From assembly GCF_007290395.2 (NCBI RefSeq), contig NZ_CP041656.2, forward strand, positions 2,976,001 to 3,040,000: 64,000 nt of DNA, given 5' to 3'. The notes beneath the pieces are model-generated. The model saw only the letters and a program-made list of their open reading frames with translations. It did not search any database and was not told the DNA's origin. This document shows positions 1 through 64,000 of the stretch, in pieces. This DNA is from Bradyrhizobium cosmicum (GTDB lineage Bacteria; Pseudomonadota; Alphaproteobacteria; Rhizobiales; Xanthobacteraceae). Made by a program: the position numbers and the translations under genes. Position 1 is the stretch's first letter. The number at the start of each line of letters is the position of its first letter.

Positions 1-29
1 GCGTATTGCTCGACGACGACGGCTTTCAT
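1..29 (-). CDS. Partial N-terminus of an oxidoreductase-like protein
   Basis: Only the first nine codons lie inside the window. Read on the minus strand from an ATG at 29 they give MKAVVVEQY, a start often seen in zinc-type alcohol dehydrogenases and NADPH:quinone reductases of the MDR superfamily. A weak AGAGG lies a few bases upstream. The gene continues beyond the left edge, so the family call is tentative. It is co-directional with, and about 56 bp downstream of, the helicase gene. Confidence 0.4.
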
Positions 30-85
30 GGCGGACCTCTGTGGTTCCGGTGATCCTGACAGGTCCCGACGCCAGCCTCTTGTGT

Positions 86-2143
86 CTACCGCCACATCCC
101 CCGCATCCGCGCGCCGATGTCGACCTTCGGCCCCTGCGCGCCCGTACGCGCCGCGCCTGCGGCGGCCTTCGGCCAGGCGGTGCGCTCGAACAGGTAGACC
201 AGGGATTCCGGGATGAAGCGGGTGCGCGAGGCGTAGACGTGGCGGTCGCCCTTGGCGGCCTGGCCGTGGACGAAGAAGCGCTGGGGAACGACGAGGTGCA
301 GATCGTCCTTGGCCCGCGTCATCGCGACATAGAGCAGGCGGCGCTCCTCCTCGAGCTCGGCGCTGGTGCCGGCGCCGAGGTCGGAGGGCATGCAGCCGTC
401 GACGACGTTGAGCACGAACACCGACTTCCACTCCTGGCCCTTGGCGGAGTGGATGGTGGAGAGGATCAGATAATCCTCGTCGCGCAAGGGCGGCCCGGAT
501 TTGTCGCTGGTCGCATCCGGTGGATCGAGCGTGAGCTCCGTGAGGAATTTCTCGCGCGAGGGATAGCCGCTCGCGATTTGCTCGAGCTGCATCAGGTCGG
601 CACGGCGCGTCTCGGACTCCTCGTGGATGCGATCGAGATGCGGTTCGTACCACAGCCGTACGCGTTCGAGATCAACAGGCCATTCCGAGTAGCGCAGGTT
701 CTCGACGGTGCGGACAAAGTCGGTCCAGTCGGCGCCGGTGCGCGCGGGCACCGGGAGCTGGCCGAGTGCGGCCAGCGGATCCATGCTCTCGGCCATCTGG
801 TCGAGCACGCGCTGTGCGGTCGCCGGGCCGACGCCGGGCAACAGATGCAGGATGCGGAAGCCGGCGACGCGGTCGCGTGGATTCTCGGCAAACCGCAACA
901 GCGCCAGCACGTCCTTGACGTGCGCGGCATCGAGGAATTTCAGCCCGCCGAACTTCACGAAGGGAATGTTGCGGCGGGTCAGCTCGATCTCCAGCGGACC
1001 CGAATGCGACGACGTGCGGAACAGCACCGCCTGGTGCTTGAGCAGCGCGCCTTGCTCGCGGTTGGCCAGCACCTCCTCGACGATGTAGCGGGCCTGGTCG
1101 GCTTCGCCGTGCACGGTGACGAGCTGCGGCTTGTGGGACCCGGCGCGGTCGGTCCAGAGGTTCTTGGTGAAGCGCTCCCGGGCAAGGCCGATGACGCCGT
1201 TGGCCGCCGCCAGCACCGGCTGCGTCGAGCGGTAATTGCGGTCGAGCGTGATCATCTCGGCCCGCGGCGAAAAGCTCTGCGGGAAGTCCAGGATGTTGCG
1301 CACGGTGGCGGCGCGGAACGAGTAGATCGACTGCGCGTCGTCGCCGACCACGGTGAGCCCGCGGCCGTCGGGCTTGAGCGCCAGCAGGATCGAGGATTGC
1401 AGGCGGTTGGTGTCCTGATATTCGTCGACCAGCACGTGATCGAAGCGGCCGCCGATCTCCTCGGCGATCAGCGCGTCGCTCATCATCTGCGACCAGTAGA
1501 GCAGCAGGTCGTCGTAATCGAGCACGTGCTGGGCCTGCTTGGCTTCGACATAGGCCGCGAACAGGCCCTTCAGCTCGGCGGCCCAGCCGGCGCACCAGGG
1601 ATAGTGCGCCCCCAGCACCTTCTCGATCTCCATCTCGGCATTGACGCAGCGCGAGTAGACCGACAGGCAGGTGCCCTTGGCCGGAAAGCGGCTCTCGGTC
1701 TTCGACAATCCGCGCTCGTGCCGGACCAGATTCATCAGGTCGGCGGAATCCTCGCGGTCGTGGATGGTGAAGGCGGGATCGACGCCGATCCGCTCGGCAT
1801 ATTCGCGGAGCAGGCGCGCGCCGATGCCGTGGAAGGTGCCGGCCCAGGTGAGGGCATCGCGCATGATCGCGGCGTTGTTCTCGCCGAGCACCTTTCGGGC
1901 GATACGCTCGACCCGGCCGGCCATCTCGGCCGCGGCGCGGCGGGAGAACGTCATCAGCAGGATGCGGCGCGGATCTGCGCCTGCGACGATCAGGTGCGCG
2001 ACGCGGTGGGCCAGCGTGTTGGTCTTGCCCGAGCCGGCACCGGCAATGACGAGCAGGGGCGCGCCCACGGTCACGCCGTCGGCCACGCCATGCTCCACGG
2101 CGCGGCGCTGCTCCGCATTGAGCGTATCCAGATATGTCGCCAC
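86..2143 (-). CDS. UvrD/Rep-family ATP-dependent DNA helicase
   Basis: Superfamily 1A 3'-5' DNA helicase of 685 aa, with a role in repair or replication-fork processing. Motifs in order: Walker A AGAGSGKT (about 34-41), Walker B DEYQDTN (240-246), motif III GDDAQSIYSFR (267-277), motif V STIHSAKGQEW and motif VI VAMTRAK near the C-terminus. The start is a GTG at 2143 following a GGGGCG stretch. At 685 aa it is near the size of PcrA/UvrD (about 720), with no nuclease domain, so it is not AddA or RecB. The exact paralogue (UvrD, PcrA or Rep) cannot be decided from motifs alone. A long plus-strand ORF over the same region is its antisense shadow. Confidence 0.92.
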   Translation of the reverse strand: MATYLDTLNAEQRRAVEHGVADGVTVGAPLLVIAGAGSGKTNTLAHRVAHLIVAGADPRRILLMTFSRRAAAEMAGRVERIARKVLGENNAAIMRDALTWAGTFHGIGARLLREYAERIGVDPAFTIHDREDSADLMNLVRHERGLSKTESRFPAKGTCLSVYSRCVNAEMEIEKVLGAHYPWCAGWAAELKGLFAAYVEAKQAQHVLDYDDLLLYWSQMMSDALIAEEIGGRFDHVLVDEYQDTNRLQSSILLALKPDGRGLTVVGDDAQSIYSFRAATVRNILDFPQSFSPRAEMITLDRNYRSTQPVLAAANGVIGLARERFTKNLWTDRAGSHKPQLVTVHGEADQARYIVEEVLANREQGALLKHQAVLFRTSSHSGPLEIELTRRNIPFVKFGGLKFLDAAHVKDVLALLRFAENPRDRVAGFRILHLLPGVGPATAQRVLDQMAESMDPLAALGQLPVPARTGADWTDFVRTVENLRYSEWPVDLERVRLWYEPHLDRIHEESETRRADLMQLEQIASGYPSREKFLTELTLDPPDATSDKSGPPLRDEDYLILSTIHSAKGQEWKSVFVLNVVDGCMPSDLGAGTSAELEEERRLLYVAMTRAKDDLHLVVPQRFFVHGQAAKGDRHVYASRTRFIPESLVYLFERTAWPKAAAGAARTGAQGPKVDIGARMRGMWR

Positions 2144-2272
2144 GAATCGCCCCGGTGAAACGGTCAGAATCGGCTATCGCGGCGCGAATCGCAATGCGGC
2201 TGGACGGAGCTCGATTTAACACCTAGGGAAAAGCGGGACAAAAGTTCCATCCCGAGAAGCGGCGCACCCGGC

Positions 2273-2887
2273 ATGACCGAACCCAAGCCCGAGTCCAAGC
2301 CCGAGTTTAAGCCCGAGCAGTTCGAGATGCGGCGGCTGGAGTCGCTCAGCAACACCATCTTCGGCGTTGCCATGACGCTGCTCGCCTACGACCTGCCGAA
2401 GGCGGCCGTGTTCACCGGTGCGCCCGACTGGAACGATCTGGCCCGGGTCTATTCGGGCAAGCTGATCGGCTTCGCGCTCAGCTTCATCATCGCCGGCGTG
2501 TTCTGGATCAGCCATCACCGGCGGCTGGCGCGGCAGCCGGTGGGCAGCCGCGGTGCGGTGATGCTCAATTTGTTTTTCCTGCTGTCGATCGTGCTGCTGC
2601 CGGTGACCAACGGCCTCTACACCAACTATCCCCTGAGCAGCGCGGTCGCCGTGCTCTATGGCGTGCATCTGAGCGCGATCGCCGGCCTCAACGCCTGGCT
2701 CTGGTGGAGGATATTGGGCGGCTGGAGCCATGAGATCATGGCCTCGCTGTTTCCGCTGCTCGTGTTCATTCCGGGTACGATCGTGGCCGCCTTCGCGCCG
2801 CACGCCGCGCCCTTCCTGTGGTTTATTGCCTTCGGCGGCCTCCTGATCCAGCGCTTCTATGGCGCGCGGACCGGACCGGGCGCGTAA
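2273..2887 (+). CDS. TMEM175-like (DUF1211) integral membrane protein
   Basis: A 204-aa membrane protein with a charged Pro/Lys-rich N-terminus and several hydrophobic segments. The first helix begins RLESLSNTIFG (21-31), aligning with the R-x3-FSD motif of bacterial TMEM175 potassium channels. The second helix carries FWISHHRR, matching the conserved F-W-x2-H pattern. The channel-lining FSD is replaced by LSN, so potassium conduction is not assured. The gene is divergent from the helicase and convergent with the YciI gene. The start used is the first ATG; its Shine-Dalgarno is poor, and an in-frame ATG at 2329 is an alternative. Confidence 0.8.
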   Translation: MTEPKPESKPEFKPEQFEMRRLESLSNTIFGVAMTLLAYDLPKAAVFTGAPDWNDLARVYSGKLIGFALSFIIAGVFWISHHRRLARQPVGSRGAVMLNLFFLLSIVLLPVTNGLYTNYPLSSAVAVLYGVHLSAIAGLNAWLWWRILGGWSHEIMASLFPLLVFIPGTIVAAFAPHAAPFLWFIAFGGLLIQRFYGARTGPGA

Positions 2888-2896
2888 GGCGGCTGC

Positions 2897-3277
2897 TCAG
2901 CCCCGTGTCGTACCGAACCCGTCGGCCGGCACGAAAAGCTTGACCGGGCGGATTTCGTAGACGGCCGACGGGTTGACCTCGCGCAGCTTGCGCGCCGCCG
3001 CAATCGCTTCTTCCTCTGTGTCGTAGTTCACGAGGTGGAAGCCCAGAAGCTGCTCCTTGGTCTCGGCGAATGGGCCATCCAGCACCATGCCGGCGCCGGG
3101 ACCGCGCAGGGTCTTGGCCTTCTGGGTGTCATCCAGGCGGGCGGCCGGGCCGAAATGTCCGCTTGCCCGCAGAGGTGCCTGAACCTCGATCACTTTCGAC
3201 ACGACGGCCGCGTCCTGCTCAGGCGTCCAGGCCAGGAGCTCGTCTTCCACGTGATAGGCCAGGATGGCGTAGAGCAT
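2897..3277 (-). CDS. YciI / DGPF-domain protein
   Basis: A 126-aa cytoplasmic protein with the YciI-related fold. The signature DGPFAETKE lies at about 67-75, followed by LLGF and the usual alpha/beta ending (YEIRPVK). These proteins are ferredoxin-like dimers with a conserved His/Asp pair, and in many bacteria sit beside ECF sigma factors; none is seen here. The chosen start is the ATG at 3277, preceded by GAGGTGA at good spacing; a GTG two codons upstream is less likely. It converges on the TMEM175-like gene with a 9 bp gap, leaving no room for a separate terminator. Confidence 0.85.
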   Translation of the reverse strand: MLYAILAYHVEDELLAWTPEQDAAVVSKVIEVQAPLRASGHFGPAARLDDTQKAKTLRGPGAGMVLDGPFAETKEQLLGFHLVNYDTEEEAIAAARKLREVNPSAVYEIRPVKLFVPADGFGTTRG

Positions 3278-3473
3278 CGTCACCTCGGTTGCTTCTGAGT
3301 TCGCTGTCCGAAGGACGTATCACCGCCGCCGAATCCGACAAGCCCGCCGACGAAAATATTGCGTCGCGACGCGCGTGACGAAACCGTCCTGAAACCCGAT
3401 TGCCGCCTTGCGGGGTGAACGCTGCCCAAAGCCAAGGCGACTGATGGCCACCAAGAACACTTCGGAGGCGGCC

Positions 3474-3653
3474 ATGTCGACCATCAGGATCATCTGCGAC
3501 GCGCGTCGGGCGGGACAATCGGACGCGGCAGATTTGCACGACCAGAGCGGCCACCACCGCTATTACGGCAGCTCGGCCGAGAACGGCGGCGAGCGCATCG
3601 TCGAAAGCCGCCGCGGCAAGCGCCCGCGCGCGCCGAACGTCTGCGGCTTCTGA
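3474..3653 (+). CDS. Small hypothetical protein (59 aa)
   Basis: A short ORF beginning MSTIRIICDARRAG and ending in an Arg/Lys-rich tail. The start at 3474 is supported by GGAGG at 3464-3468 with 5 nt spacing. It is hydrophilic, with no signal or membrane segment and no recognisable domain. An in-frame upstream ATG (3444) lacks a ribosome site. The good Shine-Dalgarno is the main argument that it is real. Confidence 0.5.
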   Translation: MSTIRIICDARRAGQSDAADLHDQSGHHRYYGSSAENGGERIVESRRGKRPRAPNVCGF

Positions 3654-3682
3654 AGCTGCGCGCTTTGTGACAGCCTGCGACA

Positions 3683-3886
3683 ATGAGCATTCTGCAGATA
3701 TCGATTGCCGCGATGCCGTTCCTGCTCTCGCTCGTGAGCAGGTCCAGCAAGGTGATCGCGCCATGCCTGCTCGCGAGCATCTTCACCGTGCTGCTCGGCG
3801 ATGAGCCCCACCGGGCGGTCATGGCCTGGTGCGTCGGCACGCTGATCGCCGCCGTCGCCATGCGCGAATGGCTCCGCGCGATCTGA
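3683..3886 (+). CDS. Small membrane protein (67 aa)
   Basis: A short hydrophobic protein with two probable transmembrane segments: about residues 5-18, and from about 25 through the AWCVGTLIAAVAM stretch. It follows the 59-aa ORF by 29 bp in the same direction. No clear Shine-Dalgarno precedes the ATG and no family is recognised, so it may not be translated. A strong GC hairpin at 3923-3950 lies 36 bp beyond its stop and could end this transcript, although its U-run is better on the opposite strand. Confidence 0.4.
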   Translation: MSILQISIAAMPFLLSLVSRSSKVIAPCLLASIFTVLLGDEPHRAVMAWCVGTLIAAVAMREWLRAI

Positions 3887-3922
3887 GTCGCCCGCCGATG
3901 AAGGCAAATCCCCAAATGAAAA

Positions 3923-3950
3923 GGCGCGGCGGGGAAAACCCCGTCGCGCC
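3923..3950 (-). terminator. Intrinsic terminator of the small minus-strand unit
   Basis: Twelve-base-pair GC stem with one G-U pair and a 4-nt loop (TTTT on the minus strand). On the minus strand it is followed by TTTTCATTT, a proper U-run. On the plus strand the trailing sequence is CGATTTCTT, so it may be weakly bidirectional. Confidence 0.7.
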
Positions 3951-4010
3951 CGATTTCTTGCTCGCTGGTCCAGGGCTGAGAGCGCCCCGATGCCAAGCCC
4001 TTCTCAGAAC

Positions 4011-4055
4011 TTAGCGGGCGATCCCAGCGAGGTGACAGCGCTTGGTAAGAGACAC
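4011..4055 (-). CDS. 14-aa mini-ORF with an extended Shine-Dalgarno
   Basis: Reads MSLTKRCHLAGIAR from a GTG at 4055 to a TAA at 4011. Upstream on the minus strand is GAAAGGAGGTGATCCA; GGAGG lies 7 nt before GTG, and the whole stretch is the reverse complement of the 16S rRNA 3' tail. Such a perfect site is rarely seen by chance and strongly suggests translation. The peptide is basic, with one Cys and one His and no membrane segment. Too short for ordinary gene callers. No family recognised. Confidence 0.55.
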   Translation of the reverse strand: MSLTKRCHLAGIAR

Positions 4056-4091
4056 TGGATCACCTCCTTTCGTTGGTTGCGGAAGATTCCA

Positions 4092-4120
4092 ATATAGGCT
4101 GGCAGGCCGCCGCTGTTAAG
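4092..4120 (-). promoter_or_regulatory. Rhizobial sigma-70 promoter for the small unit
   Basis: On the minus strand CTTAAC (4120-4115), exactly 17 nt, then CTATAT (4097-4092). This differs at one base from the rhizobial consensus CTTGAC-N17-CTATAT. The predicted start is near 4085, giving a 5' UTR of about 30 nt before the mini-ORF. Confidence 0.65.
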
Positions 4121-4252
4121 GGGAGGGTGGCAGCGGGTGGAACCGGCCCTGTGCACAAGGCGCCGAAAGCGGTCCCGGGCCGCTTTTCGGGCGATAAAGC
4201 CACAACCGGGGCAGTTGAGACCGCCGCCCGGCCGTGTTAGGGAGCCGGTGAT

Positions 4253-4326
4253 GCGGGTGTAGCTCAATGGTAGAGCAGCAGCCTTCCAAGCTGAATACGA
4301 GGGTTCGATTCCCTTCACCCGCTCCA
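4253..4326 (+). tRNA. tRNA-Gly (TCC)
   Basis: Complete cloverleaf: acceptor GCGGGTG pairs with CACCCGC, D arm GCTC/GAGC, anticodon loop CTTCCAA giving anticodon TCC, T arm GAGGG/CCCTT around TTCGATT, encoded CCA end. It decodes GGA/GGG. A possible promoter is TTGAGA at 4215-4220, with a poor -10. The gene lies at the left edge of a two-gene cassette; tRNA 3' ends are common integration sites, but I found no repeat of its 3' end downstream. Confidence 0.97.
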
Positions 4327-4557
4327 GTCAAATACGACAAAAATCACTTAAGATTCAGTGTGTTACATAAGGCGGATGACTCCGTAGAGAGTCCTCAAAG
4401 GTTTCGCGTCCTTTTTCTCGGGCGTACGGATTTTTCTAAGTAGAAGTAGTTGAATTTCAGTAGAGCATCACAGCTGAGTAGGAGCTTTCTCCAAAGTACG
4501 ATTTTGCAATCAACCGCGGGACGCTACACTTCAGCTTAGGGTAGGGGCGGAGGGGCA

Positions 4558-5073
4558 ATGACCGCAGCAGATGTGGCCTCTGCGGTGGACGAGTTTCTTC
4601 GGACACCGAAGACGGCGATAGGCGTGGAGGTCCCCATGGCCTGGGCGAACGGCTATTCTCCCTACGAGAAGGTTATTCATTTCCCGTTAGAGGTTAATGG
4701 TGAGCAGACCGGCGCGCAGTTGATGATCGTCGGGTTTCCGGACGCATCGATTCTGAAGTTTCGTGTGGGTCTGCTATTCCCCGGTGCAGTATGTCGCCTA
4801 GATCATACGGACGAAGTGCACCCAAACGCTCATCGAATATTAGAAGATAATGTGCCTATAATCGTAAGAGGCCCGCACTATCACTCTTGGCGCGTAAATA
4901 GACGTTTCTGTCGTGCCGGTAATTTGCCACCGAAGCTTCACAACGCCGAGGAGTTTGTCACTGGCGCCCGAAGCTTTGACGCAATTCTGCGTTGGTTTTG
5001 TGCTGACAACAACATCGTCGGACTGGGTCCAGATCACCGTATTGAACTACCGAGGCCAGAGAGACTGCTGTGA
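4558..5073 (+). CDS. Hypothetical His-rich-motif protein (DUF6978-like), cassette gene 1
   Basis: A 171-aa soluble protein. The conserved-looking core is RLDH (about 80-83), HPN (88-90) and GPHYHSW (105-111). This spacing resembles the uncharacterised DUF6978 family, though I am unsure of the assignment. The three His clusters could bind a metal. The start is supported by GGAGGGG just upstream. It overlaps the next gene by 1-4 nt (GTGATG), so the two are translationally coupled. Codons such as TTA, ATA and AGA, and the AT-richer composition, differ from neighbours, suggesting acquisition by transfer. Possibly a toxin-antitoxin or defence partner of the next gene (inference only). Confidence 0.75.
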   Translation: MTAADVASAVDEFLRTPKTAIGVEVPMAWANGYSPYEKVIHFPLEVNGEQTGAQLMIVGFPDASILKFRVGLLFPGAVCRLDHTDEVHPNAHRILEDNVPIIVRGPHYHSWRVNRRFCRAGNLPPKLHNAEEFVTGARSFDAILRWFCADNNIVGLGPDHRIELPRPERLL

Positions 5074-5840
5074 TGAATGACAATCTGGAACATATCGCAG
5101 ACTCGATCATGCACGGGATGCGGGACATCGCCACCATTGAGGTGGTTGGCGATGGCGTGCGCTTTACGACGCACTGTATGTACCCTTCCAACGGGTTAGT
5201 TCGTGTAACAGTGAAAGGCGGACGCGAAACGGTATATGCGTCGGACGAAGGCGAGGCAGTTGGTGAAGCTCTCAGTGCTGGAGCTGTGCTGAGAAATCCG
5301 GACAAGCTGCTTCGCGGCTTGCTTCGCCCGCAGGGCCTCGACATCAGCAACGGCATTATTCGATCTGATCGGATGCCGCTGGAGGCAGCTCCGTTGGCAA
5401 TTCTAGCCGTCTCGAACGCCGCGCGCGACATTGCGGTTTGGCTGTACGACCACCACCGTTTGAAAAGCAGCAGAGACTTCAGGCGGATGCTCTCAGAGTT
5501 TCTGAAGCATAAGTTTGATGATCAAGTATCGGCCGCCACCATCGTTGGAAAGAGCAACAAGCCACACAAGTTCGCCAACGTAATTTCATTCCCAAATGGT
5601 CGTAGGCTGATTGTCGATCCTGTCGCGAACGATCCATCGTCAATAAACGCTCGTGTAGTGGCGCACTTGGATGTGCGAAGCACGAATGATCCGACCATCG
5701 ATCAAAGGATCGTATACGACGACGCTGAAAAGTGGTCGCCTTCAGATCTCAACCTTCTTCAAGTCGGTGCGAATGTAATTCCATTCTCGAAGGCCACAGA
5801 CGTGATCCAACGTGCAGCAGAGAGAGTCCAAGTGGCTTAG
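5070..5840 (+). CDS. DUF1828/DUF1829-like protein, cassette gene 2
   Basis: A 256-aa soluble protein. The N-terminal part (about 20-75), with a beta-rich segment ending VYASDEGEAVGEAL, resembles DUF1828. The C-terminal part (about 155-245), from GKSNKPHKFANVISF to GANVIPF, resembles DUF1829. The two domains are known to occur together in proteins of unknown function, often in phage and island DNA. The start is GTG at 5070 or ATG at 5073; either overlaps the stop of gene 1. Same atypical codon use as gene 1. No catalytic motif is evident. I infer that the products act as a pair. Confidence 0.7.
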   Translation: MMNDNLEHIADSIMHGMRDIATIEVVGDGVRFTTHCMYPSNGLVRVTVKGGRETVYASDEGEAVGEALSAGAVLRNPDKLLRGLLRPQGLDISNGIIRSDRMPLEAAPLAILAVSNAARDIAVWLYDHHRLKSSRDFRRMLSEFLKHKFDDQVSAATIVGKSNKPHKFANVISFPNGRRLIVDPVANDPSSINARVVAHLDVRSTNDPTIDQRIVYDDAEKWSPSDLNLLQVGANVIPFSKATDVIQRAAERVQVA

Positions 5841-5989
5841 TTGTCGTCATTCACACAACATCACGGCGCCGCCTGAAGCATAAAGAGTTCTCCCAGCTTT
5901 CCCGATTTGGGAGGAGGTTTGTACCTTTAATGGCAAACCATGGCGAGGCCGTGTTGACGTCGTTTCTGGAGGCTTTCCCTGCCAGCATA

Positions 5990-6769
5990 TCAGCGCCGCT
6001 GTCGACCGGTCGTATCGCGCAAAAACCCGGACAATGCCTCGTTGAAGCCGTCGGGGTCGGTCTGCGGGAAGTGATGGCCGCCCTGGTCGAATAGCTTGAG
6101 TTGAGCGTGCGCGATCGCGTCGTCGAGTTGCCGCGCATGGTTGACCGGCACCAGAAGATCGTCGATCGCGCTGCAGATCAGGGTCGGTGCCACGATCTTC
6201 TGCAGATAGTCCCGGCTGTCGTGGGCGAGCAGGGCGTCAATCCGTGCGAGCGTCACCGATGGATCGGTCGCCGCGCTGCTAGAGGGTGCGGTGGTTTCGG
6301 GCCAGACGAGTGGTTTTGTCAGGATGGATCCGAGTACGTCATAGGCTTTGGCGTCGCCCTCCGACAGCAGCCGGTGGCGGAGCGTGAAGACGGTCTTGAA
6401 GCGGGTGTCGGCACAGGCCCAGGTGCCGCTGAGGCACACGGCCGACACGCGTTCGGGCATGTGCGCAGCCAGATATTGCGCCACCGCGCCGCCCGTGGAG
6501 TGTCCCACCAGGGAAAAACGCGCGAAGCCGAGCGATCCGGCCAGATTGAGAACATCCTGCGCCCAGCCGGCGATTGAATAGGGCATCGGCGCCCGCGGGC
6601 TGTCGCCGATGCCGGGATGGTCGTACGTCACGCAGGTGAAATCCGCAGCGAGCGCCTTGACCTGCGCCCGCCAGTAATCCGCGCGGCCGCCCAGTCCGGT
6701 GATGAAGACGAGCGGTGGACCGCTGCCTTCGACATGACAAGCCAAGCCGTCAACCAGACGCATTGTCAT
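5990..6769 (-). CDS. Alpha/beta-fold hydrolase (RutD-like)
   Basis: A 259-aa cytoplasmic hydrolase. Nucleophile elbow GHSTGG with Ser91, acid at Asp203/204 in AIDDLLVP, and base His232/233 in GGHHFP; the oxyanion-hole region is TGLGG (24-28). Length and the GHSTGGAVAQYLA pattern resemble RutD (aminoacrylate hydrolase) and 3-oxoadipate enol-lactonase-like proteins. It is the last gene of a minus-strand operon with a cupin and a TRAP transporter under an FCD-GntR regulator, so it probably hydrolyses the imported compound or a derivative. The substrate cannot be named from sequence. Confidence 0.85.
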   Translation of the reverse strand: MTMRLVDGLACHVEGSGPPLVFITGLGGRADYWRAQVKALAADFTCVTYDHPGIGDSPRAPMPYSIAGWAQDVLNLAGSLGFARFSLVGHSTGGAVAQYLAAHMPERVSAVCLSGTWACADTRFKTVFTLRHRLLSEGDAKAYDVLGSILTKPLVWPETTAPSSSAATDPSVTLARIDALLAHDSRDYLQKIVAPTLICSAIDDLLVPVNHARQLDDAIAHAQLKLFDQGGHHFPQTDPDGFNEALSGFLRDTTGRQRR

Positions 6770-6820
6770 CGTGCGACCTCCTGAATTGACGCCTGCGAAC
6801 GATCGCCGCGGCTGATGTGA

Positions 6821-7201
6821 TTACGGATTGTAGCGCCGCGACGCTTCTCGCCCGTCATCATAGCTCGCCTCGAAGATCGGTGCTGCAAGAGTCGCGCGCA
6901 CCTTCAGGATGCCGGTGCCGATGTTCTTGAACCCGTGGCGGATGCCTGCGGGCACGAGGACGGACTGGTTTGCAGTCACGATGTGGGTTGCGCCGCCGAG
7001 ATGGATCTCGGCCTGTCCCTCCATGACTTCCAGAACCTCTTCCACCGCGTGGGTGTGAATGGGAGCCCCAAGGCCGAAGTCGCAGAATTGCTCGAAGATG
7101 CAAAGCTGATGCGACGTCGTCAAAGCGGAGATCCGCATGAAGGTCTTGACGCCAGGGCGCCAAAGTTCGGCGTCCTGGCTTGCGTGGTCTATCACGTCCA
7201 T
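6821..7201 (-). CDS. Single-domain cupin protein
   Basis: A 126-aa small beta-barrel protein. Cupin motif 1 is seen as IHTHAVEEVLEVMEG (His-x-His and Glu ligands) and motif 2 as PAGIRHGFKN, giving a likely 3-His/1-Glu metal site. The start at ATG 7201 follows GAGAGAAACG; the longer reading frame would run into the upstream TRAP gene. It lies between the solute-binding protein and the hydrolase in the same operon. A role in isomerising, oxidising or sensing the transported ligand is plausible. Confidence 0.8.
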   Translation of the reverse strand: MDVIDHASQDAELWRPGVKTFMRISALTTSHQLCIFEQFCDFGLGAPIHTHAVEEVLEVMEGQAEIHLGGATHIVTANQSVLVPAGIRHGFKNIGTGILKVRATLAAPIFEASYDDGREASRRYNP

Positions 7202-7233
7202 CGTTTCTCTCGGCTTCTGATCATGCGGTGAGG

Positions 7234-8217
7234 TTATTGTGCCGTGGCGGTCTTGATCTTGTCGAGCCACGGCTTGGCCATGGGGAATTCCTTCAGCAGG
7301 GCCGCGTGGGTATCCGGCGCGGTGGCGCGAAAGCTTGCAAGGTCGGGCTCGATGATCTCGATCTTGCTCTTCTTCATGGTCTCGAGGCTGTTGTCGTAGT
7401 CCTTCTTGTAGTGGGCGTTGGCGAAGGCGACGGCTTCGGCGGTCGCTTCATCCATAATTTTCCTGTGCTCGGGAGACAGAGCGTCGTACTTCGCCTTTGA
7501 CATGAGGATGACGCCCGGCATGTACATCACTTTTGCCAGAACGTAGGTCTTGGAGACCTCGATGAAGCGATCCTGCAGGAAGACGTCGGGTGAATTTTCG
7601 GCTGCGTCGACGGCGCCATTTTGAAGGGCAACATACAGTTCGGTGTAGGCCATCGGGGTTGGTTGGGCGCCGAGCGCTTCATAGGCCTTGACGTAACCCG
7701 GTCCCTGGATCACACGGATCTTGAGGCCTTTCATGTCCGCGGCGGACTTGATGATCTTGCCGTTGGTGAAGATGTTGCGTTCCAGCGCCGAGATGAAGCC
7801 CAGTCCTTGCAGATTGTAGCGGGGCAGAAGATCGAGCATTTCGCGGCCGATCGGGCCCTGAAGCACGCCGTTGGCCTGGGCGACGCTGTTGAACAGGTAG
7901 GGAAAGGAAAACACCGTGAAATCCTTGGCGGTGTTCTCGAGCGGCGCTTCGCCGGTGACGACAATGTCCTGCGTTCCCGTGCGGACCGACTGGATCTGCT
8001 TGACCTCGCCGCCCAGCTGCGCTCCCGGAAAGACGTTGATCTTGATCTGGCCGTTCGATTTGGCGGCCGCGACTTCGGCAAGCTTGCTGGCGGCGGCGTG
8101 GTAGTGGCTCGCGGTTGTGAGAACGTGTCCGACGTTCATCTCGACGATTTGTGCAGAGGCGGGAAGGGCGGCGATGCACCCTGCAAGGGCCAGGAACGAC
8201 AGGCTGAACGGTCTCAT
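7234..8217 (-). CDS. TRAP transporter solute-binding protein (DctP family)
   Basis: A 327-aa periplasmic binding protein. Signal peptide of about 22 residues ending ALPASA before QIVEM. The body has the DctP fold, with the ligand-clamping Arg region in LKIRVIQGPGYVKAYEALGAQPTPMAYTELY split across the hinge and the usual NGAVDAAENS loop. The start at 8217 (MRPFSL) has GGAG upstream at good spacing; an upstream ATG would spoil the signal peptide. It delivers substrate to the DctQ/DctM pair encoded just upstream. Ligands of this family are mostly carboxylates. Confidence 0.92.
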   Translation of the reverse strand: MRPFSLSFLALAGCIAALPASAQIVEMNVGHVLTTASHYHAAASKLAEVAAAKSNGQIKINVFPGAQLGGEVKQIQSVRTGTQDIVVTGEAPLENTAKDFTVFSFPYLFNSVAQANGVLQGPIGREMLDLLPRYNLQGLGFISALERNIFTNGKIIKSAADMKGLKIRVIQGPGYVKAYEALGAQPTPMAYTELYVALQNGAVDAAENSPDVFLQDRFIEVSKTYVLAKVMYMPGVILMSKAKYDALSPEHRKIMDEATAEAVAFANAHYKKDYDNSLETMKKSKIEIIEPDLASFRATAPDTHAALLKEFPMAKPWLDKIKTATAQ

Positions 8218-8302
8218 GAAGCTGCTCCTATGGGGCGGGACCATCCCGCGAAAGTCTGAATGAATGTGACGGCTGCAACGGACACGACGATGGCCACGCT
8301 GA

Positions 8303-9577
8303 TCATCGCAGCAGCGCCAGAGAGATCGGCGGGACGTAGCTGATGAGGAGGACGTCGAAGGTCAGGACTCCCAGATAGATCAGGACCGGCCTGGTCATGG
8401 CGTCCATCGACACGCCGGAAATCTGGCTCGCAATGTTGAGGTTCACCGCGACCGGGGGCGTTACCATTCCGGTCGCGACATTGACGATGAAGATGATCCC
8501 GAAGTGAACGGGGTCGATCCCGTAGGCCTGCGCAACCGGCGCCAGGATGGGCGCAAGGATCAGGATCGTCGCCAGCGCTTCCATGAACGTGCCGACGACG
8601 AACAGCAGCACGTTGACGAGCAGCAGATACGCGATGGGGCCGCTCGCGATCTTCGCGATCAGCTCGCCGAAATATTGCGGGATCTGGTTGATCGTCATTG
8701 CGTAGCCGAACAGGGCCGCGAACGCGACGATGAGCATGACCATGCCGGTCATGACCGCGGAGTCGTTCAGGATATCGATCAGGTCGCGGAAGCTGATCTC
8801 ATGGTAGACGAAGCGGCCGACCAGAAAGCCGTAGATCACCGCGACGACGGAGGCTTCGGTCGCGGTAAAGACGCCGGAGTAGATGCCGCCCAGAATGATG
8901 ACCGGCATCATGAGCGCAATCGCGGCTTCGCGGCCGACGACAAAGACATTGCGCGCCCATTCCCGGATCGGCACGAGCTGGGTTCGGTCGAAGTCCTGCA
9001 GCGTCGCCACGATGCAGATGGTCGCGATGAGGCTGAGGCCGATCAATATCCCCGGAACGATGCCGGCGATGAAGAGTCCGCCGATCGAGACGTTGGCGAC
9101 GAGGCCGTAGATCACCATCGGCAGCGAAGGCGGAATGATCGCGCCGAGTTCGCCGCCGACTGCGACGGTTGCGGCCGCGAAATTCTTCGGGTAGCCCTTT
9201 CGCACCATGGCCGGGACCATCGTGGAGCCAACCGCGGCCGTCGTCGCCGAAGACGATCCCGAAATGGTCGAGAAGAACATGCAGGTGAGGATGGCTGCGC
9301 TGCCGACGCCGCCTCTCATCCAACCGAGCAATGCGGTCGCGAGGTTGATCAGGCGGTTGGAGATCCCGCCGACCTTCATGATGTTGCCGGCCAGCACGTA
9401 AAAGGGGACGGCAAGCAGAGCGAAGGAATCGAGCGCCTCGAAGACGTTTTGAGGAACGCTGATGAGATCGACACCCTTGGCCCTGAGCGCGACGATCGAG
9501 GAGATGCCCATGACGGCGAAGATCGGCGCGGCCAGAACGATCAGGAGCGTCATCGAGCCGAACAGCACTGCCATCAT
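8303..9577 (-). CDS. TRAP transporter large permease (DctM family)
   Basis: A 424-aa inner-membrane protein with about 12 hydrophobic segments. It is the sodium-coupled permease of the TRAP system. DctM hallmarks include SGSSSATTAAVGSTMVPAM in the central half and the C-terminal VTPPVAVNLNIAS. The start is the double ATG at 9577/9574 with GGAG 5 nt upstream; upstream reading frame is the shadow of dctQ. It follows dctQ by 11 bp, so the two are co-translated. Confidence 0.93.
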   Translation of the reverse strand: MMAVLFGSMTLLIVLAAPIFAVMGISSIVALRAKGVDLISVPQNVFEALDSFALLAVPFYVLAGNIMKVGGISNRLINLATALLGWMRGGVGSAAILTCMFFSTISGSSSATTAAVGSTMVPAMVRKGYPKNFAAATVAVGGELGAIIPPSLPMVIYGLVANVSIGGLFIAGIVPGILIGLSLIATICIVATLQDFDRTQLVPIREWARNVFVVGREAAIALMMPVIILGGIYSGVFTATEASVVAVIYGFLVGRFVYHEISFRDLIDILNDSAVMTGMVMLIVAFAALFGYAMTINQIPQYFGELIAKIASGPIAYLLLVNVLLFVVGTFMEALATILILAPILAPVAQAYGIDPVHFGIIFIVNVATGMVTPPVAVNLNIASQISGVSMDAMTRPVLIYLGVLTFDVLLISYVPPISLALLR

Positions 9578-9588
9578 CCTGCTCCAGA

Positions 9589-10128
9589 TCAGACCAGCGT
9601 GTTTTCGGGATTGTCGGCCTCTGCAACGGCGAGCGGCGTATTCGATCTGATCCGGTGCTCGACGATGAAGGCGACGATGTTGATGATGGCGAAGGCGGAG
9701 CCGGCCGGCAGCGCCAGATACACCCAGGACAGCGAGACGTTGAGGACAGTCGAGGTCTCGCTCTGACCGAATTCGACCCAGCGCCAGCCGAGCCAGATCA
9801 ACTCGCCGAAGAAGGCGACGGTGATGGCGAGAGCGGCCAGGCGGACGGCATCTCCCCAGCGAGGCGGCAGCGCGTCGGGCAGGGTATCGACCGCGATCAG
9901 GGCGCCGGATCGCGCCGCAACGGCGGCACCGAGAAAGATGCACCATATCATCAGGTAGCGCGCGAGCTCCTCGGTCCATGGCACCGAGGCGATGATGCCG
10001 AGACGCGGCAGCAGAAACCGGACAACGATCTGCAATCCGACGGCCAGGACCATGATGCCAAGCGTCGCGCCCACCAAATGGCGCAGGGCCACATTCATCC
10101 GGTCGACAGCGCTCAGGAATGCCAGCAT
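9589..10128 (-). CDS. TRAP transporter small permease (DctQ family)
   Basis: A 179-aa, four-helix membrane protein. The DctQ signature VPWTEELARYLMIWCIFLGAA lies between helices 2 and 3. Start ATG 10128 (MLAFLSAVDRMN) with GAGGA upstream. It follows the regulator gene by 13 bp and precedes the large permease by 11 bp. Together with DctM and DctP it forms a complete three-part importer. Confidence 0.88.
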   Translation of the reverse strand: MLAFLSAVDRMNVALRHLVGATLGIMVLAVGLQIVVRFLLPRLGIIASVPWTEELARYLMIWCIFLGAAVAARSGALIAVDTLPDALPPRWGDAVRLAALAITVAFFGELIWLGWRWVEFGQSETSTVLNVSLSWVYLALPAGSAFAIINIVAFIVEHRIRSNTPLAVAEADNPENTLV

Positions 10129-10141
10129 CCGCGGAGAATCC

Positions 10142-10804
10142 TCAGGCGACGTCGGAAAGCGACCGCTTGTGCCCGATCCATGTGGTGAGACTTTCGGCGA
10201 CCGAATGGATGTGCTCACGAAGCAACGCAACGCCACCATCGACATCCCTCAGGCGCGCGAAAGCGATGAGGCGTCTGTGGTCCTCGAGCTCCCGGTCTGC
10301 GTCGACCGACACCGTGAGCTTGAGATTGACGTAGCGATTTGCGTTGTCGTGCACGGTTCGCAGCAGGCGCAGAGCGAGATGGCGGCCGCTTGCCACACAT
10401 AGCGCGTGATGGAAGCGCCAGTTGAGTTCGCCCCAATCGCGCGAGTTGGTCACCGCGCTCGCTTGGGTGATGACGTCCTGAGCAGCCTGGAAGTCCGTTT
10501 CCGACATCGCCGGGATGGCAAGCCCGAACAGCCAGGGTTCGAGCTGCAGTCGCATTTCGAACAGCTCTTCGATCTCGTGGGGAGAGAGTGACGACACGAC
10601 CGTGCCCTTGTGCAGCTCGGTCGTGACCAGGCCTTCGCCTTCGAGCTGCCGGATGGCCTCCCTCAGGGGAACGCGAGACACCCCGAGCTCGGCGGCGAGC
10701 TTCTCCTGCCGCAGCTTGGTGCCTTCGGCCAACTCGCCAGACACGATGCGGCGCCGCAGCACATCTACGATCTGATCAGTCAGGGACTGACGGGCAACTT
10801 GCAT
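10142..10804 (-). CDS. GntR-family transcriptional regulator, FCD subfamily
   Basis: A DNA-binding regulator of 220 aa. N-terminal winged helix (about 1-75) with the GntR recognition segment ELGVSRVPLREAIRQLEGEGL, then an all-helical FCD ligand domain with Asp/His metal-site candidates (around NWRFHHAL and HIHS). Start taken at ATG 10804, preceded by GGAG; longer starts read through its own operator. It is first in the TRAP operon and divergent from an SDR gene. Palindromic sites TGAATA-N3-TATTCA lie before both genes, so autoregulation and control of the SDR are likely. Confidence 0.92.
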   Translation of the reverse strand: MQVARQSLTDQIVDVLRRRIVSGELAEGTKLRQEKLAAELGVSRVPLREAIRQLEGEGLVTTELHKGTVVSSLSPHEIEELFEMRLQLEPWLFGLAIPAMSETDFQAAQDVITQASAVTNSRDWGELNWRFHHALCVASGRHLALRLLRTVHDNANRYVNLKLTVSVDADRELEDHRRLIAFARLRDVDGGVALLREHIHSVAESLTTWIGHKRSLSDVA

Positions 10805-10819
10805 GGGGATCTCCATAAT

Positions 10820-10834
10820 TGAATACAATATTCA
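10820..10834. promoter_or_regulatory. Putative GntR operator 1
   Basis: Perfect inverted repeat TGAATA-CAA-TATTCA ending 15 nt before the regulator's start codon. It matches operator 2 except in the spacer; position and symmetry fit a GntR dimer site. Confidence 0.65.
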
Positions 10835-10923
10835 TAGCCGAGACGACGCAAGCTTAAAACATGGACATATAATGCCGAAAATTGCATCAGATTACCACTT
10901 GGCAACAGCGCTGCGATATCAAA

Positions 10924-10938
10924 TGAATAATGTATTCA
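10924..10938. promoter_or_regulatory. Putative GntR operator 2
   Basis: Perfect inverted repeat TGAATA-ATG-TATTCA just upstream of the SDR's ribosome binding site (TTGGAG). With operator 1 it brackets the 90-bp divergent promoter region, which also holds a TATAAT at 10868-10873. Confidence 0.65.
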
Positions 10939-10953
10939 ATTGGAGACTGGACT

Positions 10954-11706
10954 ATGCGGGTCGAGAACAGGGTTGCAATCGTCACCGGGGCAGCGGCGGG
11001 GATCGGTGAGGCCGTCGCACGGTTGCTCGTGCGAGAGGGTGCCAAGGTGGTCGTGGCCGACCGCGACGGCGATCTGGCCGGGAAGGTGGCGTCGTCTCTG
11101 GGCGACGCGGCCATTTCGGCGCGGGCCGACGTCTCCAAGTCTGAAGACGTCAGGGCGATGGTCGATCTGGCGGCCGCCCGGTTCGGCAAGATCGACATTC
11201 TGGTCAACAACGCGGGCTTCGGTATTCGCGGCAACGTGGTTGCTACCGAAGAGGCAGATTGGGACGCGCTGATGGGCGTCAACCTGAAGGGCGTCTATCT
11301 CTGCTCGAAATATGCGATCCCTGTCATGGCGGCCCATGGCGGTGGTTCGATCGTGAACACGGCCTCCAACCTTGCCTCGGTCGGTCTGCCCGACCGTGCC
11401 GCCTATGTGGCGTCAAAGGGCGGTGTCGCTGCACTGACGCGCGCGATGGCCATCGATCATGCCGGCGAGCAGATTCGGGTCAACTGCGTCGCACCTGGTC
11501 CAACCCGGTCGACATATTTCGATCGCATGATCGCAACGCATGAGGATCCGGAAGGATTCGTGGCCGGTCTGGCGGCCCGATCGCCGATGAACCGAATGGG
11601 CACGCCCGCGGAAATCGCAAACGTGATCCTTTGGCTGGCGTCCGATGAAGCGTCGTTCGTGACGGGGGCGATGTACACGGTCGATGGCGGCGCGACGGCG
11701 TGGTAA
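10954..11706 (+). CDS. Short-chain dehydrogenase/reductase
   Basis: A 250-aa classical SDR that oxidises or reduces an alcohol/ketone with NAD(P). Cofactor motif TGAAAGIG (11-18), NNAG in the central sheet, catalytic Tyr151 and Lys155 in YVASK, and the closing VDGGATAW. Start ATG 10954 has TTGGAG 8 nt upstream; an earlier ATG lies within the operator and is unlikely. Divergent from the GntR regulator, so probably co-regulated with the TRAP importer. Confidence 0.9.
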   Translation: MRVENRVAIVTGAAAGIGEAVARLLVREGAKVVVADRDGDLAGKVASSLGDAAISARADVSKSEDVRAMVDLAAARFGKIDILVNNAGFGIRGNVVATEEADWDALMGVNLKGVYLCSKYAIPVMAAHGGGSIVNTASNLASVGLPDRAAYVASKGGVAALTRAMAIDHAGEQIRVNCVAPGPTRSTYFDRMIATHEDPEGFVAGLAARSPMNRMGTPAEIANVILWLASDEASFVTGAMYTVDGGATAW

Positions 11707-11761
11707 CGCCGCGATCGACCTGATCGCTCAGCTTTGCCGATCTCGCCGGCAGCTCCGCGGT

Positions 11762-12559
11762 TCAGAGCGTCACATCCCGGTTGACGTTCTTGTACAGGAG
11801 ATAGACCGACTGGCTCGCGCCGGTGGGATAGAACTGCTGTGGGCAGAACGATCCCATCCAGATGAAGTCGTCGACCCAGATTTCGTGCCAGCTATTGCCG
11901 AGATAATACAAGCCTTGGCCCTCCAGCATGAGCAGTCCGTGCTCCATGATGTGGGTCTCGACGGCCGGAAAACAGACGCCGGGCTGGAAGAACATCAGGT
12001 TCATCTCGAAATCGAACCGGAGGTCGCCAATTGGCAGCAGGTGCTTGAAGCCGCGCCCCTGCAGTCCGGTATGGTTCGTCATCGGCATCGCCTGGTGTTG
12101 ACCGATGATGGCCGTCGGTGCCGCGATCCCCTCGGCCGTTTCATAACGCTTCTTGACCGCGATGACCCGGGCGGGCGCAGCGGGAGAGCAGGACATCGTG
12201 AACGACGTGCCCGGCGGCACATAGGCAAAGCCACCTGAAGTCAGCGGGGTCGGGGCGTCGGTGCCGATTTTGAGGTCGACCGCTCCCGTCACGACGTAGA
12301 AGAAATGCTGAAGATCGGCACAGATCGGCCGGGCGGTGCCGCCCGAGGGCTCGATTTCCAGCATGAACTGGGCAAAATCGGCTCCGAGCGTCGGCGCCGC
12401 GAGAAAGCGCACCGTCGTTGACGACCATGCCGGCAGCCGGCTCTTCAACACGCCTTCGGGCGGAATGAACGCGAAATTGCGGCCCACGACTGCGCGGCTG
12501 TGGCCGATCGCGCCAGGACGAACGACGCCGGGTTGGGCAGGCAGATCGGTGGGGTGCAT
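11762..12559 (-). CDS. allE: (S)-ureidoglycine aminohydrolase-like bicupin (AllE family)
   Basis: A 265-aa two-cupin protein. In purine catabolism AllE/UGHY converts (S)-ureidoglycine to (S)-ureidoglycolate and ammonia using manganese. Family landmarks: FAFIPPEGVLKSRLPAW near the N-terminus, the metal site ETHIMEHGLLMLEGQGLYYLG in cupin 2, DFIWMGSFCPQQFYPTG, and the terminal NRDV. Start ATG 12559 follows AGGGA; the in-frame TTG at 12577 is less likely. It converges with the SDR gene (55 bp between stops). No other allantoin genes are nearby, so the substrate may be a related ureide or amino acid derivative. Confidence 0.8.
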   Translation of the reverse strand: MHPTDLPAQPGVVRPGAIGHSRAVVGRNFAFIPPEGVLKSRLPAWSSTTVRFLAAPTLGADFAQFMLEIEPSGGTARPICADLQHFFYVVTGAVDLKIGTDAPTPLTSGGFAYVPPGTSFTMSCSPAAPARVIAVKKRYETAEGIAAPTAIIGQHQAMPMTNHTGLQGRGFKHLLPIGDLRFDFEMNLMFFQPGVCFPAVETHIMEHGLLMLEGQGLYYLGNSWHEIWVDDFIWMGSFCPQQFYPTGASQSVYLLYKNVNRDVTL

Positions 12560-12819
12560 CTGGAATTCCCTGGTCAACTCGCAACGGCGAGGTGCCGCGC
12601 AGCATTGGCGGAAGACCGGAAGCGTTGCGACGCGGGCGAATGTGGCTCTGCTGATACCGGCTGCTTCAATCTGATAAATGACAGCGCAGTGTACTGCAAC
12701 GGCGGCCGGCCGATGCCCTCAATACCGGGTTGACCGCGGTGGTCGATATGTCAGAGAAGGCGGTGCGGCCGGAACTGGAGCTGCTGTCCGTCGGGCCGCC
12801 GTTGGGAGCAAGTGTGGAT

Positions 12820-13890
12820 ATGGCAGAGCGCATCGCTCTCATCACCGGCGTGACTGGGCAGGACGGCGCCTATCTGGCCGAATATCTGCTGTCGCTCGGC
12901 TACGTCGTGCACGGCATCAAGCGTCGCTCGTCCTCGTTCAACACCGCGCGGGTCGATCATCTCTATCAGGACCCGCATGTCGGAGACGTGCCGTTCCTGA
13001 TGCATTACGGCGACATGACGGACTCGACCAATCTGATCCGCCTGGTGCAGCAGATCAGGCCGACCGAGATCTACAATCTCGCCGCCCAGAGCCACGTCGC
13101 CGTCAGCTTCGAGAGTCCGGAATACACCGCCAATGCCGACGCGATCGGTGTGCTGCGGCTGCTGGAAGCGGTCCGCATCCTCGGCATGGAGAAGGAGACG
13201 CGGTTCTACCAGGCCTCGACCTCCGAGCTCTACGGCCTCGTGCAGGAGATCCCGCAAAAGGAGACCACGCCGTTCTATCCGCGCTCGCCTTACGGCGTCG
13301 CAAAGCTCTATGGCTACTGGATCACCGTGAATTACCGCGAAGCCTACGGCATGTTCGCCTCCAACGGCATCCTGTTCAACCACGAGAGCCCGATCCGGGG
13401 CGAGACCTTCGTCACACGCAAGATCACCCGCAGCGTCGCCCGCATCGAGGTCGGCCTGGAAAACACGCTCTATCTAGGCAATCTCGAAGCCAAGCGCGAT
13501 TGGGGCCATGCCCGGGATTACGTCGAGGGCATGCACATGATCCTGCAAGCCGACAAGCCCGACGATTTCGTGCTCGCCACCGGCGAGACGCGTTCGGTAC
13601 GCGAGATGGTCGAGCTGTCGTTCGCGCAGGTCGGGCGCCGCATCGAATGGCGCGGCAAAGGCGTCGAGGAGACCGGCATCGATGCGAACAGCGGCAAGAC
13701 GGTCGTGAAGATCGATCCGACCTATTTCCGTCCCACCGAGGTCGATCTTCTCGTCGGCGATGCCAGCAAGGCACGCGATGTGCTCGGCTGGAAGCCGAAG
13801 CGGACGTTTGCCGAGCTCGTCCAGGAGATGATGGCGAGCGATCTGGCCGAGGCAAAGCGGGACGCGGCCAGTGGTAAGCGCACCGTTTGA
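12820..13890 (+). CDS. gmd: GDP-mannose 4,6-dehydratase
   Basis: First step of GDP-L-fucose synthesis: GDP-D-mannose to GDP-4-keto-6-deoxymannose. Extended SDR with TGVTGQDG cofactor loop, [15 protein letters not shown] substrate loop, catalytic STSE and Tyr158/Lys162 in YGVAK, and [17 protein letters not shown], all typical of Gmd. The start at 12820 ([10 protein letters not shown]) gives 356 aa, the usual length, and has GGGAG upstream; an in-frame ATG at 12748 would add 24 residues of unlikely sequence. It overlaps fcl by 20 nt. The sugar feeds polysaccharide or lipochitooligosaccharide decoration in rhizobia. Confidence 0.96.
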
Positions 13891-14824
13891 GCTGAAGGGC
13901 AGAAGCGTCTACGTCGCCGGCCATCGCGGCATGGTTGGCAGCGCGATCGCGCGCCGGCTTGCGCGTGAGGACGTCAAGCTCGTGACGGTGGACCGGCGCG
14001 AGGTCGATCTCTGCAACCAGGCCGCCGTGTTCGACTGGTTCGGACGCGTGCGGCCGCAGGTCGTGTTTCTCGCCGCCGCCAAGGTCGGCGGTATCGTCGC
14101 CAACAACACGCTGCGCGCCGAGTTCATCTACGAGAACATCGCGATCGCGGCCAACGTGATCCAGGCCGCGCATCAGAGCGGCGCCGAGAAGCTGATGTTT
14201 TTGGGCTCGTCCTGCATCTATCCGAAGCTGGCGGCGCAGCCCCTGCGCGAGGACTCGGTGCTATCAGGCCCGCTCGAGCCGACCAACGAGCCCTACGCGA
14301 TCGCCAAGATCGCCGGTATCAAGATGGCGGAGGCCTATCGCAGTCAGTACGGGTGCGACTTCATCAGCGTGATGCCGACCAATCTCTACGGCCCTGGCGA
14401 CAATTATCATCCCGAACTCAGCCACGTGGTCGCCGCCCTGATCCGCCGCTTCCACGAGGCGAAGATCGCGGGTGCCGGGAGCGTCGTGGTCTGGGGCACC
14501 GGCACGCCGCGGCGCGAATTCCTCTATGTCGACGACATGGCGGACGCCTGCGTGCACCTGATGAAGACCTATTCCGGCGCGGAGCTGGTCAACATCGGCA
14601 CCGGCGAGGACATTACCATCGCCGAGTTCGCGCGTGTCGTGGCCGAAATCGTCGGCTACAGCGGCGATATCGCTTTCGATAGTTCACGCCCCGACGGTAC
14701 GCCGCGCAAGCTGCTCGATGTCAGCCGTCTCGAGAAGCTCGGCTGGCGCGCAAAGACTTCGCTTCATGATGGCTTGAGACAAGCATACGAAGCATATCGG
14801 GCCGATGTGCGGTCCTTAAAATGA
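13871..14824 (+). CDS. fcl: GDP-L-fucose synthase
   Basis: Epimerase/reductase completing GDP-L-fucose from the Gmd product, with NADPH. 317 aa. Cofactor motif GHRGMVG (17-23), Ser in SSCIYPKL, Tyr142/Lys146 in EPYAIAK, and [28 protein letters not shown] in the substrate part. The GTG start at 13871 lies inside the end of gmd, implying translational coupling. No fucosyltransferase is next to the pair. Confidence 0.96.
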
Positions 14825-14951
14825 GCTGACCAGGAAGGATCATGATCGGTCGGCCGTTTGATCTTCGGGGCCATCAGGATCAACAGCGACAGGGCCCAAA
14901 ATCGCGATCCGTTTAACAAGAATCAGTGAAGCGTCGAGGCGGGCCTTCGTA

Positions 14952-14976
14952 GGAACCATCACCGCCAGCACGAGTT
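14952..14976 (+). promoter_or_regulatory. Possible EcfG-type promoter before the DUF2231 gene
   Basis: GGAAC, 16 nt, AGTT. It differs at one position from the general-stress consensus GGAAC-N16/17-CGTT. It lies about 40 bp before the GTG of the DUF2231 gene. Confidence 0.35.
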
Positions 14977-15014
14977 GGCCGATTGGGTGGGCAAAACGTC
15001 ATACGAGGCAGACC

Positions 15015-15467
15015 GTGCAAGAAGCCGTGCGGGTGGATTCCACCGCGCAAATCGCAGGCCATCCGATCCATCCGATGCTGGTGCCGATTCCCATCGCTTG
15101 TTTCGTCGGTGCTTTGCTGACTGACATCGCCTACACCGTCACCGCCGAGATCATGTGGGCTGATTTCTCCGCCTGGCTCTTGATCGTCGGCGTTACCTTT
15201 GGCGTGCTGGCCGCGATCGCGGGCCTGACTGACTTCTTGGGCAACCGTCTGGTCCGGTCCCAATTGCCCGCATGGCCGCATCTGGTCGGCAGCGCGGTGG
15301 CGCTGGTCCTGGCCATCTTCAATGCCCTGATCCACACGCGCGATGCCTGGACCTCGGTTTGGCCGACCGGGCTCATTCTCTCGGTGATCACGGTCCTGAT
15401 CCTGCCGGTGAGCGGCTGGCTCGGCTGGGCGTTGGTCTATCGGCACGGTGTAGGAGTTGCGCGATGA
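15015..15467 (+). CDS. DUF2231 integral membrane protein
   Basis: A 150-aa protein with four predicted transmembrane helices. The N-terminal motif [15 protein letters not shown] is the DUF2231 signature, whose two His residues are thought to bind a cofactor or metal. The GTG start at 15015 follows GAGG. Its stop overlaps the next start (ATGA), so it is coupled to the sorbosone-dehydrogenase-like lipoprotein. I infer that it may serve as membrane partner or electron acceptor for that periplasmic enzyme. Confidence 0.85.
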
Positions 15468-16798
15468 CCTCATTGTTTGCCCGCGCGCTGCTGTGCTCTT
15501 CGCTGCTATGTCTTGCCGGCTGCGATGATGGCAGTGGTGATCCCAAGGCCCAGATCGGCGCCAATCCGAAGTTGCCTGAGATCCAGCAATATCTGCTGCC
15601 GCCGATTCACATTGCACGCATCGTCGGGTGGAAGAAGGACGAGACGCCGACGGTTGCGGAAGGCTTGCAGGTCAAGGCGTTTGCGACCGGCTTGCAGCAT
15701 CCGCGCTCGATCTACGTCCTGCCCAATGGCGACGTGCTGGTTGTCGAGTCCAAGGCGCCGAAGGGCGCCCCGATCAAGCGGCCCAAGGAAATCGTGATGG
15801 GCTTTGTCGAATCCTGGGCGACCTCGGGCGGTGATACCGGACCGAGCAACCGCATCACGCTGCTGCGCGACAGCAACGGGGACGGTATTCCGGACAGTCA
15901 GAGTGTCTTCCTCGACCATCTCAACTCGCCGTTCGGCGTCGCGCTCGTCGGCAATGATCTCTACGTCGCCAACACCGATGCGATCGTCAGATATCCCTAT
16001 ACGGAAGGCGACACAAAGATTACCGCGCCGGGCACGGTGCTGACGCCGCTGCCGGGCGGCCCGATCGATCATCACTGGACCAAGAGTCTCGTCGCAAGCC
16101 CCGACGGTTCAAAACTCTATGCCGGCGTCGGCTCCAACAGCAACATCACCGAGAACGGCATGGAGGCGGAGCACAATCGCGCCAACATTCTCGAAGTCGA
16201 TCGCGCCAGTGGCCGTTGGCGGATCTTCGCAAGCGGGCTGCGCAATCCCAATGGCCTCAGCTTCGAGCCGCAGACCGGCGCGCTATGGACGGTGGTGAAT
16301 GAGCGCGACGAGCTCGGCCCCGATCTCGTGCCCGATTACATGACGTCGGTGAAGGACGGCGGCTTTTACGGCTGGCCCTACAGCTATTACGGCCCGCACG
16401 TCGATCCCCGCGTCAAGCCGGAGCGGCCTGATCTCGTCGCCAAGGCCATCGTGCCGGACTATGCCCTGAGCTCGCATGTCGCGCCGCTCGGCATGGCCTT
16501 CTCCACCGGCAGCAGCCTGCCGGCGGCCTATCGTGGCGGTGCCTTCGTCGGCGAGCACGGCAGCTGGAACAGGCAGGTGCTCAACGGCTACAAGGTCGTG
16601 TACGTCCCGTTCACGGACGGCAAGCCGAGCGGGCCGGCGCAGGACGTCGTCACCGGCTTCCTCAACAGCGACAACCAGGCGCGCGGCCGCCCGGTCGGCG
16701 TCGCCCTCGACAAAACTGGCGCGCTGCTGGTCGCCGACGACAGCGGCAACACGGTGTGGCGGGTGACCGCGGCGCACCCGCAGCTCACGCAGCGATAG
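15464..16798 (+). CDS. Sorbosone/glucose dehydrogenase-like lipoprotein (beta-propeller)
   Basis: A 444-aa exported protein. Signal peptide with lipobox LAGC, modified Cys20, so probably membrane-anchored in the periplasm. The rest is a six-bladed propeller of the L-sorbosone/PQQ-glucose dehydrogenase family: [52 protein letters not shown] and [10 protein letters not shown] mark successive blades. Such enzymes oxidise sugars using PQQ, but several homologues have no proven activity. Start ATG 15464 has TAGGAG 7 nt upstream and overlaps the DUF2231 stop. Confidence 0.88.
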
Positions 16799-16818
16799 AG
16801 AATCTGAGGAGTTGGATG

Positions 16819-17022
16819 ATGGGCCTTGCTCAATACGCGATCGTACCGGTTCAGGATGAATGGGGCGTGCTGCACGACGGCAACATCAACGGCAAATACG
16901 CCACCAAGGAATCGGCGTTTGAATCGGCCGTGGCAGCGGCCTCCCTGGCGCTCCGCCAGGGCCATGAGGTCCATGTCAGCGTGCCCGGCCGTGAAGCTGG
17001 CGAAAACGCGCTCGGCAGCTAG
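16819..17022 (+). CDS. Small soluble protein (67 aa)
   Basis: A compact 67-aa protein beginning MGLAQYAIVPVQDEWGVLH, with a beta-rich start and one helix (ESAFESAVAAASLALRQG). It is loosely similar in layout to DUF2188 proteins but not assigned. GAGGAG lies 7 nt before ATG 16819 (an ATG one codon earlier is possible). It is 20 bp after the lipoprotein gene, so probably in the same transcript. Confidence 0.65.
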   Translation: MGLAQYAIVPVQDEWGVLHDGNINGKYATKESAFESAVAAASLALRQGHEVHVSVPGREAGENALGS

Positions 17023-17180
17023 CGGGCGATCCACGGCTGCTGACTGTTGCTGACTCCGCAGCTCGCCCTGCGGGCAGCGCCCCCATGCCATTCGGAACCA
17101 ACATTCCTCGACTCCCCGGTCTCCGGTTAAGACACGTCCCTCAGGCGTGACCCGCGCCTGCCGGGCAGGCGACGTTTGGA

Positions 17181-18395
17181 ATGCGGTTTCTGAAATCTGA
17201 CAGCGGGATGATCGGCGTCCTGCTGGTTCTCGCGATCACCCAGCTCATCGGATGGGCAACGATCACCCTCCCGGCCGTGGTCGGACGCGACCTTGCGGCC
17301 GATCTTGGCCTGAGCCTGCCCGCGGTGTTCGCGGGCAGTTCGGTGTTTTATGTCACCATGGGCCTTTGCGCGCCCTGGCTCGGCAAGGCTTTTGCGCGGC
17401 ACGGTGCCCGCAAGGTGATGATGGTGGGCACGGTTGTTACGGTGCCGGGCTACATCGTCCTGTCCCTCGCGCATGAGCCGCTACTGTATTTTGCCGGATG
17501 GGTCCTTCTCGGCATGGGCGGCAGCGCCGCGCTGTCGACCGGCGCCTACATCATGCTCAACGAGATTGCCGGGCGGCAGGCCAAGAGTGCCATCGGTGCC
17601 TTGATGCTGGTGTCGGGCCTGTCCAGCAGCATTTTCTGGCCGGCCACTTCGTTTCTCAGCGACCATTTCGGCTGGCGCATCACATGCCTCGTTTATGCGG
17701 CGATGCTGATGCTGATCTCGCTGCCGCTGTTGGCCTTCGGCGCGCCGCGCCGTCGTCCGTTAGGGGAAGAAGCCGGCCCGGCAGCCAAGCCTTCCACGTC
17801 CTCCAAGGCGTCCGGGCTGCCGCGAAGCACGTTCAACCTCGTGGTCTGCGCGATCACGCTCAACGCCTTCGTCCAGTTCGGCCTCGGCGCCATCCTGATC
17901 GAACTGTTGCGGGCCGAAGGGCTGTCGCCGGTACAGGCGATCGCGTTCGGCTCGATGCTCGGCGTGATCCAGGTCAGCGCCCGCGGCCTCGACTTTCTCG
18001 GCGGCGGGCGATGGGACGGCATCACGACCGGGCTCGTCGCGGGCACGGCGCTCCCTCTCGCCATGCTGCTGCTGATGGTGAGCGAGGGCGCGACCTGGGC
18101 GGTCGCGGTCTTCATCCTGCTCTATGGCGCCGGCAGCGGCGCGATGGCGGTGGCCAGGGCGACGATCCCGCTCGTGTTCTACGACCAGGCCGAATTCGCC
18201 AAGGCGATGTCGATGATCGCGCTGCCGCTCAATCTGGCCTCCGCCATCTCGCCGCCGCTGCTGGCCGGCCTGCTCACCCAGTTCGGCAGCCGCGGTGCGC
18301 TCGGTCTCACCTTCGTCTTCTCCTGTGCGACGGTACTGATCCTGGTGCTGCTCGGCCGCCGGCGTCCCCAAGTGGCCGCGGCGGCCGCCACCTGA
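17181..18395 (+). CDS. MFS transporter
   Basis: A 404-aa inner-membrane carrier with about 12 helices in two halves and a hydrophilic central loop (about 190-215, rich in Arg, Pro and Ser). The N-half carries an MFS motif A-like segment LGKAFARHGARKVMMVG between helices 2 and 3. No substrate can be assigned. It stands alone, with a GC-rich gap of about 160 bp before it. Confidence 0.85.
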   Translation: MRFLKSDSGMIGVLLVLAITQLIGWATITLPAVVGRDLAADLGLSLPAVFAGSSVFYVTMGLCAPWLGKAFARHGARKVMMVGTVVTVPGYIVLSLAHEPLLYFAGWVLLGMGGSAALSTGAYIMLNEIAGRQAKSAIGALMLVSGLSSSIFWPATSFLSDHFGWRITCLVYAAMLMLISLPLLAFGAPRRRPLGEEAGPAAKPSTSSKASGLPRSTFNLVVCAITLNAFVQFGLGAILIELLRAEGLSPVQAIAFGSMLGVIQVSARGLDFLGGGRWDGITTGLVAGTALPLAMLLLMVSEGATWAVAVFILLYGAGSGAMAVARATIPLVFYDQAEFAKAMSMIALPLNLASAISPPLLAGLLTQFGSRGALGLTFVFSCATVLILVLLGRRRPQVAAAAAT

Positions 18396-18576
18396 GCCGA
18401 GCCGGTAATCTTCGCAGCGCGGAATTCGCCGCCCGCGGGCGACCTCCGTTGCGGGGCGGGGGATGGCCGTATGCCCGGCGTGCAGTGCTCACGGCGCGAA
18501 AATGGTGTATCCGCAGGGAGCGCGGTCACGGTCGAAAGCCGCCGCGCCAAGATTCAGTTTCCCGGAGGAAATCGAC

Positions 18577-19806
18577 ATGTCGGCCTTGCCGCTCTCAGGC
18601 ATCAAGATCCTTGACCTTACCCGCGTGCTTGCCGGACCCTTGTCCGCCCAGATGCTGGGCGATCTCGGCGCGGAGGTGATCAAGATCGAGCGGCCGGGCA
18701 CCGGCGACGACGCGCGCGCGTTCGGCCCGCCTTACCTGACCGATCCCGAGGGCAAGGCCAACAACAACAATTCGTTCTACCTCTGCGCCAACCGCAACAA
18801 GAAGTCGGTCACCGTCAACATCGCCAAGCCCGAGGGGCAGGCGATCATCCGCGAGCTCGCCAAGGACGCCGATGTCTTCATGGAGAACTACAAGGTCGGC
18901 GATCTCAAGCGCTACGGCCTCGACTACGAGACCATCAAGGCGATCAACCCCGGCATCATCTATTGCTCGGTGACCGGCTTCGGCCAGACCGGCCCCTACG
19001 CGCCGCGCGCCGGCTATGATGCCATTCTCCAGGCGATGGGCGGCCTGATGAGCGTTACCGGCCACATCGACGGCGAGCCCGGCGAGGGCCCGATGAAGGT
19101 CGGCCCGTCGATCGTCGACTACATGACCGGCATGAACACCTCGATCGGGATTCTCTCGGCGCTCTACCATCGCGACGTCAATGGCGGGCAGGGCCAGCAG
19201 ATCGACGTCTGCCTGTTCGACACCGTCATCGCGTCGCTGTCGCACTGGCTGCAGATCTTCCTCGTCAACGGCAAGATGCCGCCGCGGCGCGGCACCTGGG
19301 GCAATGGCGGCATGCCGGCCGGCGTGTTCCGCTGCACCGACGGCGAGCTGATGCTGGTGGTCGGCAATGACGGCCAGTTCCGGAAGACCTGTGCCGTGCT
19401 CGGCGAGCCGGAACTCGCGAACGATCCGCGCTTCATCAAGAACAACGACCGCGTCGTGCACGGCAAGGAAATCATGGCGATCTTCGCCGGCCTGTTCCTG
19501 AAGCAGCCGGTGGCGTACTGGCTGGAGAAGCTGGAGGAGGCCGGCGTGCCGTCCGGCCCGATCAACAATTTCGAGCAGGTGTTTTCCGACCCACACGTCC
19601 AGTCGCGCGGCATGCGGGTGAAGGTCGACCATCCCTTCGAGCCCGATCTGTCGCTGATCCGCAACGCGCTGACGCTCTCGGGGACCCCGATCAAGGACTA
19701 CCGCGCCCCGCCGCTGCTCGGCGAGCACACCCAGGAGGTGCTTGGCGGCAAGCTCGGTTATGATGCAGGGAAGATCGAGCAGCTGAAGCAGCAGGGGATC
19801 ATCTGA
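18577..19806 (+). CDS. CaiB/BaiF class III CoA-transferase
   Basis: A 409-aa family III CoA-transferase that moves CoA between carboxylic acids. The N-terminal LSGIKILDLTRVLAGP and DLGAEVIKIE are family signatures; catalytic Asp181 lies in IVDYMTG; GNGGMPAGVFRC and the C-terminal APPLLGEHT also match. Start ATG 18577 is preceded by GGAGGAA at 6 nt. It lies 4 bp before the beta-keto acid cleavage enzyme, so the pair should act in one pathway, activating an acid and then cleaving a keto intermediate. Confidence 0.94.
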   Translation: MSALPLSGIKILDLTRVLAGPLSAQMLGDLGAEVIKIERPGTGDDARAFGPPYLTDPEGKANNNNSFYLCANRNKKSVTVNIAKPEGQAIIRELAKDADVFMENYKVGDLKRYGLDYETIKAINPGIIYCSVTGFGQTGPYAPRAGYDAILQAMGGLMSVTGHIDGEPGEGPMKVGPSIVDYMTGMNTSIGILSALYHRDVNGGQGQQIDVCLFDTVIASLSHWLQIFLVNGKMPPRRGTWGNGGMPAGVFRCTDGELMLVVGNDGQFRKTCAVLGEPELANDPRFIKNNDRVVHGKEIMAIFAGLFLKQPVAYWLEKLEEAGVPSGPINNFEQVFSDPHVQSRGMRVKVDHPFEPDLSLIRNALTLSGTPIKDYRAPPLLGEHTQEVLGGKLGYDAGKIEQLKQQGII

Positions 19807-19810
19807 TTTC

Positions 19811-20686
19811 ATGACGGGCAAAACCATCATCACCTGCGCGATCACGGGCAACCTGACCAAGCCCGAGCAGTCCCCGTATCTGCCGATCACGCCCGAGCAG
19901 ATCGCGACCTCCGCGCTGGAAGCCGCCGAAGCCGGCGCCGCCATCGCCCACATCCACGTCCGCGATCCCGCGACCGGTCGTCCCTCGATGGAGATCGATC
20001 TCTACCGCGATGTCGTCGATCGCATTCGCGCCCGCAACAAGAGCCTCGTCATCAACCTCACGACCGGTCCGGGCGGGCGCTTCGTGCCCTCGGTCGAGGA
20101 TCCCAGGGTGGCCGGACCCGGCACCACGCTCATTCAGCCCGAAAAGCGCGTCGAACATATCGAGCTGCTCAAGCCCGACATCTGCACGCTCGACCTCAAC
20201 ACCATGAATTCCGGCGGCGAGGTCGTGATCAACACCCCGCGCAATGTCCGCATCATGGCCGAGCGGATGAAGGCGGCCGGCGTGCTGCCGGAAATCGAGC
20301 TGTTCGATTCCGGCGACTGCCATCTGGCGCGCGACCTGTTTGCCGACGGCACGCTGACGGGGCCGGGCCTGTTCTCGCTCGTGCTCGGCGTGAAGTACGG
20401 CTTCTCGGCCACGCCGGAGACGATGTTCTACGCCCGCAGCCTGCTGCCGCCGGGCGCGATCTGGTCCGGTTTCGGCATCGGCCGCGCCGAATTCCCGATG
20501 GTGGCCCAAGCCTGGCTGCTTGGCGGCCATGTCCGCGTCGGCATGGAGGACAATCTCTATATGTCCAAGGGCGTGCTGGCGAAGACCAACGCCGAGCTGG
20601 TCGCGCATGCCGCGAGCATCCTGAAGAGCCTGGGCGCAAGCGTCGCGACGGCAGCCGATGCGCGCGCGATGCTGGGGCTCGGCTAA
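19811..20686 (+). CDS. Beta-keto acid cleavage enzyme (BKACE, DUF849)
   Basis: A 291-aa TIM-barrel enzyme of the family that includes 3-keto-5-aminohexanoate cleavage enzyme. It condenses a beta-keto acid with acetyl-CoA to give acetoacetate and a new CoA ester. Zinc ligands are seen in HIHVRD (His47, His49), with the partner Glu expected near 230 by family alignment; NLTTGPGGR is the substrate loop. The acid handled is not predictable, since BKACE members use many. It is coupled to the CoA-transferase upstream. Confidence 0.9.
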   Translation: MTGKTIITCAITGNLTKPEQSPYLPITPEQIATSALEAAEAGAAIAHIHVRDPATGRPSMEIDLYRDVVDRIRARNKSLVINLTTGPGGRFVPSVEDPRVAGPGTTLIQPEKRVEHIELLKPDICTLDLNTMNSGGEVVINTPRNVRIMAERMKAAGVLPEIELFDSGDCHLARDLFADGTLTGPGLFSLVLGVKYGFSATPETMFYARSLLPPGAIWSGFGIGRAEFPMVAQAWLLGGHVRVGMEDNLYMSKGVLAKTNAELVAHAASILKSLGASVATAADARAMLGLG

Positions 20687-20842
20687 TCGGCATCGCATAA
20701 ATCGTGACGTCAGCATGACGCGCGCGCGGCCTTATGCGAAGCTTGCGCGCAATCCCCAGATAAACCCGGTCCGTGCAGATACAGGCTTCCGCTTCGCGCG
20801 CGAGTCAGATTCGATCTCTTCACTGGGTTCGGGAGAGAGCGA

Positions 20843-21058
20843 ATGTCCTACACGATCGGGTTTCAGGCCAAGGACCAGAAGGCAGTTCTGGCGACCGAGG
20901 CAGCAACGGCCAACCAGGCCGTCGCCATCATTGCCGCGCTGCGGCGGAGTGCCGATGAGATAAAGTTCATCCGCTCGCCGCAGGAAGGTGACATGGGTAT
21001 CGAGATGCTGCTGCTGCTCGCCAAGGAAGAGGCCGAGGAGATGCCGCAGCGGGCATAA
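20843..21058 (+). CDS. Small hypothetical protein (71 aa)
   Basis: A soluble 71-aa protein with helix-rich composition (AATANQAVAIIAALRRSADEI and MLLLLAKEEAEEM). GGGAGAGAG lies directly before the ATG, so translation is likely. No family recognised. The 156-bp gap before it contains an inverted repeat CGCATAA/TTATGCG (20694-20700, 20732-20738). Confidence 0.65.
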   Translation: MSYTIGFQAKDQKAVLATEAATANQAVAIIAALRRSADEIKFIRSPQEGDMGIEMLLLLAKEEAEEMPQRA

Positions 21059-21155
21059 CCCGTTTCCGCGACCACACTTCGATCAAAAGCGAAGCATGCC
21101 GGCTGTAATATAATGTAGCCGTCTAGCACTCTTGCTCGAACCGAAGGTGGCCGCC

Positions 21156-21548
21156 ATGAAACGCGAAGCGCTCCGCGTCGAACCGATCTCGTCCTTTCTC
21201 GATCGCCGCAATGCGCCGGTCTCGCCGGTGACACGGGCCGGCAACATGATCTTCGTCGCCGGCCTGCCGCCGTTCGACCCCGAGACGGGTGAGATCGCGG
21301 AGGTGCCGATCGAGCGGCAGAGCGAGATCGTCATGGAGCAGATGAAGCTGTGCCTTCAGGCGGCCGGCGCCTCGCTCGACGATGTCATGAAGTGCAACGT
21401 CTACTGCACTTCGACCAAACACTTCGCCGCGTTCAACGCGGTCTATGCGCGCTACTTCCCGCACGATCCGCCGGCGCGGATCTTCGTCTGCACGCCGGAA
21501 TGGTTCGGCCCCTTCGACGTCGAGATCGACTGCATCGCGATGATGTGA
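21156..21548 (+). CDS. RidA family protein
   Basis: A 130-aa member of the RidA/YjgF family, which hydrolyse reactive enamines and imines from PLP enzymes. Seen: NMIFVAGLPPFDPETGEI and LDDVMKCNVYCTSTKHF. The canonical RidA arginine (Arg105 in E. coli) seems present in PPARIFV. Start ATG 21156 with AAGGTGG upstream; the earlier TTG is unlikely. It is transcribed toward the TetR gene, 3 bp apart, so the ends are convergent. Confidence 0.9.
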   Translation: MKREALRVEPISSFLDRRNAPVSPVTRAGNMIFVAGLPPFDPETGEIAEVPIERQSEIVMEQMKLCLQAAGASLDDVMKCNVYCTSTKHFAAFNAVYARYFPHDPPARIFVCTPEWFGPFDVEIDCIAMM

Positions 21549-21551
21549 GGG

Positions 21552-22214
21552 CTAACGCGCGGCCAGCCGTGTCGGCACCTTCGCTTCCGTTCGTCCCGCC
21601 GTGAGCGCCATCGTCGCGACACTGACGACGCGCGCAACCACGTCCTCGACGTCGTCGAGATCGCATTTGCCTTCGGACAACTTCGTCAGCCGCTCGCTCT
21701 CGCGGATGGTGTGGTGCGCCATGGCGAGCGCGAAGTTCAGGCCCCAATAGATATCGACGTCACTGCGGTCGGGCAGGGCCCGTCGCATCGCGCCGGCGAA
21801 TTTCCGCAAATGGTCGATCTCGCGGTTCTTGATGCGTCGGATCGGCGGCACGGATTCGATCGAGGCGCGGATCATGAAGCGCGCGGCCGTCGAGCGCTGG
21901 TTCTCCGGCCCGAGACAACCGCGCAGGGTCGGCCCGACCAGCGCGCGCAGGATCACCTCGATCGGCGCGCGGCCGCCGCCTTGCTCTTCCGCCGCCTTCA
22001 ACTCGCGCAGGCGCTCGCGGTTGGTCGCGATCGAGCGGGTGACAAATAATTCCGCGATCAGTTCGTCCTTCGAGCCGAAATGATAGTTCACCGCCGCGAG
22101 GTTGACATTGGCCTCCGCGACGATGTCGCGCAGCGTCACGTCGCCGAAGCCGCGATCGGCATAGAGCCGCTCGGCGGCGGCGAGAATGGCAGACCTCGTA
22201 TGATCGCTGGCCAT
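21552..22214 (-). CDS. TetR family transcriptional regulator
   Basis: A 220-aa repressor-type protein. N-terminal helix-turn-helix (about 8-50): RSAILAAAERLYADRGFGDV then LRDIVAEANVNLAAVNYHFGSKDELI. The C-terminal ligand domain is not specific. Start ATG 22214 is where similarity to TetR begins; the reading frame extends further upstream only as antisense of the dehydrogenase. It is divergent from the acyl-CoA dehydrogenase, with the palindrome TTCAAAC-N17-GTTTGAA between them, so it probably controls that operon in response to an acyl-CoA. Confidence 0.92.
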   Translation of the reverse strand: MASDHTRSAILAAAERLYADRGFGDVTLRDIVAEANVNLAAVNYHFGSKDELIAELFVTRSIATNRERLRELKAAEEQGGGRAPIEVILRALVGPTLRGCLGPENQRSTAARFMIRASIESVPPIRRIKNREIDHLRKFAGAMRRALPDRSDVDIYWGLNFALAMAHHTIRESERLTKLSEGKCDLDDVEDVVARVVSVATMALTAGRTEAKVPTRLAAR

Positions 22215-22241
22215 GGATGCCCTCAGGGAGGGGAGTTGCAA

Positions 22242-22272
22242 TTCAAACACTTGTATGAAACTATCGTTTGAA
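22242..22272. promoter_or_regulatory. Putative TetR operator
   Basis: TTCAAAC (22242-22248) and GTTTGAA (22266-22272) form an inverted repeat with a 17-nt centre, in the 222-bp divergent gap between the TetR and acyl-CoA dehydrogenase genes. Confidence 0.55.
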
Positions 22273-22436
22273 GGCCGGAGAAAGTCAATCCGCAATCGCA
22301 ACTCGTTCGCAACGCGCGAGCCGGTTCCGAAGCGTCCGCAAGGCTCGCGCATCAAGGCATTCGCGCTTGCGGGCCACGCGCGGCGGGAGGACAGTCCGGT
22401 CAAACAGCTTTGCAAAGAGAGACCGAGGAGCGTCCC

Positions 22437-23672
22437 ATGGATTTCGATCTGTCCACCAAGCAGAAGGAATGGCTCGACCGCGTGCAGTCCTTCATGACCA
22501 AGCACGTGCGTCCGGCGGTGCCGATCTATAACGAGCAGGACAAGGCCGGCGATCGCTGGAAGGTCATCCCGGTGCTGGAAGATCTGAAGAAGAAGGCCAA
22601 GGCCGAAGGCCTCTGGAACATGTTCATGCCGCCGAACGAGCATGAGGACGATGAATTCCGCGGCGCGGGATTGACCAATCTCGAATACGCGCTGCTGTCG
22701 GAGCAGATGGGCCACATCTCCTGGGCCTCGGAAGTTTTCAACTGCTCCGCGCCCGACACCGGCAACATGGAAGTGTTCATGCGCTACGGCTCCAAGGAGC
22801 AGAAGCGCAAATGGCTGCGTCCGCTGATGGACGGCGAGATCCGCTCGGCGTTCCTGATGACGGAACCCGCGGTCGCCTCGTCGGATGCGACCAACATCGA
22901 AACCAGCATCGTGCGCGACGGTGACCACTACGTCATCAACGGCCGCAAATGGTGGTCGTCCGGCGTCGGCGATCCCCGCTGCAAGATCGCGATCCTGATG
23001 GGCAAGACCGATTTCAAGGCGGCCAAGCACCAGCAGCAGTCGCAGATCCTGGTTCCGCTCGACACCCCCGGCATCAAGGTCGAGAAGATGCTGCCGGTGT
23101 TCGGCTTCGACGACGCGCCGCACGGCCACGCCCAGGTGCTGCTCGAGAACGTGCGCGTGCCGAAGGAGAACATCCTGCTCGGCGAGGGCCGCGGCTTCGA
23201 GATCGCGCAGGGCCGCCTCGGTCCCGGCCGCATCCATCACTGCATGCGCACCATCGGCAAGGCCGAGGAAGCGCTGGAGAAGATGGTGAAGCGTCTGATG
23301 TCGCGCACAGCGTTCGGCAAGAAGATCGTCGAGCACTCTGTGTGGGAGCAGCGCATCGGCGAGGCCCGCACCAACATCGAGATGACGCGTCTGCTGTGTC
23401 TGAAGGCCGCCGACATGATGGACAAGGTCGGCAACAAGACGGCGCAGGCCGAGATCGCCATGATCAAGGTCGCCGCGCCCAACATGGCGCTGAAGATCAT
23501 CGACGAGGCGATCCAGGCCTTTGGTGGCGCCGGCGTTTCGGACGAAGCGGGTCTTGCCAAGGACTACGCCGGCATCCGCACGCTGCGGCTCGCCGACGGT
23601 CCGGACGAGGTGCACAATCGCGCCATTGCCAGGCTCGAGGTTCGGAAGTATGCCAACTCTCCCAAGCATTAA
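22437..23672 (+). CDS. Acyl-CoA dehydrogenase
   Basis: A 411-aa FAD flavoenzyme catalysing alpha,beta-dehydrogenation of an acyl-CoA. Landmarks: [39 protein letters not shown] (flavin binding), NGRKWWSSG, and the C-terminal [13 protein letters not shown]. It resembles the ACAD10/11-like group rather than short-chain FadE. Start ATG 22437 with GAGGAG 6 nt upstream. The next gene is an APH-type kinase, the same two activities fused in mammalian ACAD10/11, which suggests 4-hydroxy fatty acid breakdown. Confidence 0.93.
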
Positions 23673-23715
23673 GCGGGAGAGTCATACGACGTTCCCGAGT
23701 TGAAGAAACGGCAGG

Positions 23716-23780
23716 GCATGATCCCATTCGGAATGACCGCTTGACGCAAGTGCGCCAGCGGTTACCGATTAGGATCATGC
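23716..23780. repeat. Palindromic intergenic element
   Basis: GCATGATCC (23716-23724) and GGATCATGC (23772-23780) bound a 65-nt element between the dehydrogenase and kinase genes. I recognise the ends as those of a repeat common in Rhizobiales. The middle is degenerate. It would form a large hairpin in the operon mRNA. Confidence 0.45.
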
Positions 23781-23819
23781 TCGACCTGAAATGGTCAGGA
23801 CTGAAGAGGGAGCGTCACC

Positions 23820-24878
23820 GTGGCTGACGGCGTCAGGAAAGACGAAGAATTCTCGGGCACCAAGCCGGTCGAGGAGCGTCATCGCTTCGACGAGCTGCGC
23901 CTGGAAGCCTGGATGCGCGACAACGTCGAGGGTTATGAGGGCCCGCTGGTCGTGCTCCAGTTCAAGGGCGGCCAGTCCAATCCGACTTACCGGCTGAACA
24001 CGCCGAAGCGTTCCTACGTGATGCGCCGCAAGCCGTTCGGCAAGCTGCTGCCCTCCGCGCACGCGGTCGATCGCGAATATCGCGTCATCGCGGCTCTTGG
24101 AAAACAGGGCTTCCCGGTCGCGCGCGCGTATGCGCTGTGCCAGGACGATGGTGTCATCGGCGCCGCCTTCTACATCATGTCGATGGAAGAGGGCCGTGTG
24201 TTCTGGGATCCGACGCTGCCGAGCCAGACGCCGGAGGATCGCCGCAAAATCTTCACGAGCAAGATCGAGACGCTGGCGAAACTCCACATGTACGATCCCG
24301 TCGCGATCGGCCTCGGCGAGTTCGGCAAGCCCGGCAATTATTTCGCGCGGCAGATCGACCGCTGGACCAAGCAGTATCGCGCGTCCGAGACCCAGCACAT
24401 TCCCGAGTTCGAGAAGGTCGCCGAATGGCTGCCGAAGACGGTGCCGGAACAGGCGCGCGTCTCGATCGTCCACGGCGACTATCGCCTCGACAACATGATT
24501 TTCCATCCGACGGAACCGCGCGTGCTGGCCGTGCTGGACTGGGAACTGTCGACGCTCGGCGATCCCATGGCCGACTTCACTTATCTCTTGATGCAGTGGA
24601 TCATGCCGGGCCTCGAGGGAGCCGACCTCAAGGCGCTCAACATCCCGAGCGTGGAAGAGGCTGCGCAGATCTATTGCAACGTCACCAAGATGACGGTGCC
24701 GGATCTCAACTGGTACTTCGCCTACAATCTGTTCCGCCTCGCCGGCATCACCCAAGGCATCGCCGGCCGAGTCCGCGACGGCACCGCCGCCAACGCCAAG
24801 GCGCTGGAGTCAGCCAAGCGCACCGTGCCGCTGTCGAAGGCATCGTGGGAGTATGCGCAGAAGGCGGGCGCGGTTTAG
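23820..24878 (+). CDS. APH-family kinase (ACAD10/11- or LvaA-like phosphotransferase)
   Basis: A 352-aa protein kinase-fold enzyme. N-lobe with GGQSNPTYRL glycine loop and VMRRKP lysine; catalytic HGDYRLDN (His218-Asn225) and metal-binding Asp240 in LDWE. Though related to aminoglycoside kinases, its neighbour is an acyl-CoA dehydrogenase, as in ACAD10/11 and in the Pseudomonas lva operon, where the kinase phosphorylates 4-hydroxyacyl-CoA. That activity is inferred here. GTG start at 23820 follows GAGGGAG. Antibiotic resistance is unlikely. Confidence 0.88.
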   Translation: MADGVRKDEEFSGTKPVEERHRFDELRLEAWMRDNVEGYEGPLVVLQFKGGQSNPTYRLNTPKRSYVMRRKPFGKLLPSAHAVDREYRVIAALGKQGFPVARAYALCQDDGVIGAAFYIMSMEEGRVFWDPTLPSQTPEDRRKIFTSKIETLAKLHMYDPVAIGLGEFGKPGNYFARQIDRWTKQYRASETQHIPEFEKVAEWLPKTVPEQARVSIVHGDYRLDNMIFHPTEPRVLAVLDWELSTLGDPMADFTYLLMQWIMPGLEGADLKALNIPSVEEAAQIYCNVTKMTVPDLNWYFAYNLFRLAGITQGIAGRVRDGTAANAKALESAKRTVPLSKASWEYAQKAGAV

Positions 24879-24944
24879 GAAGAACGAAGGCGCGGCGGTG
24901 GCCGCGCTTTTCGCGTTGTGGTTCCCGGATGCTTCCGCAGTCTC

Positions 24945-25024
24945 CGTCATTGCGAGCGGAGCGAAGCAATCCAGAATCTTTCCGTAGCGGCAGTCTGGAT
25001 TGCTTCGCTCCGCTCGCAATGACG
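24945..25024. repeat. Perfect 31-bp inverted repeat (REP-like)
   Basis: Arms 24945-24975 and 24994-25024 are exact reverse complements, with an 18-nt loop. The arm begins CGTCATTGCGAGCGGAGCG. It lies between the convergent kinase and argE genes. I recognise the arm as a frequent Bradyrhizobium-type intergenic repeat. It may act as a bidirectional transcription end. Confidence 0.8.
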
Positions 25025-25034
25025 AGGAAACACC

Positions 25035-26207
25035 TCAGCCTTTCACACAATGCGCGATCAGCTTCTCCACGAAGCCTGCGCATTTCTCCAGCTCGGCCAT
25101 CGCCACGAATTCGTCCGGCGTGTGCGCCTGCGCGATCGAGCCCGGCCCGATCACCACCGACGGGATATCGGCCATGCTGGCAAACAGGCTCGCCTCGGTG
25201 CCGAAGGCGACCTTGGCGTGGTCGTTGCGGCCGGCGAGGCTCTTGGCGAGCGTGACGATCGCGTCATCCGCTGCCGTGTCGAGCGCGGGATAGTCGAGGA
25301 TCTCTTCGAAATCGATGCCGCACTCCGGATGCTGCGCCTTCATCGCCGGCTCGAGCTCGGCCTTGGCCCAGGCGACGATCGCATCCGTCACCTCGCGTGA
25401 CTCGGTGATCCCGATGCCGCGGCATTCGAAATCCACCGTGCAGGTGTCGGGCACGATGTTCAGCGCCGCGCCGCCATGCACGATGCTGGTGAGCAGCGTC
25501 GAGTGCGGAACGTCGTAGAGGCTGTTGCGCTCGGCTTCGCTGGCAAGCTTCACGGCGCGGCGGCGAATCTCGACGATCAGTTCGGCGGCGTATTCGATCG
25601 CGTTGACGCCGTCAGGTGCGATCGATGAGTGTTTGGCGAGGCCATGGAATGTCGCGCGAACGCCGTGCTTGCCCTTGTGGCCGATGATGACCTTCATCTC
25701 GGTCGGCTCGCCGATGAAGGCGCCGAGCGGCCTGACCTTCTTCTTGGCGACTTCGCTCAGCATCGGCCGCACGCCGACGCAACCGATTTCCTCGTCATAG
25801 GAGATCGCCAGATGAATCGGTGTTGCCAGCTTCGCCTCCAGCATCTCCGGTACCATGGCAAGGCACACCGCGACGAAGCCCTTCATGTCGGTGGTACCGC
25901 GGCCATAAAGCTTGCCGTCGCGCTCGATCAGCTTGAACGGATCATGGCTCCAGTCCTGGCCCACGACCGGGACGACGTCGGTATGGCCGGACAATACGAG
26001 CCCGGGACGATCCTCGGGGCCAATCGTGGCCCACAGCGAGGCCTTCTGCCCGGTCTCGTCGACGATGCGCTCGCTCTTCACGCCAAGCGTTTTGAGGTAG
26101 CTTTCGATATGGGCGATCAAAGGCAGGTTGGTGCGGTCGCTGATGGTGTCGAAGCCGACGAGGTCGGCGAGCAGCTTGCGAATCCGTTCGGGTCTTGAGT
26201 CTGGCAT
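25035..26207 (-). CDS. argE: Acetylornithine deacetylase (M20 family)
   Basis: A 390-aa zinc amidohydrolase that removes acetyl from N-acetylornithine in arginine synthesis. Metal-site motifs: SGHTDVVP, YGRGTTDMKGF, catalytic Glu pair in DEEIGCVG, and a C-terminal His in PGSIAQAHTPDEFV. The start is ATG 26207 (MPDSRPERIRKLL); ATGs 9 and 12 bp upstream are alternatives, with no better ribosome site. Other M20 deacylases are similar, so the substrate is probable rather than certain. No other arg genes nearby. Confidence 0.87.
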   Translation of the reverse strand: MPDSRPERIRKLLADLVGFDTISDRTNLPLIAHIESYLKTLGVKSERIVDETGQKASLWATIGPEDRPGLVLSGHTDVVPVVGQDWSHDPFKLIERDGKLYGRGTTDMKGFVAVCLAMVPEMLEAKLATPIHLAISYDEEIGCVGVRPMLSEVAKKKVRPLGAFIGEPTEMKVIIGHKGKHGVRATFHGLAKHSSIAPDGVNAIEYAAELIVEIRRRAVKLASEAERNSLYDVPHSTLLTSIVHGGAALNIVPDTCTVDFECRGIGITESREVTDAIVAWAKAELEPAMKAQHPECGIDFEEILDYPALDTAADDAIVTLAKSLAGRNDHAKVAFGTEASLFASMADIPSVVIGPGSIAQAHTPDEFVAMAELEKCAGFVEKLIAHCVKG

Positions 26208-26337
26208 TCTCAACATCATGTCATGGGAGGGGGTGGTCGGCTCTGCCGTGCACGAACCATACCAACGGAACGGCATGAGGCGCAAACCCGCCGGGCAGGG
26301 GCTCAGGCTAGACCGGACACGCGCCGCTCGAATGCGC

Positions 26338-26940
26338 TCAATTCTTCTGGGTAGCACTCTTTTTCGCCGGGGCGGGGGCGGGTGCCACAGCGGTTTCCGC
26401 CGGCGCCTGCGGCGTTGCCACCGAAATGGCGAACGGCCGCCACTGATTGCCGACATTCTGGAATGTCAGATCGAAATTGATCTGCAGCGGGCGGGTGGGG
26501 AAGAATCCCGTCAGCCGCAGCATCTTGTTGGGATCGAGATAAGGCGGCGTCGAGAGCTGCGGTGCGGCCAGCGCCACCGAGAACAGGTCGAAGTTGCGCC
26601 GGCGCAGGTCGGTGAAACCCAGCGCGAGATCGGCCGCAGTGTTCTTGGCCTGAAACTCGGGCGCCGCGAGATCGCGCAGTACGGAATAGTTTCCGGTGCG
26701 GTTGGCGTCGTTCAGCGTCAGCAATGTCGAGCGGATCAGATACAGCGCCTGCTCGGCGCTGACGGGGAGTTGCGGCTGCTGCGGCCTGGCCGCGGTCTTG
26801 TCGTCCTCGGCCAGGGTCTGGCGCGATGCGGACAGCGACACGGCGGCGACCACGGCCAGAGCGAAACCGCAGCGCTTGAAGCCAAGGCGCCTGAAGCCAC
26901 GGCCTTTGCCGATGCGCGCGGCCGAATCCCACCTTACCAT
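26338..26940 (-). CDS. Exported hypothetical protein (200 aa)
   Basis: Secreted or periplasmic protein. The N-terminus has a twin-Arg-rich basic stretch and hydrophobic core (CGFALAVVAAVSLSA) with likely cleavage near TLAED. The mature part contains RTGNYSVLRDLAAPEFQAKN and FDLTFQNVGNQWRPFAISV, resembling small NTF2-like lipid-binding folds, but no family can be named. The C-terminus is Ala/Pro/Lys-rich. Start ATG 26940 is preferred over an upstream TTG. It runs toward argE with a gap of about 130 bp. Confidence 0.7.
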   Translation of the reverse strand: MVRWDSAARIGKGRGFRRLGFKRCGFALAVVAAVSLSASRQTLAEDDKTAARPQQPQLPVSAEQALYLIRSTLLTLNDANRTGNYSVLRDLAAPEFQAKNTAADLALGFTDLRRRNFDLFSVALAAPQLSTPPYLDPNKMLRLTGFFPTRPLQINFDLTFQNVGNQWRPFAISVATPQAPAETAVAPAPAPAKKSATQKN

Positions 26941-27059
26941 TCGAGTCTGCCCCTGACACGCGAGCCGAACCGCACGCGCATCATCATGTCCCAACCTGAC
27001 AACAGGGATGCGAGACTAGCTGCCGGATCGTGACCATGCTGTAGCCGTAGAGCAACAGC

Positions 27060-27700
27060 AAGCGGGGACCATGTCTCGGGAATAGGCCGTAGCCCGAATT
27101 GAGCGCGGCGCAATCCGGGCGACGAGATCTTGTGTTGCCCGACAGGCAAAACACCCAAGCCATCGGTCAATGCGCGCGCCCGAAAATATTCGTCTTTACA
27201 GAATTTCGGAATAGGCGGATATTGCGCGCACTCCGGCCCAAGGAAGAGGGGCGTATCGCGATCGTCACGAACGCCGGCCGGACGGCGGTGGACGTGGGCC
27301 ACACTGGTGCGACGGTGATCGCAGGGCGGGCAACCGTGAGCGAGGCACATCGCACGTACGACCGGTGTGATCTGCGTACGGCAAAATCGTGTGGTCCTGG
27401 CGCCCGCAGGCTGGCGTCAAGCGTTGCGGTGGTGTGGCGGCCCGACCGGGCGCGCGCATCGTCGGCCGCAAGGCGACGGGGGCAAGAGTGCATCGCTCCC
27501 CGAGGAGAGCGCGACATAAGCCGTAGAGCCACTGCGCAGGGAAGGCCGGATGTTTGGCTTCACCTGTATGCCGCTGTGCAGATTCTTGTTGCCACCTTTC
27601 GCACAGTGGACCGTGGGTGCCCGGCCGGCACCCGGCCTTCCCTGCGCCCTCTTTCAATTGAGGGTGATGCGACCAGGCAAAGCTCGGGCGAAACACGCCG
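27060..27700. repeat. Dispersed Rhizobiales-type repeat, non-coding
   Basis: This stretch yields overlapping ORFs in several frames, with phrases such as RIAIVTNAGR on the plus strand and FPAQWLYGL on the minus strand. I recall such phrases from many spurious hypothetical proteins in Bradyrhizobium, Rhodopseudomonas and Brucella. They mark a repeated, apparently untranslated sequence. No coherent gene start, ribosome site or domain is seen. Boundaries are approximate. Confidence 0.5.
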
Positions 27701-27773
27701 CGAGGCTGCCAAGCCGTGTCTGTCTGCGATCGAAAACCAAATGGCAAACATGTCGCGAGTACCAATCCGTCAC

Positions 27774-27904
27774 CGTCACCCTGAGGTGCTCGCCTCTCCG
27801 GCGAGCCTCGAAGGGCGACGGCCCGGCTGCATCTCGGCCGTTCATCCTTCGAGGCTCCCTGCGCGATGCTTGGCATCGCGCCACTCGCACCTCCAGGATG
27901 ACGG
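27774..27904. repeat. Large imperfect palindromic repeat (REP-like)
   Basis: Begins CGTCACCCTGAGGTGC and ends near GCACCTCCAGGATGACGG, with inner arms GAGCCTCGAAGG and CCTTCGAGGCTC. The organisation is a mosaic inverted repeat typical of rhizobial intergenic elements. It is the second repeat in the gene-free 26941-28104 stretch. Confidence 0.6.
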
Positions 27905-27969
27905 AATGGACATTGTCGCCGCGCGAAATTCTGGCTGCGCTCGCGGTTGTGCGTGAAAACTCCGGTCTC

Positions 27970-28090
27970 ATGCCCCGGACGCAGCGCAGCGTCCCCTCGA
28001 CGGTGCGCTGCAGAGCCGGGGCCCATGCTCGCGGCATTCTGGGCCCCGGCTCAGCGTCGCGTCACTTTGTGCCGCGCCTCGTCCGGGACA
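27970..28090. repeat. GC-rich palindromic repeat
   Basis: Outer arms CCCCGGACGCAGCGC and GCGCCTCGTCCGGG with inner CAGAGCCGGGGCCCA / TGGGCCCCGGCTC. A third element of a familiar Bradyrhizobium intergenic repeat type, ending just before the stop of the SDR gene at 28105. Confidence 0.6.
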
Positions 28091-28104
28091 CCAGAGAGCG
28101 CTTG

Positions 28105-28890
28105 TTAAACCGGCTTGCCCGTATACGGCATCGAGGCCGTCAGGCCGCCGTCTACCGGGAACGCCTGGCCGTTGACATACGAAGCTTCGTCGCTCGCCAG
28201 AAACAGTCCCATTGCCGCGAGCTCGTGCGGCTGGCCGGCGCGCTTCAGCGGGTTGAGCTGGCCGATCTTGTCAGTGGTGCCGCGCTCCTTGGCGCGGTCA
28301 AACACCGGCTTGGTCATGCCGGTCTCGATCAGGCCCGGGCACACCGCGTTGATGCGCACGCCGGTGCCGGAGAGCGAATAGGCGGTGGTCTGCACAAGGC
28401 TGATCACGCCGGCCTTGCTCGCCGCATAGGGATGACCGCTCGCCCCCGCCTTGAGGCCCGCGACGGACGCGGTCAGCACGATCGCGCCGGACTGCTGCTT
28501 CACCATGTGCGGCATCGCGTGCTTCACCGCGAGGAACGGCCCGATCAGATTGACGCGCAGGACCTCCTGCCACTGCTCCACGGTTTGCTCGCCCAGCGGC
28601 ACCAGCCCGCCGGAGACGCCGGCATTGGCCCAGATCACGTCGAGCCGGCCGTGCGTCTTCACCGCCTTGTCGATGACGGCGATGACGTCCTGCTCGGAAC
28701 CGGCATCCGCGATCATGGCTTCGGCGACACCGCCGGCTCTCTTCACCTCGTCGACGGTCTCCTTCACCGCCTCGGTGCGATCCACCGCGATCAGCTTGGC
28801 GCCTTCTTTGGTGAACAGCAGCGCAGCCGCGCGGCCGATGCCGCTGCCGGCGCCGGTGATGATGACGGATTTGCCTTGCAGGCGGCCCAT
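28105..28890 (-). CDS. Short-chain dehydrogenase/reductase
   Basis: A 261-aa classical SDR. TGAGSGIG (12-19), central WANAGVSGG, catalytic Tyr and Lys in PYAASK (around 155), closing VDGGLTAS. Start ATG 28890 is preceded by AGGGAGAAA. Divergent from the histidine phosphatase gene; the 133-bp gap between them contains a direct repeat ATTTCAAAC. Its location near the acyl-CoA genes suggests a hydroxyacyl or alcohol dehydrogenase in the same metabolism, but the substrate is unknown. Confidence 0.9.
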   Translation of the reverse strand: MGRLQGKSVIITGAGSGIGRAAALLFTKEGAKLIAVDRTEAVKETVDEVKRAGGVAEAMIADAGSEQDVIAVIDKAVKTHGRLDVIWANAGVSGGLVPLGEQTVEQWQEVLRVNLIGPFLAVKHAMPHMVKQQSGAIVLTASVAGLKAGASGHPYAASKAGVISLVQTTAYSLSGTGVRINAVCPGLIETGMTKPVFDRAKERGTTDKIGQLNPLKRAGQPHELAAMGLFLASDEASYVNGQAFPVDGGLTASMPYTGKPV

Positions 28891-28935
28891 GCGTTTCTCC
28901 CTTTGGCTCGTACGCGACGCTTGCCGCGCAACGGA

Positions 28936-28956
28936 ATTTCAAACAAGATTTCAAAC
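28936..28956. promoter_or_regulatory. Tandem ATTTCAAAC repeats, possible regulator site
   Basis: ATTTCAAAC occurs at 28936-28944 and again at 28948-28956, 3 nt apart, in the divergent gap of the SDR and phosphatase genes. Each contains TTCAAAC, the half-site of the palindrome before the TetR gene. Confidence 0.45.
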
Positions 28957-29023
28957 GGTAAAGTGTCTTGAGACAGGTTCGCTACTGACGTACAGCGACA
29001 TCACACGGGATGGAAGGGTTTCG

Positions 29024-29722
29024 ATGGCAGCCGCAGACAAGCCGAATGTGGTCACGACACGGTGGTGGTGGGTCCGTCACGCGCCGGTGCGCAACGACGG
29101 CGGCAACATCTACGGACAGAGCGATCTCGCCTGTGACACCAGCGACACCTACGTGTTCAATGCCGTTGCCAAGGTGCTGCCACGCAAGGCGGTCTGGTAT
29201 TCGAGCAATCTGATGCGCACGCATCAGACTGCGGAGGCTATCTGGGCGGCCGGGTATCCGAAGCCTGCGTCGATGCCATGGGAAGCGGATCTCGCCGAGC
29301 AGAACCTCGGCCGTTGGCAAGGCATGAACCGAGCGCAGTTCATCGCCAGCCGCCCCGTGGGATCGAGCTGGTTCGCCGACATCAACGAGCCTGCCCCTGG
29401 CGGCGAAAGCTTCATGGACCTCTACAACCGCACGCGCCGCACCATCGAGCGGATCAACGCCGAGGCGGCCGGGCAGGACATCATCGCGGTTGCGCATGGC
29501 GGCACCATCAAGGCGGCGCTCGGGCTGGCGCTCGACGGCCAGTTGGAGAGGGCGCTGTCGTTCGACATCGACAATTGCTCGATCACGCGCATCGATCATT
29601 TTGCAAGCCCCGAACGCACGGTCTGGCGATTGCCGATGGTAAACCAGCAGCCGTGGATCGCCGACGACGCGCATGCGGCGATGCACCAGCCGGCGGGACC
29701 GGAAGTCAAGAAGCTCGCTTGA
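29024..29722 (+). CDS. Histidine phosphatase family protein
   Basis: A 232-aa member of the phosphoglycerate-mutase-like superfamily. Phospho-His motif RHA (18-20, in WWVRHAPVRNDGGNIYGQSD), Arg in SSNLMRTHQTAEAI, Glu in EADLAEQNLGRWQG, and the second His in VAHGGT. It likely hydrolyses a small phosphate ester. Start ATG 29024 with GGAAGGG upstream; the longer frame is antisense of the SDR. Presence near an APH-type kinase raises the possibility of a linked phospho-intermediate, which is speculative. Confidence 0.87.
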   Translation: MAAADKPNVVTTRWWWVRHAPVRNDGGNIYGQSDLACDTSDTYVFNAVAKVLPRKAVWYSSNLMRTHQTAEAIWAAGYPKPASMPWEADLAEQNLGRWQGMNRAQFIASRPVGSSWFADINEPAPGGESFMDLYNRTRRTIERINAEAAGQDIIAVAHGGTIKAALGLALDGQLERALSFDIDNCSITRIDHFASPERTVWRLPMVNQQPWIADDAHAAMHQPAGPEVKKLA

Positions 29723-29791
29723 TCCATTGCCCGCTCGCGCAGCTGCGGCGTAAGCTTCAGGCCAATTCAAATCATACTCTGGGAGAGAAAC

Positions 29792-30559
29792 ATGACCTTG
29801 TTCGACATGAAGGGCAAAGTTGCCGTCATCACGGGATCGACGCGCGGCATCGGGCTTGCGATCGCCGAGCGTATGGCCGAGCACGGCGCCAAGGTGGTGA
29901 TCTCCTCGCGCAAGGCCGACGTCTGCGACCAGGTGGCCAAGGGGATCAACGACAAGTTCGGCAAGGGCACCGCGGTCGCGATCGCCGCGAACATCTCGTC
30001 GAAGGAAAATCTGCAGAACCTGATCGACGAGAGCAATCGCGCCTTCGGCAAGATCGACGTGCTGGTCTGCAACGCGGCGTCGAACCCGTATTACGGTCCG
30101 CTCGCCGGCATCTCCGACGATCAGTTCAGGAAGATTCTCGACAACAACATCGTCGCCAACAACTGGCTGATCTCGATGGTGGTGCCGCAGATGATCGAGC
30201 GCAAGGACGGCTCGATCATCATCGTCTCCTCGATCGGCGGCCTCAAGGGCTCGACCATCCTCGGCGCCTACGCGATCTCGAAGGCTGCGGACATGCAGCT
30301 GGCACGCAACCTCGCCTGCGAATATGGCCCGCACAACATCCGCGTGAACTGCATCGCGCCCGGCCTGATCAAGACCGATTTCGCCAAGGCGCTGTGGGAC
30401 AATCCGGAGAATCTGAAGGCCTCGACCTCGCGTTCGCCGCTGCTGCGCATCGGCATCCCCGACGAGATCGCGGGCGCCGCCGTGTTCCTGGGCTCGAAGG
30501 CCGGCGACTTCATGACCGGCCAGACCATGGTGATCGACGGCGGCGCGACGATCAGCTGA
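29792..30559 (+). CDS. Short-chain dehydrogenase/reductase
   Basis: A 255-aa SDR. TGSTRGIG (14-21), catalytic Tyr160 and Lys164 in YAISK, VDGG-type ending IDGGATIS. The usual NNAG is CNAAS here, as in several SDRs of acyl metabolism and glucose dehydrogenase-like groups. GGGAGAG precedes the ATG. It follows the phosphatase by about 70 bp and is probably co-transcribed. Confidence 0.9.
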   Translation: MTLFDMKGKVAVITGSTRGIGLAIAERMAEHGAKVVISSRKADVCDQVAKGINDKFGKGTAVAIAANISSKENLQNLIDESNRAFGKIDVLVCNAASNPYYGPLAGISDDQFRKILDNNIVANNWLISMVVPQMIERKDGSIIIVSSIGGLKGSTILGAYAISKAADMQLARNLACEYGPHNIRVNCIAPGLIKTDFAKALWDNPENLKASTSRSPLLRIGIPDEIAGAAVFLGSKAGDFMTGQTMVIDGGATIS

Positions 30560-30602
30560 GGCTCCGGCGCAGGGGAGGCGGTTGGTCGAGCCAATGCGGC
30601 GA

Positions 30603-30627
30603 GGAACCAACCAGTTTCCGGCCCGTT
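30603..30627 (+). promoter_or_regulatory. EcfG-type general stress promoter
   Basis: GGAAC (30603-30607), 16 nt, CGTT (30624-30627): an exact match to the consensus of alphaproteobacterial EcfG sigma factors, 55 bp before the AI-2E family gene. Confidence 0.6.
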
Positions 30628-30682
30628 AGGCTGCACATTCATCTTTGAATGGCGCAGCAGGCGAGGGCCGGAAGCGAGACAG

Positions 30683-32650
30683 ATGATCCCCACGGTGATC
30701 AAGCCGCAATCTTCCGACGACGTCTCCGCGATGGTTGTCACGGTGGGTGCGGCGATCCTCAGCATCATCATCGTCGCGGCGCTCTATCTGGGGCGGGAAA
30801 TCTTCGTTCCCGTCGCACTGGCCATCCTGCTGAGCTTCGTCCTCGCGGCTCCAGTCAGGCTGATGCAGCGTCTTCATGCCCCGCGCGCGCTGGCCGTGGT
30901 CGGCGTCGTGCTGTTCGCCTTCGTGATCATCTTCGCGCTGGGAAGCGTGATCGCGACTCAGCTCAATGGCCTGGCCGGCGATCTGCCGAAGTACCAGGCC
31001 ACGATCCTGTCCAAGATCCAGTCGGTGCGCGGCGTGGCAGGCGGCAGCTCCACGCTCGAGCGTGCCGCCGAGATGCTTCAGGATCTTGGCAAGGAACTGG
31101 ATAAGCCGAAGTCTGTCGCGCCCGCAAATCCGCTGACCTCAGGCACTCCGGCCCATCCCGGCGTCAAGCCGGTCCCGGTTGAGGTGTTGCAGCCCGATCC
31201 CGGCGCGCTGGAGAGCCTGCGCTCGCTGATCGCACCCCTAGTGTCGCCACTGGCAACGACGGGTATCATCGTCATCTTCGTGATCTTCATCCTGATTCAG
31301 CGCGAGGATCTGCGAAACCGTTTGATCAGGCTGGCCGGCTCCCACGATCTGCAACGCACCACTGCGGCCCTTGACGACGCCGCGGCGCGCCTCAGCCGGC
31401 TTTTCCTCAACCAGCTCATGCTGAATACCGGCTTTGGTGTGATGATCGGCACCGGCCTGTGGCTGATCGGAGTTCCCAGCGCGGCGCTGTGGGGCATTCT
31501 CGCGGCCGTGCTGCGCTTCGTGCCCTATATCGGCTCCATCATAGCGGCGGCGTTCCCGCTTGCGCTCGCCGTGGCGGTCGATCCCGGCTGGTGGATGCTG
31601 GCCTGGACCGCGGCGCTGTTTTTCGTCATCGAACCGCTGGTCGGGCAGGTGGTCGAACCTCTGTTGTACGGCCGCACCACCGGCCTTTCGCCCGTGGCTG
31701 TCGTCGTCTCGGCCACGTTCTGGACAGCGCTGTGGGGGCCGATCGGGCTCGTGCTCGCAACGCCGCTGACTGTGTGTCTGGTCGTGCTGGGCCGGCACGT
31801 CGAGCGGCTGTCCTTCCTGGACGTCATGTTCGGCGACCGCCCGGCACTGTCGCCTCCGGAGATTTTCTACCAGCGCATGCTGGCGGGAGATCCGACCGAG
31901 GCCGCCGAGAAGGCCGAGCAGTTTCTCAAGGAGCGATCGCTCGCTGCCTATTACGATGAGGTCGCGCTCAAGGGCATGCAACTGGCCCAGTCGGACCTCG
32001 ACCGCGCTGCCCTGGACCAGATCCGGCTCGCACGCATTCGCGATACCGTGGTTGAATTTGTCGACGATCTCTCCGACCTGGATGACGGCCGCCCCGTCGG
32101 GAGTGAGCGCACCGAGGATGCCGAAGCAGCCGATGCCGTCGAAACCGTCGCCCCGGCCAGTGACCAACCGGACATCCCCGCGCTCGATGCAGCCAAACTT
32201 GCGGAGCCATTTCGCGGTGAAAATGCCGTGCTCTGCATTGGCGGCCGGACCATGCTCGACGAGGCCGGTGCCATCATGCTCGCGCAGCTGTGCCGCGCGC
32301 ATGGCGTCGGCAGCCGTGTCGAAGGACCGGAGGCCCTGTCCACCGCGAACATCTTCCGTCTCGAGACGTCAGGCGTGGCCTTGGTCTGTCTGGGCTATGT
32401 CGGCATCACGAGCCCGGCGCATCTGCGCTACGCGGTGCGCCGGCTTCGCCGCAAGCTGCCGCAGGCGTCCATCATGGTTGGATGCTGGGCGGAGGACGTC
32501 GCCAACATCGACGAGCTGCGTGAGACGGCGAAGGCCGATCTGTTTGCCACCTCGCTGCGCGAGGCGGCGCAAATCGTCGTCTCCATGGCACAAGGCCAGG
32601 CTGGCGCCGCGCCGTCTGTTGCGGAGCCTGCCGTGTTGGCGCGTGCCTGA
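30683..32650 (+). CDS. AI-2E/PerM-family transporter with C-terminal extension
   Basis: A 655-aa inner-membrane protein. The N-terminal 380 residues hold about eight helices, with a long loop between helices 3 and 4 and the PFVPYIG-like motif seen as LRFVPYIGSIIAAAFP, typical of the AI-2E exporter (PerM/TqsA) family. The remaining 270 residues are hydrophilic and contain a cobalamin-binding-like segment (ENAVLCIGGRTMLDEAGAIMLAQLCRAHG) seen in some rhizobial members. Start ATG 30683 follows GGAAGCGAG. A GGAAC-N16-CGTT site upstream suggests stress induction. Confidence 0.87.
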   Translation: MIPTVIKPQSSDDVSAMVVTVGAAILSIIIVAALYLGREIFVPVALAILLSFVLAAPVRLMQRLHAPRALAVVGVVLFAFVIIFALGSVIATQLNGLAGDLPKYQATILSKIQSVRGVAGGSSTLERAAEMLQDLGKELDKPKSVAPANPLTSGTPAHPGVKPVPVEVLQPDPGALESLRSLIAPLVSPLATTGIIVIFVIFILIQREDLRNRLIRLAGSHDLQRTTAALDDAAARLSRLFLNQLMLNTGFGVMIGTGLWLIGVPSAALWGILAAVLRFVPYIGSIIAAAFPLALAVAVDPGWWMLAWTAALFFVIEPLVGQVVEPLLYGRTTGLSPVAVVVSATFWTALWGPIGLVLATPLTVCLVVLGRHVERLSFLDVMFGDRPALSPPEIFYQRMLAGDPTEAAEKAEQFLKERSLAAYYDEVALKGMQLAQSDLDRAALDQIRLARIRDTVVEFVDDLSDLDDGRPVGSERTEDAEAADAVETVAPASDQPDIPALDAAKLAEPFRGENAVLCIGGRTMLDEAGAIMLAQLCRAHGVGSRVEGPEALSTANIFRLETSGVALVCLGYVGITSPAHLRYAVRRLRRKLPQASIMVGCWAEDVANIDELRETAKADLFATSLREAAQIVVSMAQGQAGAAPSVAEPAVLARA

Positions 32651-32655
32651 AAAGG

Positions 32656-33879
32656 CTACTCGACCGCCGCGTAAACGAGATTTCGCACCAAGGTCCGCGT
32701 GAAGTCACGCTGGCCTGGGCCCTGGCTCATGAACACCACGAACAAGTCTTCCTTCGGATCGATCCAGAAGAACGTGCCGGCAATGCCGCTCCAGAAATAC
32801 TGGCCGACGCTGCCGGGGAAGGGCGCGATGCCGGCGTCGCGGCGGACTGCGAAGCCGAGACCGAAACCGTGCCCGGGCGACAGCAGCGTGCCATTTGTCA
32901 CGACGTGCGGCCCGAGGTGATCCGACGCCATCAGCTCCAGCGTCTTGCGGCCGATGATCCTGTTGCCGTCGAGCGTGCCGCCGTTGCGCAGCATCAACGC
33001 GAAGCGGGCATAGTCCATCGTGGTGGAGACCAGACCGCCGCCGCCGGACTCCATGATCGGCTGCTCCAGTGCACTGAACAGCGCGACCTTGTCGCCGGTC
33101 CACGGATCGGCTGCGAACGGCTCGGCGAGCCGGCCGGCATTCGCTTCGGAGGTCGAGAACCCGGTCTCGGCCATCTGGAGCGGCGCGAGGATGCGCTCGG
33201 TGAGGAAGACGCCAAGCGATTTGCCGCTGACCACCTCGATGATGCGGCCGAGGATATCGGTGGAGCGGCTGTAGTTGAACTCGTCACCGGGATGGCAGAC
33301 CAGCGGGAAGCTCGCCACCAGCGCGGCGTGCTCGGCATTGGTGATCTTGCGGCTGCGCACCCGCGAATCCTGGTAGATCTTGTGCACGGGGCCGTCGCCC
33401 TGGTGCTCGTAGGTCAGGCCGGAGGTATGGCGGAGCAGGTCCTGCACCGTCATCGGCCGCTTCGGCGGAACCAGTTCCAGCTTGCCGCCGCTGACGATAC
33501 CGACCTTCTGGCCTGCGAACTCCGGGATGAATTTTGCGACGGGATCGCCGAGCAGCAAATGGCCGTCCTCGAGCAGCGCCATGATGCCGACCGACACGAT
33601 CGGCTTGGTCATCGAGAAGATGCGGAAGATCGAATCAAGCGCCATCTCGGCAGACCCGGTCGGGCTCTGCTTGCCGAGCGCCTCGAACCAGCCGACCTGG
33701 CCGCGCCGGGACACCAGCACGGTCACGCCGGGGACGGTTCCCTTGTCGATCTCGCGCTTGAAGGCACCCGACATCGCCTGGAGATGAGGGCGTGACAGGC
33801 CCAGCGCCTCGGGCTTGGCATCAGGCAAAGGCGGGGTTTTCGGCGCGATCGCGGCGCGAGGGGCGGCTGTGGCGGTCAT
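32656..33879 (-). CDS. Serine hydrolase of the beta-lactamase (class C/EstB) family
   Basis: A 407-aa penicillin-binding-like esterase. Catalytic SMTK (89-92), second motif Tyr in YSRS within EFNYSRSTDIL, and a C-terminal HGFGLGF replacing KTG. No signal peptide is visible, so it is probably cytoplasmic. These are mostly esterases or peptidases rather than true lactamases. Start ATG 33879 has GGGAG 6 nt upstream. It converges with the AI-2E gene (5 bp between stops). Confidence 0.88.
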   Translation of the reverse strand: MTATAAPRAAIAPKTPPLPDAKPEALGLSRPHLQAMSGAFKREIDKGTVPGVTVLVSRRGQVGWFEALGKQSPTGSAEMALDSIFRIFSMTKPIVSVGIMALLEDGHLLLGDPVAKFIPEFAGQKVGIVSGGKLELVPPKRPMTVQDLLRHTSGLTYEHQGDGPVHKIYQDSRVRSRKITNAEHAALVASFPLVCHPGDEFNYSRSTDILGRIIEVVSGKSLGVFLTERILAPLQMAETGFSTSEANAGRLAEPFAADPWTGDKVALFSALEQPIMESGGGGLVSTTMDYARFALMLRNGGTLDGNRIIGRKTLELMASDHLGPHVVTNGTLLSPGHGFGLGFAVRRDAGIAPFPGSVGQYFWSGIAGTFFWIDPKEDLFVVFMSQGPGQRDFTRTLVRNLVYAAVE

Positions 33880-34044
33880 GTTCACTCCCGGGGGCACATT
33901 ATTGTCGGGGACGAAGTGTGGCCCAGAAGGCGCGGCACAAACAAGCGAAGCCAGCGCGCTTCACCCTTGCAATCCGGCCTTGCAAACCAGCCGCCCCCTG
34001 TGCTTGAAAGCGGCCCTGATCCGCGCGGCGACGTGAGGGTCCGT

Positions 34045-34120
34045 AGGAGTGTAGCTCAATTGGTAGAGCACCGGTCTCCAAAACCGGGGGTCGCAGGTTC
34101 GAGCCCTGCCACTCCTGCCA
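34045..34120 (+). tRNA. tRNA-Trp (CCA)
   Basis: Complete cloverleaf with acceptor AGGAGTG/CACTCCT, D arm GCTC/GAGC, anticodon stem CCGGT/ACCGG with loop CTCCAAA giving anticodon CCA, T arm GCAGG/CCTGC, and encoded CCA end. It lies upstream of secE, the classical arrangement in bacteria. Confidence 0.98.
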
Positions 34121-34456
34121 GCTAATCCAGACAATCAGGATCAGGACAGCGGCGGGCCCAAAGCTCGGACCGTGGGTGATAGGGACGGGGTAAGCCCTTG
34201 ATCCGGATCAGGTCCGCGGCAGGTGGCCACGGGCATTCCGGCCGGCCCACACCTTGACCTTTGGCCCCATCCGCAGTATCTACGCCGCACTCGCAGCCGG
34301 CCCGTTAGACGCGGATCTCCGGCGCGGCTTTGAAATCCCCGAACAATCGAGCCCGGTTTCCGGCTCATCCTTCGAGACAGAGGGCTGGGCCAACGGCGGC
34401 TGTTCGGATCCCTGAAATTCATTCGCGTCCGGCGACGGACGTTGGACATTCAAACG
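34121..34456 (+). other. Gene-free stretch between tRNA-Trp and secE
   Basis: Contains the secE-nusG promoter at 34254-34282. No ORF of substance or repeat is seen. An apparent ORF on the opposite strand is a shadow. Confidence 0.7.
34254..34282 (+). promoter_or_regulatory. secE-nusG promoter
   Basis: TTGACC (34254-34259), 17 nt, TATCTA (34277-34282). Good sigma-70 match; the leader to secE is about 165 nt. Confidence 0.6.
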
Positions 34457-34648
34457 ATGGCAGTCAGCCCGTTCAAGTTCTTGCAGGAAGTGCGCTCGGA
34501 GACCGCCAAGGTCACCTGGCCGACCCGCCGTGAGACCACGATCACCACCATCATGGTGTTCGTCATGGTCGCGGTGGCCTCGATCTTCTTCTTCGCCGCC
34601 GACCAGATCATCCGCGTCCTCATCACCTTCCTTTTGGGCATTCACTGA
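34457..34648 (+). CDS. secE: Preprotein translocase subunit SecE
   Basis: A 63-aa single-helix membrane protein of the SecYEG channel. The conserved amphipathic segment QEVRSETAKVTWPTRRET precedes one transmembrane helix (TTIMVFVMVAVASIFFFAA). Length is normal for alphaproteobacterial SecE. Start ATG 34457 (MAVSPFKF) is preferred over an in-frame TTG. The stop overlaps nusG by one base. Confidence 0.97.
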   Translation: MAVSPFKFLQEVRSETAKVTWPTRRETTITTIMVFVMVAVASIFFFAADQIIRVLITFLLGIH

Positions 34649-35205
34649 TGGCTACAGCCGCTGCAACCCAATCGTCCGACAAGCGCTGGTACATCGTCCA
34701 CGCCTATTCGAACTTCGAGAAGAAGGTCGCCGAATCGATCCGCGAGCAGGCCAAGCAGCGCGGGCTCGAGGAGCTGTTCGAGCTGGTGCTGGTTCCGACC
34801 GAGAAGGTCACCGAAGTGCGCCGCGGCCGCAAGATCGACGCCGAGCGCAAGTTCTTCCCGGGCTATGTGCTGGTGAAGATGAAGCTGACCGACGAGGCGT
34901 TTCATCTGATCAAGAACACGCCGAAGGTCACGGGCTTCCTCGGCGCCGAAAACAAGCCGATGCCGATTTCCGAATCGGAAGCCATGCGCATCCTGCACCA
35001 GGTGCAGGAGGGCGTGGAGCGGCCGAAGGCTTCGGTGTCGTTCGAGATCGGCGAGAACGTGCGCGTGGCCGATGGCCCGTTCGCTTCGTTCTCGGGAGTG
35101 GTCGAGGAAATCGACGAGGCGCGTTCGCGTGTCAAGGTCGCGGTGTCGATCTTCGGCCGCGCCACGCCGGTCGAGCTGGAATTCGGTCAGGTCGAGAAGG
35201 TCTGA
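34648..35205 (+). CDS. nusG: Transcription termination/antitermination protein NusG
   Basis: A 185-aa RNA polymerase-associated factor. N-terminal NGN domain starting RWYIVHAYSNFEKKVAESI, with FFPGYVLVKM; C-terminal KOW domain with VRVADGPFASFSGVVEEID and FGRATPVELEFGQVEKV. Start at TGATG, coupled to secE. Confidence 0.98.
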   Translation: MATAAATQSSDKRWYIVHAYSNFEKKVAESIREQAKQRGLEELFELVLVPTEKVTEVRRGRKIDAERKFFPGYVLVKMKLTDEAFHLIKNTPKVTGFLGAENKPMPISESEAMRILHQVQEGVERPKASVSFEIGENVRVADGPFASFSGVVEEIDEARSRVKVAVSIFGRATPVELEFGQVEKV

Positions 35206-35338
35206 TCGTTTGAGGCGTGAGGCTTCGGTCTCGCGCTATGAAGAGGCCGTGGGAGGGAGAGGGCGGTTGCCAGCCGCATCCGACCCAGACCACGAACCTG
35301 AAACCGCCGGCGATCTGCCGGCACAACAGGAGTGATAC

Positions 35339-35767
35339 ATGGCAAAGAAAGTGACCGGATACCTGAAGCTTCAGGTCCCGGCCGGTGCGGCGAATCCTTC
35401 GCCCCCGATCGGTCCCGCGCTTGGTCAGCGCGGTCTCAACATCATGGAGTTCTGCAAGGCGTTCAACGCCCAGACCCAGAAGGAAGAGAAGAACACTCCG
35501 ATTCCCGTCGTGATCACGATCTACGCCGATCGTTCGTTCACGTTCGAGATGAAGACGCCCCCGATGTCCTTCTTCCTCAAGCAGGCCGCCAAGATCCAGT
35601 CCGGTTCGAAAGCTCCGGGCCGCGACAAGGCTGGCGCGGTGACCAAAGCGCAGGTGCGCGAGATCGCCGAGAAGAAGATGAAGGATCTGAATTGCGACTC
35701 GATCGAGTCGGCCATGAAGATGGTCGAGGGCTCTGCCCGTTCGATGGGTCTGGAAGTGGCGGGGTAA
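35339..35767 (+). CDS. rplK: 50S ribosomal protein L11
   Basis: A 142-aa protein of the GTPase-associated centre. N-terminal [35 protein letters not shown] and RNA-binding C-terminal domain [13 protein letters not shown] and [10 protein letters not shown] are standard. AGGAG lies before the ATG. A short GCCGGC hairpin (35306-35322) precedes the ribosome site. Confidence 0.99.
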
Positions 35768-35773
35768 GCGGCT

Positions 35774-36466
35774 ATGGCAATCGGAAAGCGTTTGAACAAA
35801 GCCCGCGAAGGTGTTGATCGCGAAAAGCTTTACCCGCTCGCGGACGCCATCAAGATGGTCAAGGAACGCGCCAAGGCGAAGTTCGACGAGACCATCGAGG
35901 TCGCGATCAATCTCGGCGTCGATCCGCGTCACGCCGACCAGATGGTCCGCGGTGTCGTGACCCTGCCGAACGGCACCGGCCGTACGCTCCGCGTCGGCGT
36001 GTTCGCCCGCGGCGCCAAGGCCGACGAGGCCAAGGCTGCGGGTGCCGACGTCGTCGGCGCCGAGGACCTGGTCGAGAAGGTGCAGAACGGCACGATCGAA
36101 TTCGACCGCTGCATCGCCACTCCCGACATGATGCCTCTGGTCGGCCGTCTCGGTAAGGTGCTCGGCCCGCGCGGCCTGATGCCGAACCCGAAGATCGGCA
36201 CCGTGACCATGGACGTCACCAACGCCGTCAAGGGTGCCAAGGGCGGCTCGGTCGAGTTCCGCGTCGAGAAGGCCGGCATCCTGCAGGCCGGCGTCGGCAA
36301 GGCCTCGTTCTCCGAGGACAAGCTGGTCGAGAACATCAAGGCGCTCGCGGACGCGGTCTCCAAGGCCAAGCCCGCCGGCTCCAAGGGCACCTACATCCAG
36401 CGCGTTGCGGTGTCCTCGACGATGGGCCCGGGCGTGAAGGTCGAGCCGGGCACCATTCTGGGCTAA
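35774..36466 (+). CDS. rplA: 50S ribosomal protein L1
   Basis: A 230-aa protein of the L1 stalk that also represses the L11 operon by binding its mRNA leader in studied bacteria. Signature [49 protein letters not shown]. It follows rplK by 6 bp and is closed by a strong terminator. Confidence 0.99.
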
Positions 36467-36488
36467 GGTTCGAGAATTGCATGAGGCG

Positions 36489-36522
36489 AGGGGCGGAATC
36501 GGGCGACCGATTCCGCCCCTTT
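36489..36522 (+). terminator. Intrinsic terminator after rplA
   Basis: A perfect 14-bp stem (36489-36502, 36507-36520) capped by the GCGA tetraloop and followed by TTT. It separates rplKA from the hydroxyacid dehydrogenase gene. Confidence 0.8.
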
Positions 36523-36556
36523 CCATTTTCGACGGCACTCACCGGAAACAAGAACA

Positions 36557-37510
36557 ATGGCTGACAAGGTCCTGATCTACTCGCGCTTTCCCAGGACGAT
36601 GATGGCGCGCTTCGCCGAACGGTTCGAGTTGCTCGACACCGCCGGCAAGCCGGCCCGCGAGGTGTTTCCGGCAGAGGAGCTCGGCGGCATCCGCGCGATC
36701 CTGACCGGTGGCGGCCAGCCGCTCGGCGCGGAAGCGATGGACCAGTTTCCAAAGCTCGGCGCCATCATCTGCTACGGCACCGGTTATGACGGTGTCGACC
36801 TGAAGGCGGCCACCGCGCGCAACATCGCGGTCGGGCACAGTCCCGGTGCCAATGCAGCCTCGGTGGCCGATATCGCGATGACCCTGATGCTGGCGACGAC
36901 GCGGCGGATCCTGGTCGCCGACCAGTATGTCCGCAGCGGCGATTGGGCGGCGTCGAAACCGTCGCCGATGATGCGCCCGCAGGCCGGCTTGCCCGGCCGC
37001 CGCGTCGGCGTCTACGGCATGGGCGAGATCGGCCGCAAGATCGCCGTGCGCTGCGCCGCGTTCGAGAGCGAGATCGGTTATTTCAGCCGCACCAAATACG
37101 ATCTGCCCTATCAATATTTCCCCACGCTGGAGGCGCTGGCCGACTGGTGCAGCGTGCTGATGATAGCGGTCCGGGCAGGGGCCGACACCCAGCACGTCGT
37201 CAATGCCGATATCCTCGGGCGGCTCGGGGCGGACGGCTATGTCGTCAACATCTCCCGTGGGTCGGTAATCGACGAGCAGGCGCTGGTCGCGGCGCTGACC
37301 GACAAGACCATCGCCGGCGCCGGCCTCGACGTCTTCGAGCAGGAACCGCACGCCCCGGACGCCCTGACCGCGCTCCCCAACGTGGTGTTCGCCCCGCATA
37401 TCGGCGGCCACACCCTCGAATCGCACGTCGCCATGCAGGACTGCGTGCTGGCGAACCTGGCCGCTTTCTTTCAGGGCAAGCCGCTGCCCTACGCGGTCAA
37501 ATCGGCCTGA
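36557..37510 (+). CDS. D-isomer-specific 2-hydroxyacid dehydrogenase
   Basis: A 317-aa NAD(P)-dependent enzyme reducing 2-keto acids such as glyoxylate or hydroxypyruvate. Rossmann motif GVYGMGEIGRKIA, NISRGSVID with catalytic Arg, Glu in DVFEQEP, and His in PHIGGHT. SRTK after the second strand suggests NADPH use, as in GhrB-type reductases. It lies between rplA and rplJ, an unusual position, after its own terminator-bounded gap, so it is likely a separate unit. Confidence 0.92.
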   Translation: MADKVLIYSRFPRTMMARFAERFELLDTAGKPAREVFPAEELGGIRAILTGGGQPLGAEAMDQFPKLGAIICYGTGYDGVDLKAATARNIAVGHSPGANAASVADIAMTLMLATTRRILVADQYVRSGDWAASKPSPMMRPQAGLPGRRVGVYGMGEIGRKIAVRCAAFESEIGYFSRTKYDLPYQYFPTLEALADWCSVLMIAVRAGADTQHVVNADILGRLGADGYVVNISRGSVIDEQALVAALTDKTIAGAGLDVFEQEPHAPDALTALPNVVFAPHIGGHTLESHVAMQDCVLANLAAFFQGKPLPYAVKSA

Positions 37511-38090
37511 ATCGGCCCTTATAGGCCCGCATCAGGCCCCGCCGCCAACGGATTGGAACTGGTGTGAATTTTGCTCTTGGCAAGCAGGCCGGGAGCGGTT
37601 AAAGAACCGCTTCCGGACGTGCCGGCCTCGGCTGGCGCGTTCGTGCACGCATTCCGAAAACCCGACAAGACAGGAGATCATTCCTTTTCAGGACGTCCGC
37701 GAGGATTTGCCGGAAGAGGAAGGAAAACCCGTCGGTTGGTGGAGTGCGGGCAGAGGTCGGGCGGTTCGCCGGCTGACCTTGTCCTGTCCAAGACTGCAGG
37801 CGCCCGCGGGAAATTTCGATTTCTCAACGGCTTAATCGTATGGCCTGCATAGACGGGTGAAGACCGGTTTCACTTTGCCTCCTGCCTAAGGTTGGTGGCG
37901 GAATGGGTTTGGTTCGGACCTCGACACGCCGTGGGCTCTAGCGGGCTCCCGGAGGGCAGGCTTTGAATTGTCGTCTCGCCCGGCGCGTGTCCGAAGGGTT
38001 CTGCCCTGAGGTTCAGGTTTTGGGTGGGGCGATGGGTGCAACCCGGCGGTCCCGCTTCTCGCGATGACCGCCAACCGGAAAGAGCTTGCT
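37511..38090 (+). promoter_or_regulatory. rplJL leader region
   Basis: A 580-bp stretch with no gene. It should hold the rplJL-rpoBC promoter and the L10-binding mRNA leader that mediates autoregulation in bacteria. A 10-bp hairpin at 37591-37614 (GGGAGCGGTT/AACCGCTTCC) is visible. I cannot place a promoter with confidence. Confidence 0.5.
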
Positions 38091-38609
38091 GTGGAACGAG
38101 CGGCAAAAAAGGAAGCGGTCGAACAGCTCAATTTGGCCTTTAAGGCCACGAGCGTCGCGGTCGTTGCCCAATATTCCGGCCTGACCGTTGCCCAGATGCA
38201 GAAGCTGCGTACGCAGATGAAGCAGGCTGGCGCCTCGGTGAAGGTCTCGAAGAACCGTCTCGCCAAAATTGCTCTTGAAGGCACTGACGTCGTTGCCATC
38301 GGTCCCATGCTGAAGGGACCGACCGTGATCGCCACTTCGAACGATCCGGTAGCGGCGCCAAAGGTCGCCGTCGAATTCGCCAAGGCGAACGAAAAGTTCG
38401 TCATCATTGGCGGGTCGATGGGAACGACCGTCCTGAATGTCGATGGCGTGAAGGCGCTTGCCTCGCTGCCGTCGCTTGATGAACTGCGTGCCAAGATCGT
38501 CGGCCTCCTCGTGGCCCCGGCGACCAAGCTTGCGCAGCTCGCAAACGCGCCCGCGGGCAAGCTCGCGCGCGTCATCCAGGCTCATGCCTCAAAGGGCGAA
38601 GCGGCCTGA
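38091..38609 (+). CDS. rplJ: 50S ribosomal protein L10
   Basis: A 172-aa protein of the L10-L7/L12 stalk base. Begins with GTG at 38091 ([13 protein letters not shown]) with GGAAAGAG upstream, which gives the usual length. The ATG at 38064 adds nine residues without family support. [16 protein letters not shown] and [13 protein letters not shown] are typical. Confidence 0.97.
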
Positions 38610-38663
38610 CGCCCTTCGCAAAACTCAAACCCGAACCAGACTTACATTCAAGGAAACAGAACA

Positions 38664-39035
38664 ATGGCTGACTTGCAGAAAATCGTTGACGACCTCTCGA
38701 GCCTCACCGTGCTCGAAGCCGCCGAGCTCGCCAAGCTTCTCGAAGAAAAGTGGGGCGTGTCCGCCGCTGCGGCCGTGGCCGTTGCCGGTCCTGCCGCTGC
38801 TGCCGCCGCTCCGGCGGAAGAGAAGACCGAGTTCACGGTCGTCCTGGCCTCCGCCGGCGACAAGAAGATCGAAGTCATCAAGGAAGTCCGCGCCATCACC
38901 GGCCTGGGCCTGAAGGAAGCAAAGGACCTCGTCGAGGGCGCGCCGAAGCCTGTCAAGGAAGGCGTGAACAAGGACGAAGCCGAGAAGATCAAGGTCCAGC
39001 TCGAGAAGGCTGGCGCGAAGGTCGAGCTCAAGTAA
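38664..39035 (+). CDS. rplL: 50S ribosomal protein L7/L12
   Basis: A 123-aa multimeric stalk protein that recruits translation factors. N-terminal dimerisation helices, an Ala-rich hinge (about 35-52), and the C-terminal domain with [24 protein letters not shown] and [18 protein letters not shown]. Fifty-four bp after rplJ. Confidence 0.99.
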
Positions 39036-39051
39036 GCAAAGCTTACTGGCG

Positions 39052-39086
39052 AAGATCCCGGCGAGCATCAGCGAAGCCGGGGTCTT
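39052..39086 (+). terminator. Hairpin after rplL (attenuator or terminator)
   Basis: An 11-bp stem AAGATCCCGGC / GCCGGGGTCTT with a 13-nt loop, directly after rplL and without a U-run. The position matches the rplL-rpoB attenuator or processing hairpin known in other bacteria. Confidence 0.5.
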
Positions 39087-39163
39087 GGTCCATCTCTCAA
39101 GGGTGGACCAGATGCAAAAGGCGTGCGACGGAACGTCCCGACGCAGGCCGAACACGAAAAAGT

Positions 39164-39198
39164 GTGGGGATTTGAGGGTTACCCCCTCGAATCTCCAC
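39164..39198 (+). promoter_or_regulatory. rpoB leader hairpin
   Basis: A 15-bp stem with G-U pairs (39164-39178, 39184-39198) and loop TTACC, in the 479-bp gap before rpoB. Nothing else is coding in 39036-39514. It may control read-through to rpoBC. Confidence 0.5.
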
Positions 39199-39514
39199 TA
39201 TTGTCGCCCCATATCGGTTCGGCAGCACGAAAGCGCGGTGGGCAGGGATGCGGGATTTCCCTGTAAGCCGTTGGGAGAGCAAGCTATTTCGGGCTTTTTC
39301 AGTCCGTGAAGACGATCGTTGTGACGGGCGGGCGTGCCTATGCGCCCCGCGCGTCGTTTTGCGTTTTGAAGGTCTGAAGAACAGATTCAGGACATGACGG
39401 CCTGAAACTGGATCTTTGGTCCCCAAAACGGGTTCGAAAAATTCAACCCGGGGAGCGGTGGCAGCCGCGTCCTGGACGACGCGCCCCGAGCGGGCGACGA
39501 AATGAGAGGCCACG

Positions 39515-43639
<4,125 letters not shown>

Positions 43640-43650
43640 CACGACCTTTC

Positions 43651-43675
43651 ATGCCCGGCCTTCACGGCCGGGCAT
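43651..43675 (+). terminator. Hairpin between rpoB and rpoC
   Basis: Perfect 10-bp stem ATGCCCGGCC / GGCCGGGCAT with a 5-nt loop (TTCAC). No U-run follows, so it may be an RNA processing or pause site rather than a full terminator. Confidence 0.5.
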
Positions 43676-43768
43676 TGGCGCCCCTCCCGAGGCCTTGAGG
43701 GCAGGGCGCCCCGATTGAGTGATTTTCGAATTTGCGGCCGTAGGCGACCGGCACGCGAGGAGAAGACG

Positions 43769-47965
<4,197 letters not shown>

Positions 47966-47996
47966 TCGTTCATCCGTAGGAATACCGAGGACAATG

Positions 47997-48023
47997 AAAA
48001 GGCCGGCGCAAGCCGGCCTTTTT
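47997..48023 (+). terminator. Intrinsic terminator of the rpoBC operon
   Basis: Perfect stem AAAAGGCCGGC / GCCGGCCTTTT with tetraloop GCAA, running into TTTTT. It may act on both strands. It shows that the downstream genes are not part of the rpoBC transcript. Confidence 0.88.
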
Positions 48024-48157
48024 GCTGCTTTGTTTCCCTGTTGCGGTGCAGGATCAACCTTTGTTCATCTTTCCTTCAGGCGCAAAAGCGCTTCTGCTAG
48101 GGGAGCTTAGACGGCGGTCCCGTGACGGGGGGCAGCGCCGGAGACCACGGAACGCAC

Positions 48158-50212
48158 ATGCTTGATCTCGCAATCGTAGGCGGCGGCCCCGGCGGGCTGA
48201 TGAGCGCCTGGTACCTGAAGCGTAAGCTCGGCGACCTCTGTCGCGTCACCATCTACGAGGCCTCGGACCGGCTCGGCGGCAAGATCGTCACGCGCAAATT
48301 CGCTTCCGCACCCGCGATGTACGAAGCCGGCGTTGCCGAGATCTACGACTACTCGATGACCGGCCCCGATCCGCTGCGCGAGCTGATCCAGCATTTCGGA
48401 CTTCAGACCATTCCGATGGACGCCGAGCAGGTCCAGTTCGGCGGTGAACTCCTCAACGACGTCGCAGGCATGCGCCGCAAATACGGCGCCAAGACCGCGG
48501 CGGCGATAGAGGCGTTCCGCAAGCGCTGCGCCGAAGCGCTGTCGCCGATCGAGTATTACGAGGGCGTCGGCGCGCACGACAACGAGAACCCCTGGGCCTA
48601 CAAGACCGCCGAGCAGGTGCTCGACGAGGAGGTCGAGGACGAAACCGCAAAGCGTTTCTTCAAGGTGATGGCGCGCTCGGACATCGCGACCGAAAGCCAC
48701 AACACCAACGGCCTCAACGCGCTGAAGAACTACCTGATGGATGTCGACGGCTATATCGGCCTCTACTCCATCCAGAACGGCAACGAGCAACTGATCGAGT
48801 GCCTGCAGTCGGAGGTCAATGCCGATATCCAGCTCAATCATCGCGTGCTCGCCGTCGGCAAGGCGCCGACCGGCCGCTACCAGCTCAAGATGATGAATGG
48901 CAAGGGGCCGGAGACGCGCGATTTCGACCTCGTGCTGGTCTGCCTGCCGCATTCCTGGCTCGCCACCGTCGGCTGGGAAGGCGAGCAGCTTCGCAAGTCG
49001 ATGGTCAAGCACGTCTCGTACTTCGATCGTCCCGCACACTACCTGCGCGTCTCGATCCTGTTCGACACGCCGTTCTGGGGCGAGAAGATTCCCGGCGCCT
49101 GGTTCATGTCGGAGGCCTTCGGCGGCTGCTGCGTCTACAATGAAGGCGCGCGCCACGATGTCGGCAAGCATGGCGTCCTGAACTGGCTCATTCCCGGGTC
49201 GGATGCGCTGGCCTTCGCGAATCTCTCGGACCAGGAGCTGATCGACGCTGCGCTGAAATCGCTGCCGGCCTCGTTCGGCGATGCGCGAGCGCATTTCATG
49301 GAAGGGAAGATCCATCGCTGGCTGTCGTCGGTGAACGCGATTCCAGGCGGTATGCCTGTGCGCGATGTCATGACCAATCACCGGCCCGAGCCGAAGGAGC
49401 ATCCCGGCATCGTGGTGGTCGGCGACTATCTGTTCGACTCGACCCTGAACGGGCTGCTCGATTCGTCGGACGCGGCAACCGACATCATCCTGACCGAGAT
49501 GATGCGGCTGCGCCGGGAGCGTGCGCAGGACAGCAAGCCGCTCTCGGACAAGATCGATCGCGAGTATTTCGAGAATTATCGCGGCCTCGGCCCCTATAGC
49601 GAGGCGTGGCGGCATTTCACGGATCCCGACTATCTCACAAAGCTGATCGGCATCGTCTGGGGCAAGGTCAAGGGCGCCAAGCTGTTGATCGCGGGCTCGG
49701 CCAGCGGCGAACTGGTCGGCGCACTGCGCGAGCGCGGCATCGATGCCTGGGGCATCGAGAACAACCGCGCTATCCACGCCAAGACGCCGAAGGCTCTGAA
49801 GAAGTACAATAAGCTCGGCTCGATCACCGACATGCCGTTCAAGGACGGCGCGTTCGACTTCGTGTTCGAGACCAGCCTCTGCCATGTTTCCCCGAAGCAG
49901 GTGGTCCGCGCGATCCGCGAGCTCAACCGCGTGGTCAGGACCGGTCTCGTGTTCGGCTCGATCACCTCGGACATGGCCTCGGCCGTGATCGACCGCTACG
50001 ACCTGCTGCGCGGGGTCAAGAAGCTCGGCACCTGGTGGGAATGGTCCGAACTGTTCTTCGGCAACGGCTTCGACCTGTCGATGCACCGCAAGGACTGCGC
50101 CGATGCGCTGTGGGAAGCGACGCTCGCGGCCAACAAGGGCCCGGGCCAGTGGTACGCCGACGCCGACAGCTTGCGTTATTCGTTCTTCGACAAGGTCGAG
50201 GACGACGACTAG
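48158..50212 (+). CDS. FAD-dependent amine-oxidase-like protein fused to a methyltransferase
   Basis: A 684-aa two-domain protein. N-terminal FAD/NAD(P) fold with VGGGPGG (7-13) and DRLGGKI, continuing to GDYLFDSTLNGLLDSSDAA near 430-440, which closes the flavin site as in amine oxidases and phytoene desaturase-like enzymes. The C-terminal domain (about 505-660) is a class I SAM methyltransferase fold: IAGSASGELV (511-520), an acidic residue in WGIENN, and FDFVFETSLCHV. Motif I is degenerate. It may oxidise and methylate one small molecule or lipid. Start ATG 48158 is chosen by the flavin motif; GTG 48122 would add twelve residues. Confidence 0.85.
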   Translation: MLDLAIVGGGPGGLMSAWYLKRKLGDLCRVTIYEASDRLGGKIVTRKFASAPAMYEAGVAEIYDYSMTGPDPLRELIQHFGLQTIPMDAEQVQFGGELLNDVAGMRRKYGAKTAAAIEAFRKRCAEALSPIEYYEGVGAHDNENPWAYKTAEQVLDEEVEDETAKRFFKVMARSDIATESHNTNGLNALKNYLMDVDGYIGLYSIQNGNEQLIECLQSEVNADIQLNHRVLAVGKAPTGRYQLKMMNGKGPETRDFDLVLVCLPHSWLATVGWEGEQLRKSMVKHVSYFDRPAHYLRVSILFDTPFWGEKIPGAWFMSEAFGGCCVYNEGARHDVGKHGVLNWLIPGSDALAFANLSDQELIDAALKSLPASFGDARAHFMEGKIHRWLSSVNAIPGGMPVRDVMTNHRPEPKEHPGIVVVGDYLFDSTLNGLLDSSDAATDIILTEMMRLRRERAQDSKPLSDKIDREYFENYRGLGPYSEAWRHFTDPDYLTKLIGIVWGKVKGAKLLIAGSASGELVGALRERGIDAWGIENNRAIHAKTPKALKKYNKLGSITDMPFKDGAFDFVFETSLCHVSPKQVVRAIRELNRVVRTGLVFGSITSDMASAVIDRYDLLRGVKKLGTWWEWSELFFGNGFDLSMHRKDCADALWEATLAANKGPGQWYADADSLRYSFFDKVEDDD

Positions 50213-50243
50213 CCTTTCGGGCGCACCGGATTCGCCAATTGCT

Positions 50244-50272
50244 TTGCCGAATTCATCATGATCGCATAGAAT
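50244..50272 (+). promoter_or_regulatory. Promoter of the ABC exporter gene
   Basis: TTGCCG (50244-50249), 17 nt, TAGAAT (50267-50272). A 7-bp inverted repeat ATAGCGG-TTG-CCGCTAT at 50280-50296 sits where transcription should start and could be an operator. Confidence 0.5.
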
Positions 50273-50344
50273 CGGTGCAATAGCGGTTGCCGCTATGTCC
50301 TGCTTTCTCTGCGGTCATGCCGGCCGTCAGCATCGGTTGGTTTC

Positions 50345-52372
50345 ATGGCGTCCAAGCCTCCCACTTCCAAGCCTCCCTCTCTCGACGACAAGAAGCTCGC
50401 TGCGGAAGAGGCGGCTGAGCTCGACAAGAAGCTCGCCGCCGTCAGGCCCGACCTCGAAGACGACGAAGACGAGGAGGATGACGAGCTGGAGCTCGATGAC
50501 GACGATGAGGACGAGGACCTCGTCGTCTTTACCGCGCGCGAGGCCGCCGGCGCGCTCGCCACCATCCTCGGTTTCGTCAAACCCTTTCTGTCCAACTACA
50601 AGCGGATGCTGTCATTCGTGGCGTTCGGCGTCTTCGTCGAGACGCTGTTCAATGTCATCATGCCGCTCAGCTTGAAGTACCTGATCGACGACGCTCTCGG
50701 CGAGGAGGATTTCCATGCGCTTTACAAGATCCTCGGCGTGCTCGCGGTCGCCGGCATCTTCACCTCCATCGTCGCGGTCTGGTACGAGCGCTGGGACGCG
50801 CGGCTGGCTGCCTGCATCATCTCCGACGTCCGCAAGCGCCTGTTCGAGCACGTTCAGGACCTGCCGGCGGCGTATTTCGGGCGGACCAAGCGCGGCGAGA
50901 TACTGTCGCGCTTTTCCGTCGACCTTGCGGCCTTCGAGGGGTCGGTCAAGACCTTCGCCAACAGCGCGGCTCTGCCGTTCCTGGAGTTGATTGCGGGCAT
51001 CATCCTGATGGTGTTTCTGAACTGGCAGCTCGCGGTGGTCGCGCTGCTGGTGTTTCCGATCACGCTGATCGGTCCGCGCATGCTCACGCCGAAGGCGGTG
51101 CAGGCCAATTACGAGCAGAAGCTCAACGAGAGCGCGCTGCTCGGCATGGTGCAGGAAAACGTCGCCGCGCAGGCGGTGATCAAGGCGTTCAGCCTGCAAC
51201 GCCGGATGTTCGGCTTCTTCACCTTCCGCAACGACGAGACCCGCAACAAGATGGCCTCGGCCGCGTTCCTCTCCACCATGGTCGAGAGGACGGTCACCAT
51301 CTCGGTATTGCTGTTGCACATCGTGGTGCTCGCGATTGGCGCCTATCTGGCAACCAAAGGGCAGATCACCATCGGCACCTTCGTGACCTTCGAGAGCGCG
51401 TTCTGGGAGGTATCCTACAACATCGCCCACGTCATGCACTTCGTTCCGGTGTCGATCTCCTCGGCCGCCGCGATCCGCCACATGCAGGAACTGCTCGACG
51501 AACCGACGCGCAGTGCCGATCGGCCCGGCGCACCCGATCTGCCGCGCGTCACCCACGACATCACCTTCGACCGAGTGACGTTCCAGTACGAGGGCAGCCA
51601 GACGCCGGTGCTGGACAATCTCAGCCTCAAGCTCGATGTCGGCAAGCGTATCGCCATCGTCGGGCCCAGCGGCTCCGGCAAGAGCACGCTGCTCAATCTG
51701 ATTCTGAGGCTCTACGTGCCTGATGAGGGCCGCGTCACCATCGACGGCGTCGACGTCCGCAAGGTAACGCTGGATTCGCTGCGCCGGAGCATGGCGGTGG
51801 TGTTCCAGGAGAACATGCTGTTCAACATGTCGATCCGCGAGAACATCCGGCTCGGCAAGGAAGGCGCGACCGACGAGGAGGTGGAGGAGGCCGCCAGGAA
51901 GGCCGAGATCCACCGCTACATCATGAGTCTACCGCAGCGATACGACACGCCGGTCGGCGAGCGCGGCGATACCTTGTCGGGCGGCCAGCGCCAGCGCATT
52001 GCGATCGCACGCGCGGTCATCCGCAATCCGTCCGTGCTGCTGCTCGACGAGGCAACTTCGGCGCTCGACCAGACCACGGAGGCCGCGATCAACCGCACAC
52101 TGCTCAAGGTCGCCAAGGGCCGCACCATGATCTGGTCGACCCACCGCCTGAGCTCGGTGGTCGAGATGGACGAGATCATCGTGATTTCAGGGGGCAGGGC
52201 GATCGAACGCGGCTCCCATGCCGAGCTGCTCGCCATGAACGGAACCTACCGCAAATTGTGGAACGACCAGACCCACCAGCCGCACGAAGCGGCGGCTCAG
52301 GCCGATGACGACACCGACGATGATGACGACGACCTCGATGACGATGAGGACGAGGACGACGAGGAGGAGTGA
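50345..52372 (+). CDS. ABC exporter (permease-ATPase fusion) with acidic tails
   Basis: A 675-aa MsbA/lipid-exporter-like half transporter. A long Asp/Glu block (about 36-58) precedes six transmembrane helices (about 80-370). The ATPase has Walker A GPSGSGKS (440-447), LSGGQ (544-548), LLLDEA with Asp568-Glu569, and H-loop STHR. The C-terminus is another acidic run (about 652-675). No clear Shine-Dalgarno is seen. The last 76 bp overlap the 3' end of the opposite-strand FAD gene. It probably exports a lipid or natural product of this locus. Confidence 0.93.
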   Translation: MASKPPTSKPPSLDDKKLAAEEAAELDKKLAAVRPDLEDDEDEEDDELELDDDDEDEDLVVFTAREAAGALATILGFVKPFLSNYKRMLSFVAFGVFVETLFNVIMPLSLKYLIDDALGEEDFHALYKILGVLAVAGIFTSIVAVWYERWDARLAACIISDVRKRLFEHVQDLPAAYFGRTKRGEILSRFSVDLAAFEGSVKTFANSAALPFLELIAGIILMVFLNWQLAVVALLVFPITLIGPRMLTPKAVQANYEQKLNESALLGMVQENVAAQAVIKAFSLQRRMFGFFTFRNDETRNKMASAAFLSTMVERTVTISVLLLHIVVLAIGAYLATKGQITIGTFVTFESAFWEVSYNIAHVMHFVPVSISSAAAIRHMQELLDEPTRSADRPGAPDLPRVTHDITFDRVTFQYEGSQTPVLDNLSLKLDVGKRIAIVGPSGSGKSTLLNLILRLYVPDEGRVTIDGVDVRKVTLDSLRRSMAVVFQENMLFNMSIRENIRLGKEGATDEEVEEAARKAEIHRYIMSLPQRYDTPVGERGDTLSGGQRQRIAIARAVIRNPSVLLLDEATSALDQTTEAAINRTLLKVAKGRTMIWSTHRLSSVVEMDEIIVISGGRAIERGSHAELLAMNGTYRKLWNDQTHQPHEAAAQADDDTDDDDDDLDDDEDEDDEEE

Positions 52373-53538
52373 CCGAGGACGTTCGGCTCCAGATGGAAGG
52401 CGCCTCCAAGCGGCCGTACGAGCCCCTGAACCGACCATGCGATGAAGCGCGCCCAGCGCTGCGCCATCCAGTAGGGGCTGGTGCCGATCGAAACCGAGCG
52501 GAAGTCGAACGCCTTCGCGGCCGCCCAGTCGTCGCAATCCTGCTTGACCGGATCGGCGTAGAAGGCCGCGATCTTGTCCGCGTCCATCCCGTCGGATGCG
52601 AGCCAGTGCGGGATGTAGACGTTGCAGAGCCGCTCGACGTCGGTGAAGACCTTGTCGCAGCCGGTGCCGGCGACGGGGCATGAGGTCGAGAACGCATCCC
52701 CGACCAACACGAGGCCAGGCTGGCCGCTTGCATCGTTCGCGTAGAGATCGATCGGGCGAACCTTCAGCTCGCCTTGGATATCGAATGCGCCCGTGATGCG
52801 CTTGAGCCGGGGCAGGGCGGCGTCCAGCGTCTCGGCGGGTGCCCGGCGCAGCTTGCGCAGCCAGGGATCGTCGAAGCCGCGATAGACGAACAGATTGGCC
52901 CGCATCCGTGTGCCGATCGGAAACAGCGTGATGTAGGGGATGCGGTCGCTGGGGCGCTCCGAGAAGTAGGTCAGCGCCGGGAAATCGAACGTACTCCGCC
53001 CGGCCGGGGCGATGTCGAATCCAATTGAGATCGAGTGGCAGGCGCTAACGACTTTCCGCACGATGCCGAGTTGGTGTCGCAGCCCGACATTGAGCCCGTT
53101 GGCGAGCACGATCAGGCGGGCCGAGATGGTCTCGTCATTGGAGAGCGTGATCCTCTGCCGCTCCGCGCTCGTCTCGATTGCTATCGCCTTGGCGCAGATG
53201 CGCTCGACCGTGGCAGGGATCTCCTCGCGGACCGCGTTAACGAAGGAATCGTAGAGGATGTTGAACTGACGGCTCGGCGCCTTGTCGAGCAGGCGGCCGA
53301 ATCGCGCGATCCAGTTTTCGCCGGCAAAGGTCGCCCGGCGCAGCACCGATTCTCCGATTCCGGTCCTCAGGAATCGCTCGACCTGGACGTGACCGCTGAG
53401 TTTTTCGACTCGAAAGTCCGCCGGATAGCTCTCATGCGGATCGACCAGCACCGCCGAAATGCCGGCGCGGCCGAGCATTGCGGCGGCGGTAGAACCGGAC
53501 AATCCTCCGCCGATGATGGCAATGTCGGTGTAGCGCAT
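52297..53538 (-). CDS. FAD-dependent oxidoreductase (halogenase/geranylgeranyl-reductase-like)
   Basis: A 413-aa flavoprotein. N-terminal IIGGGLSGSTAAAMLG dinucleotide motif; ARLIVLANG; GLVLVGDAFSTSCPVAGTG in the second FAD motif (GD-x6-P). These fit PHBH-type monooxygenases, tryptophan halogenases and geranylgeranyl reductases. The halogenase WxWxIP motif is not evident. The last 25 residues are almost all Ser and lie antisense to the exporter's acidic tail. Start ATG 53538 near two palindromes upstream. Confidence 0.85.
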   Translation of the reverse strand: MRYTDIAIIGGGLSGSTAAAMLGRAGISAVLVDPHESYPADFRVEKLSGHVQVERFLRTGIGESVLRRATFAGENWIARFGRLLDKAPSRQFNILYDSFVNAVREEIPATVERICAKAIAIETSAERQRITLSNDETISARLIVLANGLNVGLRHQLGIVRKVVSACHSISIGFDIAPAGRSTFDFPALTYFSERPSDRIPYITLFPIGTRMRANLFVYRGFDDPWLRKLRRAPAETLDAALPRLKRITGAFDIQGELKVRPIDLYANDASGQPGLVLVGDAFSTSCPVAGTGCDKVFTDVERLCNVYIPHWLASDGMDADKIAAFYADPVKQDCDDWAAAKAFDFRSVSIGTSPYWMAQRWARFIAWSVQGLVRPLGGAFHLEPNVLGHSSSSSSSSSSSRSSSSSSVSSSA

Positions 53539-53610
53539 GGCGTGAATCTCTGCCGAAGGCGGCAGATTGCCGCATCAACAGACAAGAAAGCCTTAGCGGG
53601 GGTTATAAAA

Positions 53611-53638
53611 GTACATTGTACCCGGACATAAATGTCCG
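53611..53638. promoter_or_regulatory. Tandem palindromes upstream of the FAD oxidoreductase
   Basis: GTACATTGTAC (53611-53621, 5+1+5) followed after one base by CGGACAT-AA-ATGTCCG (53623-53638). Two perfect palindromes side by side, 72-100 bp before the gene start, suggest binding by a dimeric regulator. Confidence 0.5.
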
Positions 53639-53747
53639 ATGGGGGTGGCGGAACCGTTATGCCGTTCCCATATCCGGGAAGCGCGATCAGTGCGGCGAAC
53701 GGGCAAATTCCATAGGTGCGAGAAGCGCTTTGTGACTGTCGTTTCGC

Positions 53748-53775
53748 CTTGACTTGATCGATTCCCACTTATAGA
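53748..53775 (+). promoter_or_regulatory. Candidate str operon promoter
   Basis: CTTGAC (53748-53753), 16 nt, TATAGA (53770-53775). Matches the rhizobial -35 exactly with a good -10. It implies a leader of about 410 nt before rpsL. Confidence 0.5.
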
Positions 53776-54194
53776 AAGCGCCTCACTTAACGACAGGCGG
53801 TGAGCATCGCCAACGTCGGAACGGGCCACCTGTTGATCCCTCGGGATCGGATCCCAAGGGATCGCTGAAGACAGGCACCAACCTCGACGAATGCCGCTCA
53901 AACGCTGTCGATCATAGCTAGGCAATGCCAGTGCGATTTTAGTTCTCTTGAGCTCGTTCTCTTGAGATCGAATTCGGATGCATGACCTCGGTGCGCAGGC
54001 CGCGGCTTTATGCCGATTGGCCTGAAAACTGCGGTCCTCTGTGGCGTCGTAACGCTTTCCGCTCAGTGATGGAGTGGTTGGCGCAATTTCGCTTTGTGCG
54101 GTTTGTTCTGCACGGGGTGGCCTCGTCGGGCAGGGAGCTCGAAAGAATTTGCGGACCCGAAGGGGGCCGCGGCAGAAAAAGGGTGAAGGCCAGA

Positions 54195-54566
54195 ATGCCG
54201 ACGATCAACCAGCTGATCGCTCAACCGCGGGAAGTGCAGAAGTCGCGCAAGAAGGTGCCGGCGCTGCAGCAGTCGCCGCAGAAGCGTGGTGTTTGCACGC
54301 GCGTCTACACCACGACCCCGAAGAAGCCGAACTCGGCGCTTCGTAAGGTTGCCAAGGTGCGCCTGACCAACGGCTTCGAGGTGATCGGCTACATCCCCGG
54401 CGAGGGCCATAACCTCCAGGAGCATTCGGTGGTCATGATCCGCGGCGGTCGCGTCAAGGATTTGCCCGGCGTGCGCTACCACATCCTCCGCGGCGTTCTG
54501 GATACCCAGGGCGTCAAGAACCGTAAGCAGCGTCGTTCGAAGTACGGCGCCAAGCGTCCGAAGTAA
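54195..54566 (+). CDS. rpsL: 30S ribosomal protein S12
   Basis: A 123-aa decoding-centre protein. [23 protein letters not shown] start, [17 protein letters not shown] and [13 protein letters not shown] are wild type at both Lys positions (43 and 88) where streptomycin resistance changes arise. Start ATG 54195 with GAAGG upstream. First gene of the str operon. Confidence 0.99.
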
Positions 54567-55052
<486 letters not shown>

Positions 55053-55085
55053 CGGCGACACACTCGGACTCGCAAGGAACGACCT

Positions 55086-57158
<2,073 letters not shown>

Positions 57159-57198
57159 TTGTCGTCGGTCTAGAGCTGACGATTGAACGGAGAGTCAA

Positions 57199-58389
<1,191 letters not shown>

Positions 58390-58400
58390 TCACGCGACAG

Positions 58401-58456
58401 GGAATGGCGAGTGGCGAATGGATGAAATCCATTCGCTATTCGCTACTCGCCACTCA
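58401..58456. repeat. Nested inverted repeat between tuf and rpsJ
   Basis: Inner GCGAATGGAT-GAA-ATCCATTCGC and outer GAGTGGCGA / TCGCCACTC arms form a nearly continuous hairpin of two stems. It could separate the tuf and S10 transcripts or stabilise them. The sequence looks like a mobile palindromic element rather than a ribosomal operator. Confidence 0.6.
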
Positions 58457-58473
58457 CTAAGAAAGACACGGCA

Positions 58474-58782
58474 ATGAACGGCCAAAACATTCGTATCCGT
58501 CTCAAGGCGTTCGACCATCGTATCCTCGATACGTCGACCCGCGAGATCGTGAACACGGCGAAGCGCACCGGCGCGCAGGTCCGCGGACCCATTCCGCTGC
58601 CCACCCGCATCGAGAAGTTCACCGTCAACCGTTCGCCTCACGTCGACAAGAAGAGCCGCGAGCAGTTCGAGATGCGCACCCACAAGCGCCTGCTCGATAT
58701 CGTCGATCCGACCCCGCAGACTGTCGATGCTTTGATGAAGCTCGACCTAGCCGCCGGTGTCGACGTCGAGATCAAGCTCTAA
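58474..58782 (+). CDS. rpsJ: 30S ribosomal protein S10
   Basis: A 102-aa protein, also the NusE antitermination factor. [54 protein letters not shown] are typical. First gene of the S10 operon. Confidence 0.99.
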
Positions 58783-58835
58783 GATTTTTGGATCACGTTC
58801 GCGACTAGCGGACAGAAAGAACAGGAAGCACGCCG

Positions 58836-59549
58836 ATGCGCTCCGGAGTGATCGCACAAAAGGTCGGAATGACGCGGGTCTTTACGGAGGCCGGCGAACA
58901 TATTCCAGTGACCGTGCTGAAGCTCGGCAATTGCCAGGTCGTAGGCCACCGCACTGAAGAGAAGAACGGTTACGTCGCGCTCCAGCTTGGTTCTGGCAGC
59001 CGCAAGACCGTGTACTTGCCCAAGGCCGAGCGCGGCCAGTTCGCGGTCGCCAAGGTCGAGCCGAAGCGGCAGGTCGAGGAATTCCGCGTCTCCGCGGATG
59101 CCATGATCCCCGTTGGCGCCGAGATCCTCGCCGATCACTTCGTCGTCGGCCAGTTCGTCGACGTCACCGGCACCTCGGTCGGTAAGGGCTTCGCCGGCGG
59201 CATGAAGCGCTGGAACTTTGGCGGTCTTCGCGCCACGCACGGTGTGTCGGTCTCGCACCGTTCGATCGGTTCGACCGGTGGTCGTCAGGACCCCGGCAAG
59301 ACCTGGAAGAACAAGAAGATGCCCGGCCACATGGGTGTCGACCGCATCACCACGCTCAACCTTCGAGTCGTTCAGCTCGATGTCGAGCGTGGCCTGATCC
59401 TCGTCGAAGGCGCCGTTCCCGGCTCCAAGGGCGGCTGGATCCGCGTGCGCGACGCCGTCAAGAAGCCGCTGCCGAAGGAAGCTCCGAAGCCCGGCAAGTT
59501 CAAGGTTGCTGGCGACGCGGAAGCCGCCCCGGCTGCGCAGGAGGCGTGA
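58836..59549 (+). CDS. rplC: 50S ribosomal protein L3
   Basis: A 237-aa protein near the peptidyl transferase centre. [45 protein letters not shown]. The C-terminal Ala-rich tail is about 20 residues longer than in E. coli, as in other rhizobia. Confidence 0.99.
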
Positions 59550-59550
59550 G

Positions 59551-60171
59551 ATGGAATTGAAGGTCACGACCCTCGAAGGTAAGGAAGCCGGCTCCGTCCA
59601 GCTTTCCGACGCCATTTTCGGCCTCGAGCCGCGCCAGGACATCATTGCGCGTTGCGTGCAGTGGCAGCTCAACAAGCGTCAGGCCGGCACCCACAAGGCC
59701 AAGGGCCGCGCCGAGATCTGGCGTACCGGCAAGAAGATGTACAAGCAGAAGGGCACCGGCGGTGCTCGTCACGGCTCGGCCCGCGTGCCGCAGTTCCGCG
59801 GCGGCGGTCGTGCCTTCGGTCCGGTGGTGCGTTCGCACGCCACCGACCTGCCGAAGAAGGTCCGCGCGCTTGCTCTCAAGCATGCGCTGTCGGCCAAGGC
59901 CAAGGACGGCGATCTGCTGGTGATCGACAAGGCTGCGCTGGAAGCTGCCAAGACCAAGGCGCTGCTCGGTCACTTCTCGGGCCTCGGCTTGACCAACGCG
60001 CTGATCATCGATGGTGCCGAGCTCAACAACGGCTTTGCCGCTGCGGCCCGCAACATTCCGAACATGGATGTGCTGCCGATCCAGGGCATCAACGTCTATG
60101 ACATCCTGCGCCGTCGGAAGCTTGTTCTGACCAAGGCCGCCATCGATGCGCTGGAGGCGCGCTTCAAATGA
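59551..60171 (+). CDS. rplD: 50S ribosomal protein L4
   Basis: A 206-aa exit-tunnel protein. Start ATG 59551 ([10 protein letters not shown]), directly after the rplC stop; the earlier in-frame start is inside rpl[30 protein letters not shown] is the tunnel loop. Overlaps rplW by 4 nt. Confidence 0.99.
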
Positions 60172-60470
60172 CGAAGAACATCGAGCCTCGCCATTACGAC
60201 GTGATCGTCGCTCCGGTTGTCACCGAAAAGGCGACGCTGGCGTCCGAGCACAACAAGGTCTTGTTCAAGGTGGCCGCGAAGGCGACCAAGCCGCAGATCA
60301 AGGAAGCGATCGAGAAGCTGTTCGACGTCAAGGTCAAGAGCGTCAACACGCTGGTCCGCAAGGGTAAGACCAAGGTCTTCCGCGGCAATCTCGGTTCGCA
60401 GTCGAACACCAAGCGCGCGATCGTGACCCTCGAAGAGGGCCACAGGATCGACGTCACCACCGGTCTGTAA
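60168..60470 (+). CDS. rplW: 50S ribosomal protein L23
   Basis: A 100-aa protein at the tunnel exit where SRP and trigger factor dock. [42 protein letters not shown] overlap with rplD. Confidence 0.99.
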
Positions 60471-60482
60471 GGTCGTACGACG

Positions 60483-61316
60483 ATGGCACTGAAGACATTC
60501 AATCCCACGACGCCGGGCCAGCGCCAGCTGGTCATGGTCGATCGTTCGGCCCTGTACAAGGGCAAGCCGGTCAAGGCGCTCACCGAAGGCAAGCACTCCT
60601 CGGGCGGTCGCAACAACACCGGTCGCATCACCGTGCGCTTCCGCGGCGGCGGTCACAAGCGGACGCTTCGTACCGTCGACTTCAAGCGCGACAAGGTCGA
60701 TGCACCCGCGAAGGTCGAGCGGCTGGAGTACGATCCGAACCGGACCGCGTTCATCGCGCTGGTGAAGTACGAGGACGGCACTCAGGCCTATATCCTGGCG
60801 CCGCAGCGCCTGGCCGTCGGCGACTCCGTGGTTGCCGGCAACTATGTCGACGTGAAGCCGGGCAACGTCATGCCGCTCGGCAACATGCCGGTCGGCACGA
60901 TCATCCACAACATCGAGGTCAAGATCGGGAAGGGCGGTCAGCTCGCCCGTTCGGCTGGTACCTACGCCCAGCTCGTCGGCCGCGACCACGACTACGTCAT
61001 CGTCCGTTTGAACTCGGGCGAGCAGCGCCTGGTGCACGGCCGTTGCCGCGGTACGATCGGCGCGGTGTCGAACCCGGATCACATGAACAGTTCGATCGGC
61101 AAGGCCGGCCGCAACCGTTGGCTGGGCCGCAAGCCGCATAACCGCGGCGTTTCGATGAACCCGATCGACCATCCGCACGGCGGTGGTGAAGGTCGCACCT
61201 CGGGCGGTCGCCACCCGGTTACTCCGTGGGGCAAGCCGACCAAGGGCAAGAAGACCCGCAGCAACAAGTCGACCAACAAATTCATTCTCCTAAGCCGCCA
61301 CAAGCGGAAGAAGTAA
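60483..61316 (+). CDS. rplB: 50S ribosomal protein L2
   Basis: A 277-aa core protein. [41 protein letters not shown] and the conserved C-terminal [17 protein letters not shown] with the functionally important His. Confidence 0.99.
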
Positions 61317-61328
61317 GGAACGACGGAC

Positions 61329-61607
61329 ATGGTTCGTTCAGTCTGGAAAGGCCCGTTCGTCGAGGGTTCTCTGCTCAAGAAGGCAGATGCCGCGCGCGCG
61401 TCCGGCCGTCACGACGTCATCAAGATCTGGAGCCGTCGTTCGACGATCCTGCCGCAGTTCGTTGGTCTGACCTTCGGTGTCTACAATGGTCAGAAGCACG
61501 TCCCGGTGGCCGTCAACGAGGAAATGGTTGGTCACAAGTTCGGCGAGTTTTCGCCGACCCGGACCTTCCATGGCCACTCCGGGGACAAGAAAGCCAAGAA
61601 GGCTTGA
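61329..61607 (+). CDS. rpsS: 30S ribosomal protein S19
   Basis: A 92-aa head protein. [54 protein letters not shown]. Confidence 0.99.
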
Positions 61608-61617
61608 GGATTAAACG

Positions 61618-62004
61618 ATGAGCAAACCTAAGCGCGAACGGAGCCTCGCCGAGAACGAGGCCAAGGCGGTCGCCCGGATGCTGCGGGTGAGCCCGCAGAA
61701 GCTCAATCTGGTCGCCCAGCTCATTCGCGGCCGGAAGGCGGCTGCTGCGCTCGCCGATCTGCAGTTTTCGCGCAAGCGGATCGCGGTCGACGTGAAGAAG
61801 TGCCTGGAATCGGCTATCGCCAACGCCGAGAACAACCACGACCTCGACGTCGACGATCTCGTCGTGGCGCAGGCCTTCGTCGGCAATGGTCTCGTGATGA
61901 AGCGCTTTGCCGCCCGGGGCCGTGGCCGTTCGGGTCGCGTCTACAAACCATTTTCGCAGCTGACGATCATCGTTCGTCAGGTCGAAGCCGAAGCAGCGGC
62001 CTAA
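61618..62004 (+). CDS. rplV: 50S ribosomal protein L22
   Basis: A 128-aa tunnel protein. [25 protein letters not shown] and the beta-hairpin [26 protein letters not shown]. Confidence 0.99.
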
Positions 62005-62022
62005 GGGACGCAGGAGCACACG

Positions 62023-62748
<726 letters not shown>

Positions 62749-62778
62749 GCTGCACCAAGAATTTGAGGGCTTGAAGCC

Positions 62779-63192
62779 ATGATGCAACCTAAGAAAACGA
62801 AGTTCCGGAAGGCGCATAAGGGCCGTATCCACGGCGTTGCGTCCTCGGGCGCGACGTTGGCGTTCGGCCAGTTCGGCCTGAAGGCGACCGAGCCTGAGCG
62901 CGTCACCGCGCGCCAGATCGAAGCCGCTCGCCGCGCGCTGACCCGCCACATGAAGCGCGCCGGCCGCGTCTGGATCCGCGTGTTCCCCGACGTTCCGGTG
63001 TCGAAGAAGCCGGCCGAAGTCCGCATGGGCTCCGGCAAGGGTTCGCCGGAACTGTGGGTCGCGCGCGTCAAGCCGGGCCGGGTGCTGTTCGAGATCGACG
63101 GCGTCAACACCCAGACGGCGCGTGAAGCTCTGACCCTGGCGGCCGCCAAGCTGCCGATCAAGACGCGCTTCGTCGAGCGCATTGCGGAGTAA
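62779..63192 (+). CDS. rplP: 50S ribosomal protein L16
   Basis: A 137-aa protein near the A site. [18 protein letters not shown] and [23 protein letters not shown]. Last base of its stop overlaps an ATG of the next frame. Confidence 0.99.
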
Positions 63193-63197
63193 TGGCC

Positions 63198-63404
63198 ATG
63201 GCCCAGATGAAGATCGAAGACATCCGCGCGATGAGCCCTGACCAGCAGGATGACGCCATCCTGAACCTGAAGAAGGAGCGCTTCAACCTGCGCTTCCAGC
63301 GCGCCACCGGGCAGCTCGAGAACACCTCGCGCCTGCGCGAGGCTCGCCGCGACATCGCCCGCATCAAGACCATCGCCGCGCAGAAGCGCGCGAAAGAGCA
63401 GTAA
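63198..63404 (+). CDS. rpmC: 50S ribosomal protein L29
   Basis: A 68-aa helical hairpin protein. Start taken at ATG 63198 ([12 protein letters not shown]), GGAG 8 nt upstream inside rplP; an ATG at 63192 adds two residues. [35 protein letters not shown] is typical. Confidence 0.97.
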
Positions 63405-63417
63405 GGGGCTCACGAAT

Positions 63418-63666
63418 ATGCCGAAACGTACTTTGCAAGGCGTGGTCGTCAGCGACAAGCAGGCCAAGACCATCGTGGTGCGCGTCGATCGCCGCTTCAC
63501 GCATCCGATCTACAAGAAGACGATCCGCCGTTCGAAGAACTATCACGCGCACGACGAGAGCAACGAGTTCAAGCCGGGCGACATGGTGTGGATCGAGGAA
63601 TCGAAGCCGATTTCGAAGTTGAAGCGCTGGGTCGTGATCCGGGGCGAACACAAGAAAAGCGCCTGA
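63418..63666 (+). CDS. rpsQ: 30S ribosomal protein S17
   Basis: An 82-aa early-assembly protein. [35 protein letters not shown], and [18 protein letters not shown]. Last gene of the S10 operon. Confidence 0.99.
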
Positions 63667-63750
63667 TCTGTTGGCTTTAGCCGACTGACTTCAGGGAAAT
63701 GTTGAGCGCCGGCTGGGCTGGCGCAAGAGAGAAGAGGACGAGGTGCATCA

Positions 63751-64000
63751 ATGATTCAGATGCAGACCAACCTCGACGTGGCCGACAATTCTGGCGCACG
63801 CCGTGTCATGTGTATCAAGGTGCTCGGAGGCTCCAAGCGCCGCTACGCCACGATCGGCGACATCATCGTCGTCTCGATCAAGGAAGCGATTCCGCGTGGC
63901 AAGGTGAAGAAGGGCGACGTGATGAAGGCCGTCGTGGTGCGCGTCCGCAAGGACATCCGCCGCGCCGACGGTTCGGTGATCCGCTTCGACCGCAACGCCG
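63751..64000 (+). CDS. rplN: 50S ribosomal protein L14 (truncated by window edge)
   Basis: The first 83 codons, from ATG 63751: [42 protein letters not shown], then [20 protein letters not shown]. Universal L14. The 84-bp gap before it is the junction of the S10 and spc gene sets. The 3' third lies outside the window. Confidence 0.98.

Follow-up and report, generated by a model that had tools for sequence, protein, structure and literature searches.

What kind of gene results when a Shine-Dalgarno (SD) sequence matching the 16S rRNA tail stands in front of an ORF of only 14 codons, and is it the peptide, the RNA or the act of translation that is being maintained? The question is raised by a 205-bp unit on the minus strand of the window, the 64,000-nucleotide stretch of the Bradyrhizobium cosmicum genome analysed here, in which promoter-like hexamers, the SD, the mini-ORF and a terminator follow one another in order between positions 4120 and 3919.

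A small transcription unit with an extended SD

The -35-like hexamer CTTAAC (4115..4120) is separated by a 17-nt spacer from the -10-like hexamer CTATAT (4092..4097), and from the hexamer spacing transcription would be expected to start near 4085; the predicted transcript, counted from the hexamers to the T-run, is 167 nt long. A 15-nt block complementary to the 16S tail, GAAAGGAGGTGATCC (4071-4057), belongs to an extended SD of 17 nt, GAAAGGAGGTGATCCAG (4055..4071), which includes the first base of the GTG start codon (4055-4053), the latter being located seven nt after GGAGG. The mini-ORF (4011..4055) encodes the 14-residue peptide MSLTKRCHLAGIAR and ends with TAA at 4013-4011. An intrinsic terminator (3919..3950), consisting of a stem at 3950-3923 with the loop TTTT and a T-run at 3922-3919, is found 60 nt past the stop codon. 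All of these parts had been named in a sequence-only reading of the same DNA, and all are present. When its terminator is removed, the transcript folds with a z of -2.97, a level matched by one shuffle in 200; the SD hairpin region of 72 nt, taken by itself, does modestly better than its shuffles (z -1.68, with 13 of 200 as good). The unit has one match within its own genome, and its conservation in relatives shows it to be more than a product of chance.

The 17 nt of the SD are identical to the antisense of the 3' end of the genome's own 16S (16S gene L032), so that the G of the start codon is paired as well; the complementarity claimed by the sequence-only reading was therefore confirmed and proved to be longer than proposed. 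A complement of 17 nt corresponds to the entire single-stranded tail of 16S rRNA. The duplex of the window SD with the 20-nt 16S tail amounts, in isolation, to -35.2 kcal/mol, against a median of -14.3 kcal/mol for 23 control genes. In the 7.27-Mb genome the SD 15-mer is present twice, in the window unit and in a 16S gene (reversed control, 0). A 16S gene or an antisense artefact was rejected as the source of the match, since no rRNA was detected in the window at Rfam gathering scores, two tRNAs being the sole matches, and since the sequence departs from 16S directly past the SD. The long SD by itself is not family-defining, because a 104-codon ordinary-looking ORF stands behind the same long SD in a MAG labelled Acidobacteriaceae (L140:3457). 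Two ORFs of 56 and 57 residues (L195, L208), secreted-looking with a hydrophobic N-terminus, also follow the same extended SD with no mini-ORF, and may be other genes or an elongated derivative.

The anatomy of the window unit matches the one reported for rreB of Bradyrhizobium, which the unit appears to be. rreB reportedly has a 14-aa ORF with a GTG start, a 17-nt SD and a transcript of about 165 nt, and is said to be conserved in Bradyrhizobiaceae. Its RNA is further said to bind the 30S subunit, to be translated weakly, with the extended SD impeding translation, and to be stabilised once the start codon is changed to a stop codon. The 14-codon ORF, the GTG start and the 17-nt SD are shared by the window unit, whose predicted 167 nt compare with the reported length of about 165 nt. 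On this comparison the gene itself is most likely already known, and the single locus probably not a discovery; as to the label "unannotated" given to it earlier, the gene appears to be rreB, published in 2017. The relatives described below belong to several orders, in contrast to the conservation in Bradyrhizobiaceae reported for rreB. What is new is the recovery of the unit by the CC2171 model together with its multi-order relatives, a frame that is kept without conservation of the peptide, and an anti-SD inside the ORF, which is not known to have been described for rreB. The paper of Hahn et al. (2017) on rreB (RNA Biol 14:1353-1363, doi 10.1080/15476286.2016.1256534) is cited in PMC7298713, and no literature link between CC2171/RF01867 and rreB was found in open-licence papers.

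Relatives, the CC2171 family and the reading frame

A BLAST search with the unit gave matches in 197 of 296 genomes of the family, and these, together with the loci compared, lend support to the earlier proposal of a small transcription unit conserved in relatives. Weak 31-nt BLAST matches were considered as 16S ends, a notion that was dismissed because those examined hold mini-ORFs with other peptides. Forty loci taken by place and those from the BLAST search sort by peptide into two groups, the SD and the GTG being alike in both. Type I peptides are MSxxKRCHLAGIAR-like, and type II peptides MSHCLSPRSP..WILASAEV-like with about 24 aa, "type II" being a catch-all for any GTG-TC ORF under 35 codons outside types I and III (126 loci). 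Type III peptides (MSxEVLERGVGT..., 18 aa) are mostly from Rhodobacterales, the type comprising 18 Rhodobacterales-like loci and two from Devosia. A pattern scan of named genomes, with most of type I left out, returned at least 120 stretches; its pattern fixed GTGTCT and barred A at codon 5, and type I was therefore hardly sampled. Among the scan matches listed are Methylobacterium, Bosea, Microvirga, Ancylobacter, Devosia, Caulobacter, Brevundimonas, Phenylobacterium, Roseovarius, Belnapia and Acidisoma, and by this sequence evidence related units are placed in several alphaproteobacterial orders. The Cellvibrionales (L114) and Acidobacteriaceae (L140) labels among the at least 120 contigs were not accepted as family members, as these matches look like chance or another gene, and a Ramlibacter contig (L159) carrying a Caulobacterales-type peptide is probably mis-binned. 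A strict terminator finder located a terminator in 165 of 219 elements, additional ones being visible by eye and uncounted. The exact CTTAAC-N17-CTATAT arrangement was found in 20 of the 56 type I loci (29 of 56 in a looser form) and in none of 163 other loci.

Type II was identified through the Rfam family RF01867 (CC2171, a Caulobacter sRNA), which scored above its cut-off on the element itself in six of 18 loci hand-picked among the at least 120 scan stretches. The window unit aligns with RF01867 over model positions 1-159 of 159 (3923..4079, minus strand), including the conserved 5' SD module, and is the sole match in the whole 7.27-Mb genome (E 1.9e-8). At 47.8 bits it does not reach the gathering cut-off of 75 bits, and the outer stem of the model, CAUUGUC/GACAAUG before the terminator, is not formed in the window alignment, its pairs being non-standard or missing; the unit is therefore called a relative of CC2171 and not a formal member. 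The two have in common the 5' module (CAAC..GAAAGGAGGTGATCCAGTGTCT), a similar length and a terminator, and differ in that score, in that stem and in the Rfam type, which is sRNA. Because the similarity lies largely in the 5' module, common descent of the 3' part is less certain. Matches to the model came from 78 of the 367 class genomes, 12 exceeding the cut-off, and from 55 of 299 in a draw from the phylum, ten exceeding it; all 55 belong to the same class, the share of the draw from outside the class being unspecified. Among 14 named control genomes, Caulobacter vibrioides alone gave a match. Genome G307 holds two units (L241, L279) with the different peptides MSHCHALNAAS... and MSHGSAKGS..., and the second RF01867 matches in G573, G566, G539, G334 and G455 include ones lacking the SD or the start, which are probably false.

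The start codon was surveyed at 83 of the 85 RF01867 places (the window's own genome and G024 left out) with no start codon being demanded. An SD-like block with up to four mismatches was present at 73 of these loci, and an NTG stood in place at 70 of the 73 (37 ATG, 26 GTG and 7 TTG). In the remaining three, the NTG follows a one-base deletion (L283, L304) or is absent in place (L305). Ten of the 83 have no SD block at the expected spot; two of them (L223, L225) do have the SD and were missed through a centring filter, and the other eight are probably false, being weak matches (E 4.9e-5 or more). The impression of an invariant GTG was an effect of the first search pattern, as ATG and TTG occur. 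Among 243 distinct elements, ORFs of 10-40 codons having been the filter, the median ORF has 23 codons, and 235 elements have a TCN serine as their second codon. Frameshifts breaking the mini-ORF in close relatives would have counted against the earlier reading; the mini-ORF is intact, the 56 type I loci having ORFs of 13-17 codons with both quartiles at 14. Of the 126 type II loci examined, 95 carry a TGG landmark in its strict motif and 31 lack that motif; the landmark falls in phase in 92 of the 95, at distances of 33, 36, 39, 42 and 45 nt, the exceptions being L042, L100 and L131. A looser motif gave 104 of 116 in phase and twelve out of phase. With one locus per cluster, the counts are 42 of 44 for the strict motif (68 clusters, 24 lacking it) and 52 of 61 for the looser. 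Length quartiles of the type II ORF are 22-25 codons in frame, against 12-53 and 19-76 in the other two frames. Lengths are thus kept in threes, which is not what an untranslated RNA would be expected to show. By these sequence comparisons, the relatives are shown to keep the SD, a start codon, in most cases the serine at codon 2, and a short frame, and not the peptide.

The nature of the constraint was examined in non-overlapping pairs of loci (28 of type I, 36 of type II, nine of type III and two of other types), in which no concentration of substitutions at third positions was found. Changes at the first, second and third codon positions numbered 25, 20 and 14 in type I, 102, 116 and 112 in type II, 19, 30 and 19 in type III, and 3, 4 and 3 in the other types. 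Silent changes were no commoner than chance, or rarer, in the pairs of types I to III, the observed and random silent fractions being 0.167 and 0.277 in type I (8 silent and 40 replacement codon changes), 0.245 and 0.285 in type II, and 0.154 and 0.29 in type III. Selection on the peptide was rejected on account of this missing excess, and the suggestion of a signalling peptide gene, made earlier from the sequence, is disfavoured by the same comparison, which that earlier reading had itself proposed. All 36 distinct type I ORFs have the same triplets at codons 6 (CGC), 9 (CTC) and 13 (GCC), synonyms notwithstanding; six amino acids occur at each of codons 3 and 4, which fall in the loop, and the peptides differ between lineages when compared by eye. 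What is constrained is the frame and, within the pairing segments, the RNA sequence itself.

A look-alike of the 16S tail within the ORF

In the folds predicted for type I, the SD and the GTG are enclosed in one hairpin with codons 5-9. In the window, the predicted anti-SD arm GCGCTG TCACCTC (4029..4041) would pair with GAGGTGA at 4066-4060 and CAGTGT at 4057-4052, closing both the SD and the start codon. A second 16S-tail look-alike, GCTGGGATCGCC (4017..4028, codons 10-13), resembles GCTGGATCACC of 16S and is an alternative SD partner, and a second hairpin is predicted across the stop codon (3975..4028). The look-alike of type II, CTGGATC..CGCCTC, resides within the W-I-L-A-S codons. As a trp attenuator the type II ORF was discounted, its TGG being part of that look-alike and the other types having no TGG.

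The pairing of the SD with the ORF was compared with its pairing with an equal stretch after the stop codon, both against dinucleotide shuffles. Over the 243 elements, the mean z was -1.71 in the ORF and +0.06 after the stop, with 145 and 16 elements, respectively, below -1.5; with one representative for each of 127 clusters, a reduction which lessens and does not remove the relatedness among rows, the means were -1.57 and -0.12 (Wilcoxon p 1.3e-15) and the counts 67 and 10. The best SD partner was centred in the ORF in 200 of 243 elements, against 119.7 expected, and outside it in the other 43; a strong ORF anti-SD is absent (z of -1.5 or above) from 98 of the 243. None of 23 ordinary genes with an A(A/G)GGAGG SD fell below -1.5 (mean z +0.4), this control being small and probably including L140. 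When the SD was paired with the remaining transcript and compared with 60 shuffles, a rank among the top 3 was reached by 41 of 56 type I, but only 49 of 125 type II, 10 of 20 type III and 5 of 17 other elements. The internal SD partner reaches on average -16 to -20 kcal/mol. In the five type I folds the unpaired probability of the start codon is always 0.0; in the type II and "other" folds, from five loci, the start codon is partly open (0.20-0.54), and in one of these folds (L200) the SD is half open. Since the SD and the anti-SD are near-invariant in type I, covariation is uninformative and the pairing cannot be proven by that route. Modelled in this way, the ORF is shown usually to contain a 16S-tail-like sequence with which the SD can pair, as can the start codon in type I. 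Competition for one SD between the 16S tail and an internal partner is encoded in the RNA.

Type III, mostly from Rhodobacterales, is the exception, in that its anti-SD usually comes after the ORF: in 17 of 20 loci the best anti-SD begins at least 70 nt after the start codon, past the 18-codon ORF. In six Rhodobacterales loci (L079, L082, L090, L101, L155, L177), a CCACCTCC-like anti-SD is found a short way ahead of the terminator, some 85-120 nt past the start codon, and in one type III fold the start codon is held by a local hairpin. By eye, a QP(S/P/L)-like stretch of similar sequence, in many cases EQP, was noticed in the second half of the mini-ORFs of L210, L217-L220, L253, L312, L316 and L317, where it is encoded by CAGCCTC-like DNA in otherwise unrelated mini-ORFs of several lineages; this DNA could be the anti-SD of those mini-ORFs, possibly a convergent one.

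Related features have been described elsewhere. Pos19 of Rhodobacter sphaeroides is, according to PMC5036791, likewise a small RNA that is also coding, and differs in its 219 nt and its place in the RpoE regulon. SD pairing beyond the canonical is likewise the subject of the extended SD motifs of Staphylococcus aureus, where the SD helix is longer by an AU dinucleotide and start sites in general are concerned; a mini-mRNA with an anti-SD in its ORF is not among the features described in the excerpt available from that work (PMC13009471).

Translation as the proposed opening step, and the alternatives

The interpretation preferred here, to which a probability of about 55% is assigned, is that the unit is an rreB-type mini-mRNA by which 30S subunits are captured and which opens when its own ORF is translated. 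In the closed RNA, the SD would be held by the ORF; in the 30S-bound state, it would be held by the 16S tail through up to 17 bp, for which reason binding should be very tight and initiation slow. A ribosome in transit through the ORF would have to melt the anti-SD, so that translation would hold the site accessible to a further 30S; untranslated, the RNA would reclose. Ribosome transit as the opening step would account for a frame that has to cross the anti-SD and for amino acids that are free to vary. The RNA might in this manner report or buffer the free initiation-competent 30S subunits, probably via its own stability. The results reported for rreB, namely 30S binding, weak translation and stabilisation upon the start-to-stop change, would fit this mechanism; type III, with its anti-SD after the ORF, deviates from it, and the elements with no strong ORF anti-SD, the partly open start codons outside type I and the modest fold of the window's SD hairpin region also weigh against it.

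One competitor is a 30S sponge, in which the 17-bp SD helix sequesters 30S subunits, a titration also suggested in the sequence-only reading, and the ORF is incidental. A window SD far stronger than the control median speaks for it, as does the co-sedimentation of rreB with 30S that is said to have been observed; the start codon, frame and length are conserved, though, when a sponge needs none of them, and an anti-SD in the ORF would weaken it, and it is judged unlikely. The CC2171 label implies a trans-acting base-pairing sRNA whose ORF is secondary or absent. Rfam does class the relatives as sRNA, a CC2171-family sRNA has been predicted in Mesorhizobium huakuii according to PMC5596092, and the folding of the terminator-less transcript, matched by 1 of 200 shuffles, would suit such a role; the conserved frame argues the other way, as does the finding by eye that no segment outside the SD/start block is common to all types, which makes this explanation improbable.

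Only a very small chance is given to a functional signalling or regulatory peptide: the open frame, the very strong SD and the serine at codon 2 in nearly every element are what such a gene would have, set against silent changes that are not in excess, peptides that differ by lineage and type I loop codons that are freely replaced. Hardly any weight is placed, either, on a leader peptide or attenuator of a downstream gene, perhaps YCII in Bradyrhizobium-type genomes. A short ORF followed by a terminator has the right layout, and the nearest clear downstream same-strand gene in the window encodes a YCII domain (2897..3283, minus strand) about 635 nt beyond the T-run; a same-strand YCII gene is downstream in 15 type I loci, 30 of the 56 having at least 1100 nt of downstream sequence. 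The 163 other elements, many with little flank, gave no YCII match, the distance from SD to YCII in type I lies anywhere between about 230 and 1435 nt, and a strong terminator intervenes.

For the mini-mRNA opened by its own translation, a wider proposition can be put forward tentatively. A device present across much of the Alphaproteobacteria may let an internal copy of the 16S tail compete with the genuine tail for one perfect SD, with translation of an arbitrary short frame holding it open, and so read out or buffer the pool of free 30S subunits; rreB and CC2171 would be two forms of a single device, and CC2171 would be coding. Two curiosities that were filed separately, one called an mRNA (rreB) and the other an sRNA (CC2171), would be joined in this manner, and in both it is seemingly ribosome engagement and an open frame that are selected, not the peptide. 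Counting against a translated RNA, ribosome profiling by Schrader (2014) is reported to show the Caulobacter ncRNA regions as not translated, save two formerly predicted ncRNAs. If the switch is real, a class to which major model bacteria belong would possess a natural means of gauging its free 30S subunits. For catalogues of small proteins there is the caution that a frame can be open and conserved with no functional peptide behind it.

Last in order are the neighbours. The tRNA-Gly(TCC) gene (4253..4326, plus strand) is divergent from the unit in the window, and tRNA-Gly is so placed at 29 of 56 type I loci and at none of 163 others, the flanks being very unequal in length; with this distribution, it was rejected as a partner. 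One additional type I locus is near a tRNA-Gln. Further neighbours in the window are a UvrD-like helicase and a TMEM175-family protein. Beyond the tRNA-Gly gene, two adjacent plus-strand ORFs of 171 and 256 aa (4558-5840), with no Pfam match, are possibly an island at the tRNA 3' end.
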